A DNA stretch of 64,000 nt from Hyaloraphidium curvatum (taxonomy: Eukaryota; Monoblepharomycota; Hyaloraphidiomycetes; Hyaloraphidiales; Hyaloraphidiaceae): positions 62,001 to 126,000 of the forward strand of contig JAIVFI010000018.1 of the NCBI GenBank assembly GCA_025558095.1. The letters are read 5' to 3'. This document shows positions 1 through 64,000 of the stretch, piece by piece. The notes under the pieces were generated by a model. That model saw nothing but the letters and a program-made list of their open reading frames with translations. It was not told the DNA's origin and did not search any database. Made by a program: the position numbers and the translations under genes. The stretch's first letter is position 1; each line of letters begins with the position of its first letter.

Positions 1-1033
1 TGCCCTCGGGGAACTTGCGCGCGAACGCCGCGCCGGCCTCCACCGCCGCCTCCAGCTGCTCCCGCCTGGTCATGGGGGCGGGATGCTGCGACAGCGGCGG
101 GAAGTCGAAGAACCGCAGCGCGTCCGGCGCCACGGTGGCGTTCAGCTGCAGCCCGGCCTGGGTCCAGCGAATCCAGGCCTGGAAAAAGTGCTCCGCCGGG
201 GAGGGCACGGTGGAGAAGAAGGCCAGGAGGCGGCGGAGTTCCCTCCCGTTCCTGAAGAGCGAGGCGCAGAAGGCGCGGGAGAGGATGACCCACGCGTCGC
301 CGTGCGGCACGGGCACCGCGGGCTCGAAAGGGTAGGGTATCACGCCGTCGTACGGGTACGGGAGGGGGGAGAACTCCATCCCGGGCTGCCAGATGGAGCC
401 GTGGGTCGCGTTTCCCGACAACGCGGGGTCGAGGGAGAGCATCTTCCACCGCAACACCGGGTCCCAGAACGAGACGAAGGAGACGTCCAGGGGTGCGCCG
501 GCGGAGGAGACCGAGGCCTCGGCGAGGGCGGCGGCGAGGTCCCCCGGGAGGAGGAGGGGGTAGCAGTTGCCCGAGAGGTTGACGAAATGCGTCCAGTCGC
601 GCGACCACAGGAGCATGTGCTCGATGGCGTCCACGGTGTTGAGCACCATGGACACGCCGCGGTAGGTGATTTGGGCGGGGGAGAGGAAGCGCACGTTGCC
701 AAACTCGGGGCCGCGCAGCAGGCGGCGGAGCTCGGCGTCGCCGCGTTTGCCGACGGCGTTGGTGTCCAAATGAATGAGGTAGAAGTCCTCCGGGCGGTGG
801 ATCGCGCGGAGCAGCCGCGGCACGAGCGGCAGCGACGCGTTGGATATCTGCAGGAAGTAGGCCACGCGCACTTGGCGGGCGCGCGCGGAGGGCGACGGCG
901 CGGCGTCCGGTGCCGGCGGAGCGTCGGGCGGCCTCTTTCGGCGCGGCTCGTGGAGCGGCCGGAGCAGGAGAAAAGCGAGCACCAAACACACGGCGACGAA
1001 GGCCCGCCGCCGACGGTACCACGGCGGGCGCAT
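1..1033 (-). CDS. Core-2/I-branching-type glycosyltransferase (GT14), C-terminus cut by window edge
   Basis: Reading the minus strand from the ATG at 1033 gives an uninterrupted frame running off the window start. The product begins MRPPWYRRRR, a short basic cytosolic tail, followed by a single hydrophobic anchor (AFVAVCLVLAFLLL). That makes it a type II Golgi-style membrane protein. The lumenal part carries VAYFLQISNAS, EDFYLIHLDTNA, MLLWSRDWTHFVNLSGNCYP and HGDAWVILSRAFC. These match the conserved blocks of the GT14 family (core-2/I-branching GlcNAc-transferases and xylosyltransferases), which lack a DxD motif. From family knowledge it would transfer a sugar from a UDP-sugar to a glycan or glycoprotein acceptor in the secretory pathway. 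Donor and acceptor cannot be read from the sequence. No intron is seen. Confidence 0.8.
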   Translation of the reverse strand, partial: MRPPWYRRRRAFVAVCLVLAFLLLRPLHEPRRKRPPDAPPAPDAAPSPSARARQVRVAYFLQISNASLPLVPRLLRAIHRPEDFYLIHLDTNAVGKRGDAELRRLLRGPEFGNVRFLSPAQITYRGVSMVLNTVDAIEHMLLWSRDWTHFVNLSGNCYPLLLPGDLAAALAEASVSSAGAPLDVSFVSFWDPVLRWKMLSLDPALSGNATHGSIWQPGMEFSPLPYPYDGVIPYPFEPAVPVPHGDAWVILSRAFCASLFRNGRELRRLLAFFSTVPSPAEHFFQAWIRWTQAGLQLNATVAPDALRFFDFPPLSQHPAPMTRREQLEAAVEAGAAFARKFPEG

Positions 1034-1251
1034 TCCGCCGCCCCGCGGACGCCGGGAGCGCCCGCACAAGATCGTGCCCCGCGGCGGGCCCGGACACGGG
1101 GGAGCGGTGTGTGCGGAGTTTTCGTAGGTGGGGCCGGTCGGCCGGCGCGCACAAGTCAACTAACCCCTCCCCTCTTCCCCGAATTCAATGTATATGGCGT
1201 GACGTGATGTATCGGGGTTGGGGGGCGCTCAGCGCCTGTGATAGAGATCTG

Positions 1252-1433
1252 ACGTGATGCGCCTTTGCCCGCGCCTCCCCATTTCCGATCCCGCCCTGGC
1301 CAAAAGCTCCAAGGCGCCGACGATCCATCCGCATCCCTCGTCACGTGGTGCGCCTTTGCCCGCGCCTCCCCATTTCCGATCCCGCCCCGGCCAAAAGCTC
1401 CAAGACGCCGACGATCCATCCGCACCCCTTGTC
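1252..1433. repeat. 91-bp tandem duplication upstream of the GT14 gene
   Basis: Two near-identical 91-bp units lie head to tail at 1252-1342 and 1343-1433, differing by only a few substitutions. Both contain GCGCCTTTGCCCGCGCCTCC and end in a CCATCCGCA(T/C)CCC block. The repeat sits between the stop of the J-domain gene (1505) and the start of the GT14 gene (1033), both on the minus strand, so it lies in the presumed GT14 promoter. The rest of 1034-1504 shows nothing I can name. Confidence 0.9.
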
Positions 1434-1504
1434 ACCTACCCCCACACCCACGACCTTCCCCTTTGTTCGACCCTCTCCGTCCGCCAGCTTGTGCCCTCCG
1501 GCGA

Positions 1505-2358
1505 TCACGCCCCGAACCCCTCCCACTCCCACACCCCTCCCTCCCCCTCGCCCCAATCGTCGTCCGAGTCCTCCTCCGAGGAGCTGCACGCGCCCAGGCT
1601 CCGCCGCACGCGGGCCGCGACGGCTTTGGCGGTCCTGGGCTGCCTGCGGGGCGGGGCGGCGGCCTCCGAGGACGCCGGCGCCCGCCCCGTCCCTCGCGAA
1701 GCGGTGCCGAGCGCCGTCCGGACCTCGGCAAACTCGAACGCCGCGTCCCTCCAACCCCTCGGTCCCACGCCCTCCCTCGCCGCTTCGGAGCTGCTCCACA
1801 CGAACCCCCTTTCCCTCTCCCTCTGCCCGCGGTGCTCCGAGGGATGGTGGAACCCGGAAGAGATGGGTGAGAATGCGTGGCGCAGGGCGTCCCAGGGAGT
1901 CGTCTGCTGCGCGGGGCGCGCAGGGCGGTCCGAGGTCGGGGAGGTGGCTTCTCGCGCGGGGTCGGGAGAGTGGGGGGAGCGGCGGTGCGCGCGGGGCGCG
2001 GAGCGGGCGTCCGAGGGGTGCGGTGCCGGGGGTGCGTCGCGGGAGGGGGCGGGAGCGTCGTCTGTGCGCAACCGAAACGCCATGGGGGGGCACGTCATCG
2101 GTCGCGCCCCATCCCGACGGCCTCGTCCAACCCACCGAGCAGCACCAAAAGCGCCTGATACGCCTCCAAAACCTCCTGAAACGTCGCTTTGCCCCCTCCC
2201 CCCTTCCTGTCCTCCCGCTCCCGGGGGACCCGGTCGGGGTGCAGCTCCCGCGCCAGCCGGAGGTACGCCGCCCTGGCGTCGGCGCGGGTGGCGGTCAGGG
2301 GGAGGCCGAGGGTGGAGAGGCAGGAGGTGAGGGTGGAGCGGGTGGTGGGCTGGTCCAT
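1505..2358 (-). CDS. J-domain (DnaJ-like) co-chaperone, two exons
   Basis: Exon 1 (2358-2136) encodes a compact J domain near the N-terminus. It has the lead LSTLGLPLTATRADARAAYL, the diagnostic HPD tripeptide (RELHPDRVPRE) and helix IV FQEVLEAYQALL. A 74-bp intron (2135-2062, donor GTGGGT, acceptor CACAG) restores the frame of exon 2 (2061-1505), giving about 259 residues. The C-terminal half is low complexity and ends in an acidic/Trp-rich tail (SSSEEDSDDDWGEGEGG). The HPD motif implies stimulation of an Hsp70 ATPase. There is no signal peptide, Gly/Phe region or zinc finger, so it is a class C J-protein of unknown client. The ATG at 2358 is preferred; an in-frame ATG at 2448 would add a non-conserved extension. 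Confidence 0.75.
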
Positions 2359-3209
2359 TTCGGAGCGGGGATGGGGGTTGGGGCAAAGGAGCGTGAGGCG
2401 GAGGAGGCCCCGATGCGCCGCCCGTGTGCCCTCCCCCTCCGCGCTCACTGATCAATCCTTCATAACCCGTGTCCACCATGCACTTCTTCATTCCCGCCAC
2501 TGGCTCCTCTTCGCTACATACAGCACGCCTAGCGCCCCCCTTGTGGCAATAGCCGCCCGCAACCGCCCGGCCTCGAAGCTCCCCCTCCTGCGGCACGGGG
2601 CACCCCCAACGCCCGCGGCGCGCTTCACGACGCGTCCCGCCCAGCGCATCGTGCCGGCCCCAATCGGCTGCCTCCCATCCCAACACCGCGACGGCCGGCC
2701 GGGTTCAGGGTCTCCCGTGTCGTCATCGCTGCCGTTGCGCTGCGCGGGCGGTGGCAACCTGGCCGGCGGCCACCCCCCCCAATTCCCTCCAATCCAATCG
2801 CGGCCCTCCTTCCCGACCAACACCGAAGGGTCCTTCCCCCGGCCCTATTCCGCCGGTAGGGCCGATGAGCAAGAGGCGGGCCGAGCGGCAAGTCGGCAGA
2901 TCCTACCGAACAGGAGTGGGATCGCAGGGACAACACCAGCGGCGCATACCGCGGCGCGCCGGCCATCCCGACCGCTGCGGAGGTTCCTCCTGAGCGTGTC
3001 TCCAAGGAGATCGGGGATGTGCCGTGCGTTCCGGCGTGTTGGGTCCGTCCGATACAGGATCCTTCTTCGGACGGGGCGCAGCACGCGCGGGCACTGCATC
3101 GGCCGTGAGCCAAACCGTCCCTCACCGAGAGCCCGAGAGCGGCAGTCCCTTCGGTCCCTAGCAGGACTCTTCTACCGCCTATCGTCGTGCGCCGGGTGCC
3201 GCTGCCGCG
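2359..3209. other. Intergenic region between divergent genes
   Basis: About 850 bp separate the J-domain gene (minus) from the secreted Ig-like gene (plus). It should hold both promoters. I see no gene, clear repeat or RNA gene; reading frames crossing it look like GC-driven shadows. Confidence 0.5.
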
Positions 3210-4821
3210 ATGGCGATCCCCGTGCTGCTCCTCCTCGCGCTTGTCGCCTCCCCCGCCGTCGCCGGCCGCCCCTCCTGGCGGGCCGACGTCTCCCTCGCCG
3301 CCCTCGGCGGGCCGCGCCCCGTGCCCGGCTCGTCCGCGCTGTGGCGGCAGTGCTCGTCCGTCTCGCTCGCCAACCGCGCCGCCATCGCCGGCCGCTGGGC
3401 GGGCACGCTGCGGCTCGAGGGCGGCAGCCTGGCCTCGTCGTCGGGCGCCGCGCAGCTGGTCCGCCTGCACGGGACCAAGGACACCTACGAAGTCGAGCCC
3501 GCGGAGGGCCGCAACGCATCGGTCGACGCAAACGCCTCGCTCGACCTCCTGAGCTTCTGCGTGGACTACAGGAACGGGTGGGCCGCCAAGCCCGACATCT
3601 CCATCGAGCCCATCGAGGAAGGCTACGTCGAGGTCGCGCCCGACGGGGACGCTGCCTCCGCCGTGGGCGTGCAGGCGCCCTACAAGAAGCTCGTGCGCAG
3701 GCAGGACATGTTCGTCCAGGACTGGTGCGCCAACCCCCCTTGCCCTCCCTTCCCCGCTCACCCGCTCGCCGCGCCCCAGGTCCTCGGGAAGCTGCCGCTG
3801 CCTCAACGCCCTCGCCGCCGCCCTCCCCTCGCCCACCACCTCCCGCGCCGGCCCTACCTCCACCCCCCCGCCGCCGCCCCCGCCTCCGAGCGGCGGCGGC
3901 GGCACCCCCGCCTCCGAAGCCGCCGTCCTCGACTCGGTCTCGGCGCAGGCCGCATTCTCCGCCGATCGCACCGCCGAGCTCGGCGACAGGGACACGGCGC
4001 TCCTCTCGGGCCGCACCGAGCTCGGCGCCGGCGCGGTGGTCTGCTTCGTCCTCCGCACGGAAAAGGCCGAGACGTGGTACGGCACCGCCGTCGCCTCGGA
4101 AAAGGGCGCCTTCTCCTTCCTCACGGGCGCGCTGCCCGAGGGGGACAGCGAGGTGGTCGTGGTCACGGAGAAGGGCAAGTCGGAGGGGTACAAACTCTCG
4201 GTCAAGGCGGCGCCGGATCCGAGGAAGAGGCTGCCCGCGCTGGTCTCGGTCTCGGGGCGGCAGGTGGAGGGGGCAAAGGAGGGCGTCGTCGTCCCTCCCG
4301 GCGCCGTGCTCGTCGGCACCGGCCCGCTCGGAAGCAAGGTCGAGGTGCAGGTGGACGGCAAACCCGTTGGCGTGGTCTCCCTGGACCGCGACGGCGGGTT
4401 CGTGTTCGACGACCCCGAGGCGTTCGCGCGGGAGGGCGAGTACAAGGTCACCCTCATCGCCGACACGGGCGAGTCGGAGGGGTACCGCGTGGTGGTCAAG
4501 GAGGCCGAGCTCGAGAAGGCGATCCCGCCGTACCTGCTCTCCGTCTCGGGGTACGCGGCGGTGGCGGGGGTCAGCCCCGTGTCGGAGGACAAGGTCGAGG
4601 TCGAGGGGGTCGCCGAGTCGCGCGGCGGCAGCGCCGGCAGGGTGGTCGTGTACCGCGTGCCCGCGCCCGGCAAGGCGCCCGAGGAGTGGGGTGCAGCCGC
4701 GACGGAGGAGAAGACGGGGAGGTTCAGGCTGGCGGTGGACACGTCGGGGGAGGCGGTGGGGTACCTGTTCAGGGGCGAAGGGGGGACAGGGGCGCACCAC
4801 TTTGTCAGGAGGGCGGAGTAG
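3210..4821 (+). CDS. Secreted protein with three Ig-like/Big-type beta-sandwich repeats
   Basis: The start at 3210 opens a clear signal peptide (MAIPVLLLLALVASPAVAG). The N-terminal 170 residues are unrecognised and contain Cys in WRQCSSVS and SFCVDY. A 55-bp intron (3725-3779, GTGCGC...CCCAG) joins QDW to SSGSCRCLNALAAA. A Pro/Gly-rich linker follows, then three repeated modules of roughly 85 residues. Each begins with an SG(R/Y) lead and modules 1 and 2 end in a shared SEGY(K/R) strand: SGRTELGAGA, SGRQVEGAKE and SGYAAVAGVS. The repeats resemble bacterial Ig-like or carboxypeptidase-regulatory folds. Inferred role: extracellular or cell-surface structural protein. No GPI signal or catalytic motif is visible, and the family is not recognised with certainty. 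Confidence 0.65.
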
Positions 4822-5160
4822 CCTGGGGACGGGGGACTACAGCCGTTGGACGGCCATGTATGTATGCACCGCTATCGCATTGCCTTGTCTGTTTTCGCGG
4901 ATGCCTTCGCTCCCTGCCCTTCGGGAGATAGTCCGCGACGGCCGTTCACGACACCGCGCGAGCGTCCGCATCCCCGTCCGACGGCCCCGAGAACCCACGT
5001 GGATGCCGCAGTGGGCTGAAGGCGATGATCAGCTGCCGGCCATCGGCGGCAAAGTGAGCCGGGCCCCGTCACGACGGTGTATGGAAGCGCGGAACATTCC
5101 CGGATCGCATGGCTGACGCGCTCCTTCCCCGCGACTTCCAAATCCCCTTGCCCGCCCACG
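4822..5160. other. Intergenic region
   Basis: About 340 bp between two plus-strand genes. I see no gene or repeat; it presumably holds the terminator of the Ig-like gene and the thioesterase promoter. Confidence 0.5.
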
Positions 5161-6252
5161 ATGCCCTCCACGCCGAGCCTCTTCGACCGCCTCACGGCGG
5201 TTACCCGCACGTCCCCCCGCGCGGCCCCCTCGGCCGAGTCGGTCTACCGCGCCAAGGTCGACCCGGAATGGGTCTCGGTGTTCGGCGCGGTGCCGGGCGC
5301 GGTGCTGCTCTCGCTCATTGTCCGCGCTTTGATGGACCACTTCAACGGCGCCGGGGCGGACGAGGGAATTGGAGCGAAGATCAGGCCGGCGGATATGGGT
5401 GTCGAGTACCTGTCGAGCCCGCCGAGGGGCGCGGAGCTGGAGATTACGATCCGCCCGACAAAGGTGGGCCGTTACGGACCTGCATTCCTGGAATGGACCG
5501 CCGATTGCCAATGGTTTCAGATTGGCGGCGCCCTTTCCTTCGCCCGCGTCGAGGTGCGCTCCGCAGCCCCACCTCACGCCTTGCACACCACGGCCACCGC
5601 GCTCCTCGCCGCCCTCCCCGCAATCCCGCGCCCGGGGGAGCTCCTCGGCCTCCCGCACGCCGCGTCGGTCGCGGAACTCGCGCTGCCGGACCACCCGGGT
5701 CCTCCGACCGGCGAGCGTCACACGGCCATCAGGGTGATGGAGCGGGCCGCGGTGGTGCCGGGCGGCCACGGGTACTTCCGCCACTTCGAGTGCCTCGAGC
5801 CCGCCGGCGGCAACCGGGGCATCCATGAAACCTCCCATCCCCTGTTGGGCGACGACCCCAAGTTCGTCCGCTTCGCCGGGTTCGAAGGGCCCCTCACCTG
5901 GCCCATGCTCGCCTTTTTCGCGGACCACATCTTCTCCACCGAGGAGTGGATACAGGTCGGCGCGCCGCAGCTCAAGCCGGGATCGCCCGTCGCGCGGTTC
6001 TCGTCCACGGCGACGCTCAGGGTGACCTTCTTCCGGCTGCCCGATCCCTCCGAGGGGCCGTGGATCAGGCAGCAGCAGACGATCACCGTGCGGAGCGGAA
6101 AGCTTAGCGAGTTTCAGACCGTGTGGGTGTTTCCGGCCGCGAGCTGGGGTGGCACGGAGCTGACCCGCTCCGGCAGCGTGTGGCCAAAGAGCGGCGGGAT
6201 CCCGTTGCTGATCGGAAGGCAGCTGCTCTACTGGGTCGACAAGAAGCTGTGA
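5161..6252 (+). CDS. Acyl-CoA thioesterase-like protein (fungal 4HBT_3 double hotdog)
   Basis: A single-exon frame of 363 residues starts MPSTPSLFDRLTAV. The order SLFDRLTAV, DPEWVSVFGAVPGAVLLSLI, FLEWTADCQWFQIGGALSFA fits the N-terminal hotdog of the fungal thioesterase-like family (PF13622 type). FEGPLTWPMLAFFADHIFS, LRVTFFRLPDPSEGPW and a final region give the second hotdog. Family members hydrolyse acyl-CoA thioesters, usually as dimers of double hotdogs. Substrate chain length is not predictable here. No signal or peroxisomal targeting motif is obvious (C-terminus WVDKKL). An upstream in-frame ATG at 5077 adds a non-conserved extension, so 5161 is chosen. The gene converges on the GMC gene across the small inverted-repeat element. 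Confidence 0.75.
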   Translation: MPSTPSLFDRLTAVTRTSPRAAPSAESVYRAKVDPEWVSVFGAVPGAVLLSLIVRALMDHFNGAGADEGIGAKIRPADMGVEYLSSPPRGAELEITIRPTKVGRYGPAFLEWTADCQWFQIGGALSFARVEVRSAAPPHALHTTATALLAALPAIPRPGELLGLPHAASVAELALPDHPGPPTGERHTAIRVMERAAVVPGGHGYFRHFECLEPAGGNRGIHETSHPLLGDDPKFVRFAGFEGPLTWPMLAFFADHIFSTEEWIQVGAPQLKPGSPVARFSSTATLRVTFFRLPDPSEGPWIRQQQTITVRSGKLSEFQTVWVFPAASWGGTELTRSGSVWPKSGGIPLLIGRQLLYWVDKKL

Positions 6253-6346
6253 TCCGGCTCCGCTCCATGAGTTGGTTAGCAAGACCTCGGAGAGGACTGT
6301 AGTGTGGGTAGTAAGCCGACGGTTATCGTCCACGGTCACCTTCTCG

Positions 6347-6455
6347 ATAAAGAGGGCCCCCTGCGCGCCCCTAAAAGCAGGCGGCTCCTAAACGTCCATA
6401 AGCGTTCCTAAAATGTCCTAAGCGGATTTAGGGGCGCGCAGGGGGCCCTATAAAG
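6347..6455. mobile_element. 97-bp MITE-like element with 23-bp perfect terminal inverted repeats and 6-bp target-site duplication
   Basis: A left arm at 6353-6375 (starts AGGGCCCCCTGC, ends CCCCTAAA) is the exact reverse complement of the right arm at 6427-6449. They are separated by a 51-bp interior carrying repeated TCCTAA motifs. The hexamer ATAAAG directly abuts both ends (6347-6352 and 6450-6455), as expected of a target-site duplication. There is no coding capacity. It sits between the convergent thioesterase and GMC genes. A simple hairpin terminator would not explain the flanking direct repeat. The superfamily cannot be assigned from one copy. Confidence 0.75.
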
Positions 6456-6519
6456 CATGCTTCCAATGGTCAATACATAAGATACTCCGACATCCGCGTC
6501 GCCTTTTCTCCGCAAAGCC

Positions 6520-9231
6520 TCACTTGGCCATGCCGTTGTCCTCCTTGATGATATCCGCAGCCTGGGAAAGGAAGGTCAGCCAACGCGCGCGACCCGCGCC
6601 AGAGAACCCCGCCGACCTTCTCCGCGACGGCGTACACAGGTGCGTTGGTGTTTCCCATTACGATGTCCGGGAAGCAGCTCGCGTCGACGACCCGGAGGTG
6701 CTTGATCCCGCGGACCTTCAGGCTGAGGTCCAGCACGGCGTTCTTGTCGCCGTCGGGGCCCATTCTGCAGGTAGACACTGTGCGCGGGGATGATCAGACG
6801 AAGCCATTGCCGAGCAGACGAGATGCAGACGTACCAGGGTGGTACACGGTGATGGCCTTGCGCCGCACGAGCTCGCGGAGGTACTCGTCGCTCTCCGGGG
6901 GCGCCTGCACGAACGAGCGCGCGGTGAGCCGGATCGATCCCGCCGCCGCCGCCGACCGCGGACCCACCTTGATCTCCTCGTCCAGAATCTCGTGCAGTGT
7001 CAGCGACTTGAGCGGCTCCGAGGCAGCCACCTTGCGCGTCATCTTGAGGCCGCGGACCAGGGCTTCCTCGTCGTCGGGGTGGGCGAGGTAGTTGGGCTCG
7101 ATGAGGGGGTACTCGAAGGGGTCGGAGGATTTGAGGGAGAGGTGGCCGGCACTCTTGGGGTTCAGCATCACCGGCGTGAGGGTGTAAGCGTACGGGTATT
7201 TGCCCTTGGGGTCGAGGGGTTCGACTGTCGGGCGGGGTGACGATTAGCAGGCTGACAATCCCGCAGAAGGCAAGAAGCGCGCACTGTTGCCCGTGGCCTT
7301 GATGTCGGCAAACACATTTTTCGGCCCCCTGCGCCGAGGGTCCGTTAAGCAAGGCAGCAGCATCGCATGCGGTCCAGACCCACGAGTAGTACGTCGGCAT
7401 CCCGTAGAACTGCAGATCCGGCTTGCTCTTCTTCGTGTCCAGCCCGGAGTCGGCGTGCGCGATGATTTGGTGCTGCGGACCGGGATCAGGATGGGCGCCG
7501 ACAGCTCCCCGAGCGAGCTCACCGGAATGTACGCCAGGAAGCCCTTCTGGCTCCACAGGTTGCTATACACGGTCGAGAGCAGGTAGCTGTAGTCGAGCTC
7601 GTACATGGAGAACGGCCCTGGAGTCTGACGCGTGAGAAGAGAACCTGACGTCCGCGACCCCGGATTGAGCCCACCCTTATTCGTGGCGAAGCAGTGGTAA
7701 ACGAACAAGTGGTCTTTGAGGTTGCGGCCGACGGCGGGGATGTCGACGAGCGGCTTGATGCCGACCTTCTGCAGATCTTTCGCCGGACCGATACCCTGAC
7801 GAGCGGCAACAATCGTCAGATGCAGTTCGCGCTTCCCGGCGAAATCGTTGGCAGCCCACCGAAAGCATCAGCAGCCAGGGGCTGTTGATTGCGCCGCCCG
7901 AGAGGATGACCTCCTTCTTCGCCTTCACGACCTGGTCCGGCGCGTTCTTCATCTCGGCCGTCGTGTAGCCCTGGCGGAGCTGCACGCCCGTCGCGGTCTT
8001 GGTGGCCTCGTCGACGAGGATCTTGGTCGCGTGGGAGTTCTGAAGCGAGTGATCAGTGGGTTTCAGAACCGGAGAAAAGGGCGAATCGCGCAAGGACGCA
8101 CGGTGGCGATCGTCAGGTTCTTGCGGTTTATGGCACCTGAGGTGGTCGGGCACAATGAGTCCCCGGGTTCCAGCTCCACTGCCGCCAGCCAAGCACGTAC
8201 CCGTCTTCTGGAGGAACGCCCGGTACGCGTCGTCCCTGATCCCCTTGTCCACCGTGTGCTGCACCGGCGCCACACCCCGAAGCTCTCCTCCGTTGTAGTC
8301 CTCCGTGGCCTTTTCGATCCCGGCGTTGAGGAAAGACTTGTAGATGATGCCGTTCCAGGGGTGGAGGTTCTTCTCGACCTGCTCGGGCGTGAAGTAGGTG
8401 ACGGAGAGCGGGCCCGAGGTGCCGTGATTCGGGAGGGTGACGGGCTTCCCGTCGTCGTCCTGGAGCCTCTCGCTCTTCATGAAGTATGGCAAGAGCGACT
8501 TGTAATCCCAACCCTTGCAGCCCCACTTGGTGGCCCATTCCTGGCAAGAAACGCCCTCAGCGACTTCCCCGAGATGGAATTCGTCGTTGGAGCCTCACAT
8601 CGTAGTCCTGGGGGGCACACCTGACATACATCGCAGCGTTGATCGAAGAGCTGCCGCCGAGACCCTTTCCCCGGGGCTGGGAGTCTCCATGTGAGCGCCA
8701 AGACCTCCATGCCCTGCAGCAGCACACACCCAGAAGTGAACGCGGTCCGCAGTCGTCTTCTGCGGCGTGGTCCGGAACGACCAGTCGAACACGCTGTTCT
8801 GGAGGTTCGCGACACGCCTGCGGGTCCGCGGGGTGAGACACGCCGTTCCTCCAGGGCTGAAACCGGCCCCCACATCATCCTGTGAATGTCGAACGTGTCA
8901 TTGCTCTGTCCCGCTTCGAGCAGCAGGACGGAAACGTTGGGGTCCTGACGGGCGGCCAAAGTCAGTTCGGAGCCGCATTCCGCCCCGCGGCGCCGCTCAC
9001 CTCCGAAAGACGCGACGCCAGAACGCATCCCGCCGAGCCGGCTCCGACAATGACAACTGGAACGGGGAGGACTCACTCAGGATCCGTGGCGTCGACAACG
9101 AGACGCGTCCACCGACAGTCATATTCCTGCCCGTCCACCTTCTTCAGCCCGGAGCCCCAGAGCCCGAACGCGGCAAGCGCAGTGCCGGCACCTCCGGTGC
9201 CGAAGAACAGGGCGCGCAATCGGCCGGCCAT
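6520..9231 (-). CDS. GMC-family flavin oxidoreductase (choline dehydrogenase-like), multi-exon
   Basis: The start at 9231 gives MAGRLRALFFGTGG, a hydrophobic N-terminal anchor or signal, then VDGQEYD. A 60-bp intron (9116-9057) fuses this to FVIVGAGSAGCVLASRLSE, the FAD-binding GxGxxG motif. Downstream exons carry LLLEAGQSNDT, the GMC signature GKGLGGSSSINAA, GGAINSPWLL and SAGHLSLKSSDPFEYP. At the C-terminus HPVSTCRMGPDGD and DASCFPDIVMGNTNAP hold the catalytic His and Asn. The last intron splits EK|AADIIKEDNGMAK. Family members oxidise alcohols, sugars or choline with FAD. The substrate is unknown. Several short introns, some multiples of three, break the gene, so the internal exon edges that I did not trace are approximate. 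Confidence 0.85.
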
Positions 9232-9690
9232 TGCTGCGCGCGAGTTCTCGCCCAGTGAGTCAAAAGGGTCGTTGCCCGGGTCAACAACCAATGTCCGACT
9301 CGGCACCGCCTCACCGACTCACTCGTCACCCGCTAACTCGAAGTGCACCCGGCCATCGAAAAGCAGGTAGCAGCGGTGTCATCATCCTTTACCTTCGGCT
9401 CCGTTCGAACGTTTCAACTGGATACGGCTACAGCGTTGCTCGCGGCCTCACCCTGGAAGCTAGAAGACGAAGAAGAAGCCTGCCCTGCGACCTACACATC
9501 CCAGCGCGGGACTCATCCATCATGAGCACCCTTCGGATGCTACACGCATAGGGCCGGGCCGCCGCGAGCCCTCGAATCCAGGCACCGCGGCAAGCCCTTG
9601 CCCCCCAAAGTCCGCGGTTTCCGAAGACGCGACCGGCACTCCGTGTTTCCCTCCAGCTGCCTTTTCCTTGTGCGCGCCCGCACCAGAACA
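9232..9690. other. Divergent promoter region
   Basis: About 460 bp separate the minus-strand GMC start from the plus-strand DUF1304 gene. No gene, repeat or RNA gene was recognised. Confidence 0.5.
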
Positions 9691-10059
9691 ATGCTCCACC
9701 CCGTCTCCTCCGTCCTCGTCGGCCTCGTGGGCCTCGAGCACGCATATATCTTGTACTTGGAGATGTTCGCGTGGACGCGTCCCCGCACCCTCAAGATCTT
9801 CGGCACGAGTCCGGACCTCGCCGCGCGTACCGGTTCCATGGCCGCCAACCAGGGCCTGTACAACGGATTCCTGGCCGCGGGGCTCTTCTGGAGCATTCTG
9901 CACCCCAACAAGGACTTTGGCCGGCAGCTGGCGTGGTTCTTCTGCGGGTGCGTGGGGGTCGCGGCGGTCTACGGGGCGGCGACGGTCAAAGCGAGTATTC
10001 TGAGGCTGCAGGGAGGACCGGCGGCGCTGGCGATGGTCTCGCTGCTGCTGCTGAAGTGA
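9691..10059 (+). CDS. DUF1304 family small membrane protein
   Basis: A 122-residue single exon begins MLHPVSSVLVGLVGLEHAYI. It contains LYLEMFAWTRPRTLKIFG, GSMAANQGLYNGFLAAGLFW and a C-terminal hydrophobic stretch (LAMVSLLLLK), with about four membrane helices. The pattern of an early E-H pair, EMFxW and NQGLYNGFLAAGL is the DUF1304 hallmark (PF06993). Bacterial and fungal homologues are uncharacterised integral membrane proteins, so no reaction is proposed. An in-frame ATG at 9598 would add an Arg-rich extension unlike the family and is not used. Confidence 0.85.
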   Translation: MLHPVSSVLVGLVGLEHAYILYLEMFAWTRPRTLKIFGTSPDLAARTGSMAANQGLYNGFLAAGLFWSILHPNKDFGRQLAWFFCGCVGVAAVYGAATVKASILRLQGGPAALAMVSLLLLK

Positions 10060-10212
10060 GAGCCAGTCGGACAGCGCTGGCATTGCGTCTCGCGGTTTAC
10101 GTGAGGGAGCAACGGACGATCTGGTGGAATGGTATGGATAAGCCGACAGGCAGTATTCGACTTTGTATCTTGTTCCGGGGACAGAGAATCGTGAAACACG
10201 GCTTCGCGTCGG

Positions 10213-10929
10213 CTATCGCCTCCGCGCCCGAAACAGCCAGAGATCCTCCCCGCCCTTGAAGTCCTCGTGCTGATCTTCCTCCTTGACGTGGGAAAACGGG
10301 AACTCCTGCCCGAGGAGGTGGAAGAATCGCGCCTCGACCTCGAGATCCCTCCTCTCGTAGGCCAGGAACACGGCAGTCCTCCGTCCCGCGGTCCCGGCCC
10401 CGGCCGGCGTTGATACCGCAACGAGTGTCTCCATCAGCGGCTCGAACAAGTCCGGCCAATGAACAACGTCGCTAAGGAGCACCACGTCGTAAGGCGGCTC
10501 CAAACCGCCGGCCCGCAGGGCGTCCAGGTGGTCCTTTCCCCACGGCAGCTCAGCAACCTTCACGTTCTCCCCCGCCCGCGTGGCGTTCGCCTTCGCCAGG
10601 TCCACGAACTTGTCTGTCAGCGCGACTTCGGCCCCCGGCCAGAGCCTCTTTGCCACCAGGCCCACCAACCCCGTCCCGCACCCGAGCTCGATCACTTTCT
10701 TCCCGTCTAGCGATTCGGACGCGTTGCCGTCCCGGCAGAGGCGCTCCAAGTACTTGGACAGCACGAGCGCGGAATCCCAGACGGTGGTACCGATCCCGCC
10801 TTCGCCCGAGGCTCGTTGGAGGACCGAGAGGGGAGCCAGGGAGGTGTCATCGAACTCGTATGTATACGGATAGTAGTCCGGGTCGTTGTCGAGCGAAGGC
10901 GAGGCAGCAGAGGACGCGTCGGCGGCCAT
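10213..10929 (-). CDS. METTL21/EFM-type protein lysine methyltransferase
   Basis: An intronless 238-residue product. A typical N-terminal lead (YYPYTYEFDDTSLAPLSVLQ) and TTVWDSALVLSKYLERL are followed by motif I IELGCGTGLVGLVAKRL for S-adenosylmethionine binding, an acidic loop ALTDKF, the post-I/II region PPYDVVLLSDVVHWPDLFEP and FLAYERRDLEVEARFF. That order is characteristic of methyltransferase family 16, which includes fungal and human enzymes that methylate lysines on translation factors or chaperones. The D/E-x-x-Y-type motif is represented by LLSDVVHW. The target protein cannot be deduced. It is predicted to be cytosolic, with no membrane segment. Confidence 0.8.
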   Translation of the reverse strand: MAADASSAASPSLDNDPDYYPYTYEFDDTSLAPLSVLQRASGEGGIGTTVWDSALVLSKYLERLCRDGNASESLDGKKVIELGCGTGLVGLVAKRLWPGAEVALTDKFVDLAKANATRAGENVKVAELPWGKDHLDALRAGGLEPPYDVVLLSDVVHWPDLFEPLMETLVAVSTPAGAGTAGRRTAVFLAYERRDLEVEARFFHLLGQEFPFSHVKEEDQHEDFKGGEDLWLFRARRR

Positions 10930-11116
10930 CGTTGAGTTGGCGTAAACAAAGCGACGCCGCGGACGGTCAGCGTGCCGAACATTTTACGCGTTGGGCTCCG
11001 CACTCGACAGTGGACCGCATCGCTGGCCCTCCGGCCTCCTACATCGCGTGCAATCTCGTTCTTAGTAATGGAGCACGCAGAGAACCAGAGTGACGACATC
11101 CTGAGTCTGGCGCGAG

Positions 11117-14100
11117 TTGTTGCGGCGCGGGCTTGGGTGCGGCATGGCTGTGCTTCCTGGCCGTCGGCGATCCGGGGAGGCAGGCTCCGCAATGGCGTCT
11201 TCTCAGGCGACCGAGTACCGTAGCTACGGCGGGTTCGGCAACAACGAGCAGTTCCCGACGCGCGGCGCCGGGCTCCAGCCGTACCTCTTGACGAACGGCG
11301 GCGGCTTCGATGAGACGGAGCCCGAGTTCTCCGACGGCCGGGGTGCCGCGTTTGCATCGGCCGTCTCATTCGACCGCGCCTCCAATCGCTCGGTGTTTGT
11401 GCCCGCGGGCTCCGGCCGGCCGCGCACGCTGCCGACCGCGCGATTCCTCTCGAACGCGCTCTTTGCCTTCGGCGCCAACGTTTCGAGGCCCGGCGAGCTG
11501 CCTGCTGCGCCCGACCCGCCCAATTCGCGCCGCATGCTCTCGGACATGGTCACCTACTTCGGGCATCTTCTCTCGGGCGACATCGACCGCGGCATCCCCT
11601 CTGGCGAGTTCCATTTCCCCCTGGGCGCGACTACTCCGGAGCCATGGCCCCTGGCAATCCCCTCGTGCGACCCCGTGTTCGACCCGTTGTGCGCCGGAAC
11701 ACCTCAGCCCGCCGAGATGGCATTCACCCGCAACCTGGCGGTGACGAACGCATCCGACTCGCCCGGGCGCCGCCGGGCGATCAACAGCGTGTCGGCATTT
11801 GTCGACCTGTCGCCGCTCTACGCCGACGATCCCGAATCGGCGGCCTTTCTCCGGCGGGACACCGGCGGCCTCCTGCGCTCGCACGTGATTCCGACGACCT
11901 ACGTCGAGGACGGTGTCTCAACGACCGTCGACGCAGAATTTCCCCCGTTGATCCGCGAGATCGACGGACCGTGGTCGCGCTACAAGGTGCCCCGCGCAGG
12001 CCTCGTGGACCCCGGCGATCTCTTTGCCGTAGGCGCGATGAGTTTCAACGGCGCGATCCCCACCATCTCCCTGGTCACCCTTTTCCACCGGAACCATAAT
12101 CGCCTGGCGCGCCTGCTCTCGCAGGAGAACCCTTCGTGGGACGATGCCACCCTTTTCGAAGAAGCCCGCCGCCGCAACATCGCGCACTACCAGCGAGTCA
12201 CCTTCTTCGAGTACCTCCCCGTGCTCCTGGGCAGCAACGCGCTTCCCCCTTACCAAGGCTACAATGCCTCCCTCGACCCGGGCATTGACTGCTTCTTTGC
12301 TATGGCTACGATGCGCTACGGACACTCGGAAGTCGGCGACTCGGTCCGCATTGTCCCCCCTCGGACTTCGCCGCACCCCGAGCTATCCGTGCCCTTCGTC
12401 CAGCCGGCCTTCCGCCCGCTGTCCCTTCTTGAAACATACGACATTGGTGCGCCCCTACTGGGCGCGGCGGTAACGGTGCAGCGGGACGTGGACATCTACT
12501 ACTCCGACTCGCTCCGGAGCAAGGTGTGGGACCACCCCAACCGCGGCGGGAGGGACGAGGCGGCGATCGACATCGAACGCGGGAGGGACTGCGGATGCGG
12601 GAACTACCTCAACGCCCGGCGGGCGCTGGGTCTGCCTGTCCCGGCCGCGTTTGCCGAGGTCGCCGAGGATCCTGCGCTCGCTGAGCGCATGGCCGAGGCC
12701 TACGGTGGCAGGCTGGAGCTGCTGGATGCTCTGGTCGGTGCGTACGCAGAGCCAAAGGTGAACGGGGGCAACCTCGGCGCGACGTTCTTCGAGTCGCTTG
12801 TGAGGCAATTTGCCCGCCTGAGGGACGGGGACAGGTTCTACTACCTAGCGGACGAAGCGGGCTTCACGGACTTGGAGAGGGCCGAGATCGGGAACGTGAC
12901 GTTGCGCAAGCTGGTGCTGCTCAACTCGCCTGGCCTGGCGGAGGTGGACGTGCCGCGGGACCTGTGGCACGCGAGGTCGTCCGGCGGACTGGCCGCCGAC
13001 GACGGGGCCGATCCTCTCGCCGCGCGGTACACCAACGTCGTGCGCCTGACACCCGACTATACAATCTACTGGCGGATCGACGGGCGCTCGATCGCGGTCG
13101 CGCAGAAGCTGGCGAGTACGAGTGGCTGGGCTGGGTTGGCGTTCGCCGCGGGGATAGGACAGCTCATGCCGGGCGCCGACTTTGTCGTGGCTTCCAGGGA
13201 CGGGGTCAGTGGGAACGCGTCGGTGAGGCAGTACACCGCCAACCCGAAAGGATTCGACCGGCCTGTGGAACGGGATGATTCAGCGGTCAGGGTGGTCAAT
13301 GTTCAGGTCGGGAGCGACGGCCGATCGACGCTCTTCGAGTGGACTCGGCCGCTCGATACGGGCCAGCCCGGCGCCCAGGTGCTCGCTCGTGGCGCGCGGC
13401 AGCTGCTTTTTGCGTACGATACGTCCCAACCGGGGTTGACCTACCATGGAGCCAGCCGCGGCGCCTTCGTCGTCGATCTGTTTGACACGAGGGCGACGGC
13501 AGTGCTTGCCGCCCCGAGCAGTGTGGCAGTAGCTACGAGGACGGTGCACGGGATCGGAATGATTCTCGTCTTCGGAATCGTCTACCCGGCCGCAATCTAC
13601 ATCGCGCGCTACACGCGGCACACGGACTACTGGCTCAACCTCCACACCACGGCACAGACATTCGGCGGGGTGTCGTTCGTTGCACTGGGCACGGCAGCGG
13701 CAGCGACCGTTTCGGCAGTCGCGGTGACGAACCATGCCATAGGTGGGTTTGCGCGGCCCTGCTTGCTTTGTTCCTCCTGACGTTTCTCCTCCCAAGTCGG
13801 CATAACAATTTTCTCGCTCGTGGTGGTACAGCTTCTCCTCGGCTTCCTTGCTCGCCTCGGTCTCTCCAAGCGGTTCCAGGGCTATGCGTACCTCCGCATG
13901 GGGCACAGAGTGTTTGGTGCCTGCATCCTTCTACTCGGCTGGGCCAACATCCAGCTCGGCCTTCAGCAGCAGTGGCCGTCGACGGGCTGGATCGGCAACA
14001 TCGTCGTTGGGGCCTGGCAAGCTCTGCTGGCGACGCTGTTTCTCCTTACGGAGCTCGGTTGGCGCGGTATCGTACCTTTTCCGATGCCTGACGAGGTCCT

Positions 14101-15550
14101 GGGACCGGTGGTGGGCAAGGTCAGAAGATGGCTCTCTGGAGTCTTCGGTGGTGAGGCGCCCGAGAAAGAGGTCGCGGCGAAAGTGGTGGAGGTGCCGATC
14201 TATGGCTGGGCCGACGTAAACCGCCGGGTGGCGGAGGGCGAGGAGTGGGTCGTGATCGCCGGAGGGTGGGTGCTTTCTCCGATATCCAAACGTGAAGCGC
14301 TGAACCTTGTCGCCCTTGAAGAGTCTACGACGTATCCGAATGGAAATCTAGCCATCCTGGCGGCAAGGAGGTGCTGAAGAAGATGATCGGACTGGATGCG
14401 ACGGCCGTGAGTGGCGGCAAGTCGTGAGACCTGACTGAGCCGAGACCTGATCTCTTCTTCCATCGCACAGGAATTCTTCGGCGGCGTCGTCCCCAAGGAC
14501 GTGGAATCACCCGCCGACGACGATTTCGATGCCAACCTCGGCGGCACAAAGGCCCGCCGGCGCTGGCGTCGCGCGCCCACCGCGCCCTTGCTCGATCTAA
14601 ACGCGACAGTGCTCGGCTCGCAGGCGCAGCTTGTCGCCAAGCCCGCGCAGAAGATCGCCGCCGAGTCGCACGCGCACACGCCCTTCGCGGACGGCAAGCT
14701 CGCCTCGCTGCTCGTCGGTCGACTGGCCCGGAGCACGACGGAAAAGATAGCCGGGGGCTCGTCGGGGATGCAGGACGAGTTCAGGCGCTTCGTCGTCGCG
14801 GCCAAGGGCGAGTCGGCGCGGGGAAACACGGCAAGGAGGTTCACTCTAGTGCCGGTCGTGCCGCGATCGGGCGATGCGGCCGAGTTCCTACCGGGCCAGG
14901 CGGTTGAGATTCGGGCGCGGATCAAGAAGCGCATGGTGATCAGGTTGGAGCCGCCCCTTGAGAAGTGTTTTGCTTCTGCTGATGGTGGCCGCGATCGCAG
15001 GTCGTACACCCCGATCTCCGGGAACATGGTCGACGGCTTTGACATTGCCGTCAAGATCAAGCCCCGCGGACAGATGACCCCGTTCCTGGACTCGCTCGCG
15101 GTCGGCAAGGCCGTCGTGGAGGTCCGCGGCCCCACCGGCACGGTCGTGCTCGACGCCGACAGCCCGGACGGGTGCTACGACCACCTCCTGATGGTCGCCG
15201 GCGGGAGCGGGATCACGCCGATGGTGCAGCTGGCGCACTGGCACGCGCATCGGGCGTCGGCGCACGATCGGGGGCCCCTGCAGCGGCTGATCTACTACAA
15301 CCGGACCGAGGCCGAGGCGATGGAGCTCCCGGATCTGCGGAGGCTTTCCGATTTGACGGAGAGGAGGTTCGTCATGGAGCTCGAGGAGGGCGAGCCGGTG
15401 CAGGAGCAGCTTGCCGAGGGGGTTGCCGAGATCACGCTGGCGGAGGGGAGCAAGAAGATTGCGGTATGCGGGCCGGCAGGCTTTTGCTCGGCCGTTGAAG
15501 GCCTGCTCGGACACTTGGGAGTGCCCGAGGACCTGATCTATGTCATCTGA
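11117..15550 (+). CDS. Heme peroxidase-DOMON-cytochrome b561-cytochrome b5-FAD/NAD reductase fusion protein
   Basis: About 1,400 residues in four exons. Module 1 (11.2-12.9 kb) is an animal-type heme peroxidase: EYRSYGGFGNN, SAFVDLSPLYADD, LFHRNHNRLARLL, MRYGHSEVGD, DIERGRDCGCGNYLNARR. Module 2 is a DOMON domain with Met (GQLMPGADF, 13166) and His (LTYHGASRG, 13445) as likely heme ligands. Module 3 is cytochrome b561 with about five helices and the four expected His (codons at 13547, 13643, 13733, 13904). Module 4 is cytochrome b5 (VYDVSEWKSSHPGGKEVL). Module 5 is a b5-reductase-like domain: RRSYTPIS (FAD), GGSGITPM and CGPAGF (NAD(P)H). Introns lie at 13743-13796, 14266-14321 and 14407-14470; each splice restores an expected motif. 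The start is uncertain (11117 or 11192), with no signal peptide visible, so a 5' exon may be missing. Inferred role: transmembrane electron transfer from NAD(P)H to the outer heme domains. Confidence 0.85.
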
Positions 15551-15619
15551 AGTATTGGTCATGTATTCGAACTGACTTCTATCCGCGCGCGCGAAGCATC
15601 GCTGAACCCCCACCGAGCC

Positions 15620-17689
15620 TCACCCCGCCATCGCCGCAGCCCACACGCCCCACGTCCCCATCCCCACCCCCGCCAGCAACATCGCCCATCCAAAGGCCCT
15701 GTCCATCCTCCCCGCGTGCGGAAACATCCGGAGGTAGCACGCGCAAGGGAACACTAAGGCGGTCGGCGTCGCCAGCGCCGAGCCGAGCAGCGCCGCGGCG
15801 CGCAGGAAAGACGGGAGGAGGTACGACAGTAGAAGCACGACGAGGAGCAGTGCGATGCGGAGGGGGATGCGGAAGGGGCGGGGGAGCGTGGCCGGTTGCG
15901 GCGGGGCGATCGGGATGGGGATGGGGAACGGAGAGGGCGGGCGCAGGAGCGGTGTGCGCTCGCTGCTGTTTGCCGGGGTGGGGAAGTTCGATTGCCGGAT
16001 AGCGGAGGAGGGGGTGTGAAAGGATGCGAGGGGCGATCGCCGCGCGAACGGCTCGTCCTCCGAGTCCGAAGAGATCGACCCATTGTCCTGCTCGATCGCG
16101 ACCTCCGGTACCGCCTGCGACTCCGGCATCTCCGCGGAAGGCGTATCCATCGGCCGTCCGAAGAAGGCCGGCAGACGGGGCGACCACCTGTCAGCGATCG
16201 CCGCCGGGCTCGGCGCCCTCGGCCTCTCCACCCCCTGTCCCGCGGCCTCCTTCTCCCCCTTCCACCCCTCGACCATCCTCGCCACCGCCCCCTCCGCCAT
16301 CCGTCCGACGACCTCCATCACCACCCCGACCTTGCTCACGGGGTTGGCCGCCCAGACCCCCGCGATCGCGGCGGCGACCCAGCGGGGGTACCGCCCTTGG
16401 CCCGCCATCCGCGCGATGTTGCCCGTGACCTCGGCTTCCGAGTGGTCGCCAAACATCAGGTACCCTGCTGCGCCGAATGCCAGGTAGGTCGCGGCCACGA
16501 GGGCGTACGAGAGCGCGACGGCGGCGCCGAAGCGGGATTCGTCGCGCATCTCGCGCTTCAGGGAGGGGAGCACGATGTGACCCGCGAGGGAGGCCATGGC
16601 GATGCCGTAGGTGAGCGGGAGGGCGGATGGGAAGGTGTGGGAGACGAGGTGCGTGGGTGAGGGACGGAGGATGGAGCCGGTGGGGTCCGGCAGGGGGGAT
16701 TGCGCTGGGAGGAAGCCGAGGGTGAAGAGGGTGACGAGGAGGAAGATGATCGAGAGCAGGCCTGTGGGAGGATCCAGATGCAAACACGATCAACCATAAC
16801 CTATGTGATCGCGGGCATGCTGTCACCCACCGAAAGCGGCGACGTAGCTGAGGTACCGCATGCTACCCACGAAAGTGAGGGGCGCGACGACGACCCCGAT
16901 CACAACGTATAGCCAAAGGCTTCCCGCCGCCGACGGCAGGAGCGAAGCTACTGAGTCCGCGCACACGATCAGGTACGTCACCGAAACCACCAGGAGATCC
17001 AGCGCCACAACGCACCCCACCGCCACCTCCCCCCACCTCCCGAACGCCGCCCTGCCCACGTCCGCATAGGTCATTATCCTTGTCCCGTCCCCCGCCTCCG
17101 CGTCCATGCAGGCCGCGAGCATCCCCGCCGTCCGCACCGTCGCGAAGCACACGGCTAGCAGCGTCGTCGCGCCGGGGATCCAGCCGACCTGGGCGATGGC
17201 GCGGGGGAGGGCGAGGATGCCGATGCCGACCAGCATGTTGGAGGTGTTTGCAACGGTGTGGCCGAACGAGGAGAGGTGTGGGGACGAGGGGGGCGTTGCT
17301 TCGGAGCCGACCGACTCCTCGTCCGAGGGCGGTGAGAGGGTACGGGACGGGACGGCGGCGTGCGGCTTGATCGGCGAGCCCTCGGGGCTTCCGCGCGGCG
17401 TGTCCAGGGCGTGCGCGGGGCGGAAGCCGATTTCGAACGGCGAGCGGGGCGTGCTCGGAGACGCGGCACCGGCGGAAGAAAACGTCGGCTTCGGCATGTT
17501 CATCGATCGTGCGGCTCGTGGCGCAGTTTCGGGCCTCATCTCGGCGGGCGGGCGCGGCACGGGCGTGTGCCCCGATGACGTGGCAGGCGCCGCCGGCGGG
17601 CTGTTCTCCGCCGCCTCCGACCGCGCCGGGCCCTCCTCAGCAGTGTGGAAGGATAACGCTGAGGTCGACCGCGAGAATGGCGATGCCAT
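15620..17689 (-). CDS. Vacuolar-type amino acid/auxin permease (AAAP, AVT1-like)
   Basis: Exon 1 (17689-16831) encodes about 145 cytosolic, Ser/Pro-rich residues followed by the first membrane segments: SSFGHTVANTSNMLVGIGIL, ALPRAIAQVGWIPGATTLLA, MTYADVGRAAFGRWG. A 69-bp intron (16830-16762, GTGGGT...CACAG) leads to exon 2 (16761-15620) with SHTFPSALPLTYGIAMASLA, GHIVLPSLKREMRD, NIARMAGQ and a long hydrophilic loop before the last three helices. This is the layout of fungal Avt-type members of the amino acid/auxin permease family. They have about eleven helices and a long acidic N-tail, and they move neutral amino acids across the vacuolar membrane using a proton gradient. Substrate is not predictable. 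Total length is about 666 residues. Confidence 0.85.
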
Positions 17690-17836
17690 CGAGTGGCGCG
17701 CAACGGGCAGCCGGGGAGACCGGCTTTCGACGGAACGGCGGAAGCAGCCAAGGGACTATGCGCGTCGCATCTGCCTCATTTGCTGGGCCGCTTCCCCCGG
17801 ATTGGTCGGCGCATTCGTGGTTAAAGCGCTGGCATT

Positions 17837-19120
17837 ATGTCCTCCGACGCGGACTCGGAGGTCTCCGCGGGGGACGGCGGCCCGCCGACGGCCGACGACG
17901 CGTCCGAAGCGTCCGACGACTCGGCGGCAAACACGCCGTCGCTGCCGCCCGAGCTGCTGCTTGACGTCATGCGGATCCTCGCGCGGCAGCACCTGAAGGG
18001 CACGCTGCTCGAGTTTGCCGCGGCGTCGCGGTCGTGCTGCGCCCTCGCCGTGCCGGAGCTCTACCGGCACGTCAACCTCCTCGCCGATTCCCCGGCTTCG
18101 GCACGATGGCTGGCCAACTTTGCCGAGGACGGACTCGGCATGGACAAGTGGACCAACGTGCGCTCCGTGCGGGCGTTTGTCGGGATCCGCACGGGGGAAG
18201 AGACCGGGGCGCGCGTGCGCCGGTCCGCCCGCTCCTTCAAGCGCTCCGACGCCGAGGCCAACGCGATAAAGTGCCGCATCCTGGGGGACTGCCGTGAAAC
18301 GGTGCGCACGATGGCGCTGAGCCTGGCCGGCGCCGAGGGACAGGACGTGTGGAACGAGCTGCCCCTGTTCCCGTCCCTGAAGCACCTCGACCTGACCGTC
18401 GGCCGGACCACCCTCCCCGCGGGCCCGATCCCCGGCCTGCCCCCCTCCCTGGAGCTCTTCACCCTCCGCAACTACACCGACGTCCAGGGCGCCGACTTTT
18501 CCCCGCTCCTTGGGGCTTTGGACGCCCACCCCTCACTGCAGGAATGGTCCCTCGCCGCCGACGTGGACCCGTGCCACCTCGCCGCCTTCCCGCGTCTGAT
18601 GCCCAAATTGGCACGCGTGGCCAAGGTGCACCGCGAGTCGACCGCGCTGGCGCTGCTCTCGGACCCGGCGTTCGCCCCGCGGGTGCTCGTCTTCCGGCGG
18701 AGCTACGCTTCCTCCCCCGCGGGCTGGAAAAAGGTCTGGGAGCTGGTCAAGAAGCTGGAGTCGCTCGAATATTTCCAGTTCCCGCTGCACCAGCAGCTCG
18801 ACGCCGGCATCCCCCTCTCTTCCGGCCTCCCCCCCAACCTCAAACGGCTCGTCGTCGAGAGCGTCGGCGTCAAACCCGAGCCCAAGCGCCTCGCGCGCAA
18901 CCTCAAGGACCTCCGCTCCTCCCTCGCCCGCACGCGCGCCGGGCCCGGGTTGGCGGTGCTGGTGGGCAAGGACGTGGGCGAGTTTTCGCCGCCCGAGAGG
19001 GCGCTCTGGAAGGGGCTCGGGGAAGGGGTGGAGCTGTGCGCGCCGGGGGACGAGAGGATGGCGAGGGTGGGGTTGGAGGAGGGTTGGAGGGCGCTGGACG
19101 AGTGCTGCGTGGCGTGGTGA
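17837..19120 (+). CDS. F-box protein with degenerate C-terminal repeats
   Basis: A single-exon 427-residue product begins with an acidic, Ser/Asp-rich tail. An F-box-like helix bundle follows (LPPELLLDVMRILARQHLKG, LLEFAAASRSCCALAVPEL, YRHVNL). The rest resembles irregular leucine-rich repeats: LKHLDLTVGRTTLPAG, LELFTLRNYTD, SLEYFQFPLHQQL, NLKRLVVESVG. F-box proteins recruit substrates to SCF ubiquitin ligases through Skp1. The substrate is unknown. Divergent from the transporter gene, with only about 150 bp between starts, so the two may share a promoter. Confidence 0.7.
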   Translation: MSSDADSEVSAGDGGPPTADDASEASDDSAANTPSLPPELLLDVMRILARQHLKGTLLEFAAASRSCCALAVPELYRHVNLLADSPASARWLANFAEDGLGMDKWTNVRSVRAFVGIRTGEETGARVRRSARSFKRSDAEANAIKCRILGDCRETVRTMALSLAGAEGQDVWNELPLFPSLKHLDLTVGRTTLPAGPIPGLPPSLELFTLRNYTDVQGADFSPLLGALDAHPSLQEWSLAADVDPCHLAAFPRLMPKLARVAKVHRESTALALLSDPAFAPRVLVFRRSYASSPAGWKKVWELVKKLESLEYFQFPLHQQLDAGIPLSSGLPPNLKRLVVESVGVKPEPKRLARNLKDLRSSLARTRAGPGLAVLVGKDVGEFSPPERALWKGLGEGVELCAPGDERMARVGLEEGWRALDECCVAW

Positions 19121-19268
19121 TGCGCATGATTTGGAATCTGGTATTTGGAGCAGCAACCGAACTGCGTGTGCGTCATCGCGATTCTTTTGCCCGCGGTCGT
19201 ACCTGGGGCTTGGGAGGCTCGGGACCTGGACCCCTTGGCCTTCAACCGTCGCTCCTGCTCTCTGCACC

Positions 19269-20833
19269 ATGGGAACCGCGGACCCGCCGTCGTTCGACCT
19301 GTCGCCGCGCGAATGGCTGACTGTTTTCCCAGAGCCCTCGCGGCGCCGTGACCCGGCGGGTCCCGCGCGCGCGGCGTCTCCTCTGGAACCGGCGACCTTC
19401 GTCGCCGCGGTCCGCGCGCGCAGCCGCATCCTGGCGGCCATGGACCTCATCTCCCTGCGGCTTTTCCGGGTCGCCCACTTGTTTACCGCGCGCTACGCGG
19501 CCTTTAGCGCCGCGTGCGTCGCGATGGTCGCGCCCGTCTTGGTGTTCAACGAGGGCCGGTTCGGGCAGCGCCAGGTCGATGCATTCCTCGGGAACACGGC
19601 CGTGATGACGGCGGTCAGTGCGCTGTGGTTCCTGCGGACCGAGATCCTCGGCGGGAAGGCCGCCCTTAGCAGCATCCTCAAGGTGAAGGGGATGTACCAG
19701 GAAGAGAGCGGCAAGAAGGACGATGTGGAGGAGCCGCCGGCCGCGAGCTCGCCACTCGACACGCACCCGGATGCTGTGGTCGCGAGGTGGTCGCAGCTGG
19801 CAGAGTTTGCGAACGCCGACGGCGAGGATGGGACCCAGGGCTCGCGGCTCCTCGTCCACGACGAGGACGCGCCGTGCCCTTGCCCGCTTCCAGGATGCGC
19901 AAGCAGACTCTTTGTGATCGCCGCGTTCCAGCGTCTAGTGACCGTGGCTTGGATCTTTATCGTCTTTATTCCTGGCTACACGGTCTTCTTGAACTGGACC
20001 TCCTGGGTCACTTTCGGCGCGCAGACGTGGACCACCGCATGGAGCTGCGCCCTCTCCATCGCGACCGTTCTTGTGCACCTCCTCTACCTAGGGATCAACC
20101 CGCTAGCAGCGGTCCTGAGCAACCCCGCGCTCCTCGAGCTCTCGGCGCGCCTCCAGCACCGCGCTTTGGTCCTTGCCCTGGACGCCTTCCTCGACGAGCA
20201 GGAGAAGGCCGCCGACGATGCTCCGCCCGCCGACGGCGACAAGGAGTGCTACATCCGCCTGCAGGAGCACCTGCAAGGCAGTTGGCAGCTCAGCCTGGAT
20301 CACATCTCCGCTGGTCGCTCCAACCCGTTCATCTGGATCCTCTTGCAAATCGTCGGCATGATCGTGACCATCGTGGGTCCGCTGTCTGCATCGCGCATCT
20401 GTGGGTCTTCTCACCTTTCCGCTCCTTCCCCTACGGCGCGCAGTCCACCGGCTCATGCATTACCATGACCCAGATCTGCTGCGCCGTCGCTCCTGCGGGC
20501 GTCATCGTCAACGACCTCGCCTCCATAGCCGTCTTCAACGCGGGCGTTGCGCGTACCTCGGCCCTCTGCCGCTCGGCTTCCTCCCGGCTGTGCCTCCTAG
20601 CTCTGCGCCGCCCTTCGTCGCCGCGGCTGACGGCGTTCGTGGCGCACCGCGGCGTGCTGGACGGGTTCGCCGTCCGCGCGGAGGGGTTCAGGGGCAAGTT
20701 CATGGGGTTCGGGGTGGGCTTCGGGATGATCAGGGCGCTGATGGCGGGGACCTTTGCCGCGGGGGTGGGGCTTGCGAGCATTCTGCGGGGATCGGGGATC
20801 TTCGTGACGGTCGAGTCGGTGTGCCCGGGGTGA
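19269..20833 (+). CDS. Unknown polytopic membrane protein, paralog 1 of a local pair
   Basis: The start at 19269 gives MGTADPPSFDLSPREWLTVF. About seven hydrophobic segments follow, with a hydrophilic loop (SPLDTHPDAVVARWSQLAEF, CPCPLPGC) between the second and third. The frame apparently breaks near 20372. A 71-bp intron (20373-20443, GTGGGT...CGCAG) restores it exactly where the paralog at 23324 has its own intron, so this is not a pseudogene. The C-terminus has GKFMGFGVGFGMIR, LASILRGSGIFVTVESVCPG. I do not recognise the family. The topology loosely recalls chemoreceptor-like or transporter-like membrane proteins, but no motif supports a function. It lies convergent to the P450 gene. Confidence 0.75.
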
Positions 20834-20954
20834 ACGCACAAAGACGGGGCGAACCGCTTGGAATAGAAAGGAAGCCAGGTTCAAGTTCGACTGGAAGAGC
20901 ATTCAATTTGAAACCACATCGTCTGTACAAGGTATCGCAATGCACGCATCCAAC

Positions 20955-22678
20955 TCAGGCCGACATGGCAACATCCGCGGCACGGCGCCTGATCATCATG
21001 TCGATTTTCTTCCCCGTGGGCTGCACGACAAAGTTCTCGCACGGCGCGACGGTCTCGCAGCCCTCGGCGAGCCGGAAGTCGTAGTTGGCGACAAAGTTTG
21101 CGATCATGATGCGCATCTCCTGCATGGCAAAGTTCTGCGGGGACGATCGGGGTGAGCGCGAGCAAAGCAGTGGTCGGATCGGAGGCCCACCTTGCCGACG
21201 CAGTCCCTCGATCCCATCGAGAACGGGAAGAAGGCGTCTTTGTACACCGTCCTCGGCCCCGGTCCGGCCTCCTCGGCCTCCTGCCAGCGCTCGGGCCACC
21301 AGTCCCGCGCGCGCTTCCAGAGCTGCGGGCTGCGGTGCATGGTCCAGGTGTTGACGATGATCACGGTGTTCTCGGGGATGGTCACGCTGCGGCCGTCGCG
21401 CTCGAAGGTGAAGCCGCCGGGCGGCGCCATCCGGGGAACGCCGACGTTGAGGGGGTGCAGGCGGAGGGTCTCGTTGATCATGCCGTTGAGGAGGGGGAGG
21501 GCCTTGAGGTCCGTGTGGCGGAAGAGGCCGTCCTGGAGCGGGAGGGCGGCGAGCTCGGCGCGCAGCTTGGGGATGTACTCCGGGTTCTTGGCGAGGAAGT
21601 AGATGACCCAGGACATGGTCATGGCGGTCGTGTCGCCTGTACCCGCAGTCAGCAGGTGCTCGATCGCAAGCATCCCACGGGACTCACCGCCGGCCCCGAG
21701 CATGAGCGACGACTCGGTGACGATCTCGTCAAAGTTGAGGGTCGCCCCGCTCTCCTTGTCCTTGGCGGTGATCAGGTTCTGCAGGATGTCCTTGGGCGCC
21801 GCGGCCGGATCCTCCGCCGTGAGCCGCTGCCTCTCCGAGACGATGTCGGCGGTGAACTTGGGGATGAACTCGATCGAAGGGGCCGTGGGGAGCGAGCGCC
21901 AGTTCTGGAACAGCGAGGGGTCGGCGAACCACATCATGAGCGACTTGAACCATTCATCCATGGCCTTCAGGAACGGGTGCAGCTCGGAAGAGTCCACGGA
22001 GCGGAACGACTGCCCAAAGGCGGTGGCGCCGATCACGTCCGAGGCCGCGGCGTTCATGAGCGAGACCACGTTGAGCTTGGCCTCCTTCTCCGGGGTCGCA
22101 GCAATGTCCCGATCGATTCGGCCGGTAAGGTCGCTCCACACCTGCGACATGTGGCCCTCGAGCCCGTTGAGGTAGGCGATCGAGAAGGAGGGCGACATGA
22201 GCCGGCGGCGGGTGCGGTGGTAGTCCTTGTCGGTGGTCGAGAACATCGAAGGCGGCAGCTGCGGGAGCCGGCCCATGTCGTAGAACATGGAGGCCTTCGG
22301 GGATCGTTAGTGTCGGCCTCTCACTGCCCACCGACTTGGGCGACCCACCTTGGGGAGGTCGCGCGACTTGAGGATGCACTGCGCCAGGGCGGGGTCGGCG
22401 ACCGAGACGGTGAAGGTGTTGGTGCGCACGAGGGAGCCGAGCTTGTCGTGGAGCGCCTCCCAGCGGAAGTGACGCGCGCCCGACATCAGGTCCTCCGCGA
22501 AGATGCTGGGGTTCCACAGCGCCGAGAACGGCGCGGGGATGCTCCGCATGGGCGACAGGAAGTAGTCCGAGAAACGGGCAGCCAGGAAGCGCGCTGCGTC
22601 GGCTATCCGGCGCGAGGCCAGGGCGAGCACGACCGCGGCTGCGAGGAGCACGGTGAGGGAGACGGTGACGAGAGCCAT
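20955..22678 (-). CDS. Cytochrome P450, membrane-anchored
   Basis: The N-terminus MALVTVSLTVLLAAAVVLAL is a typical ER anchor. Exons are joined at introns 22348-22295 (54 bp) and 21190-21135 (56 bp). A third, stop-free 51-bp intron near 21,650-21,700 removes extra residues and creates the I-helix motif LGAGGDTTAMTM. Other P450 landmarks are the K-helix ETLRLHP (ExxR), the PERW motif (WWPERWQEAEEAG) and the heme loop FSMGSRDCVGK with its Cys ligand (about 21,200). The last exon, NFAMQEMRIMIANF, completes the L helix. It probably works with an ER NADPH-P450 reductase; substrate unknown. It lies between two paralogous membrane-protein genes, and its promoter region carries the duplicated 119-bp unit. 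Confidence 0.9.
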
Positions 22679-22942
22679 TGCTGTTCGTTGGTTTGCTGGA
22701 GACGATGGGGAATGTGGACGTTCTGCGCCTGCTTATATTCTTCGGAGCTCGGAAAGTCCTGTGGAAGTGTCTGTTCCCGGGAACCGGGAAGTGACCCTTC
22801 CGAAGAACACGCCCGCGGGATCCTTCCTTTGACGTCACCTGCACAATGTAGCACCGCCCAACACACTGAGAACGCATATTCAATGGACGACTCGAGCGAT
22901 TCAAGTGTTCTGAGGTCTTGCTATGCATCTCCATGCGTAATT

Positions 22943-23180
22943 GCATCCGGATGCGGTGCGCGCCTTTCCCCTGAATTGCTCGTCTCACCTGCAAAGGCCG
23001 CAGGAGTGGAAGCGATTGCTTCCAAAGCCCCGCTTAAAGCAGATGGACGCGTCCTGTGTTGGCATCCGGATGCGGTGCGCGCCTTGCCCCTGAATTGCTC
23101 GCCTCACATGCAAAGGCCGCAGGAGTGGAAGCGATTGCTTCCAAAGCCCCGTTTAAAGCAGATGGACGCGTCCTGCGTTG
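22943..23180. repeat. Two tandem 119-bp units with internal palindromes in a divergent promoter
   Basis: Units at 22943-23061 and 23062-23180 are almost identical. Each starts with the perfect 12-bp palindrome GCATCCGGATGC and contains a second inverted repeat, TGGAAGC-GATT-GCTTCCA (23007-23024 and 23126-23143). The block lies in the 645-bp region between the P450 start (22678, minus) and the paralog 2 start (23324, plus). Symmetric sites repeated in register are what dimeric transcription factors bind, so a regulatory role is a fair inference. No protein-coding evidence is seen here. Confidence 0.85.
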
Positions 23181-23323
23181 GTACTCGCCTTCGTCGTCGC
23201 TGCGGACGAAGCGAACCCGCCTGGAGGAGGGTGGGAGACATCTACATCTTGGGCAGTAGCTTCTAGAACGGCTGGTGGCTGTGGCGGCGTTTGCTTGTTC
23301 ACCCTCCCCCTCCGGAGAACGCG

Positions 23324-24901
23324 ATGGACGCGGCAGGACCCCCTAGCCCGGACCCGACTCCGTTTGACCTCTCGCCGCGCGAATGGCTCACAGTTTTCCC
23401 CGAACGCGCGCACCGCCGGGACCCGGCGGCCTCCGCGCGCGCGGCGTCGCCCCTCGACCCCGCGAGCTTTGTCGCCGCGGTCCGCGCGCGCAGCCGCACC
23501 CTCGCCGCCATGGACGTCATCTCCCTGCGGCTATTCCGCATCGGCCACCTGTTTGCCGCACGATATGCTGGCTTTATCGCGACGTCGATCGCGATGGTGG
23601 CGCCGGTGCTGGTTTTCAACGAAGGCCGGTTCGGGCAGCGCCAGGTCAACGCGTTCGTCGCGAACGCGGTGGTGGTAACCGTCGGCAGCGCGCTCTGGTA
23701 CCTGCGGGGCGAGGCTTTAGGCGGGAAGGCCGCCTTGAGCAGCATACTCAAGGTCAAAGCTATGTACGATAATGCAGAGGGCGACAAGAAGGACGACGCG
23801 ATGGAGCCGCAGCCGGTCGCGGACTCCCCGCTCGACACGCACCCGGATGCTGTGCTCGCGAGGTGGTCGCAGCTGGCAGAGTTCGCGAACGCCGACGGCG
23901 AGGATGGGACCCAGGGCTCGCGACTCCTCGTCCACGACGAGGACGCGCCGTGCCCTTGCCCGCGGCCCCGATGCGCCGGCCGCCTCGTCCTGATTGCCGC
24001 CTGGCAGCGCGTCGCGATCGTGGCTTGGGTATTTGCTGTCTTTATTCTTGGCTATATGGTATTCTGGAACTGGACCTCCTGGGTCACTTTGGGCGCGCAG
24101 ACTTGGACCACCCCCTGGAGCTGCGCCCTCTCCGTCATCACTATCCTCTCGGTTCTTGTCTACCTGGGCATCAACCCGCTGGCGGCGGTAGTCCCCAACC
24201 CCGCGCTGTTCGAGCTCTCGGCCCGCCTCCAGCTCCGCGCGCTGATCCAGGCCATTGAAGCTTTCCTCGTCGAGCAGGAGAACGCGGCAGACGATGTGCC
24301 GCCCGCTGGCGGCGACAAGGAGTGCTACATACGTCTGCAGGAGCACCTCCAGGCTAGCTGGCAGCGCAACCTGGAACGCTACTCCGCGGGCCGCTCAAAC
24401 TTCTTGCTCATAATCCTGTTGCATATTGTCTGCATGATCGTGACGGTCGTGGGTCCTCCGTCTCCGCCGCGCGAAGTGCCCGGATTGCTTACTCCCCCGT
24501 TTGGCGGACAGACCACCGGTTCCTGCGTCACCATGACACAGATCTGCGGCGCCCTCGCCTGCGGAGGCGTCCTCGCCAGCGACCTGGCAGCGATAGCAGT
24601 CTTCAATTCCGGCGTTTCGCGCACTTCGGCCCTGTACCGCGACGCCTCATCCCGGCTGTCCCTCCTCGCCCTCCGCAACCCCAGTTCGCCCCGCCAGCAG
24701 GCCTTCGCTGCGCACGCGCGCGTCCTGGACGGCTTCGCCCTCCGCGCGGAGGGGTTCAGGGGGAAGTTCATGGGCTTCGGTGTGGGCTTCGGAATGATCA
24801 GGGGGCTGATGGCAGGGATTTTTGCCGCGGGGGTGGGGTTGGCAAGCATCCTGAGGGGGTCGGGGATCTTCGTGACGATCGAATCGGTGTGCCCGGGGTA
24901 G
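23324..24901 (+). CDS. Unknown polytopic membrane protein, paralog 2 of a local pair
   Basis: The start at 23324 gives MDAAGPPSPDPTPFDLSPRE. The sequence closely parallels the gene at 19269 along its whole length: ALSSILKVKAMY, SPLDTHPDAVLARWSQLAEF, PWSCALSVITILSVLVYLGI, GKFMGFGVGFGMIR, identical SVCPG end. The frame looks unbroken, but a 63-bp stretch (24449-24511, GTGGGT...GACAG) aligns with the true 71-bp intron of paralog 1 and is probably an intron of length 3n without a stop. About seven hydrophobic segments are predicted. Function unknown. The pair probably arose by local duplication, with the P450 gene now lying between the copies. Confidence 0.8.
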   Translation: MDAAGPPSPDPTPFDLSPREWLTVFPERAHRRDPAASARAASPLDPASFVAAVRARSRTLAAMDVISLRLFRIGHLFAARYAGFIATSIAMVAPVLVFNEGRFGQRQVNAFVANAVVVTVGSALWYLRGEALGGKAALSSILKVKAMYDNAEGDKKDDAMEPQPVADSPLDTHPDAVLARWSQLAEFANADGEDGTQGSRLLVHDEDAPCPCPRPRCAGRLVLIAAWQRVAIVAWVFAVFILGYMVFWNWTSWVTLGAQTWTTPWSCALSVITILSVLVYLGINPLAAVVPNPALFELSARLQLRALIQAIEAFLVEQENAADDVPPAGGDKECYIRLQEHLQASWQRNLERYSAGRSNFLLIILLHIVCMIVTVVGPPSPPREVPGLLTPPFGGQTTGSCVTMTQICGALACGGVLASDLAAIAVFNSGVSRTSALYRDASSRLSLLALRNPSSPRQQAFAAHARVLDGFALRAEGFRGKFMGFGVGFGMIRGLMAGIFAAGVGLASILRGSGIFVTIESVCPG

Positions 24902-25013
24902 CGCATTCGTTTCTGTACTGAACAAATGGCAACCGCTCGACTCGAGCGTATGCGGTCAAGCCCCCAAAAGCTGATGGTAACGATGGTCCCACTCCGACGA
25001 TGCCCCGCGCGCC

Positions 25014-26452
25014 TCAAGCGGTCCACGCGGTCACCGGCTCCATCTCCCTCCACATCCTGTGCATGCACCCGCCCTCCTCCTCCATCGCCTTGCGGATCTC
25101 CTCCTCGGTCTCGGCATCCAGCTCCGGCGCGGCGGCGGCGTCGGCCTCGCGGGCGAGCAGCTCGAGATCCTTGGGCGGCATGAGCACGTCCGACAGCACG
25201 TGCACGGCACCGTTGGCGACGGGAACGTCGGGGAAGATGACCGTCGAGGCCTCGTTGATAACAATCTGAAAAAGGGTGGCCGGTCAGCACAAGCTTCTGG
25301 GAAACCGGCACGCGGGACACCCACAGCGTCAAACTCCTTGTCGTGCCACTGCTTCTTCTCCACCTTGAGCTTGAGCACTCCGCCCTCGAGGGTCTTGAGG
25401 TCGGCGTGGCCGTGCTCGAAGACGACGGGGGAGTAGGCCAGGTCCGCCGAGACGTGGTACGAGAGCACCTTGCGCAGGGTGGCGTAGCCGGGGGGCGAAA
25501 GCAGGAAGCGCAGCGTCTTCCAGCCGAGCTTGGCGAAGGCGCGGTTGGTCGGGGCAAACACGGTGATGGCCTTCGAGTTGTCGAGCGTGCCGGAGAGCTC
25601 GGCCTTGCGGGCGGCGAGGATGAAGAGGCCAAAAACGCGGGGAAGGCGGGAGAGGTGGCGGGTCACCGGGCCGGGGGGGATGAGCACGCTGGTATTGGAG
25701 GAGAGTGAGCTCCGAAGCGGATCGCGGTCCGTGCAATAGTGGAAACGCACCCGCCGATCTCGTGGACGACGCCGTTGCTGGCCTCAATGTCGGCGCGGCG
25801 CACGGGCGCGACACAGTTGACCAGCACGTGCTTCTCGTCCTCCTCCTTGCGCTGCCACGCACAGATGCGCAGCTTCTGCTTGGCCCCCTTGAGGCTATCC
25901 AGCGCCAGCTCCGAGTCGAGCAGGTCTCCGCGGCCGAGGTCTCCGGCCTTCTTGGCTTCTCCGACGGTGTGGTACAGCAGCACCTCGTGGAGCACCTCCT
26001 TGGGCGGGGTCGGCGGGTGCTCGCCCGGCCGGTGCGGCGGCGTAACCCGGCGCAGGGCATCGTCGTTGGGCGCGAAGAAGGTGAGCGGGCCGTGGCCCTC
26101 GAGCAGGGCCGCGAAATCGCGGTCCTCCTTGACGACGTGGGCAATGAGGCCGAACTGCGGGTCGTCCTCGAGAACGCCTGGGGCGCGGGATCCGAGCGAG
26201 GTTCGGGGTTCACAGGCAGCCGGAACATGACCGCGGGCACCCGAGCATGTCAGATGCCGTTCCACGACGACAGAATAGAATTACGGTCGGAGCAGGTCAG
26301 ACGCGGAATCAGGGAGAGAGGCCCACCCGCGGCCCACCGAGGATGTTCTTGGACGCGACGGGCACCGCGCGGAACTCGCCCTCGTGGTCCAGGGGAGCGG
26401 CGATCGAGGGGGCCGCGAGCGCGAGCGCAGCAACGAGCACGGCGAGGCGCAT
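25014..26452 (-). CDS. Secreted protein with two fasciclin (FAS1) domains
   Basis: The start at 26452 gives a signal peptide, MRLAVLVAALALAAPSIAAP. The first FAS1 domain shows FGLIAHVVKEDRDFAALLE, GPLTFFAPNDDALRRV, HEVLLYHTVG and NGVVHEIGG. The second has LFILAARKAELSGTLDN, KAITVFAPTNRAFAKLG, LRKVLSYHVSADLAYS and GAVHVLSDVLMPPKDLELLA. H1 (TVFAPT-type) and H2 (Y-H) motifs are present in both. The tail is acidic with no clear GPI signal. FAS1 proteins mediate adhesion or cell-wall association. Several short introns interrupt the gene (for example after SKNILGG and before the last exon at about 25,265), so internal exon borders are approximate. Confidence 0.85.
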
Positions 26453-26774
26453 GGCGTTCGTTGGGCGGGGCCTCGGAACGATGTGAATCCTCGAGTTGCG
26501 CAAGCGTGGTGCACGCGCCGCGAAAACCAAACTCCGGGGATGGACCCTGTCGTCAATCTCGAGCGATCCGGTTGATATCTGGCCATCGGTGGGCCCTTTG
26601 AGGACGGAATCGATGACCTAGGGCCTCCGATCGCGTGGATCAACTCCCTGGTCTTGCTCTGTCAAGCGAAAGCCCGGCGAGGGGCCGCCCGGCAGCTTCG
26701 GGTCTTATGCTCTCCAAGAGCCACCTGTATGGACTCTTAGCATTGTGCGACACTAGAATGACATCTTCTCAGGC
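26453..26774. other. Intergenic region
   Basis: About 320 bp between two minus-strand genes (FAS1 start and NmrA-like stop). No gene or repeat recognised; presumably the FAS1 promoter. Confidence 0.45.
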
Positions 26775-27883
26775 CTACAGCCTGCTCGCGCCTGCCCCGG
26801 GCAGCGTTCCGCGCTCCTTCTGCTCGGCGACCCACTTTTCCAGCGACGTCGGGACGATCTGCGGCCAGTTGTGGTTGTCCCAGCGCGAGTACGGAATATA
26901 GAAATGGCCTGAATGCATCAGCCGGGGGAACACGCGCGGGCGGGCCTCCTTCGAGGCGGGGTCGAGCGAAGTGACCTTGAGCCGCTTGCCTGCCAGGAAT
27001 CGGTCAGGCTTCCCGCCTCCTTGCCCAACCAGCACGCCTACCCGTGTTGTCCTCCCACAGCTTGCGCACCCGCTCCATCGAGAAGGTGTCGCCCATGATC
27101 TTGACCGCGCGGTTCCTGCTCTTGCCCTCGTCGGGGTCCACGAGCATCTCGGCGACGAAGCGGCCGATGTCGCGGAGGCAGATGCCCGTGACGGGCTCAG
27201 AGGCGCCGGCGATCTCGACGACGGACTCGTTGCCGGGTTTGAGCTCGTACCCGCAGAGAGGCAGGTACAGGATCTCGTAGTACACCGCTGAACAGGAGAA
27301 GGTGTGAGAAACAGCACGTCGGAGGACGAACAGGAGGAAGGTTGTGAGGACGAGGACGAATGTCGGCCCATTCAGACCACCCACAGGTCACGACGACGGT
27401 CCACTCCATGCCCAGCCGCTTGATCTCGTCCAGCACCCTGCCCTTGCGGGCCTGCACCTCCTTGGTCTCCCTCCGGTCGTACTCGGGAGTGATGTCGGTG
27501 CCGTACTGCGACGGGAAGAACCTGCGAACGGTCCCTGCGGCCGCGGCGGCGCGCACCAGCGCCGGCTCCGACTCGGTGATGGCCTTGGCGTCCTGGATCG
27601 CCATGGTGCTCACGACGCACTCGATCCCGCGCGATTTCAGGAGCTCCGCGACGGCCTTCTCGTCGGAATAGTCCACTCCGACGAAATGCGCGCCGCGCTT
27701 CTCGGCCGCGTCTATCTGCGCCTGCTTCGTCGCGTTGCCCGCCGGGGGGCGGCCGATGATCAGGATCTCGTCGACCAGGCCGGCGGCCTTCTTGTCGAGC
27801 AGCGAGTTCAGGATGAAGTTGCCGGTCGACAGGCCCGGGCCGCCGCCGACGGCGCCTGCAAGGGCAATCCTCTTGTACCCCAT
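26775..27883 (-). CDS. NmrA-like/isoflavone-reductase-like NAD(P)-binding protein
   Basis: Exon 1 (27883-27385) begins MGYKRIALAGAVGGGPGLST, an N-terminal Rossmann motif in an extended Gly-rich form. It continues with DEILIIGRPPAG, GIECVVSTMAIQDAKAIT, VRRFFPSQYGTDITPE and the E-x-x-R-K-G-R region. A 97-bp intron (27384-27288) joins VVVTS to VYYEILYLPLCGYEL. A 52-bp intron (27041-26990) joins DNTG to KRLKVTS. The order matches the atypical SDR/NmrA family, whose fungal members include redox sensors and aromatic reductases. The family RFxPSx(Y/F)G motif is clear. No catalytic triad of classical SDRs is evident. Whether it is an enzyme or a regulator cannot be told. Confidence 0.8.
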
Positions 27884-28128
27884 CGCAGCTGAGGCTCTAG
27901 AGACGAATTCTACGAGAGGTGGCCCGCTTGGAGTGATACCGACGCGCGATGGTGATTGGGAGACGTTTGTCGACCGGGGGATCCCGCGGAGCCGTGGCGG
28001 GACTCCGCGTCGATCACGCACGTGGTCGAACCCCGCTACGGCACCGCATCGCATCTTGCGAAAGGGCAGTTGGGCTCTGGAACACGCGAACGATACCGCC
28101 GCGGAAGCTGGCCGCAGCTGCGCCCGCG

Positions 28129-30138
28129 ATGGGCCCTCCCACCGACCCCCCGACGCTCCGGATCCTCGCGATAAACGACGTCTACGAGCTCGCCGCTTTC
28201 CCGCACCTGGCCACCTTCGTCCGCGCCGAAAAAGCCCGCGCAGGCACGCCCGGCGGGCCGGACGCGGTCATCTGCACAGTGGCGGGGGACTTCCTATCGC
28301 CTTCGCAACTCTCGAGCCTCGACTTTGGGCAGGGCATGGTGCGGGTGCTCAACGCGTGCGGGGTGGACTACGCGTGCCTGGGGAACCACGAGAGCGACGT
28401 GCCACACGCGGGGATCGTGAAGCGTATCGACGAGTCGGAGTTCGTCTGGATCAACACCAACCTGCCCAACTTCCTCGACGAGGACGCGGACCCGGCCGTC
28501 AAGGCCAAGATGACCGACCTCGCGGTCGTCCAGGTCGGCGACAGGCGCGTCGGGCTGATCGGACTGTGCGGCATGACCTCGGCCATGCTGACGAACCCCG
28601 GCTTCCGTCACGAGTGCGTAAAGGCCTACAGAAGGCCGATCGAGGTCCTCAGGGAGCTCCATGCCCGACACGTCGCCACGGGGGAGCTGGCGCTGCTGGT
28701 GCCGATCACGCACCAGCCGTTGCCGGAGGACCGTGCGCTGCTGCAGAGCGGGCTCGCCCCTTTGATCCTCGCCGGACACGAGCACGAGGTCATTATTGAG
28801 CAGGTGCCGGCCGAGGGCCTCGGAACCGCGGACGTTTCCTTTGTCGTTGGGGAGACCAGCGTCGCGGCCCAGGCCAAAAGGTCCGAAAGACTCATGGTCA
28901 AGGGCGGCATGGACGCCAACAACATTGTGGGTTGCCCTTTTCGTCCTCGCCCACGTGCCGACTAACCATTCGCAGGTGGTCGTGGATGTCACCTGGGATT
29001 CATCTGGCAAACCCACCGTCACGCACTCCCTGCTCACGACGACCGCCTTCCCCGCGGACCCTGCCGTCACCTCCCTCGCCGCCGACCTGAATCTGCGCAC
29101 CGCCGCCCTTGCCCACATCCCCCTCACCCTCTTTGTTCCTCCGCCGTACCTTCCCCTGTCTTCCAAAGGCTCCCGCGTCGGCCCCACGACGGTCGCCAGG
29201 ATGCTGTGCTCGATCGGCCGCGACGGCTCCGCGGCGGACCTGTGCATGATCAACGGCGCCGCGATCCGGATCGAGCGCGACTTTGACGCCAGGCCGCCGC
29301 CCGGGTGGGGGGATGACGAGCTGGGGCGGTGCTGCATCCCGTTCACGTACTCGGACCTGCTCGCGCTGCTGCCGTTTGCGATGCTGCTGGTGACGGTGCC
29401 GCTCCCGGGGAACGTGGTGCTGGATGCGATACGGTACTCGCGAAAGTCGATCCTGACCAAAGGGTACAGCAATGGATACTTGCACACGGACGACGGCGTC
29501 GTCTTTCGGTCGCGGGAAGCGACACCGGAGGCGGAGATCGAGAGCATTGCTGGGTACGCCGGCAATTTGCGACGCAGCATCGTATCTTGCTGACGAGTTC
29601 CCCATCCAGCTCGCCGTTCGACCCAAACAAGGTCTACCGCACGGCCGTGCTCGACGTCCTCATGGACGGCCTCGCGCACATCGAGCCCCTGACGGACTGG
29701 GTCGCCGCGGATCCCGCCCACGCTGCGGCGCTGGACGCCGTTCGCGATGACGGCCGGCGCGTCAAGCTGACCTGCGTGGGCTTCTTCGCCACCCTCTGGT
29801 GGCGGCTGCTCCCGGACTTCGAGAGCCTGGACGCCGACCGCGACGGGTTCGTCACCATGGAGGAGCTGCGGAGCGCGCTGGAGAGCGTGATCGAGGGCGT
29901 GCAGTCGAGCGACGGCAAGATGGACGACGAGGAGCGGATCGCGCTGGACAAGGTGGTGCAGGCGCTGCTGGGCCGCGTGGACGCCAACAAGGACGGTCTC
30001 GTGGACAAGGAGGAGTATCTCGAAGTCACGCGGCAGGAGAGCGGCGGGACGATGAAGCTTTTCGAGGGGGTCGGGAAGAAGGCCATTGCCCGCGGGTTGG
30101 AAGTGGCCCACGTTCCGGCCAAGGCCCAATCCAGGTAG
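28129..30138 (+). CDS. 5'-nucleotidase/UshA-like metallophosphoesterase fused to C-terminal EF-hands
   Basis: The product starts MGPPTDPPTLRILAINDVYE. The metal-binding blocks of the calcineurin-like family follow in order: ILAINDVYEL, VAGDFLSPS, CLGNHESD, PITHQP, LAGHEHEV. After a 49-bp intron (28927-28975) comes the 5'-nucleotidase C-terminal domain (MINGAAIRI, CCIPFTYSDLLALLPF, GYSNGYLHTDDG). A 56-bp intron (29554-29609) leads to the last exon. This ends in two canonical EF-hand loops, DADRDGFVTMEE and DANKDGLVDKEE, with a degenerate segment between. No signal peptide or GPI signal is visible, so it may be intracellular. Inferred role: Ca2+-responsive nucleotide or phosphate-ester hydrolase. 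Substrate not determinable. Confidence 0.85.
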
Positions 30139-30535
30139 ATTATTCAATCCTATACCTTAGAGCGGGATAGAAGAATCTAGTGGATGGCGTCGAATTGGTT
30201 GGCCGCAAGGCTGGCCGGTGCGGTTCCTTCACGGGTCCCCGCCGCATCAACACCGGCTGCGGGTGACCCCGCCCCTCAGCGGGATCGCGGATCGCGTTGC
30301 GGACCCCCGGGTGAGGTTGGGCGGTCGATCATCTGGACGCGATGCGCTTTTCCGACCGCTGCTGGGCGCCGCCCTGCTCCTCGGCGCGCTCCTGGCGCTC
30401 CTCGCGCCCGCCGCCCGCCGCGGCGGGGTATCGGACGCCGGAAGCGGAACCGGCCGACCGCGAAAGGATGGGGATCGATCGCAAGATTCCATTCCACCGG
30501 ACGCCTCCACCGTGCACCAGCAACCCGACCCCGGG
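30139..30535. other. Convergent intergenic region
   Basis: About 400 bp between the nucleotidase stop (plus) and the mucin-like gene stop (minus). The last residues of the mucin-like frame look non-coding, so a final short exon of that gene could lie here. I could not define one. Confidence 0.4.
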
Positions 30536-31732
30536 CTACACCCACCACCCCCTCCTCGTCCTCGTCCGCACCACGGACGTCTCGACCGCCACCGCGCCCA
30601 GCAGCAACCTCCCCCTCCGCGTGGGCGACGGATCCGTCGGCGCCGCCGTCCGCGTGCCCGTTCCCGATGCGGATGCGGATGCCGTGGTCGCCGATCCCGC
30701 CGAGGTGGGCGTGCCGCTGGCGGTCGCGGTGGGGAGGGAGCTCCCCGTCTGCGCCGACGCGCTGCCCGTCGCCGACCCCGTGGTGGACAGCGCGGTGCCG
30801 GTGGCCGTACCCGAGGCGCTCGTCGGGACGCCGCTGGAGGCCGCAGATCCCGTCGCTGTTGCGCCCGAGGCGGTCGCCGTCCCGGTCCCGGAGCCGCTGG
30901 TCGCCAAGGATTCGCTGGTCGCCAAGGATCCCGTGGCGGTCCCCGAAACCGACGCTGTCGTCCCCGTTTCCGACGCCGCGCTCCCCGTCGCCGTCCCGCT
31001 CGCCGCCGACCCCGTCCCGCTCGCCGTCCCCCCCGTCGCGGTCCCCTTCGTCGTCGTCGTCTCGGCGTCCGGATCCAGGCTCGCCGTCGTCGTCGCCGTC
31101 GTCCGCGTCGACAGCACCGCGCTCGTCCGCGCGGTCGTCGCCGCGGGCTGCGTTGTCCGCGTGGGGGTGACGATCCACGTGCTCGTCACGATGTAGCTCG
31201 TTACGATCGTCCCCGGTGTCGTGCCGTTGCTCGGCGGGCGGAAGATGGCGTTCTTCAACGGGGAAGTGTTCCACGCCTCGGAGATCTGCGGCCACAGCAG
31301 GCCCACCGCCACCCCGATCCCGGCGAGGCAGACGACCGTGCACGCCGCCGCAATGAGCTTCGCCGTCAGCGAGTGCAGGCAGCAGCAGCAGCACCCGCGG
31401 GCACAGCACTGCTCGCAGTCCTGCGGTTTCTTCTTCCTGGGCCTCCCGACCTGCGGGCCCGGCCCCCCGGGGGGCGGGTATCCCATCGCCATCGACACGG
31501 GCGGGCGGTCCGAGGCAATGTACCCCGCGTACGGCAGGAGCGGGTCCGTGTCGGCGTAGCCCCCGCCAGGGCCGGGGGCGCCGTAGCCGTACGGGTCGGG
31601 CGGGGGGCCGGGGTAGCCCGGCGGCCCGCCGCCGCCGTACGATCCGCCGGGCACGGTGCCGGCGAACATCGACGAGGTCGGCGGGACGGAGGGGTACCCG
31701 TAGGGGTCGAGGGGCGCGTAGGAGTAGGACAT
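30536..31732 (-). CDS. Single-pass membrane protein with cytosolic Pro/Tyr-rich head and mucin-like Ser/Thr/Gly tail
   Basis: The product starts MSYSYAPLDPYGYPSVPPTS. The first 115 residues are Gly/Pro/Tyr-rich with PPY-like motifs, then KKK and a cysteine cluster (CEQCCARGCCCCC) that could be palmitoylated. One hydrophobic helix follows (LIAAACTVVCLAGIGVAVGL). After it come about 230 residues dominated by Thr, Ser, Gly and Ala (TGTASGTGSAASGTATG), typical of O-glycosylated fungal wall-associated segments. Topology is inferred: head inside, tail outside, as in wall-stress sensors, although no WSC domain is present. The last 30 residues (RRGRLLLGAVAVETS onward) look out of character, so the true 3' end may be spliced. 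Confidence 0.6.
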   Translation of the reverse strand: MSYSYAPLDPYGYPSVPPTSSMFAGTVPGGSYGGGGPPGYPGPPPDPYGYGAPGPGGGYADTDPLLPYAGYIASDRPPVSMAMGYPPPGGPGPQVGRPRKKKPQDCEQCCARGCCCCCLHSLTAKLIAAACTVVCLAGIGVAVGLLWPQISEAWNTSPLKNAIFRPPSNGTTPGTIVTSYIVTSTWIVTPTRTTQPAATTARTSAVLSTRTTATTTASLDPDAETTTTKGTATGGTASGTGSAASGTATGSAASETGTTASVSGTATGSLATSESLATSGSGTGTATASGATATGSAASSGVPTSASGTATGTALSTTGSATGSASAQTGSSLPTATASGTPTSAGSATTASASASGTGTRTAAPTDPSPTRRGRLLLGAVAVETSVVRTRTRRGWWV

Positions 31733-32907
31733 GTTCGCGGGTGAGGAGTAGGGACGTGCAAGGGACTAATAATGTGCTGCGCCCGGTGGTGACGATGAGC
31801 CGGGGTCACCGGCGACGGCGTGCAAACGACTCGGATCTGCTGCAAAGTAGGAGTTCACAGCAACTCGATGCTGCTGCAGGTGGCGGGATTCGGTGCGGCG
31901 GGGCGGATGGGCGCCGCGGGAGGCGTGCCCGCCGCGCGGCCGGGCGGTCCGGCGCGACGCGGACGCGGCGGCCGCCGGACGGACTTCCCCGCGCCCGCAT
32001 CCCAAGCCGCACGTCCGCGGTGTCCGCGCGGGGAAGGCGTTATAGGGGATTCGCCGCCGGGGGTGCGCCGCGCCGCGCCGCTTCTCCGTCCGGCCACCGG
32101 GCACCGCGACGGTCGCGCCAAAGCCCGGGCCGCACGGTTCGGGGGGAAAACCCGCAATCCCGAACGCCGCGCCGCATGCCGATCCGTCCGTTTCGCCGGC
32201 TCCGGGGGGAGGCCGCCCGCAACTTGCCGCATACTTGCCCCTGTCGGCCCTGCGCACCCCCCTGAATCCGTCGTCCGCCGCCTCCCGGCGCCGCCGTCCG
32301 CCCGCCCGTCCGCACGAAGCCATTTTTCCCCGTCCCCGGAGCCCGCCGTGCACGGCCCGTGCGGGATCGGGGTGCGACCGGGGGCCGCGTTGGCCGGCGC
32401 GCGGTCGAGGCCCCTTTCGGCACCGGGGCGGGATGGCGCGATCGGGGGCTCCCCACGCGCGCGGGGACGGGTCGCATCCGCCCCCGCCGCGGGCCATCAG
32501 GAAGGGCACCTGCTGCGTGGCCGAGGCGATTGCGCACGGGCGATCTCCCGCGCGTGCGTGGACGGGGGGTGCCTTGGTTGCGGCGGGGAGGGGGGGGGGC
32601 GGGGCGGCGCGGGGGCCTGCGGGGTCGCCTCGCGCGGTGCTTGCGGGCCGGGGGCGCAGCGGCGCGGAGGCGTCCGCGTGATGCCACATGTGCGGGAACC
32701 GGGGCCGACGGGGACCGCGGGCGGCCGAATGTTCGCCAGGGGGCGGCTGAAACCGCGGCTGGATCGCCGCCTTGGCGAAACCGCCGTCGGGCCTCCGCGC
32801 ATCCGGCGAGGCGCGGGCGCGGCACAGCGCGCCACCGGGCGGCGGACGCCGCGCGGCGCATCGGCGGCGCGGAGGGGCGGCGGCGCACGGGCGCGCCGGG
32901 CCGCCGC
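31733..32907. other. Very GC-rich divergent intergenic region
   Basis: About 1.2 kb between the mucin-like gene (minus) and the Zn2Cys6 factor (plus). Long frames cross it in several phases on both strands, but their products are Arg/Ala/Pro/Gly-rich shadows with no domain or coherent composition. No repeat or RNA gene is seen. It may contain a long 5' leader of the regulator. Confidence 0.5.
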
Positions 32908-34285
32908 ATGGACGCGGGGCGCGACGGCCCGGGCGGCGAGGGCGCCGAGGGCGGCGGGGGCGGCGGCGGGGACGGCGGCGGCGGCAGGCGGCCGCAGCGG
33001 CGGGCGGCGCGGGCCGCGTGGGGCAGCGGGGGCAGCAGCGGCGGCAGCAGCGCCGAGAGCGGCGGCGACGAGAGCGGCAGCGACGAGCGGCCCGCGCGGC
33101 GGCGCCAACGCGGCCCGCGGCCCGGCGGCCAGCTGGCGGCCGCCGCATTCGGCGGCGTGGAGCAGCCAGGCAACCCGCGGATGGTCACGTCCGAGCTGGG
33201 CACCATGCGCAAGAGGTGGGCGCCCCCCGAACCGGCGGGGCATTTCTCCGCACCGGGGAGCGCCCCGCCCGGCCCGCCTGTCGCGTCCGGCGACTCACTG
33301 CATGTGCCCGCCACCCTGCAGGGCCTGCCAGTACTGCCAGCGCCGCCGCATCCGCTGCTCGGGCGAGTTCCCCTGCGAGCGGTGCCGCCTCCGGTGGGCC
33401 GCGCCAAGGCCGAGCACGTGTTCCGCGCTGACCCCGCCCTCCCTGCTGCTCCCCGTGCGCCGTGTCGGCAGCCGCCGCGAGTGCACGTACGGCCCCGGCA
33501 AGCAGCGGCAGTCCAAGATCGCCCTCGCCATCTCCACCAGCGCGTCGCGCTCGCGCCCGCAGGCCGCGCAGCCGCCGTCCCCGGACCCGCCGCCGCGGCG
33601 CCGCGCCAGCGCACCCTCGCGCGGGATGCCCGACGGCGCGGGGTCGGACGGCTCGTCGCCCGTGGCCAGCGTCGCGCGCGGGCCCTCGTCCGCCCTGGCC
33701 TCCCCGCGCACCGCGTCCCCGCGCCTGGCATCCCCGCGCTCGAGCGACGCCCCGCCCCTCGACCCCCCCGCGCAGTCGCAGCCGCAGCCGCAGCCGCAGC
33801 CGCAGCCGCAGCCGCACGCGCCCCTCCCTCCCATCCGGAACCCGTACCCCTTCCCCGAACCGCAGCAGCCGCAGCCGTACGCCTACCCCCGCCCGCCGCC
33901 GTCCTTCCCCGCGGCGCCCTACCCGCCCTACCAACCCCAGCAGGGCCACTACCCCCCGCAGCAGCACGGCGGCTACCCCCCGCCGCAGCATCCGTACCCC
34001 CCGCAGCCGCAGCCGTACCCCCCGCAACCCTCCTTCCCGCATCCCTACGCCCCCTACGGTCCCCCCGGGCAGGCACCCGGGTACCCCGCGCAGCAGCAGC
34101 CCTACCCCTACCAGTCGTACTACCCGTACGCAGCCGCGCCGCAGCAGGGGTACTATCCGTACCCGGGACCCCCGCAGCAGCACCCGGGCTACCCGGACCA
34201 GCAGCGGCCGCCCCAAGGGGGGCAGGGCGGGCCGGGACCGCCGCTGCCGCCGCTGGCGAGGCTGTTCCCCGGTCCGCCGCCGTGA
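32908..34285 (+). CDS. Zn2Cys6 (GAL4-type) transcription factor with prion-like Pro/Gln/Tyr tail
   Basis: Three exons (32908-33215, 33322-33393, 33472-34285). Splicing at introns of 106 and 78 bp (GTGGGC donors) builds the zinc cluster MRKRACQYCQRRRIRCSGEF-PCERCRLRRRECTYG with spacing C-x2-C-x6-C-x5-C-x2-C-x6-C. None of the open frames contains it whole. The N-terminal exon is acidic/Gly/Ser-rich. A Ser/Pro-rich segment follows the cluster, then about 150 residues of repeated P-Y/Q units (YPPQQHGGYPPPQHPYPPQ) that resemble prion-like activation regions. The fungal-specific middle homology domain is absent, and the protein is short for the family (about 397 residues). Predicted nuclear DNA-binding regulator, targets unknown. 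Confidence 0.8.
33779..33814 (+). repeat. Hexanucleotide (GCAGCC)n microsatellite inside the regulator gene
   Basis: A perfect or near-perfect run of GCAGCC units encodes alternating Gln-Pro in the tail of the Zn2Cys6 factor. Such coding repeats change length readily without shifting frame. Confidence 0.8.
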
Positions 34286-34943
34286 TCTGCACGGCTGGAT
34301 GGTCGAGGACGGGATGAAGGTGGTGGAGAGGGGCTGGACGCGGGCTTAATCCGGTGGAGGCGACGAGGGGTAATTCCTGGCTTCTTGGATAACTAGGTGG
34401 CTCTGAACTTGGCTGCTGGTCTCTTGGCTCCCTCACGTTGCCGTCCATAGGTCCGTCTCTCCCGTTGCTTGCCGGCAGAATGGATGTTTGGGGTCGGGAA
34501 AGCCGCGCGCCACGTCAGCGCCCCGACGGGCAAACAAGCACCCCGCCGCCCAGTTTCGGCCGATTCGTATGCCGGCCGGAGCCGCACATCCGCCTTGCTC
34601 GAGGGCGGGACAACCCGATGGTTCGCAAGGGTCCGAGAGAGACCGAGATGCGCGAGCACCGGCGGCCGGGCCACGGGCAGACCCGCGGCGCTGCTCGATT
34701 TCCCGATTTCCGTCCGAAAACCGGGGCGCACAGACTTTTCTCGGAATCGGGACGCGCGGAACCGGGGCACGCCGAGGTCGGCGCATGTTCGGGATCCGCG
34801 AGTTTGCAGCGGGTGTGGCTTGTGCGTTGCTGGGGATGACAGGCGGCATGCGCGGGCTTTTCGGTCGGCACACTGCCGACCCGCGAGAATCCGAAAGACA
34901 GCACGGGATAACAGTTCAGGCTCTCCACAGGCGGGAACGGAGC
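34286..34943. other. Intergenic region
   Basis: About 660 bp between the Zn2Cys6 factor and the tricalbin-like gene, both plus strand. No convincing gene, RNA or repeat recognised; presumed promoter of the downstream gene. Confidence 0.45.
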
Positions 34944-37900
34944 ATGGCAGACGCGCCGCACGGCGGTGCCGCCCCTCCCGCCGCCGCCCCGCGCGCGGCC
35001 TCCCCCCAGCCGGAAGACCCGCCCCTCCCGTGGCCGCTCTCTTTGCTCGCCGCGTACGTGCCGCCGGCGGCGCGGCCGCTGCTCTCGGAGGCGCGCATCG
35101 GCCTCCGCGCATCGTGGGCCGCCACCCTGCTCCTGCCCGCGGCGCTGCTCCCCTCCCTCCTCGCGCTCGCCCTCCCCTTGCCGGCCGCCCTGGTCGCCAT
35201 CGCCCTCTTTGTCCCGTGGCTCGCGGGCGCGTGGCAGCGCCGCCTTTCCGACCTGTGGACCGCCGCGCGGGCCGCGGCGGGGCGTCAGCTCGCCCGCGAG
35301 GCAAAGTGGGCGGGGCAGGGCGAGACGGCCGAGTGGGCCAACGCGTGGGTGCAGCTGCATTGGGAGAAGGTGGAGCCGTGGGTTTCCGCGCAGGTGCGCC
35401 TGGCCTCCCCGCCTCCTCCGCCCGGGGCAAGACGCTGATCGGGAAAAGGTGACGGCGGTGGCCAACGCGCTGCTGGACGAGAACCGGCCGGCCTTCCTCG
35501 ACGCACTCGAGCTCTCCGAGTTCACCCTCGGCGGGGAAGCCCCCCGGATCGAGTCGATCGCCACGCATGCCGAGCCCGGGGGCGACTTCGTGGTCGGTAC
35601 CCCCTTCGATCCGCGGGAAACACGGCTGACGCACCGCACCGCGCGCGATAGCAATACCGCATCCGCCTCGGCTTCCACCCCCCTCCCACCCCCGGCCCGC
35701 GGATCGTGCTCACGGCGACCGTCGGCCGCGCCGGGCTGCGGCTGCCCGTGCCCGTGCTCGTCAGCGACCTGTCGTTCGGCATCGCGCTGACCGTCCGCGC
35801 GAGGCTCGAGGCGGGGGCGCCGCCCAATGTGCGGACGGTGAACGTGGCGGTGGCGGAGGGGGACGCAAAGGGGGTGGAGGTGGGCTTCGTGCTCCGGCCG
35901 CTCAAGAGCGTCGACCTCCTGGACGTGGGTCCCTCCCCCGCCGCCGCGCAACCCCGGAGGTTGCTGATCGGCACGCTCCCCGGCGGACGAAGCTCCCGGG
36001 CCTGAGGTACTTCATCAACTCGCTCGTGGACACCAACGTGCGCACCCTCCTGGCCCCGCCGGGGGTGACCATCGACGTCGGCGCGCTGCTGGCCCCCGAC
36101 ACCCACGTCAACCGCGGTACCCCCCCCTTCCGCGCGCAATTCGCAGCGCTGATCGTCCGTCCCGCCCGCATCAGATCTCGCCGTCGGCCTCCTCCGCGTG
36201 CGCATCCTCCGCGCGCGCAACCTCGCGGGCGAAGGGTGGCTCGGCGGGCGCGGGGACCCGTACGTGCGCGTGCTGCTGGGCCCGGCGGGGTCGACGAGGG
36301 AGCTGGCGCGGACGAGGTGGATACCCCGATCGTGGGTGTCGCCGTTTCCGTGCGCCGGAAAGGGGCGGGCGGGGCTGACGCGGCGTTGTTTCCCCAAGGG
36401 GGGATCCGGACTGGCTGGAGCTGCACCACGTGCTCGTCCCCGGGGCGGCCTTCTCGTCGCCCGCGGAGGACCTCGGCGATCTCGTGCACTTCGAGGTGCG
36501 GGACCACGCCGACTTTTCGGGGGACAGGCTGGTCGGGGTCACGCAGCCGCTCAGGCTGGGGAAGTGGGCTTCGCTGCTGCCCAAGGCGCCCGCGGCGGAT
36601 GGCAAGGGGAAGGAAGGAGGGGATGCGGAGGTGCAGGGGATCGAGGGGATGGAGGATCCGGGGGAGGAGGAGAGGATGAGGCAGGCTTGGGGCAGTCCGC
36701 TCGGCGGGGACAGCGTGTGGGTTCTCCGGCTTCGCCCGTCGCACATCCCGTGTACTCACCGAGCCCTTGCCTGGTCGACCCACAGCTGGAAGCTCCTGCA
36801 CCGCCCCAACCGCCGCCCCGCGGACCAGTGCGGCCTGCTGCAGCTGCAGCTCGCGTACTTCCCCATCCGCGACACGACCGGCGAGCGGGTCGAGCCGGCG
36901 GCGACCAAAGGCAGCGCGCTCGAGGCCAGCGCGGCGGCGGTGCCGGAGGAGGAAGGCAAGGTGGATCCGAAGGGGGAGATGGAGGCAAAGGAGGCGGTGC
37001 CGGGGGGCCTGAAGGAGGAGGACGGGGACAGGGGGATCAAGGTGGTCGCGGTGCCGGCCGAGACGATGGATGCCGCTGCGCCGGACGGGTTGGAGAGGGG
37101 CGGCGACACGACGCCGGCGCCGTCGCTCAAGGAGGAGCTGGGGATCGCCAAGCCTCCGATCCGTGGGTCCCCCACCTGGCTGGTACCCGGTCTCGGCACC
37201 GCTCACCCCCGCATGTGCACAGACACCGGCATCCTCCGCGTCACCGTCCACCAGGCGCGCAACCTCGACACCGACGGCCCCGACGAGCAGCACCGCAACC
37301 GTTCGGCGGCGCGGTTCCTGTTCGAGGCGGCGCAGAAGGCGGTGGGAGGCGTGGCGGGGCTGATCCTGTCGGGGGCGTTCGCGCCGTACGTGGCGGTGAG
37401 GACCGGGGACGGGAAGGTGGCGTGGAAGAGCGTGAGGAGGAGAAGGACGGTGGATCCGCTGTTCGAGGTGCGCTGCGCTTCGGACGGGGCTTGATGGGAC
37501 CGTTCGTGTGGCTCACCGCGTCCTGCAATGCTTCGCACAGCAAACCTTCGAGCTCTTCGTCGAGGACATCCGCCGCGCCCGGCTCCACTTTGCCGTGCGC
37601 AACGCGACCGACTTTGCCTCGGATCCCGTGGTCGGCGAGTGCACGGTGCGGATCGCCGAGGCGCTGCAGAGGAACCCCCTGGACGACTGGTACACGCTCT
37701 ACAAGTGGGTTGATTGGCCACGTCATTGTTAAGCTTCGGAAGTTTAACTTGGTTGCTGGCATTACGATCCACAGCTGCGACACGGGCGAGCTCCGCCTCA
37801 CCTTCGTCTTCCTCCCGATCGACCTGCGCCGGCTCATGCACCAGGTGCACAAGGTCCGCCGCAACGTGAGGCTCGGTAGGCCCGCCAACGCCGACACGGA

Positions 37901-39652
37901 TTCTGTCTCCGTGAGCTCGGATAACTCGGAGTCGGAGGCCTCGTCGGAACCGCCGCAGCCCGACATGCCCCGCGCCGAACCCGGCGAGCCGCGCCTCTTC
38001 CCCGCCGGCATCCGCGCGGGCGCCGGCAACCCGCGGCTGTACATCACCCTGCACTCTGTTCGCAACCTCCCCTCCTCGGTCGACGCCTACGTCCTGGCCT
38101 CGATCGCCGCCGGCGCCAACGACCCCGAGCCCGTGCCCGTGTTCCGCACCAAGGCCGCCATCCAGGACCCCGACCCCGAGTTCGACGACCGGTTCGACCT
38201 GGACATCGACGACTGGATGCCGCGCGACGCGAGGATGGTGTTCGAGGTGCGCGACCGCAGGGACGGGGTGGACCCGACGGACGACCCCGTGGTCGGCCGC
38301 GCGCACGTGGGCCTCGCGCAGCTCAGGCCCAACGTGATGAAGGAGGCTTGGCTCCCGATCAGGACCGTGGAGGGGGGATGGGAGCTGGACCGGGATGCGG
38401 GAGTCAGGGTGGCGCTGCTGCTGAGGCCGGACGATAGCCTCGGGGACTTTCGCGTCGAAGAGGACCGCGGCAGGGTGGCGATCCCGCCGGAGCTGGCGGA
38501 GCGGCCGAGGCCAAGCATGGAGGAGAAGAGGCTCGAGAAGCTGGAGGGCGGCGGGAACGGGATCAGGGCAGGCGTCAAGGACCTCGGGCAGAAGGTTGGC
38601 CGGACCTTCAAGTCGTTGGGTGGGTGGGACTTCTATCGTCAAGGATTGCACATCACTGACGACATGGATCCGTTCCCACAGCGAGGACGCCAGTCAACCT
38701 CGTGACGTCGCCCAAGCGCGCCCACGATGCCCCTGCGGAGCCCAATCCCGACTTCAGCGATCCCACGGCCGAACCGGGCAGCCTGCTCCACTACGCTCCG
38801 CCGACCAAGCTCCACCGGGCCAAAACGGCGGTCGGCAAGTCCGGCATCGGTGCGGAGATCATGTATTGGATCAATTTCCTCGGACGCGGCGTCGTCAGGC
38901 CCAAGCACATGGTCGGAGGCGTGCTGCGCATGAGGCTGGTGTCGGTCACGTCGCCGGACGGCAAGTTCGACCAGAGTGGGTCTCCCGCAGCCGCTCATGC
39001 AACTGTATTGCTTACTCGACATGCTCATCCAGCGATCCGGATCGTCAGGCCGCAGCATACCTTCACCAAATCCGCGATTCCCGTCAACAACATGCTCGCG
39101 CCCAACGGGGCCGTCGAGCTCCCTCTGGGCCCCTCGGAAGCCGCCAAGTTCTCCATCCAGCTCTTTGGCCACGGAGGCGTGCTCTCGCTGGGCGGCAAGA
39201 CCTTGAACGTGGACCTGGACATGCGCGAGATCTTGCGGACCCGCGGAAACGGCTGGACCGAGGGCGACGAGGGATCCGTGTGGCACGACGTGGTCGCCAT
39301 CGCCGTCAACCCCGAGGACGGAACGGCGGGCGCCGCGGAGACGGTGGTGGCGCCGAACAGGGTGGATGTCACGCTGGACGTCGAGTTCCGGGCCGTGGCC
39401 GACGAGGGCAGGCTCAAGAGGATCTTCCAGATCACCGAGACCCGGACCCGCGACCCGCTCATTGCCATCAGCTCGACCGCAGCTCAGAGCGTCGCCCCGA
39501 GCGCACCAAGAGCGGGAAACGTGGCGGCAGATTCTCCTTTGGCGATGCTGACCACCGTCCAGCCGGCGCCGACAGTCCCGGCCGATGTGACTCTGCAGAA
39601 CGCGCTCGAGCACCAGGAACTGGAGAACGAACGATACCCTCCCGAGATCTGA
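34944..39652 (+). CDS. Tricalbin/extended-synaptotagmin-like SMP-C2 tethering protein
   Basis: The product starts MADAPHGGAAPPAAAPRAAS. A hydrophobic hairpin follows (TLLLPAALLPSLLALALPLP, AALVAIALFVPWLAG). The SMP-like region shows ANAWVQLHWEKVEPWVSAQV, VTAVANALLDENRPAFLDAL, FTLGGEAPRIESI, SDLSFGIALTVRARLE and FINSLVDTNVRTLLAPPGVT. Several C2-type segments come next (LLRVRILRARNLAGEGWLGG, GILRVTVHQARNLDTD, PRLYITLHSVRNLPSSVDAY). Spliced at 38620-38681, it continues into a long C-terminal region ending ENERYPPEI. A further stop-free 57-bp intron lies at 38976-39032. Tricalbins anchor in the ER and bind plasma-membrane lipids through C2 domains, carrying lipids in the SMP tunnel. The gene is cut into many exons, and I fixed only some borders. 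The part after 38702 could be a separate gene, but the splice keeps one frame. Confidence 0.75.
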
Positions 39653-39731
39653 TCATGCCGATGGATGGAGATGGGATCTTCTTCGAGCTAAATAGCAGTC
39701 TACTCATCTCAAATACCAGACATAAGCGTGC

Positions 39732-42022
39732 TCACTCGCCGCCTTCGCCCTTCTTGTACTGATCGTCGTTGCCCTCGCCCTCCGGAGGTGCGGCGCCGTC
39801 GCCGCCCCCGGCATTGTCATTTTCGGCCGCCGGCGCCTCGGGCTCCCCGCCCCTGGCGGCGTCCTTCGGGTCCTCGGGCACCGTGTCGCGCTCCAGCGAC
39901 TTGACCTTGTCCTTCGGGATGCCGTGGTACTGCCACAGGCTGTCGTACCAGATGTGGCCCAGTTTGCGGAGCACCAGGCGCTCGGCCCTGGTGAGATGCG
40001 TGAGCTTCTGCGAGGGCGAGTCGATGTAGATGCAAGCGATGTTGTCTTCGTAGAGCTCCCAGCGCGCCGGCTCCAGCGTCCAGACCTGAATGGTGTTGTC
40101 GCGATAAGCAACGGCAGCGGCATACGTAGAAACAGACAACCCACCTCGAACTGCGCCACGGGCCCGCCCAGGCTCCCGACGAACTTGTCCCGCAGGATGC
40201 CGCCGTTGAACCACATAATGGCCCTGCCCGACGAATCCGGGTGCGCAAGCTGCAGCGCGCACACCCTCTTCTTGTTCTTGTTGTTCTCGGAACCCTTCTT
40301 GACCACCATCTGGCCCGTCCGCAGCGCCTTGGTCGGGTCCATGTCCCCGGGAAGCAACTGCCCCATGGCCCCGGCGCGGTGCGGCGAGAACGCGTAGCCC
40401 CAGTCGCCCACCATCTCGAAGCCGGCCCAGAACGTCTCCTTGTCCCCATGGAATTTCCGATAGACGATCTTGTCCCGCGTCCGCTTCTCGTTGAGCTTGC
40501 ACACGCCCAAGAGACCCCACCAGTGCCGGACCTTGTCGATGACCACCACGCCGGACTCCATGTAGTGCACGGTCTCTTGGGTGAACATGCCGTTGCGCAG
40601 CATTTCGGGGGAGTAGGGCTCGGGGAGGAAGGATTTGAGGAAGTTGGAGTGGGACTCGTCGCCGCCAAACATGGAGCGGCGGTCCCAGTAGAAAAGCGTG
40701 CCCGTCCTCTGGTAGGTCGGATCGTTGTAGAGGTCCTCTGGGTTCTGGAGGAAGACGACGTCTGGGACCGTGGTGATCAGTTGGACTGACGATGGCGGCG
40801 GCAGTTTAAGCTCACCGGCGTCCATAAAGATGACCTCGCGGAAGCCGCTGGCCATAATCGCAAACGGCTTCACGTCCCACCCTTCGAGAATGACAATGCT
40901 GTTGTCAAACACCTGGGTAATGTCTCGGGTGACGACTCCAGGGAAGGAGGTGAGCTATCGAAGTTGGCAAGACGCACACAGCAGAGTTAGAGGCCAAAGA
41001 ACGGAGCACAGGACGCCAGACGAAGCTCACCACGCCGCGCTCCTTTTCGCTCAGATCCCGCTCGCCGATGTACCACACCTCGATCGGGATCTTGGTCTTC
41101 ATAATCTCCCGAAGGCTGCGGATGAGGAACACCGCCTGCTTGACGTGCCCGTTGCCGACGCACATGACGATGCCCCTCCCGCCGTAGCTGAAGGACTGCA
41201 CGAGCGCCTGCACCGACGGGTGGTAGGGCCTGAGCCACGGGAACAGGATGTTCTCCAAGACGCGCGTGGCGCGGAGGAAAGGGTCCAGGAGCGGGGAGGA
41301 GAAGAGGGTTTCCGGGATGTCGGTCGGGGTGGAGGGGGTAGAGAGGTAGCCGCGGATGGATTCTGCGACGGCGTAGAGCTGGAAGAAGCGCCGGATCTTG
41401 CGCGTCATGGACTTGAGGTCGTCGGGATCCAGCTTCTCCGTCAGGTCCTTCTTGTCCTCGTCCGTAAGGTGCAGGGAGTTTTCGGTGATGGGGGAGGATA
41501 TTTGGGGGATAGGCATGGCGACGGGAGGCACCGAGTACGGCGCCGGAGGGGCAGGGAGGTGGATGACGATGTTCTGGGTGGAACGGAATGGGTCAGCCTT
41601 CAACATGAAGATTTCCGATACGATACAGCAAAAAGACTCACCCCAAATTCCTTGGTAATGCCGGCATCCTCCCAGCCCACGTCCACGGTGATGTGGGTCT
41701 TGCCGTCGGACCCCACGACGGCACCCCCGGCGTCCCCCGCCCCTTTTCTCGGTTTCGGCGGCTTCATCCCACCCTCAACGCGCACCTCGGTCGTCTCCAT
41801 GCCATAGAACCAGTACCAAAGCCCAAGGATCGCGACGGCCGCGACCGCGATCCTCTTCCACCCGCCGAACCGCCGCCAGCGCGACGGCGACAGCGCGAGG
41901 CCGCTGCCTCCGGTCCGCAGGTCCCGCGCATATTCGCGCTCTCTCTCCTTTTCGCGTTCCCGGTCGCGGTGGTACCGCGCGGCCTCGGTGTCGTGAGCCG
42001 GCGAACGGTCCAGCAGAGACAT
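39732..42022 (-). CDS. GT71-type alpha-mannosyltransferase (MNN/MNT family), type II membrane protein
   Basis: Begins MSLLDRSPAHDTEAARYHRD; a basic/acidic cytosolic tail precedes one anchor (IAVAAVAILGLWYWFYGM). The lumenal domain includes RGIVMCVGNGHVKQAVFLIR, PIEVWYIGERDLS, VKPFAIMASGFREVIFMDA, QNPEDLYNDPTYQRTGTLFY, HYMESGVVVIDKVRHWWGLL and FHGDKETFWAGFEMVGD. A stop-free 54-bp intron near 40,770-40,825 splits the catalytic DxD block; removing it gives FMDADVVFLQNPE. This order is that of fungal GT71 alpha-1,2/1,3-mannosyltransferases, which extend N- or O-linked mannan in the Golgi using GDP-mannose and Mn2+. The C-terminus is Glu/Gly-rich. Linkage specificity cannot be told. Confidence 0.85.
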
Positions 42023-42508
42023 TATCCAGTGCCGCCGCCTTCACCGGCAGCGAGGGTCCAGTCTCCCAATAAATAGCTCAGCAGCAGATTCGCCGGCCGG
42101 CGCAGACCGCTCTGGCCGGGGAAGCGGCCTCCGCGCGGCCTGGTCGCGGCGCCCGTCCGCACCCGTGGGGGCGCGCCGCGGTCCTGCGCCGCCGCGTCGT
42201 CCTATTGCCGCCGCGGCTCTGTGCGTTACCGACGCAAATGCATTCGCGGAACGGGCGGCCGGGGCTTGGATTCCGGGGAGGCCCTCGGCGAACCGGGCAA
42301 GAGCGGGGCCCAACGCAGCGCTGCCACGAAGCCCAAAACACATCGCCCTTTGAGCGACCGCCGATCACATCCAGTACATCAGCGGAGCGAGAAGAGTGCT
42401 AGCAAGCCGGAAAGAACTACCAAGTCAAGTCTACGGACGAAACAAGTGGATGACCTCGTTACAGATGAAGCGAAATACATGCGTCCTAGAAGCTAAACAT
42501 CTCACACC
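42023..42508. other. Intergenic region
   Basis: About 490 bp between the GT71 start and the aldehyde dehydrogenase stop (both minus). No gene or repeat recognised; presumed GT71 promoter. Confidence 0.45.
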
Positions 42509-44817
42509 TCACACCCTCGACTTGACAACGAAGTAGCTCGCCGCGGCGACGGCGGCGATGAGCACCAGGCCCGGCGCCGAGGTCAGGAAGGGACCCTTGG
42601 GCTTGACGTTGCGCGAGGGGCCGGTCCACTTCATCACGAACTTGAGCAGGTCGATGATTTTGGGGTTGTACGGGGGTCCGAGGCTGTCGAGCTGGCCCTT
42701 GCGGGAGCTGGACTGCACGCACGCCTTGTGGTGCTGAAAACGCGGGCGGAGTCAGGCCGGGCAAGTAGAGGGCGGCGGCAAAGCGGCTCACCGAGAAGGT
42801 GTCGAAGCCCCACTTGCCGTGGTAGTACCCGAGGCCCGAGTTGCCGACGCCGCCGAAGGGCAGGTTGAAGTTGGACACTTGCACGATGCAGTTGTTGGCA
42901 ACGAAGCCGCCGCTGTGCGTGTTGTTGCGGACCTGGTCGATGACCTTCTTGCTCTTGGCAAAGACGTAGGCCGCCAGCGGGTGCTCGCCCGCGTTGACGT
43001 ACGCGAGGCCCTCCTCGATCGAGTTGATCTTGATGAAGGGCAGGATGGGGCCGAAGCTGTACAAAGGGTCAGCACGCCGCCGCACACGGAGACCGCAATT
43101 GACCCACATCTCGTCCTGCATGATAGGCCCGTCGAACTTGACGCCCGTCAGGATGGTGGGCTCGATGAAGCGGTCGGCCTCCTTGCCCGAGCCGCCCGTG
43201 GCCACCACGGTACCGGCGGTCGCCTTCTGCTTCTCCATGACGTCCATGAGGCGCTTCCAGTGGCGGGTGTTGACGATGCGGGCGTAGTCGGGGGACGAGG
43301 CCACATCGCCCTTGTAGTTGGCCTTGATCTTCTCGACCATGGCGGCAACGAGCTTGTCGTGCACGTCGGCGTGGGCCATGACGTAGTCGGGGGCGATGCA
43401 GGTCTGGCCGTTGTTGAAGAGCTTGGTGAAGACCAGGCGGGAGGCGGTGACGTCGATGTCGGCCGACTTGTCGACAAAGACGGGCGACTTGCCGCCGAGC
43501 TCGAGGAGGACGGGGGTCAGGTTCTTGGCGGCGGCCGACATGACGATCTTGCCGACGGCGGTGTTGCCGGTGTCTTTCGGGAACGTCAGCGGCGGCCGCA
43601 GGCCAAGAATGCCGACGGCAACCCACAGGTGATGTGGTCCCAGCGCAACTCGAGCAGCTTCGAGGTCTCGGCCACGGCGCCGTTCACAACCTTGACCGCC
43701 TCGGGGTCAAGGTACTTGGGCACGAGCTCGGCGATGAGCGCGGCGGCGTTCGGGGTCATCTCGCTGGGCTTCAGCACGGCGGTGTTGCCCGCGGCGATGG
43801 CGCCGATGAGGGGCGAAAAGATCAGGTTGACGGGGTAGTTGAAAGGAGCTGCGCGGCAGGGTCGTCAGACGTCCGCCCGGAGCCTCGCCCAGACGCCGCA
43901 GCCGCACCGATGATCAGGCAGAGGCCGTAAGGCTCCTTCTGGACGAAAGCCTTGTCCCCGAACCACGACGAGTGGTCCTCCGGCGCCATCCACTTCTCAA
44001 GGTGCTTCAGGGTGTCCGCAGCCTCGGTGGAGGTGCCCATGACCTCGCCGGCCTGACCCGAAACATGTCAGTACGCCCGCGGCAGCTTAGGCTAAATCTG
44101 GGACGCACCCAGGCCTCCAGAGTGGGCTTGTTGAAGTCCTTGGCGAGCGCGGCGACGATCCGGTCAGCCTCCTAATCGTGCCAAGGGCAATCCGGTGAGA
44201 ATCGGCGGGACATCGGGGGCTCGGGACGGCTCCCACGGACCTTGGTGATCATGTCGTAGATCCCGAGGAGCTGGGTCTTGCGCCTGCAAAGCCGGGCAGT
44301 CAGCACACGTCGTGGATACTCCGCACGGCCGGCGGCGGGGCCATCGGCAGGAAGAGGCCGCCGCCGCCGGGCCCGGAGAGGTTCCCGAACCCCACCATTC
44401 CACGGTCTTCGTCCGGCCATCCTTGAAGGCGGCGCGGGCAGCCTCCACTGCGAAACGAAGCGGACGGGTTAGAAAAGTGTACCGGAGGAAGTAGGGCGAG
44501 GCAGGAGCGTACCGAGCTGTTGGTCCGGGCGGTCAACAACGGGTCGGCGTCGGGTATTCGGCAGAGCGCGAGGGCAGAGATCGCGCGGGCGGGGAGCGAA
44601 TCGCGGCCGGCGGGCGCGAAACCGTCGGCAAAGCGAGGAGTTTGGCCAGGCATTGGTAGGAGAACGGCCAGCACGTCGGCAGCACGAGAGGGAAGCGGGC
44701 GACGAGTGAGAACGGTGTCCACGGCGCCCGGCACGCGGCAGCCGCAGGAACAGGCCCGGACTCTGCGATGCGCACCTTAGGAATCTCCTCAATGGGGGTC
44801 GCAACGAAGTCGGCCAT
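42509..44817 (-). CDS. Class 3 (fatty) aldehyde dehydrogenase with C-terminal membrane anchor
   Basis: The start at 44817 gives MADFVATPIEEIPKVR. Further exons encode VEAARAAFKDGRTKT, LLGIYDMITK, HLEKWMAPEDHSSWFGDKAF and NPVNLIFSPLIG-type cofactor-site residues (FSPLIGAIAAGNTAVLKPSE). The catalytic region has LLELGGKSPVFVDKSADIDV with the general-base Glu, and NNGQTCIAPDYVMA with the nucleophilic Cys. FNLPFGGVGNSGLGYYHGKW follows. The protein ends in a hydrophobic helix (PGLVLIAAVAAASYFVVKSR), as in ALDH3A2-type enzymes that oxidise long-chain aldehydes at the ER or peroxisome. Several short introns (about 42,735-42,790, 43,060-43,110, 43,580-43,630 and further 5') break the frame. The exact 5' exon borders were not fixed. 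Confidence 0.85.
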
Positions 44818-45023
44818 AGTTGCGGCGGCTTGCGCGGACAAAGGTGCGACGCTCGCCGGAGAAATCGAGTTTCCCGAGCACATGGCGCAGCAGCGTGCCC
44901 AGAACCTCGCGATCGGGTTGAACCGCCAATCGCAAGTGCCATTCACTCGACGAGCATGCCCCTAAACATCGCTAAATGCGCGACTTGACGCAGAGACGAG
45001 AAACGTTGAATCGTGTACGCCAC

Positions 45024-46148
45024 TTACACCTCCCCGTACAGCGCTCTCCATGCCACCACCGTCTCGGCATCCTTGCCGTACCACGCTTTCGACCTTGCCC
45101 TAGTGTAGTTCAGCGTGCTGCACCCTTGGGGAGCGGCACCCGGCTTGGGTGGCTTCACCCGCAGCGCGGGATACGCCCCCGGATCGACCAACAGCGAGGC
45201 GTTCCCGCATTCCAGGCCGTTGATCCAGATTCCGGTCCGAGACGGCGGTCTACCCTTGAAGTTGGGGCACATCCGCCGCATATTGACCCACGGAACGTCG
45301 TAGCCTGCGGCGTAACCCTCCACGGGACCCAGGCAGTCAGCAGGTCGGAGCACGGGCCCGGTGCCAACCCAAGCCTCGGCAAAAAATCGTCCCAACCCGA
45401 GGAAGAGACCGCTGCAGGAGCCCGCGCCGCTTTCCGAGGCGAAGCCCTGCAGCTGCGCGAAGATTCCCGGCTCCTCCACCCGCGCGGGATCGATGAGCCC
45501 CGCGATGTACCCGCAACGGGCCCACCAGAAGTTGCCCGGGACATGCAGGTAGGGATACGGGCTGATCCGCATGCCGCACAGGTCGTACCCCTCTCGGAGG
45601 AGCTCCAGGCAGCCCGCGCCGCGCGGGCCCGACCCCAGCACGGCGCAATCGAGGGCCTCGCGGAATGCGAGATTGTACTCCTGCTGGTGGTGTGAACCCT
45701 TGTTGTGATAGTACACCACGATGCCCTCCCGGTCTCGGCGGCAGTGTTCCCAGAGGTGGTGCAGCGTCGCCACCTCGTCGCCCCGTGTCCGCTGCTCCAG
45801 CTTGACCAGTTTCCCGGACCAGGCCGGCGACCCGCTCGTCGCGTTCGCCAGGTCGAACGGCGCGCCCGAAGGTACGATGGCCACGTATCGGATCGAGGAC
45901 AGGTGCTGCAGCAGCCGGAAGCGTTCGACGGCCTCCAACTGCACCCTCGTGACGTTCATAGCCCACTCGTTCGGCATGTAAACATTGTAAAACGCGACCG
46001 CGCGCCGCGGGGGACGCGTCGACGGAGCGGAGGGCGGGCCGGGGCCGGGCGGTTGCAGGAGCAGTCCGACCGTGACCAGGAGGCCCAGCGCCATCGGTAG
46101 GGCCAAGAACAGCGCCGCTGCTGGCGCGAAACGCGACGCTAGGGACAT
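45024..46148 (-). CDS. Type II membrane protein of glycosyltransferase-like appearance, family not recognised
   Basis: A single exon from the ATG at 46148 (MSLASRFAPAAALFLALPMA) encodes 374 residues with one N-terminal anchor and a large lumenal domain rich in Cys and N-glycosylation sequons (NVT, NAT, NAS, NYT). Striking blocks are AVAFYNVYMPNEWAMNVTRV, GIVVYYHNKGSHHQQEYNLA, YDLCGMRISPYPYLHVPGNF, WWARCGYIAGLIDP and AETVVAWRALYGEV. The HVPGNFWWA-type block occurs in poorly characterised putative glycosyltransferases of eukaryotes and bacteria. That is a recollection of pattern, not a firm family assignment. No DxD is obvious. The upstream ATG at 46253 adds a non-hydrophobic extension. Confidence 0.6.
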   Translation of the reverse strand: MSLASRFAPAAALFLALPMALGLLVTVGLLLQPPGPGPPSAPSTRPPRRAVAFYNVYMPNEWAMNVTRVQLEAVERFRLLQHLSSIRYVAIVPSGAPFDLANATSGSPAWSGKLVKLEQRTRGDEVATLHHLWEHCRRDREGIVVYYHNKGSHHQQEYNLAFREALDCAVLGSGPRGAGCLELLREGYDLCGMRISPYPYLHVPGNFWWARCGYIAGLIDPARVEEPGIFAQLQGFASESGAGSCSGLFLGLGRFFAEAWVGTGPVLRPADCLGPVEGYAAGYDVPWVNMRRMCPNFKGRPPSRTGIWINGLECGNASLLVDPGAYPALRVKPPKPGAAPQGCSTLNYTRARSKAWYGKDAETVVAWRALYGEV

Positions 46149-46227
46149 GCGGCTGGCTGGCGCGGAACGGCTCGTCTCAAAAGGCGTGCCAGCCGGCCCC
46201 CGCCCAGCGATAATGAGCGACATCAAT

Positions 46228-47336
46228 CTAGAGCTTCTCGCTGGCTGCAGCATACACCGACTTCTTCTTGCGCAGGTTGACGAACCCTTGGCTCGACAGC
46301 AGCGCTCCGTCGACGTTTATCAACGCCCCCGACTGCTTCCGCGTCAGCACGGCCTGGAGGTTCAGGAACAGCCGCAGCTACCCACCACGAACGATCCCGC
46401 CCTCGACGAGAGGAACAAAACAGCGCCAGCCATGTCTTCTGGGGTACCGATCCTGAGGAAGGGTTGGGTCTTGCCCCAATCGGGTGCCGAGTTGAGGAAG
46501 TCCGCCATCATCTCCGACAGGAACGGTCCGGGTCCTATGGCATTACAAGTGACGTTGGACGAGTAGAGCCGTCCCGCGAGGTTCTTGCTAAGCTGAATCA
46601 AGCCCGCCTTTGCGGAGACGTAGGCATAGTTTTCGTACTCGACGGGGGTGCGCTGGCCGTCCACGCTGGCGATCATGATGACGCGGCCAGGGTCGTCCGG
46701 AGTGCCCGCGGCGGCGAGGAGCGGGAGCATCTTCTGGGTAACGGTGAAACATCGAGTCAGGTTGAGGTGCACGACGTCCTGGAAAGCCTTGTCCGGGAAG
46801 GTCTCGATGGTGTCGCGGTCCCAGTCGATTCTGCAGTCAACCAGATCAGTCCAGATTCACGAAGAGCGAAAGGTTACCCACCCGGCGTTGTTGCACAAGA
46901 TGTGGACCTTGTCTGTCAGCTTCCTGGTTTCGGCCACGAGCTTCTCCACGCCGTCCAGCGGCGCCAGGTCCGCCGCCACAGCATACGCCTTCCCCGGTCC
47001 GGCCTTGTTCAGGATCTCCGCCGCCTCGGCCAGCTTCTTTTCGTCCCGCGCCGTGATTATGACATTCGCCCCGTTCTGCACCAGTCCCGCCGCGATCATG
47101 AGCCCGATTCCCACTCGACCACCCGTTACGACGGCCCATTTGCCGTGGACGCCAAAGAGCTTGGAGACCTCGAAGCTTTTCGCCGCGAGGGCATCGACGA
47201 TGGGCTGCGGAGACAGGTGGGAGGCAATCACAAAAGATAGCGCGTCAGGCCTTCTGCGACGCGGCAGACGCGGAGGCTTCGGCGTGGCCACCTTGTTGAT
47301 GACCTCGGAAGGCACCGTCGTCGTCGTCGCACTCAT
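46228..47336 (-). CDS. Classical short-chain dehydrogenase/reductase
   Basis: The start at 47336 gives MSATTTTVPSEVINK. A stop-free intron (GTGGCC...CGCAG) probably follows, joining K to PIVDALAAKSFEV. The Rossmann motif is VVTGGRVGIGLMIAAGL (TGxxxGIG); other landmarks are IITARDEKKLAEAA, HILCNNAG, the catalytic Ser in MIASVDG and the YxxxK motif in YAYVSAKAGLIQLSK, then CNAIGPGPF. The last exon, spliced near 46,380, ends GALINVDGALLSSQGFV-NLRKKKSVYAAASEKL. All residues of the N-S-Y-K tetrad are present, so an NAD(P)H-dependent oxidoreductase is expected. Substrate unknown. Three short introns. Confidence 0.85.
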
Positions 47337-47458
47337 GGCGTCGCGGCGAGAGTGTGGAGATTCACCGACGGAACGGATGTCCCAGAAGCGGGGCAGATCT
47401 GATGGATCGAAACCGTCTCCCGTGGATGTCCATCCTCCCTGAAACAAGGCCTGCAACA

Positions 47459-47725
47459 TCAATTCACTTCTTGTTTCGTCAGCTCCTCCATTCTCTTTTG
47501 CTTTAGCTCGTAGTTGATGTCATGAAGCCTGTATTGGAAACCGGGCCGTTTTCCCTGTAGCTGCTTCCTTAGCCAGATCGGACTTGCGTATGCTTGGCTG
47601 ACTATCTCAAGAAGATGGCGGAGTGTCGGATGCCACTTCTTTCGTCGCACAGGGCTTGTCGATCGGGTCGTCGGGCCGGGTTTATGCGCCGGGACGCGGC
47701 TGGCCGCCTGCCTTTGACTCCGCAC
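47459..47725 (-). CDS. Possible small basic protein or exon, unknown
   Basis: An 88-residue frame has a basic N-terminus and a coherent C-terminal part (RKKWHPTLRHLLEIVSQAY, LRKQLQGKRPGFQYRLHDIN, KRMEELTKQEVN). Codon use is less GC-biased at third positions than in neighbouring genes, so it does not look like a GC shadow. It sits between the SDR gene and the DUF1295 gene. I recognise no family. It might be a mitochondrial-type small protein, a last exon, or non-coding. Confidence 0.3.
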   Translation of the reverse strand: MRSQRQAASRVPAHKPGPTTRSTSPVRRKKWHPTLRHLLEIVSQAYASPIWLRKQLQGKRPGFQYRLHDINYELKQKRMEELTKQEVN

Positions 47726-47883
47726 AACTTCCGAAGTTCCGCGGCGCCCACAAAAGACCAGTGCCGCCTCAGCTCGCCCTCTCCGGCGACTAGCCGCCCC
47801 TCCGCATCTCCCACTGTCCCTGAACCCGGCCTGCGCGGCCTCCCGAATCCCCCGTCGCCCTATCCCGCCCCCTTGGAACCGCC

Positions 47884-49022
47884 ATGGCCCCCGTCGCCAA
47901 CTCCACCCTCCTCACCGTCCTCATCGTCGACGCCGGCATCCAGCTGGTATTCTACATCCACGCCGCCCTGGCCAAGACCGAGAAGTTTTACGACCTCAGC
48001 GGCGCCCTGACGTACCTTTCGTGCATGCTCGTCTCGCTCCTCGTCCGGCCCGAGGGGCAGACGCTCGACGGCATCGCGGGGCGGCAGATCATGGCGTCGG
48101 TGCTCATGGCCGTGTGGTGCATACGGCTGGGCGGGTTCCTGTTCATGCGGATCCTGAGGACGAAGGACGACAAGCGGTTCGACGAGCTCAAGAAGGTGCC
48201 CTCCCTCGCCGCGCCCACCGCCTCCACATCCTGATCCTCCCCTTCACGACAACAGGACCCGATCCAGTTCGCGATCCCGTGGTCGCTCCAGATCGTCTGG
48301 GTCTTCCTGACCGCACTCAACGTCTGGATCGTCAACGGCAACAACCCCGCCCAGATGCGCGGCTGGTGGGCCCTGGATTTCGTCGGGCTCGCCGTGTGGT
48401 GTGTCGGTTGGGGGTGGGAAGTGATCGCGGACCACCAGAAGAACGCTTTCAAGGTCGGCCGTCGGTCGGAACGCGATTGAGTGAGGCCGAAACTGACGGC
48501 CGGTCTCCTGGCAGACGCTCCACCCCAAGGACTTCATATCCACCGGCCTGTTCCGCTTCTCTCGCTACCCGTCCTACTTTGGCGAGCTCGTGCTCTGGAT
48601 CGGCATGTGGCTCATCTGCATTGGCGGCTACACGGACGGCTGGAACTGGGTCGGCACCGTGTCGCCCGTCTTTGTCTTCATCCTCCTGTGGGCCCCACGT
48701 CGTTCGTCAACGTTGATGATCCTTGCTGACATTCTCCTCAGCTACTTCATCAGCGGTGTCAGGATGCTGGAAAACAGCTCCGAGAAACGCTACGGGAAGC
48801 GGGAGGACTACCAGAGGTTGGTGCCCCATGCCCTCCCCGACCGCCCTCTCTGATCATCTCTTCACGTCCAGGTACAAGGCCTCCACCTCCAAGTTCATCC
48901 CCTGGTTCCCCAAGAAGCTCCCTGACGACTGGAAGCCGACGCTGCTCTCGGATCCGGAGCAGGCAGGGCAGGCGGCCGCGGCCGCGAGCTCCGAGGCCAC
49001 GCCCGTGACTGCGGCATCATAG
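47884..49022 (+). CDS. DUF1295/steroid 5-alpha-reductase-like integral membrane protein
   Basis: The product starts MAPVANSTLLTVLIVDAGIQ. The first exon carries several helices (LVFYIHAALAKTEKFYDLSG, SVLMAVWCIRLGGFLFMRIL). Later exons add IQFAIPWSLQIVWVFLTALN, WALDFVGLAVWCVGWGWEVI, ADHQKNAFK, FISTGLFRFSRYPSYFGEL and YFISGVRMLENSSEKRYGKR. SRYPSYFGE and the final KRYG block are the NADPH-site signature of the DUF1295/ICMT/5-alpha-reductase superfamily. Members reduce or methylate lipophilic substrates; this one is unassigned. At least three introns interrupt it (near 48,200-48,255, 48,450-48,515 and 48,690-48,740), with another near 48,820-48,870. Confidence 0.8.
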
Positions 49023-49362
49023 AACATTGCGAGGAGGGGCGCATGATGGCACGGTGGTGGCGATATGGTATATGCTCGTATGTCTCTGTCTGAAGAAATG
49101 GACAACTGTCAGATCGACATAGGTGGTCTACCATGCAGACGGCAGGATGGCTTGATTCGTGTCGCAACATGCTCGGGGCCGCCTTGGTTTGGCACCCGAT
49201 CGCAGCGGCCGGCGTTATTGCGGCGGTGCTGAGTGAGGCGCTTTCCGCACGGCGGCGCCCACCCGAAACGGGGACTCGCTCCGCCGACTCACGCCGGAAC
49301 AAAGCACGCTGGCGGCGCCCGACAAATCCGTGCGCCGCCGCAACTCACCGCCGAACGACGCC
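49023..49362. other. Intergenic region
   Basis: About 340 bp between the DUF1295 gene and the META-domain gene, both plus strand. Nothing recognisable; presumed promoter. Confidence 0.45.
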
Positions 49363-50728
49363 ATGGACGACGCGGGGGAGAAGCCGCTGCTCAAGGCCGC
49401 GGCCACCGGCACGCAGAAGGGCGTGGAGGAGGACTCGATGGCCGCCGCGCCGCCGCCGCGCGCGCGCCGCGGCTGGCTCATCGCCGCCGCGCTGGGCGCG
49501 CTGCTGCTGGTCGGCCTGATCGTCGGGCTCGGCGTGGGGCTGGGAACCAAGTCAGCGGACGCATCTTCGTCGACCGCCCAGGGCGCGACGCTGGCCGCCG
49601 ACTCAGGCTCGCCGAAATTGGGCCCTGCCGGTGGAAACGTCAGCATTCTTTACGTGGGCTCGGAGCTCAAGGACTGCACCGGAATGATGCCGATGAAGTG
49701 GTACGTGGCAGCCCCGCCGGCTCCCCTTGAACGTTAACCCTGACCCGACTCCGGTCGTCCCTCGTTGCCTTTTGCGTGAACACAGCATGCAGGTCCGCGA
49801 CGACCCGTCGAAGCCCTGGCTCAACTTCTTCGGCGACATCCGCAACTTCACCTACGAGCCCGGCTTCGTCTACACGCTCCGCGTCGAGAAGACGCGGGTG
49901 CCCAACCCGCCGGCGGACGGCTCCTCCATCATCGTCACCTGCCTCGAGGTCATCTCGAAAGTCGGCCTGCCCGACGAGAAGCCCGAGATCCCGCCGCTCG
50001 AGGGCACCGAGTGGCAGCTCGTCGCCTTCCCCGCGCACGGCGGCGCCGTCGCTTCCGACCGTCGCGGCCCGCCCACGCTGCAGATCCAAGGCGGGCGGGC
50101 AGCGGGCATGGCCAGCGTCAACAGGTTCAGCGGCGAGGTCAACCACGACGACCGGTCCATCTCCTTCGGCCGCCTCGCGATGACGCGCATGATGGGCCCC
50201 GAGGCGCTCATGCGGCAGGAGCAGCTCTACGCCTCGCTGCTCGCCAACTCGACCGCGTACAGCATCCACATGCTCACGGGCAGCCCCAAGCTCGACCTCC
50301 TCAACTCTAGCGGCACCGTTGTCCTCACCTTCGCCCCCAAGGAGGCCGGTGCGGGCGCCGGATCCGGCTCCGGTGCCGCCTCGACGCTGCTCGGCACCTC
50401 GTGGACGCTGAAACTGCTCGGCGGCAACCCGCCCCGGGCGGAGCGCATCCCGACGCTGCAGTTCTCGGACTCGGAGCCCGTGCGCGCCTCCGGCCTAGCG
50501 ACCGTCAACCGCTACTCGGCCTCGGCGACTATCGACGGGTCCAAGCTGTCGTTTGGGAAAGACATGGTGATGACCATGATGGCTGCGGATCCCCGGAGCA
50601 TGGAGCAGGAGTCGCAGTTCACGGGGGCGCTGGGCCGAGTGGCGACCTGGGAGGTGGCTGAGGTGGTCGGGAAGAAGCAGCTTACGCTCAAGGACGAGCA
50701 GGGCGAGGCGATCCTCGTCTTCCAATGA
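49363..50728 (+). CDS. Membrane-anchored DUF4377 plus double META-domain protein
   Basis: The product starts MDDAGEKPLLKAAATGTQKG, a cytosolic tail before one anchor (LIAAALGALLLVGLIVGLGV). An 85-bp intron (49701-49785) joins MMPMK to CMQVRDDPSKPWLNFFGDI, the DUF4377-type domain with FVYTLRVEKTRVPNPPADGS. Two META (HslJ-type) domains follow: LEGTEWQLVAFPAHGG...PTLQIQGGRAAGMASVNRFS and LLGTSWTLKLLGGNPP...PTLQFSDSEPVRASGLATVN. Each ends in the TMM(G/A)-type block (MTRMMGPEALMRQEQLY, MTMMAADPRSMEQESQF). These families are mostly bacterial envelope proteins, linked in some cases to heat stress or novobiocin resistance. No catalytic residues are known, so function is unassigned. Topology: most of the protein is outside or lumenal. 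Confidence 0.8.
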
Positions 50729-51155
50729 GGTGACCGCCGACGACCGGGAAAAATCTTGAACGAGGACGTTGGGTGGGCGGTTGCGCCGCCGTGCCGCCGT
50801 ATGCGGATATCGTGCCATGTATCATCTGAACTGTGATTCCATATGGTTTGCTTCACAATACCTGCCCGGCATTGCGGGAAATCTGGGGAGTTCCGCATTG
50901 GGAACTCAGCGCTGACTCCCCGCTGCGCCACACCGCCAGCCTCGCGCCCACTGAACGACCGACCGACTCTTCCAAGGATCTCGTTCTCTCGAGCGCAATA
51001 ACCCTGCAAATGCTTTTTCTGTCTTGTGCCTCATGATCCTGGAGCATCTGGACGCAGACGCTTTCTCGGCCGCGGCAGGTACCGCGGCGGACTGTTGGGG
51101 GATCCCCGCCCTTGCCGCCGGCGCCCCTGGCACGCCGCAGGGCCCGGGAACCCCG
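50729..51155. other. Intergenic region
   Basis: About 430 bp between two plus-strand genes. No repeat or RNA gene found. The upstream ATGs at 51024 and 51033 of the next gene fall here and could extend its N-terminus. Confidence 0.4.
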
Positions 51156-53696
51156 ATGACGGGCCGGAAACCCGATACGGACACGATCGCCATGGCGTGC
51201 CGCCCGGAACGGGAGCGGCATAGGCGCCGGAGGACGCTGTGGGCCCCGACTGCCGCGCTGGTGGTCCTGTGTGCGGTGCTGGCGCTGCTGGCGTGCGCCT
51301 GCTCATCGGCTGCGGAGAGCACCGATGCGGCCCTTGCCTATGATTCCCCTGGTGCGGAGCCCCGCAGGATTGCCGTCCCGCCGCGGGAGCACCGGCACGC
51401 GCTGCACCGCCGTCAAATCAGCGTCAACCGGCCGACGCGGGTCAAAACCCTGGCCCGGCGGACGACCAAGCGCGGCGCGCGGCCCAGCCCGACGCCGAGC
51501 AACGCTCCGGGGCCGCGGTGGCCGCAGTACCGGCCGGGGGCCTTCAACAGCAAGCCTGTTGAAGTTGTCTTTGCTTCGAACTGGGGCGCCAACAGGCCCG
51601 GGGCGGACGTGACGAGCAACCTCCAGCGGGCCATAAATGAGTGCTTCAGGCGCACGGTGAACGAAAGCAAAGGCCGCTGCGAGCTGCGGTTGGGCGCGAG
51701 GATCAACTGTGGGTTTCTCCTCCGTGCGGCAAGGTCTTCCGTCCGCTGACCCGTCCGTTTCCTGCAGACCGCGTGACGCAGCTCACCATCCCCCATAACA
51801 TGATGGACTTCACCCTGGTCGGGTTCAACAGCACCCTGACCTTCGAGCGCAACAGCATGGATCCCCCGGACGTCCCCCCCGACTCGACCAAGGACATCAT
51901 AAACCCCCCGCTCATCGGCATCACCCGGTGCCGACGGTGCGAATTCAAGGATCTCGTAATTGACTGGAACTGGAGCCGCTGGCGGATCGCTTCGATGGCC
52001 CGGTTCCTCCGGCGCGACGTGGACTCGACCAACTTCGTACAGACGTGGCGGTTCAACCTGACGGCGCCGATCCCGCGCACCGGGCTCAGAACCGAGACCT
52101 TCTACGCCTTCCAGTCCATACACCCCGTGGACGAACGGACGTTCAGCATCGGAGTGCAAGGGCAGCCGGAGTACTACTTTGTCGGCGCCAACGGGACCTT
52201 TTTCAACGGCACGAGGCTCGGCAAGCGCCAGGCGAAGATCCCGCAGCCGACGGACCTTCCGCCGGGGGCATTCGACAACCCGCTCGCCGTAGTGCTGCCC
52301 GTCGTCTCGATCGGGCTGGAGAGCGGCGGGCTGTCGCCCAACGGCATCGCGACCTCGTCGAGGCTCAACATCGTCTTCCGCTACAACTCGACGACGAACA
52401 ACTTCGGAACCAACGTTCCCGCGAGGAACTCCCTCTGGATGATCAAGCACCTCACGTACGAGGTCCACGGGTTCAGGCTCCAGGATTGCGTCAATTGGTT
52501 GGTTGACTCGCGTTGCGCATGAGCGCACGCCTGATATTCTTCCTCTTCATTAGCTTCTTCACGAATGTGCACATCCGCTCGACGCCGGGCAAAGCAGTGT
52601 GGATCGACCGCGACTCTTCGAACCTCCAGTTCGACAACGTGCGCATCGACGAGTTCAACACGATCAACGCGGCCTCGCAGAGGCCCATGTCGAACGCGGC
52701 GGACGGCATCTGGGGAAGCATGACGAAGGGCAACATCCTGATCCAGAACTCGCAGTTCGGCTTCCTCGGTGACGACGCGATCAATATCCACACCCCCACC
52801 ATGCTCAGGGGGCTCACGTTCGAGGTCAAGAACGCCACGACCGGGGAGCTGAACTTGAAGCGCTTCTCGTTCCCGTCGCCCGCTTGGCGGGTATATTACG
52901 AGGAGAACGACGAGATCGGGTTCCTCTCGACCGTGGACCTCGTGTCCTCGTCGACGACCCGGACCGTCGTGTCGGCCGCGTACAACTCGACTCTCAACGG
53001 TGGGACCTGGACACTGGAGCTGGACGACGACGTTCCCACCAGCGAGGACGGCTTGAGCGACCCGAAGAACATCGGCATCGTCAACAGGCGGCACCTCGTG
53101 CAGAACGTGATCGTCCGCAACGTCGTGACGCGGAACCATCGTGCGAGGGGCATCCTGCTGCAGAGCCAGAACGCCGTCATCGAGAAATGCCAGCTGACCA
53201 ACGTGCAAGTGGCCGGCATCCTCATCCGGTCCTCGGGCTTCACCCAGGAAGGCGTCGGCGTACGGGACGTGCTCATCACCAACAATCACCTCAACAACGT
53301 CGACATCAACGGCGCAGAGGCTGCCATCGTCGTCGACGCTGTCAACGCGGCGCAGGAGCAGATTGCTTTGGACGGCGATAAGCTAATCAACAACAACGTA
53401 ACCCTCACCAACAACCTTTTCGAAAACACTGAGAGGTACGGCAGGAGCTCCGACCTGCTGGTGAACGCAGTGCTTACTTTTGATGCAGGTACTCCATCCT
53501 CGCATCCTCCGTCGGCCAGCTCGTGGTCCGCAGCAATCGGATCAGCATTGATCCGGCTTCGCCTTGGGCTTCCAAGGAGGCGGGGCAGATCAGGCATCTG
53601 GATTGCCCGGAAGCTGTCTTCGAGCGCAATTCGTTCTGCCCAGCATCCTGTCGATTGGCTACGAACTGGATTTCCATCGACGGAACTGCAAGCTGA
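51156..53696 (+). CDS. Right-handed beta-helix (pectin-lyase-fold) protein with N-terminal signal anchor
   Basis: An N-terminal basic stretch precedes a hydrophobic segment (TAALVVLCAVLALLACACSS), so it is secreted or type II anchored. Introns at 51709-51767, 52498-52553 and 53436-53487 give the joins ARINYRVTQLTI, DCVNCFFTNVH and ENTERYSILASSVG. The body has parallel-beta-helix character: short repeated Asn/Val/Ile turns, CEFKDLVIDWNWSRW, SNLQFDNVRIDEFNTINA, NILIQNSQFGFLGDDAINIH, NVIVRNVVTRNHRARGILLQ, NAVIEKCQLTNVQVAGILIR. The GDDAINIH block resembles the active region of glycoside hydrolases of the GH110/GH28 beta-helix group. That suggests carbohydrate binding or cleavage, but the family is not certain. 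The C-terminus is Cys-containing (CPEAVFERNSFCPASC). Confidence 0.7.
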
Positions 53697-53880
53697 ATGG
53701 CTGGGCTGTTCTGAAACTGGCGCATGGTGATAACTGACTATTTCGACTCGGACATATGGTGTACGTCTTCGCAGTAGAGCATTCAAGGACCACGAATCGT
53801 GCCCAGTTCCGGATAAGTCTATCGCCTCATTCTATACGTAGCAGACCAGCATTTGATCAGCGGTGCAGATAAGTTTGGGT

Positions 53881-55377
53881 TCATACCAACAGAAGGCCAG
53901 CCATTACGGCAGCCGCGAGAGAGCAGGTAACGAGCGATGAGCTCGACGACGCTGCTCCGCTGGGCTTCACCGTGTTCGTCCCAATACCCCCTTCCGCAGA
54001 CGACACGGGGACCAGTGCGGGCGCGGATGGATCCTCGACGAGCCGAATGACCTGCCCCACGGAGTCGATCGAGACCCAGATTCCCCCCTGGCGATCGATC
54101 ACGACCCCGACGGGCCTGATGCAGTTAATGCGTTCGGCGGTGGTCCTGCACTTCGTGAGGTCGGAGTCACCAAAGAGAACCTCGTACTTGGTCGTGCTCG
54201 TGACCGTCAGCGGCGAAGATGCGAGGCCACGAACGAGGTACAGTGCGTAGCCTTGCGGAACCGGCCGGTTCCACGAGCCATGAGTGGCCACGAGCATGTC
54301 GCCTCTGGAGAGCTTGCTCGTCGAGTTCTCGACGATCGCGAGGTCCAAAGGAGCAGTGTGCGGGGGCAATAGAAAGACAGGAGGCACATTGCGCGCGGGA
54401 TTGCGGCAGATAGCGTCGTTGGCAGCGGATGCGGTGTAGTTTTCGCCCGTCACCGACCACTGGTTGCCGCGGAATGAAGTGTGAGGGGACGGCAGCAAGA
54501 ATTCGGAAAAGCACATGGGAAAACCAAAGTCTGGGACCTTCGAGTTGCTGCTGCTACTCGGGATCGGGATGACGTTGACCTCTTCGCCAGGGTTGTCGAC
54601 GTAGATACTGCCTCCGAGATCCGCCCGCTCGAGGTCGTCCGAGCCATTGTCGATGCTCCAGATCCCGCCAGGGCCGAAGCGAAAGGCGACGATGTTTCGC
54701 AGGCCAGTCGCAACGAGCTCGGCACCGGCCGGGAAGACCAAAGCGTTTGCCGAGTCCTCGATTGCGGCCAGCGTTGAAAGAGGGTAGCGCCATAGCGTGG
54801 CCCGGTTCTCGCCCGCCAGGAGGTTGCCGTAGCTGCCGACCGAGATATAGAGGAAAGTCGCCAGACCAGGATCGACCTCGAGCGTCCTGGTGTAGTGTCC
54901 TTGCGGGGGGATGTCGCGTATGACGATGACCGGGGAATCAGTGTTCTGCGGTGTGCTCGCGTTGCCGCAGCCTTCCCAACGCCAGCGATAGACGAACTGG
55001 GGCGACGAGAGGTAAATCTGTCGACGAGAAGAGTCCACCGCGACGCCGTGGTTGGGCCGCGTGTCCAGTGTGTCCGCAATCGTCTCCGTGAAGTCGAGCG
55101 CCGTGAAGGGTCGAGTGGCGTTGGCTCGCAGGCAGGCGAGCCGGCGGGACCCAGGGATCACGGCGAGAACGGCGTCCGATAAGGGATCGAGCGTGATGCC
55201 CCGAACGCCGGCAAGCGTGGTGAACACGCGGTCGACAAGGAGTCCGGCAGCGAGGTCGTATTGGGAAGCATTTATTGGGGTTCCCTGGTACGCGAGTCCC
55301 GGGGCGGCCAGGAGCATTGTTGCCGCAAGCGCTGCCACAGCGATGGCGCGGAATGGCGGGGTCATCGTGGGCGCCAT
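53881..55377 (-). CDS. GPI-anchored PQQ-type sugar dehydrogenase (AA12/sorbosone dehydrogenase-like)
   Basis: An intronless 498-residue product has a signal peptide (FRAIAVAALAATMLLAAPGL) and a C-terminal Ser-rich stretch plus hydrophobic tail (SLVTCSLAAAVMAGLLLV), a GPI-anchor signal. The beta-propeller shows RGITLDPLSDAVLAVI, RPNHGVAVDSSRRQIYLS, TLEVDPGLATFLYISVGS, ATGLRNIVAFRFGPGGIWSI, SDDLERADLGGSIYVDNPGE, GDMLVATHGSWNRPVPQGYA and CIRPVGVVIDRQGGIWVSID. HGSWNR and GLRN are the hallmark blocks of soluble quinoprotein glucose/sorbosone dehydrogenases. Fungal AA12 members oxidise pyranoses with PQQ and pass electrons to a cytochrome. Here no cytochrome or CBM1 module is fused. Predicted to act at the cell surface. 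Confidence 0.85.
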   Translation of the reverse strand: MAPTMTPPFRAIAVAALAATMLLAAPGLAYQGTPINASQYDLAAGLLVDRVFTTLAGVRGITLDPLSDAVLAVIPGSRRLACLRANATRPFTALDFTETIADTLDTRPNHGVAVDSSRRQIYLSSPQFVYRWRWEGCGNASTPQNTDSPVIVIRDIPPQGHYTRTLEVDPGLATFLYISVGSYGNLLAGENRATLWRYPLSTLAAIEDSANALVFPAGAELVATGLRNIVAFRFGPGGIWSIDNGSDDLERADLGGSIYVDNPGEEVNVIPIPSSSSNSKVPDFGFPMCFSEFLLPSPHTSFRGNQWSVTGENYTASAANDAICRNPARNVPPVFLLPPHTAPLDLAIVENSTSKLSRGDMLVATHGSWNRPVPQGYALYLVRGLASSPLTVTSTTKYEVLFGDSDLTKCRTTAERINCIRPVGVVIDRQGGIWVSIDSVGQVIRLVEDPSAPALVPVSSAEGGIGTNTVKPSGAASSSSSLVTCSLAAAVMAGLLLV

Positions 55378-55659
55378 TTACGGGGTCGTGAGCGGAGGGA
55401 TGCGGGGCCGCAGCAGAAACGCGTCGGATCAACAACCCAAATCCAGCCCTACCAACGCCCGAATCGGGCGACCTCAGTTCCAGCCAGCCATAAACTAGTG
55501 ATGCCGAAATGCAGTGGACGACGTCAGCGAAAAGAATCATAGTCTTCCTCAAGAAGAAGCTCGATCAAGCAATGGTTGGCAAAACTCTGAAAATGATCAG
55601 CTCTCGCTGATCCCACGATGACGCAAAAGCCAAAGCAGACAGTCGAGAGTTTGGAAAGA

Positions 55660-56902
55660 ATGCATGCTGAACGACAATGGTTCTGCTCCGTCGGCTGGGA
55701 GACGCAACGACGGCAAACCGGGGTCCGGAGTCAAAAGCGAGGTCGCGTCGCCGTCTTCAAACCCTGGTCAGGTAGACACCAGGTCCTCCGAGCATTCCTG
55801 TTCCTGCTTTTCACGGATCTTTTGCTCTTGACCATTGCCGTGGAGGCCGCTCCGGGATGCTATGGCCCTCGATCCTCGGTGACTTTGACGCATTACTGGA
55901 TTCCGGTCGAGGGCACGGTCGACGACCGGGGTCTCCTCACCGGACCCCTGGACACGCCGCTCAACGAGTGCGTGACCAATAGGACAATCAAGATGGTGGC
56001 GAAGGAAACGTACCGCAAAGCTCACCTGGAGGGAACCTTGAAGCTCACGACCGCGCAAGTCGTGAATCTAGGACCTTCACGAGACCCGAAGAACAACCCG
56101 TGCTTTATCGAGCTCGGAGACGACGCCCCGTACGGGCTCGGTTCTAGCCCCGACCGACCGTTGGTTCCATGGATCTCGGTAGCTAGCAACGACGTGCCGC
56201 AAGGAACCATCCTCTATGTTGCCACGTTGGATGGCCACGTACTGCCGGGCACAAACGGCAAAAGGCACAACGGATGCGTCCGAGTTGACGATCTGAGTTG
56301 GAGTTTCGATGGTTGTTGGCTTGATTGGTTCGTTTTGAGGTCCGTTCGTCTGCGACAGGTTCCGTTTCTCGCGGCTTATAAACGCATGACAGCTTCGCCC
56401 ACTACCACGACTTTGCGTCCAAACTTCCGGCTCGAGTTTCCGCCTCCGTCAGAACGTCAGGGAGCTGCCCTTTGCTTGAATACGTTCCTTGGCCCCGATC
56501 AGCGCGGCCGGTCCAAACGACGGCGACGTCATGGCCGTTCTCAACTGGGAAGAGCGCATCACCGGTTCGAACCACAACGAGGCGCACGTCCACAAGCGCC
56601 AGGAGCGCACTGGCTGTAAGCTCAACGTCTCCATCTTCGAAGAAGGCGACCTCGCGCGGACAAAAGAGGACGAGCACCAGAAAGCTGGTCCATTCCTCCC
56701 GACTTCCAACCACCAGATCTCGGACTACAAGGCGACGGATCCGGTCGCGCGCAAGCAAACTCATTGCATAAATCTTTGTGACTGTGTACGCTTGAACGAA
56801 GCTTTTATCCTTTTGCCGAAAGGTTCCAACGTCACTTCCCCAACGCGAAACCAGGGAATCCGTCGGCTAGGAGGTCGTTGCAGGCTTTTCTGTACGCCGT
56901 GA
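55660..56902 (+). CDS. Secreted double-psi-barrel protein with 3D (MltA-like) domain
   Basis: The ATG at 55660 (or 55618) precedes a hydrophobic segment (LRAFLFLLFTDLLLLTIAVE) read as signal or anchor. The mature part has SVTLTHYWIPVEGTVDDRG, HLEGTLKLTTAQVVNLG, VPWISVASNDVPQGTILYVA and HNGCVRVDDLSWSFDGC. These match the order of 3D-domain proteins (double-psi beta-barrels related to MltA and expansin folds). Introns at about 56328-56392 and 56456-56502 join LDCFAHYHDFASKL and SVRTAAGPNDGDVMAVLNWE. The C-terminal part is hydrophilic and Glu/Lys-rich. Role inferred as cell-wall or polysaccharide binding. Its 3' end overlaps the convergent monooxygenase gene by about 70 bp, so the last residues are uncertain. 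Confidence 0.6.
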
Positions 56903-58751
56903 ATCCGCCGATGTACGGCCTTGAGGGAAGAGGAAGTCAGATAAGCAGATTGACGCGCGTCCGTGGCTCTCACATGAGGACTCTTGGCTTGCCTGGTATG
57001 TTTGCTCCCTGCCGAAGCGGTGAAAGAATGAGAAAGAAACGTCGGGGCCATGGCATGCAAGCCTTGAAAGACACTTACAACGTACCAAGAGGCGCAGCCA
57101 TGGCTGAACAGCGTCCCCTTTCCCAGGTTGTTGTTGTGAGTAACCCACGCATCCACGGTTTCGGGCAGCGGATCCAGAGTTTTGATGCCCTCTTTCCGCA
57201 TCCACGCAATCACGTCGGTCGTGTACTCGACCATTTGCTCGAGGGAAATGACCATGTTCGCTGGCAGGCAGAGTCGTGAGTTGGACCGCCCCCGGATGAT
57301 GGAAGCAGTATCTCCCCACTCAGCACAGACGGCGATCCCGGTCCGGAAATGAGGAAGAGATTCGGGAAACCATCGACCATGGAACCCAAGATAGTCTTCG
57401 GGCCCTCGGCCCAGCGATCCTTCATCGTCACGCCGTTCCGGCCGACGATGTCCATCCTGAGGACTGAACCCGTCATTGCATCGAATCCTGTCGCGCAGAT
57501 GATCGAGTCGAAAGGCCCGTAGCGATCTCCGTTTGCCAGCGTAACCATTCCATCCGGACCTCCGACCTTTTTTATCGGGTTGTCCTTCACACTGACCAGC
57601 TTCACCTGTGGTAAATTGTAAGTCTGGTAGTAGCCAACGTCGATGCAGCTCCTTTTGCAGCCGATCGGAAAGTCCGGGCACAAGAGCTCCGCTGTTGCAG
57701 GATCCTGAACGATGGATCGGATCTTCCTGTGGACGAACGCCTTCACCACGTCGTTGGCTTCCTGGGAAGCCACAATGTCCGTCGCTATTCTGCCGAATCC
57801 GAGGCCGCCGAAGCGCCACTGTTCTTCAAGCAAGGCCTCGATTTCTTCGCTGGTCATCTCGTTCATCCGCTTAGTGGGGATCATGAACCCCTGAACAACG
57901 CAGGCAGGCCGCCGGAGGGCCTCGCTCCGAAGCTCGTCGTAGTGGGCCTTGTCCTCTGCCACTTCCTCGAGAGACAGTTGCCGATTATGCGCGGGAATGC
58001 TGTAGCACGGAGTCCTCTGGAACACCGTAAGAGCCGCCGTCTCCTTGGCGATGGCCGTGATGGTCTGGTTGCCCGAGCTGCCTGTGCCAATCACCGCGAC
58101 CTTCTCCCCCTCGAAGCTGACCTTCTCGACCGGCCAGCGCGCAGTGTGGAAGATCCGCCCTTTGTACGTTTCGAAGCCGGGCCACTTAGGCAGGTTCGGC
58201 GCGCTCAGGCATCCGGTCGCAAGGATGAGAAACGACGACTTATAGTGCCCGACGCGCTGCTCGCCCCCGTCTTTCCCCAGCAGGTCACCGATCGAACGCT
58301 CCCCGGTTTCCCGGTGCGAGACGGTGATGTCCCAGCACTTTTCGTCCTCGTTCCACGCGCAGCTCTTCACTCGGGAATTGAACTGGATGCTGCGCGCCAG
58401 GCCGAATCGCTCCACGACGTGGTCGATGTACGTCATGAGCTCGGGTTGCGGGGCGAACCTCTCCTTCCACGTCCATTCCTGCTGTAAGTCCTTGTCGAAC
58501 GAGTAAGAATACTCGGCACTGCGGACGTCCACGCGGGCGCCAGGATAGCGATTGTGGTTCCAGGTCCCTCCTGGTCGGTCGCTCAATTCCTAAAGGGGGA
58601 CAATGCTGAGCCGGCAAGGTACCTGAACGGAATGACATGGACCCACAAAGCACGCCACGTCGAGGTTCAAGAAGTCGCGCAGCCGCCGAATGAGATAGAG
58701 GCCGGAGAAGCCGCTCCCCACGACCACGACGTCGTGGACTTTTGCTGCCAT
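56832..58751 (-). CDS. Flavin-dependent Baeyer-Villiger-type monooxygenase
   Basis: The first exon from 58751 gives MAAKVHDVVVVGSGFSGLYL (FAD Rossmann motif). An intron near 58,660-58,595 joins it to ELSDRPGGTWNHNRYPGARV. The type I BVMO fingerprint appears as YKGRIFHTARWP (consensus FxGxxxHTxxW, with Tyr replacing the first Phe). The NADPH motif is VAVIGTGSSGNQTI. DSIICATGFDAMTGS, GPKTILGSMVDGFPNLFLIS and SLEQMVEYTTDVIAWM follow, and the last exon is RPYIGGFTAYRKACNDLLAD-GFPGFALGK. Such enzymes insert oxygen next to a carbonyl (ketone to ester) or oxidise heteroatoms using NADPH and O2. Substrate unknown. Some introns near the 3' end (about 57,310-57,270 and 57,085-56,935) were not fixed to the base. 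Confidence 0.85.
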
Positions 58752-59056
58752 ATTTCCGCGTCTCCGAACCGCAGATTGCGGGCGACAAAAGTAGCAAAGG
58801 TTCTGAAACGCAACGAGCCCCCGCGGAGCGAGATTGGGTGGCAGTGGGGAAACGAATCGGGGGAAGCTTCTACGCGGAATGTCTCCCCCGGCTGACCGGC
58901 CCCATTCCCCGCAAGTGAACGTGGAGCTCCGAAACGCATCGCCCTCTTGTATCGTATCAATTCGCAGAGTAAGATCAACTGTACAGAGCCCGATTCGGGG
59001 GAAAGAACAGCTAGCTAGACGGTTTCCCGACGTCCCAAGACCGAAGAACGAAGACC
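58752..59056. other. Intergenic region
   Basis: About 305 bp between two minus-strand genes. Nothing recognised; presumed promoter of the monooxygenase. Confidence 0.4.
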
Positions 59057-59838
59057 TCAAGCCTTCTGCTGCCTCCTCTTCTCCGCGAGCCTGTTCCACT
59101 CCGAGGGGTCCTGGTGACAAGACATCAGCCCCAAATGGGTGTTATTGTTCCGTGGGACGCACCTTGGGCTCGGCGTGGAACTGCGTGAGGGAGCCGTCCG
59201 AGCCGACCTTGGCGGTGATGACGGAGCAGAAGCCCTGCATACAGATCGATCAGTTGCGCACGTTTGACAAACGTATCCGAAATCGAATCTACCTTGGGGA
59301 AGTCGCTCGAGGGGATCATGTCGCCGGTGGTGTACTGCGGACATCGTCCGTGTGATCCATCGATCCGATAGCACAGTCAGCGACGGAGAACCCACGACTT
59401 CGGCCCTGGCAGTGTCTCCTTCGACCTTGATCGGGGAAGCGGGCTCGACCTTTACATGCTGCTGCTTGATCCGGTCTTCAAAGGCACAGACGATCAGCGG
59501 CGACCAGGGAGCGGCGCCGATCCATGCGAAACACCAACGCTCGAGCCACTCCTTGACCTCGTCCCCGCGCATGGTCTGCTGCGCCGTGACCCCGTGAGGC
59601 ACCTATGTAGACTTCCAGATTCAGCCTCATCGCCGCGGCCGACGCTGCCGACCAACCCACCCGGACCTCGGCGTTCTTGAGGACGTTGTAGGCCCTGTCG
59701 TCGGAGTGTTCGTGCTGCGCAAAAGGGGAAGCGGGGGACGAGACGCTACCTGTCCGGTTCTCCGGCGTTAACCGCCTCAATGTACTCCTTGACGCACTCC
59801 CCCGCCCGCCCGCTGCCTTCCATCTGAATGTTGCTCAT
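59057..59838 (-). CDS. SnoaL/NTF2-like small protein, paralog A
   Basis: The start at 59838 gives MSNIQMEGSGRAGECVKEYI. Very short exons are joined by introns at 59749-59695 and further on, giving EAVNAGEPDR|AYNVLKNAEVR|VPHGVTAQQTMRGDEVKEWL|EHRIKQQHVKVEPASPIKVE, then YTTGDMIPSSDFPK|GFCSVITAKVGSDGSLTQFH and an end near DPSEWNRLAEKRRQQKA. The pattern (helix with an A/G-x-P-D turn, then a curved sheet) fits the NTF2-like/SnoaL fold. These small proteins act as ligand-binding domains or isomerases and hydrolases. No catalytic residue is assigned. At least three introns occupy the same positions and phases as in the copy at 61,378-62,070, which confirms this exon structure. Confidence 0.65.
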
Positions 59839-60029
59839 GATCGTTGGCGAAGGGGTGTAGAAATGTCGGTGTTGGCGCGATGAAATGCGATGGAGGAGTT
59901 TGGCGAGTCGACGTCCCATGGATGACTGGACGCCGGTGAATCACCCACAGCGAGCGAACAGCGAAACCGACACCTGAACCTGAACCTCCTATCCAATGGC
60001 GCTCGCTCGATAAGGCAGCTACAATACAT

Positions 60030-61236
60030 TCAATGCTGGATGCCATGCGGCGCTCGTTCCTCGAGGTCCACCTTCCTCGCTGCGCACATCATCCCGACCT
60101 GCACCTCGCGGATCTCGACCATCCAATAGATCCGCCCGCCGACCTCCACTTCCCCCGCCCATCCGCGCGTCGTCAGCCCGTCCGCGATGCCGCGAAACCT
60201 GCGCCGTTCGGATGTGCAAAAGTCCGGGACGGGAAGCGGGACGGCGAAGGAGCCTGTCGGGGTCAGGTGCCTGCCCCTGTCGGTATCGGCCAACCAGAGG
60301 GAATCGAGGGCAGCCGCTAGGGGCAGCATGTGTCCGCGCCCGACGTGCACCTTGTCCTTGTCGACATCCAAGAGATCGAGCGAACGGCCGGGTGGCGCCG
60401 ACGACGGATCGGGCTCCACAACCTGGAACTGGTGAAGGGGTCACGAATCAGAGTCAAACAGCGGTACGGCCCATCCCGAAAGAGCTCACCTCGTCCCACC
60501 AACCCGGATTCCCCGTCAGCAAACGCCGCGGCTTCCCTCCCGGCTCAGTCGGAGGCAGATCGTCCGAGTCCACAAGAGCAAAGAAGACCGAGGACGGCGC
60601 ATGCCGCGGGCGCGAGGCAAACACCCGAAACGACTCGGAGGGAGCGAAAGAGACGCGTTTAGAGTTGAAGAAGCCCTTCACGAGCTGCCGAAAGGTCGGC
60701 GGCTTCTTTGGCGGCGGCACCGAGTCCGGTTCGCGGAGGATAATGGGCAGCCCGCGGTACCCGTCACCCTTGCTCGCTCGCCAGCCGCGGAGAAGGATGG
60801 AGTCCGGGGTTGTCTGCTCCCCAGGTCCGCTCCACTCTCCCAGCCAAGGATTGGCAGAAAGACCCATCTCCACGGCGTTGAGGACAAAAGCGCCCTTCGA
60901 TTTCCCATTGGACTGCTCAGATTCATCCGAGAGATAATCCGAATCGTCCGAATCGGGCTCTGGCCACCCGCACGCGAATGTCGCCCGCAACGGGTGGGCT
61001 CCCTCGGCGAAGTGTGCTCGCAGACGCGCGCGCAGCAGGAACGGCAGGCGGGCCAGGTGTGACCGCGATAGGCGCGCAGTCACGCGCACGAGCTCCGACG
61101 TTGGAAGGCACAAGAGGACGCGGTCGACGAGCTCGGGAGGAAGCTCTGGAAGCTCCGGCGCCGCACCATCGGTCGCATCGGCCACGATGCGCGGCGGCAC
61201 GCCCGCTGCTGGGTGTTTGGTTGCCTTCTTTGGCAT
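60030..61236 (-). CDS. F-box domain protein
   Basis: Exon 1 from 61236 (MPKKATKHPAAGVPPRIVAD) has an F-box-like segment (LPELPPELVDRVLLCLPTSE, LVRVTARLSRSHLARLPFLL, RARLRAHF) at residues 30-75, then an acidic linker (PDSDDSDYLSDESEQSNGKS). An intron beginning after NPGWWDE (GTGAGC...CACCAG) joins to FQVVEPDPSSAPPGRSLDLL and a final conserved-looking domain (GRGHMLPLAAALDSLWLADT, RFRGIADGLTTRGWAGEVEV, GGRIYWMVEIREVQVGMM). The protein is expected to be an SCF substrate adaptor. The C-terminal domain is not recognised. It lies between the two SnoaL-like paralogs. Confidence 0.65.
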
Positions 61237-61377
61237 CCCGATGACCCGAGCGTCGGGAGCTGCAGCAGGAGCAGCGGGTTTGGCCGGTCAGGGATCGGAG
61301 ACGACGCGGCGCGGCCGCGCCCGAGGTGACAGCTCATCCAAGTTCGAATCACCGCTTCCCACGGCGACCGGAAAACG

Positions 61378-62070
61378 ATGGAGGCAGAGATCAAGATCCA
61401 GCGGAAAAGGCGCTGCCGGCGAAGCTGTCAAATCGTACATCGAACGGGTCAATGCAGGAGACCCCGACGGAGCATTCGAGCTCATGCGGGACTGCGAAGT
61501 CATGGTGAGCATTCCCTGCTCAGCAGCGCCCTGAAGCTCAAGGGAGCCTGGCTGCAGGTGCCTCACGGGACTACCTTGCACCACAAGATGACGGGCAAAC
61601 AGGTCCAGGATTGGCTCATTCGTGCGGACTCTGTGGCTTCGTCTCGTTTTTCTTGCCTGACATCAGTCGTAAGATCGGATCAAGGAGCAGCACGCGAAAG
61701 TGACTGTGGCATCGCCAATCATGGTTGAGGGCGACAGCGCTACGGTTGAGATGGTACAGCTCGTCCTGACAGCTAGTGCTGGAGGTCCAGGCTGATGAGC
61801 TGTCAATTCAGAGGACGAGCAACGACATGATTCCTCGCACCCTCTTTCCGGACGTGCGTGTTCCCACCATCCTCTATTTACATAGCTTAATGCTCCATGC
61901 TCCAGGGTTTCCCGGACATAGCTTAATGCTCCATGCTCCAGGGTTTCCCGGCCATCGTACACGCCCGCGTGGGACCCGACGGCAAGTTCACAGAGTTCCG
62001 GGCCTCGCCCAAGGACATGGAGGGCTGGAAGACACTGGCGTCCCACAGGGACAGCGAGTGGGGAGAGTAG
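61378..62070 (+). CDS. SnoaL/NTF2-like small protein, paralog B (N-terminus disturbed)
   Basis: The body parallels paralog A: GEAVKSYIERVNAGDPDGAF, RDCEVM|VPHGTTLHHKMTGKQVQDWL|HRIKEQHAKVTVASPIMVE, DMIPRTLFPD|GFPAIVHARVGPDGKFTEFR and SPKDMEGWKTLASHRDSEWG. Introns are 61505-61557, 61622-61673, 61754-61811 and 61854-61941, all with GT-AG ends. The ATG at 61378 (MEAEIKIQ) aligns with paralog A's start but is one frame off from the following GKGAAGEAV. That suggests a 1-bp indel, sequencing error, unrecognised start or early pseudogenisation. The last acceptor is duplicated in a 36-bp tandem repeat; only the distal acceptor keeps the frame open. Confidence 0.6.
61881..61952 (+). repeat. 36-bp tandem duplication spanning a splice acceptor
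   Basis: Two 36-bp copies (61881-61916, 61917-61952) start CATAGCTTAATGCTCCATGC and contain the acceptor CTCCAG followed by GGTTTCCCGG. They duplicate both the possible branch site and the 3' splice site of the last intron of paralog B. Confidence 0.85.
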
Positions 62071-62135
62071 GGCCAAAGGGGGCGGAATCAATCTTTGCAA
62101 TCGCATCGAGACTCGCAGTCAAGTTTGCATCTTGA

Positions 62136-64000
62136 TCAGTGGTTGTGCCTCGCCTCTCCCCTCGTCTCGATCACCCGAAGGTACTTGACCGCGTCCTCCA
62201 GGCACCCTCCAGTCGCCAGCTGCCCGACCATGCCCCTGTAAATCTCCTCCCACGGGGTCTGGTTCACCAGCACGGGCGGCTTCCACTCCGCCCTCCGCCG
62301 CTCCATCTCCCCCCCGGGAAGCACGACGTCCACGGTCCGCGAGTTCAGGTCCATCCGGATCTTGTCGCCCGTGCGGAGCAGCGCGAGACCGCCGCCGATC
62401 GCCGCTTCGGGAGAAACGTTGAGGACCGAGGGGGAACCGGAGGTGCCGGATTGCCGGCCGTCGCCGAGGGTGGGCAGGGCGGATATGCCCTGCTTGATGA
62501 GGTACGAAGGAGGCTGCATGTTGACGACTGTACGAAGAAAGCGGTGAGACCACGCCTTGTCAGCGGGAGACCAGGTTTCCCACCTTCGGCCGATCCCGGA
62601 TAGCCAACAGGTCCGCAATTCCGAATGATCAGTATCGACTGCGGAGGGATGGCCAAGCTCGGGTCGTCGATCCGCTTGTGGTAATCCTCCGGCCCTTCAA
62701 ACACAAACGCAGTGCCCTCGAAGACATTCTCGCGCCCGGGAGTGCTGAGGAAACGCTGGCGGAACTCGTCATCAATCACCGAAACCTTCAGCACGGCTGA
62801 TTCGAAGAAGTTGCCGCTGAGCACCACGTAGCTGTCGGAAGAGGCATATTCAGCCAGGAATCTTCACCGAAGAAGACACGGGCACCGACCCAGCGTTCTT
62901 CTTCATCGGGCTGTCGTAGGCGCGGATCACTTCGCGATCGGTGTCCTCCATCTTCACTTTGGCCAGGTTCTCGGCCACGGTCTTGCCCGTGACGGTCATG
63001 CAGGACCCGTCCAGCACGCCGGCGTCGAGCAGCTCCCTCATGACCGCCGGCACGCCTCCGCCGCGGTAGAATCGTTCCCCGAGCCATCTAAGGGGGAAAG
63101 ATGCCAATGTCGGTTAACTGCTCTTCAAAAGCTCGCAACGCCCAGATGCCACCTCCCCGCCGGCTGCATGTCGACCAGGAGCGGCACCGACGGTCCGACC
63201 TCCTGCCAATCGTCCAAAGAGTGCTGCACTCCGGCGTGGCGCGCGATGGCGACCATGTGGATGGGGCAGTTGGAGGAGGCGCCGAGGGCCGCGGCGGCGG
63301 CGGCGCAGTTGCGGAACGAGGCGGGGGAAAGGATCTTGGAAGGCTTGAGGTCCTCTCGGACCATGTGTACTATCCGTCTGAACAAGGAGATGGTCAGACG
63401 CGTTTTGAATGAAAGTCGAACCGAACGACTCACTTTCCGGTCTCGTAGGCCATCTGCCCTCGTTGCCGGTACGCCGCAGGGATCGCGGAACACCCCGGCA
63501 AGCTCATTCCCAGCACTTCGGCGAGCGCATTCATCGACGAAGCCGTCCCCATTGTCGAGCAGTGCCCCCACGAGGTCGACGACGCCGCAACCATCTCGAC
63601 AAACTCCGAATCGTTGATCTCCCCTGCGGAGTGGAGTTTTCGCGCCTTCCACAGCACCGTCCCGCTCCCCGCCAGTTCCCCGCGGAAGTACCCGTCCAGC
63701 ATCGGACCGCCGCTGAACACGATCGCGGGCAGGTCCACGGTGGCCGCGCCCATCAGCATGGCGGGTGTAGTCTTGTCGCACCCCGTAGTCAGGACGACGC
63801 CGTCGATCGGATACCCGTGGAGCACCTCGACCAGGCCGAGGTAGGCGAGGTTGCGATCAAGGGCCGCGGTCGGGCGCTTCCCGGTCTCCTGGATCGGGTG
63901 CACGGGGAATTCGAGGGGGACGCCGCCGGCGGCAATGATTCCGTCACGGAGGCGGGAAGCGAGGATGGTGTGGTGCCTATTGCAGGGGCTGAACCACGGG
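62136..64000 (-). CDS. Dihydroxyacid/sugar-acid dehydratase (IlvD/EDD family), N-terminus beyond window
   Basis: Read from the window edge: [155 protein letters not shown] and [20 protein letters not shown]. The Cys in SPCN, TTGCDK and GHCST are the family's Fe-S ligands. [13 protein letters not shown] is the C-terminal signature seen in pentonate/hexonate dehydratases as well as dihydroxyacid dehydratase. It dehydrates a 2,3-dihydroxy acid to a 2-keto acid. The context does not decide between branched-chain amino acid synthesis and sugar-acid catabolism; the GTSGSPS variant slightly favours sugar acids. Several introns are present. It ends at 62136. Confidence 0.85.

Follow-up and report, generated by a model that had tools for sequence, protein, structure and literature searches.

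A single-gene fusion of peroxidase-like, DOMON, cytochrome b561, cytochrome b5 and reductase modules in Hyaloraphidium curvatum

Described systems and the fungal fusion

Dual oxidases carry an outer domain of peroxidase fold on a transmembrane redox protein with an FAD/NAD module, and this domain is catalytically degenerate, its proximal histidine being absent according to the available portion of PMC4420034, which also gives GQxxDHD as the distal motif of superfamily peroxidases and a proximal His-Asp for the peroxidase-catalase superfamily. A different layout is that of CYBDOM proteins, such as Arabidopsis CRR and Imp1 of Magnaporthe, in which a DOMON-type domain is followed by cytochrome b561; the excerpts at hand report for CRR five helices, four b561 histidines and a Met/His pair in DOMON (PMC10784552, PMC6281275), as well as dependence upon ascorbate, and describe for CYBDOM proteins neither a peroxidase domain nor b5 nor a fused flavin reductase. 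The ferric reductases of Naegleria and oomycetes have an outer DOMON domain on a transmembrane reductase that is based on a ferric-reductase domain, with b561, b5 and a peroxidase-like domain unmentioned in the consulted part of PMC3591440. In NADH-cytochrome b5 reductases and the flavin module of nitrate reductase, FAD_binding_6 and NAD_binding_1 adjoin cytochrome b5. Superfamily peroxidases such as the cyanobacterial TDX16 peroxidase (8s6c), Dictyostelium PoxA (6erc) and lactoperoxidase have in common the fold, the proximal histidine and two calcium-site aspartates, besides the distal motifs GQxxDHD and RxxE. Superfamily members of Chaetomium are cyclooxygenase-like or linoleate diol synthases in the excerpt of PMC5041501, and for the species set of PMC7730656 the available text has animal-type peroxidases confined to animals, one brown alga and one green alga. 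Another case of module mixing is provided by sponge NOX proteins, which carry added helices matching b561 (PMC9524095, in part).

The gene presented here lies in a window of 64,000 nucleotides (positions 62,001 to 126,000 of contig JAIVFI010000018.1 of H. curvatum) and encodes a five-module redox fusion (table 1). It resembles dual oxidases in its degenerate peroxidase-fold domain, for which an outer side is inferred, and in its transmembrane redox part and FAD/NAD module, but its carriers are b5, b561 and DOMON. With CYBDOM proteins it shares the succession of DOMON and b561 and the four-histidine b561 pattern (PMC10784552, in the part available); the fused reductase suggests, however, that NAD(P)H rather than ascorbate would be the donor. 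The fold, proximal histidine and calcium-site aspartates are those of superfamily peroxidases, yet both distal motifs are missing and the domain is joined to a membrane electron chain. Similarly, the flavin module adjoins cytochrome b5 as in nitrate reductase, but is joined also to b561, DOMON and peroxidase-like domains. Among the open-licence papers listed by full-text searches, none describes a peroxidase-DOMON-b561 protein or the full module order; the earlier note's remark that no such protein was known to it is in keeping with this, and annotated but undescribed homologues may well exist in eukaryotes.

Gene structure, module matches and a second copy

The one-gene reading of the earlier note, with five modules in order on one strand, is borne out by Pfam, by a continuous frame and by a second gene with the same order. 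The three introns it placed have exact boundaries and rebuild the motifs it quoted (TNHAIVGITIFS, GGVYDVSEW and GLDATAEFF for introns 1-3), whereas its start at 11117 is not an ATG, the in-frame ATGs being at 11144 and 11192. It overlooked intron 4 because the 57 nt preserve the frame; splicing out this intron yields KKRMVIRSYTPIS, the counterpart of KKNRIVVRQYTPIS in the paralog.

Table 1. Features of the fusion gene, with positions numbered along the window
Feature	Position	Strand	Details
Whole gene	11144..15550	+	1391 aa from ATG 11144; stop 15548-15550; 5' end uncertain
Exons	11144-13742, 13797-14265, 14322-14406, 14471-14943, 15001-15550	+	
Intron 1	13743-13796	+	54 nt, GT..AG; inside b561
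Intron 2	14266-14321	+	56 nt, GT..AG; inside cytochrome b5
Intron 3	14407-14470	+	64 nt, GT..AG; inside cytochrome b5
Intron 4	14944-15000	+	57 nt; inside reductase module; paralog intron at same codon
Animal-type haem-peroxidase domain	11393..12943	+	An_peroxidase, residues 84-600, 290.5 bits
DOMON	13028..13528	+	Residues ~629-795; Pfam match of isolated segment and alignment
Cytochrome b561	13541..14077	+	Residues ~800-960; Cytochrom_B561, 29.8 bits; intron 1 inside
Cytochrome b5 core	14207..14500	+	Residues 1004-1061; Cyt-b5, 51.5 bits; introns 2 and 3 inside
FAD/NAD(P)H reductase, NADH-cytochrome b5 reductase type	14765..15550	+	Residues ~1150-1391; FAD_binding_6, 36.7 bits; NAD_binding_1, 26.1 bits; intron 4 inside
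Replaced distal Gln/ester Asp/His	11564-11581	+	H141, S144, G145
Replaced distal Arg/ester Glu	12041-12052	+	S300, G303
Retained proximal His394	12323-12325	+	RYGHSE in both copies
Proximal Asn replaced by Asp476	12569-12571	+	Asp in both copies
Presumed DOMON haem ligands	Met675 13166-13168; His768 13445-13447	+	Alignment
Candidate second b5 haem ligand	14669..14677	+	Conserved His-x-His (1118, 1120), after Arg-rich insert

The uninterrupted frame from 11105 to 13780 covers the peroxidase and DOMON domains and the opening portion of b561, and it remains open between 12.9 and 13.5 kb, where a stop would, according to the earlier note, have been a sign of separate genes. The paralog, on another contig (G000:C13, L009:3294-7769), encodes 1445 aa, is 49% identical and repeats the module order, with a 1,078-codon first exon that reaches from the peroxidase domain into b5; hence two separate genes or an assembly join can practically be dismissed. 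Amino-acid identity between the copies is 33-65% in 11/11 blocks, linkers included, and in every block the second codon position is more similar than the third, as for coding sequence. In the 31.9 Mb of the genome (55 contigs) there is no third close copy of the tail, the remaining matches reaching at most 34 bits. That the two copies share only 49% identity suggests that the family is old.

Every family named in the earlier note exceeds its curated cut-off, DOMON only with its segment scanned alone. In the Pfam run on the full product (a 1410-aa version with intron 4 unspliced, E≤0.001), DOMON was not listed; scanned in isolation, the segment passes the cut-off of 32.7 bits in both the window copy (38.2) and the paralog (39.6). 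When the genome was searched with the DOMON family, two other genes were listed but neither fusion copy, so that the domain is divergent. Among solved structures, the first part of the protein matches lactoperoxidase-type enzymes, peroxinectin A, myeloperoxidase and DUOX1, with the match of the peroxidase domain starting near residue 22, ahead of that of Pfam, and the last part matches NADH-cytochrome b5 reductase, nitrate reductase and cytochrome b5. Sequence searches of the PDB, which are silent on fold, returned two weak, unrelated-looking rows for the DOMON pair and no match for the b561 pair. A structure model of exon 1 has a mean pLDDT of 61.8, and the 212 residues (of 866) that reach at least 90 lie almost entirely in the peroxidase part; its DOMON/b561 part and a DOMON-only model (mean pLDDT 40) are too poor to use, and consequently the DOMON assignment rests on the Pfam match and the alignment. 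In the paralog, NAD_binding_6, the ferric-reductase NAD family, lies at its cut-off (22.2 bits), NAD_binding_1 being stronger (31.2 bits).

Outside this genome, two scans of viral contigs revealed no relative. Bacterial and archaeal genomes contain at least 549 peroxidase relatives, and in the 694 ORFs of at least 150 aa on the matched strand at the best 80 of these loci, the DOMON and b561 profiles gave no match at E≤10, a weak test given that each profile was built from two fungal sequences.

The pocket of the peroxidase-like domain

The outer domain has the overall fold of the peroxidase-cyclooxygenase superfamily and retains the two calcium-site aspartates and further haem-side residues; 60 of 87 conserved columns, including His394 and Arg391, are kept in both fungal copies. 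Neither copy retains any of the five distal residues (Gln, Asp, His, Arg, Glu), all of which are substituted: the counterpart of GQxxDHD is GHLLSGD in the window copy and GHYISND in the paralog, and that of RxxE is SFNG and GFNG, respectively. Among 80 bacterial relatives, the best of at least 549 in bacterial and archaeal genomes, the distal His is present in 77, the Arg in all 80 and the ester Glu in 79, and the partner of the proximal His is Asn in 77 and Asp in three. Since nearly all of these relatives keep the distal catalytic and ester residues that the fungal proteins have replaced, the latter are not canonical peroxidases, and a classical peroxidase role for the outer domain appears unlikely. 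The distal-His segment is missing also from three of these 80 bacterial relatives; hence, loss of the distal His is not in itself unique.

This evidence bears upon the proposal of the earlier note that the protein is a dual-oxidase-like machine. A producer of reactive oxygen species with a working peroxidase has in its favour the analogy at the level of modules; however, the distal site is lost, and Pfam listed neither a Ferric_reduct/NOX transmembrane domain in either copy, b561 being present instead, nor an EF hand (window copy E≤0.001, paralog E≤10), so that the peroxidase output proposed is not supported and this explanation is very improbable. Ferric_reduct has four matches elsewhere in the genome. 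In our comparison the fusion falls outside the dual oxidases, with which it would nonetheless share a working principle, namely a transmembrane reductase topped by a domain of peroxidase fold. The haem side that is lost also differs, being distal in the fusion and proximal in dual oxidases (PMC4420034, in the portion available).

Could the pocket have been remodelled into another kind of peroxidase, with His141 acting as the base and electrons from cytosolic NAD(P)H reducing external H2O2? Position 141 is His in both fungal copies versus Gln in 76/76 bacterial rows, a figure that describes rows chosen for an intact segment. The four dropped from the 80 all depart from the canonical pattern: L079, L074 and L087 are large ORFs without the distal-His segment, in which another domain reaches that point, and L092 is a tandem double peroxidase, in which alone among the 80 rows Gln stands in place of the ester Glu. 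The proximal change of Asn to Asp recalls, moreover, the His-Asp of the peroxidase-catalase superfamily (PMC4420034, in part). Yet the catalytic Arg has been replaced too (by Ser or Gly), and the same change to Asp occurs in bacterial proteins retaining Arg and Glu, leaving a remodelled peroxidase improbable.

Alternatively, the domain might be a haemless or electrically idle cap with a structural, docking or regulatory function, as in dual oxidases, the working machine then comprising only DOMON, b561, b5 and reductase and acting on ferric iron or another acceptor. We consider this rather unlikely, since His394 and Arg391 are among the 60 of 87 conserved columns that both copies retain, and DUOX, as far as the source consulted goes, has lost the proximal His instead. 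Given the loss of distal catalytic and haem-ester residues, a haem cap rather than a peroxidase is the most likely function; of the possible roles we favour this one, followed by an idle structural cap and then by a peroxide reductase rebuilt around His141.

Proposed electron path

The reading that we prefer, and hold to be somewhat better than an even chance, is that of an NAD(P)H-driven transmembrane reductase in one polypeptide, capped by a peroxidase-fold haem domain repurposed for electron transfer or terminal reduction. Cytosolic NAD(P)H would reduce FAD in the CYB5R-like module, from which electrons would pass to the fused cytochrome b5, cross the membrane via the two b561 haems, and reach the outer DOMON haem and then the domain of animal haem-peroxidase fold at the N terminus; this would serve as a haem cap delivering them to an outside acceptor such as O2, ferric iron, a quinone or a partner protein. 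Haem loading, the direction of flow, the topology and the acceptor are what we infer for the fusion; outward flow from cytosolic NAD(P)H is suggested by the module order and the CYBDOM-like b561, and the predicted topology has DOMON outside, an odd number of helices and the C terminus inside. A more specific form of the proposal is a five-haem electron wire fed by NAD(P)H, in which the peroxidase fold has been converted to the outer terminal by rebuilding of its pocket (His141, Gly/Asn145, SFNG/GFNG) and by the proximal change of Asn to Asp, yielding a site for a new acceptor or a cytochrome and, overall, an independent, b561-based counterpart of DUOX; we advance it tentatively, as a possible reading.

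The chain from NAD(P)H to an outer haem, as put forward in the earlier note, is plausible insofar as ligands are conserved in both copies, but the second b5 ligand is uncertain. The b561 histidines 802, 834, 864 and 903 of the window copy correspond to 824, 856, 886 and 925 of the paralog, and hydropathy places five helices over the cut in the former and four in the latter. Residues near 293-314 and 665-683 of the window copy score over the hydropathy cut as well; both stretches belong to the soluble part and are left out of the helix count. In the DOMON alignment within this genome, Met675 is found in 4/4 sequences and His768 in 3/4. The HPGG His1034 of b5 is conserved in both copies, and its partner may lie in the His-x-His about 85 residues further on, which is not at the standard b5 position, the Pfam b5 match ending before this candidate axial ligand; such a placement is presumably like that in the b5 domains of fatty-acid hydroxylases.

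The outer location of the peroxidase domain, which the earlier note assumed, is supported in the paralog by a hydrophobic, signal-peptide-like segment at its beginning (LAPIVGLLLVAAALVPPSA), whereas the window copy has no convincing signal peptide among 20 candidate starts between 10700 and 11206 (an ATG plus at most one intron of about 40-160 nt, judged by hydropathy and by eye). Its most hydrophobic candidate N-termini begin at 11068 and continue from 11180 or 11207 after an additional intron, without which this start is unusable.

If the electron path proposed here is true, one fungal protein, put together from components that are not related to NOX-type enzymes, would carry electrons from NAD(P)H out of the cell and end in a domain that has the fold but not the look of a peroxidase. 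A parallel could then be drawn with the inactive peroxidase domain of dual oxidases, itself a puzzle, and the protein would offer a tractable model for the role of inactive peroxidase-fold domains.

Peroxidase-like proteins of bacteria

Among the best 80 of at least 549 prokaryotic relatives of the peroxidase module, three very long bacterial proteins, two from cyanobacteria and one from a Gemmataceae MAG (L074, L079 and L087, see the table), resemble the fungal copies in their altered haem pocket: in their peroxidase domain the distal-His segment is missing, and Asp stands where the proximal Asn is expected. They differ from the fungal copies in retaining RxxE. As a separate observation, a single ORF of Saprospiraceae carries two peroxidase domains in tandem.

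Features discussed in this part
Feature	Location	Strand	Details
L074, peroxidase-like ORF			3383 aa
L079, peroxidase-like ORF			1566 aa
L087, peroxidase-like ORF			2739 aa
Tandem peroxidase ORF	L092:4911-8384
L106, DOMON protein	G000:C42:56195-56581
L107, DOMON match	G000:C33:202494-202745
L006, b561 match	C33:201854-202132
Open frame adjoining the paralog	L009:874-2577	-	568 aa
GMC oxidoreductase	window 7680-8594
META + DUF4377 ORF	window 49697-50725	+	Pfam 147.6 and 70 bits
TrAA12-like domain	window 53884-55377	-	Pfam 105 bits

Other DOMON and b561 loci of the fungal genome

In the same genome as the window gene, the DOMON protein L106 shares by alignment the Met and His of the window-gene DOMON, and is followed in a different frame by an HHM stretch that resembles dopamine beta-monooxygenase. 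The neighbouring matches L107 and L006, on contig C33, probably constitute an ordinary CYBDOM gene.

Surroundings of the two fungal copies

The frame adjoining the paralog has many hydrophobic stretches and matches no Pfam family at E<=0.001. Within the 64-kb window, the five-module redox fusion lies together with a GMC oxidoreductase and a TrAA12-like domain, a domain of the PQQ sugar dehydrogenase kind. Because the META domain is best known from bacterial HslJ-like proteins, gene transfer is possible for the META/DUF4377 ORF.
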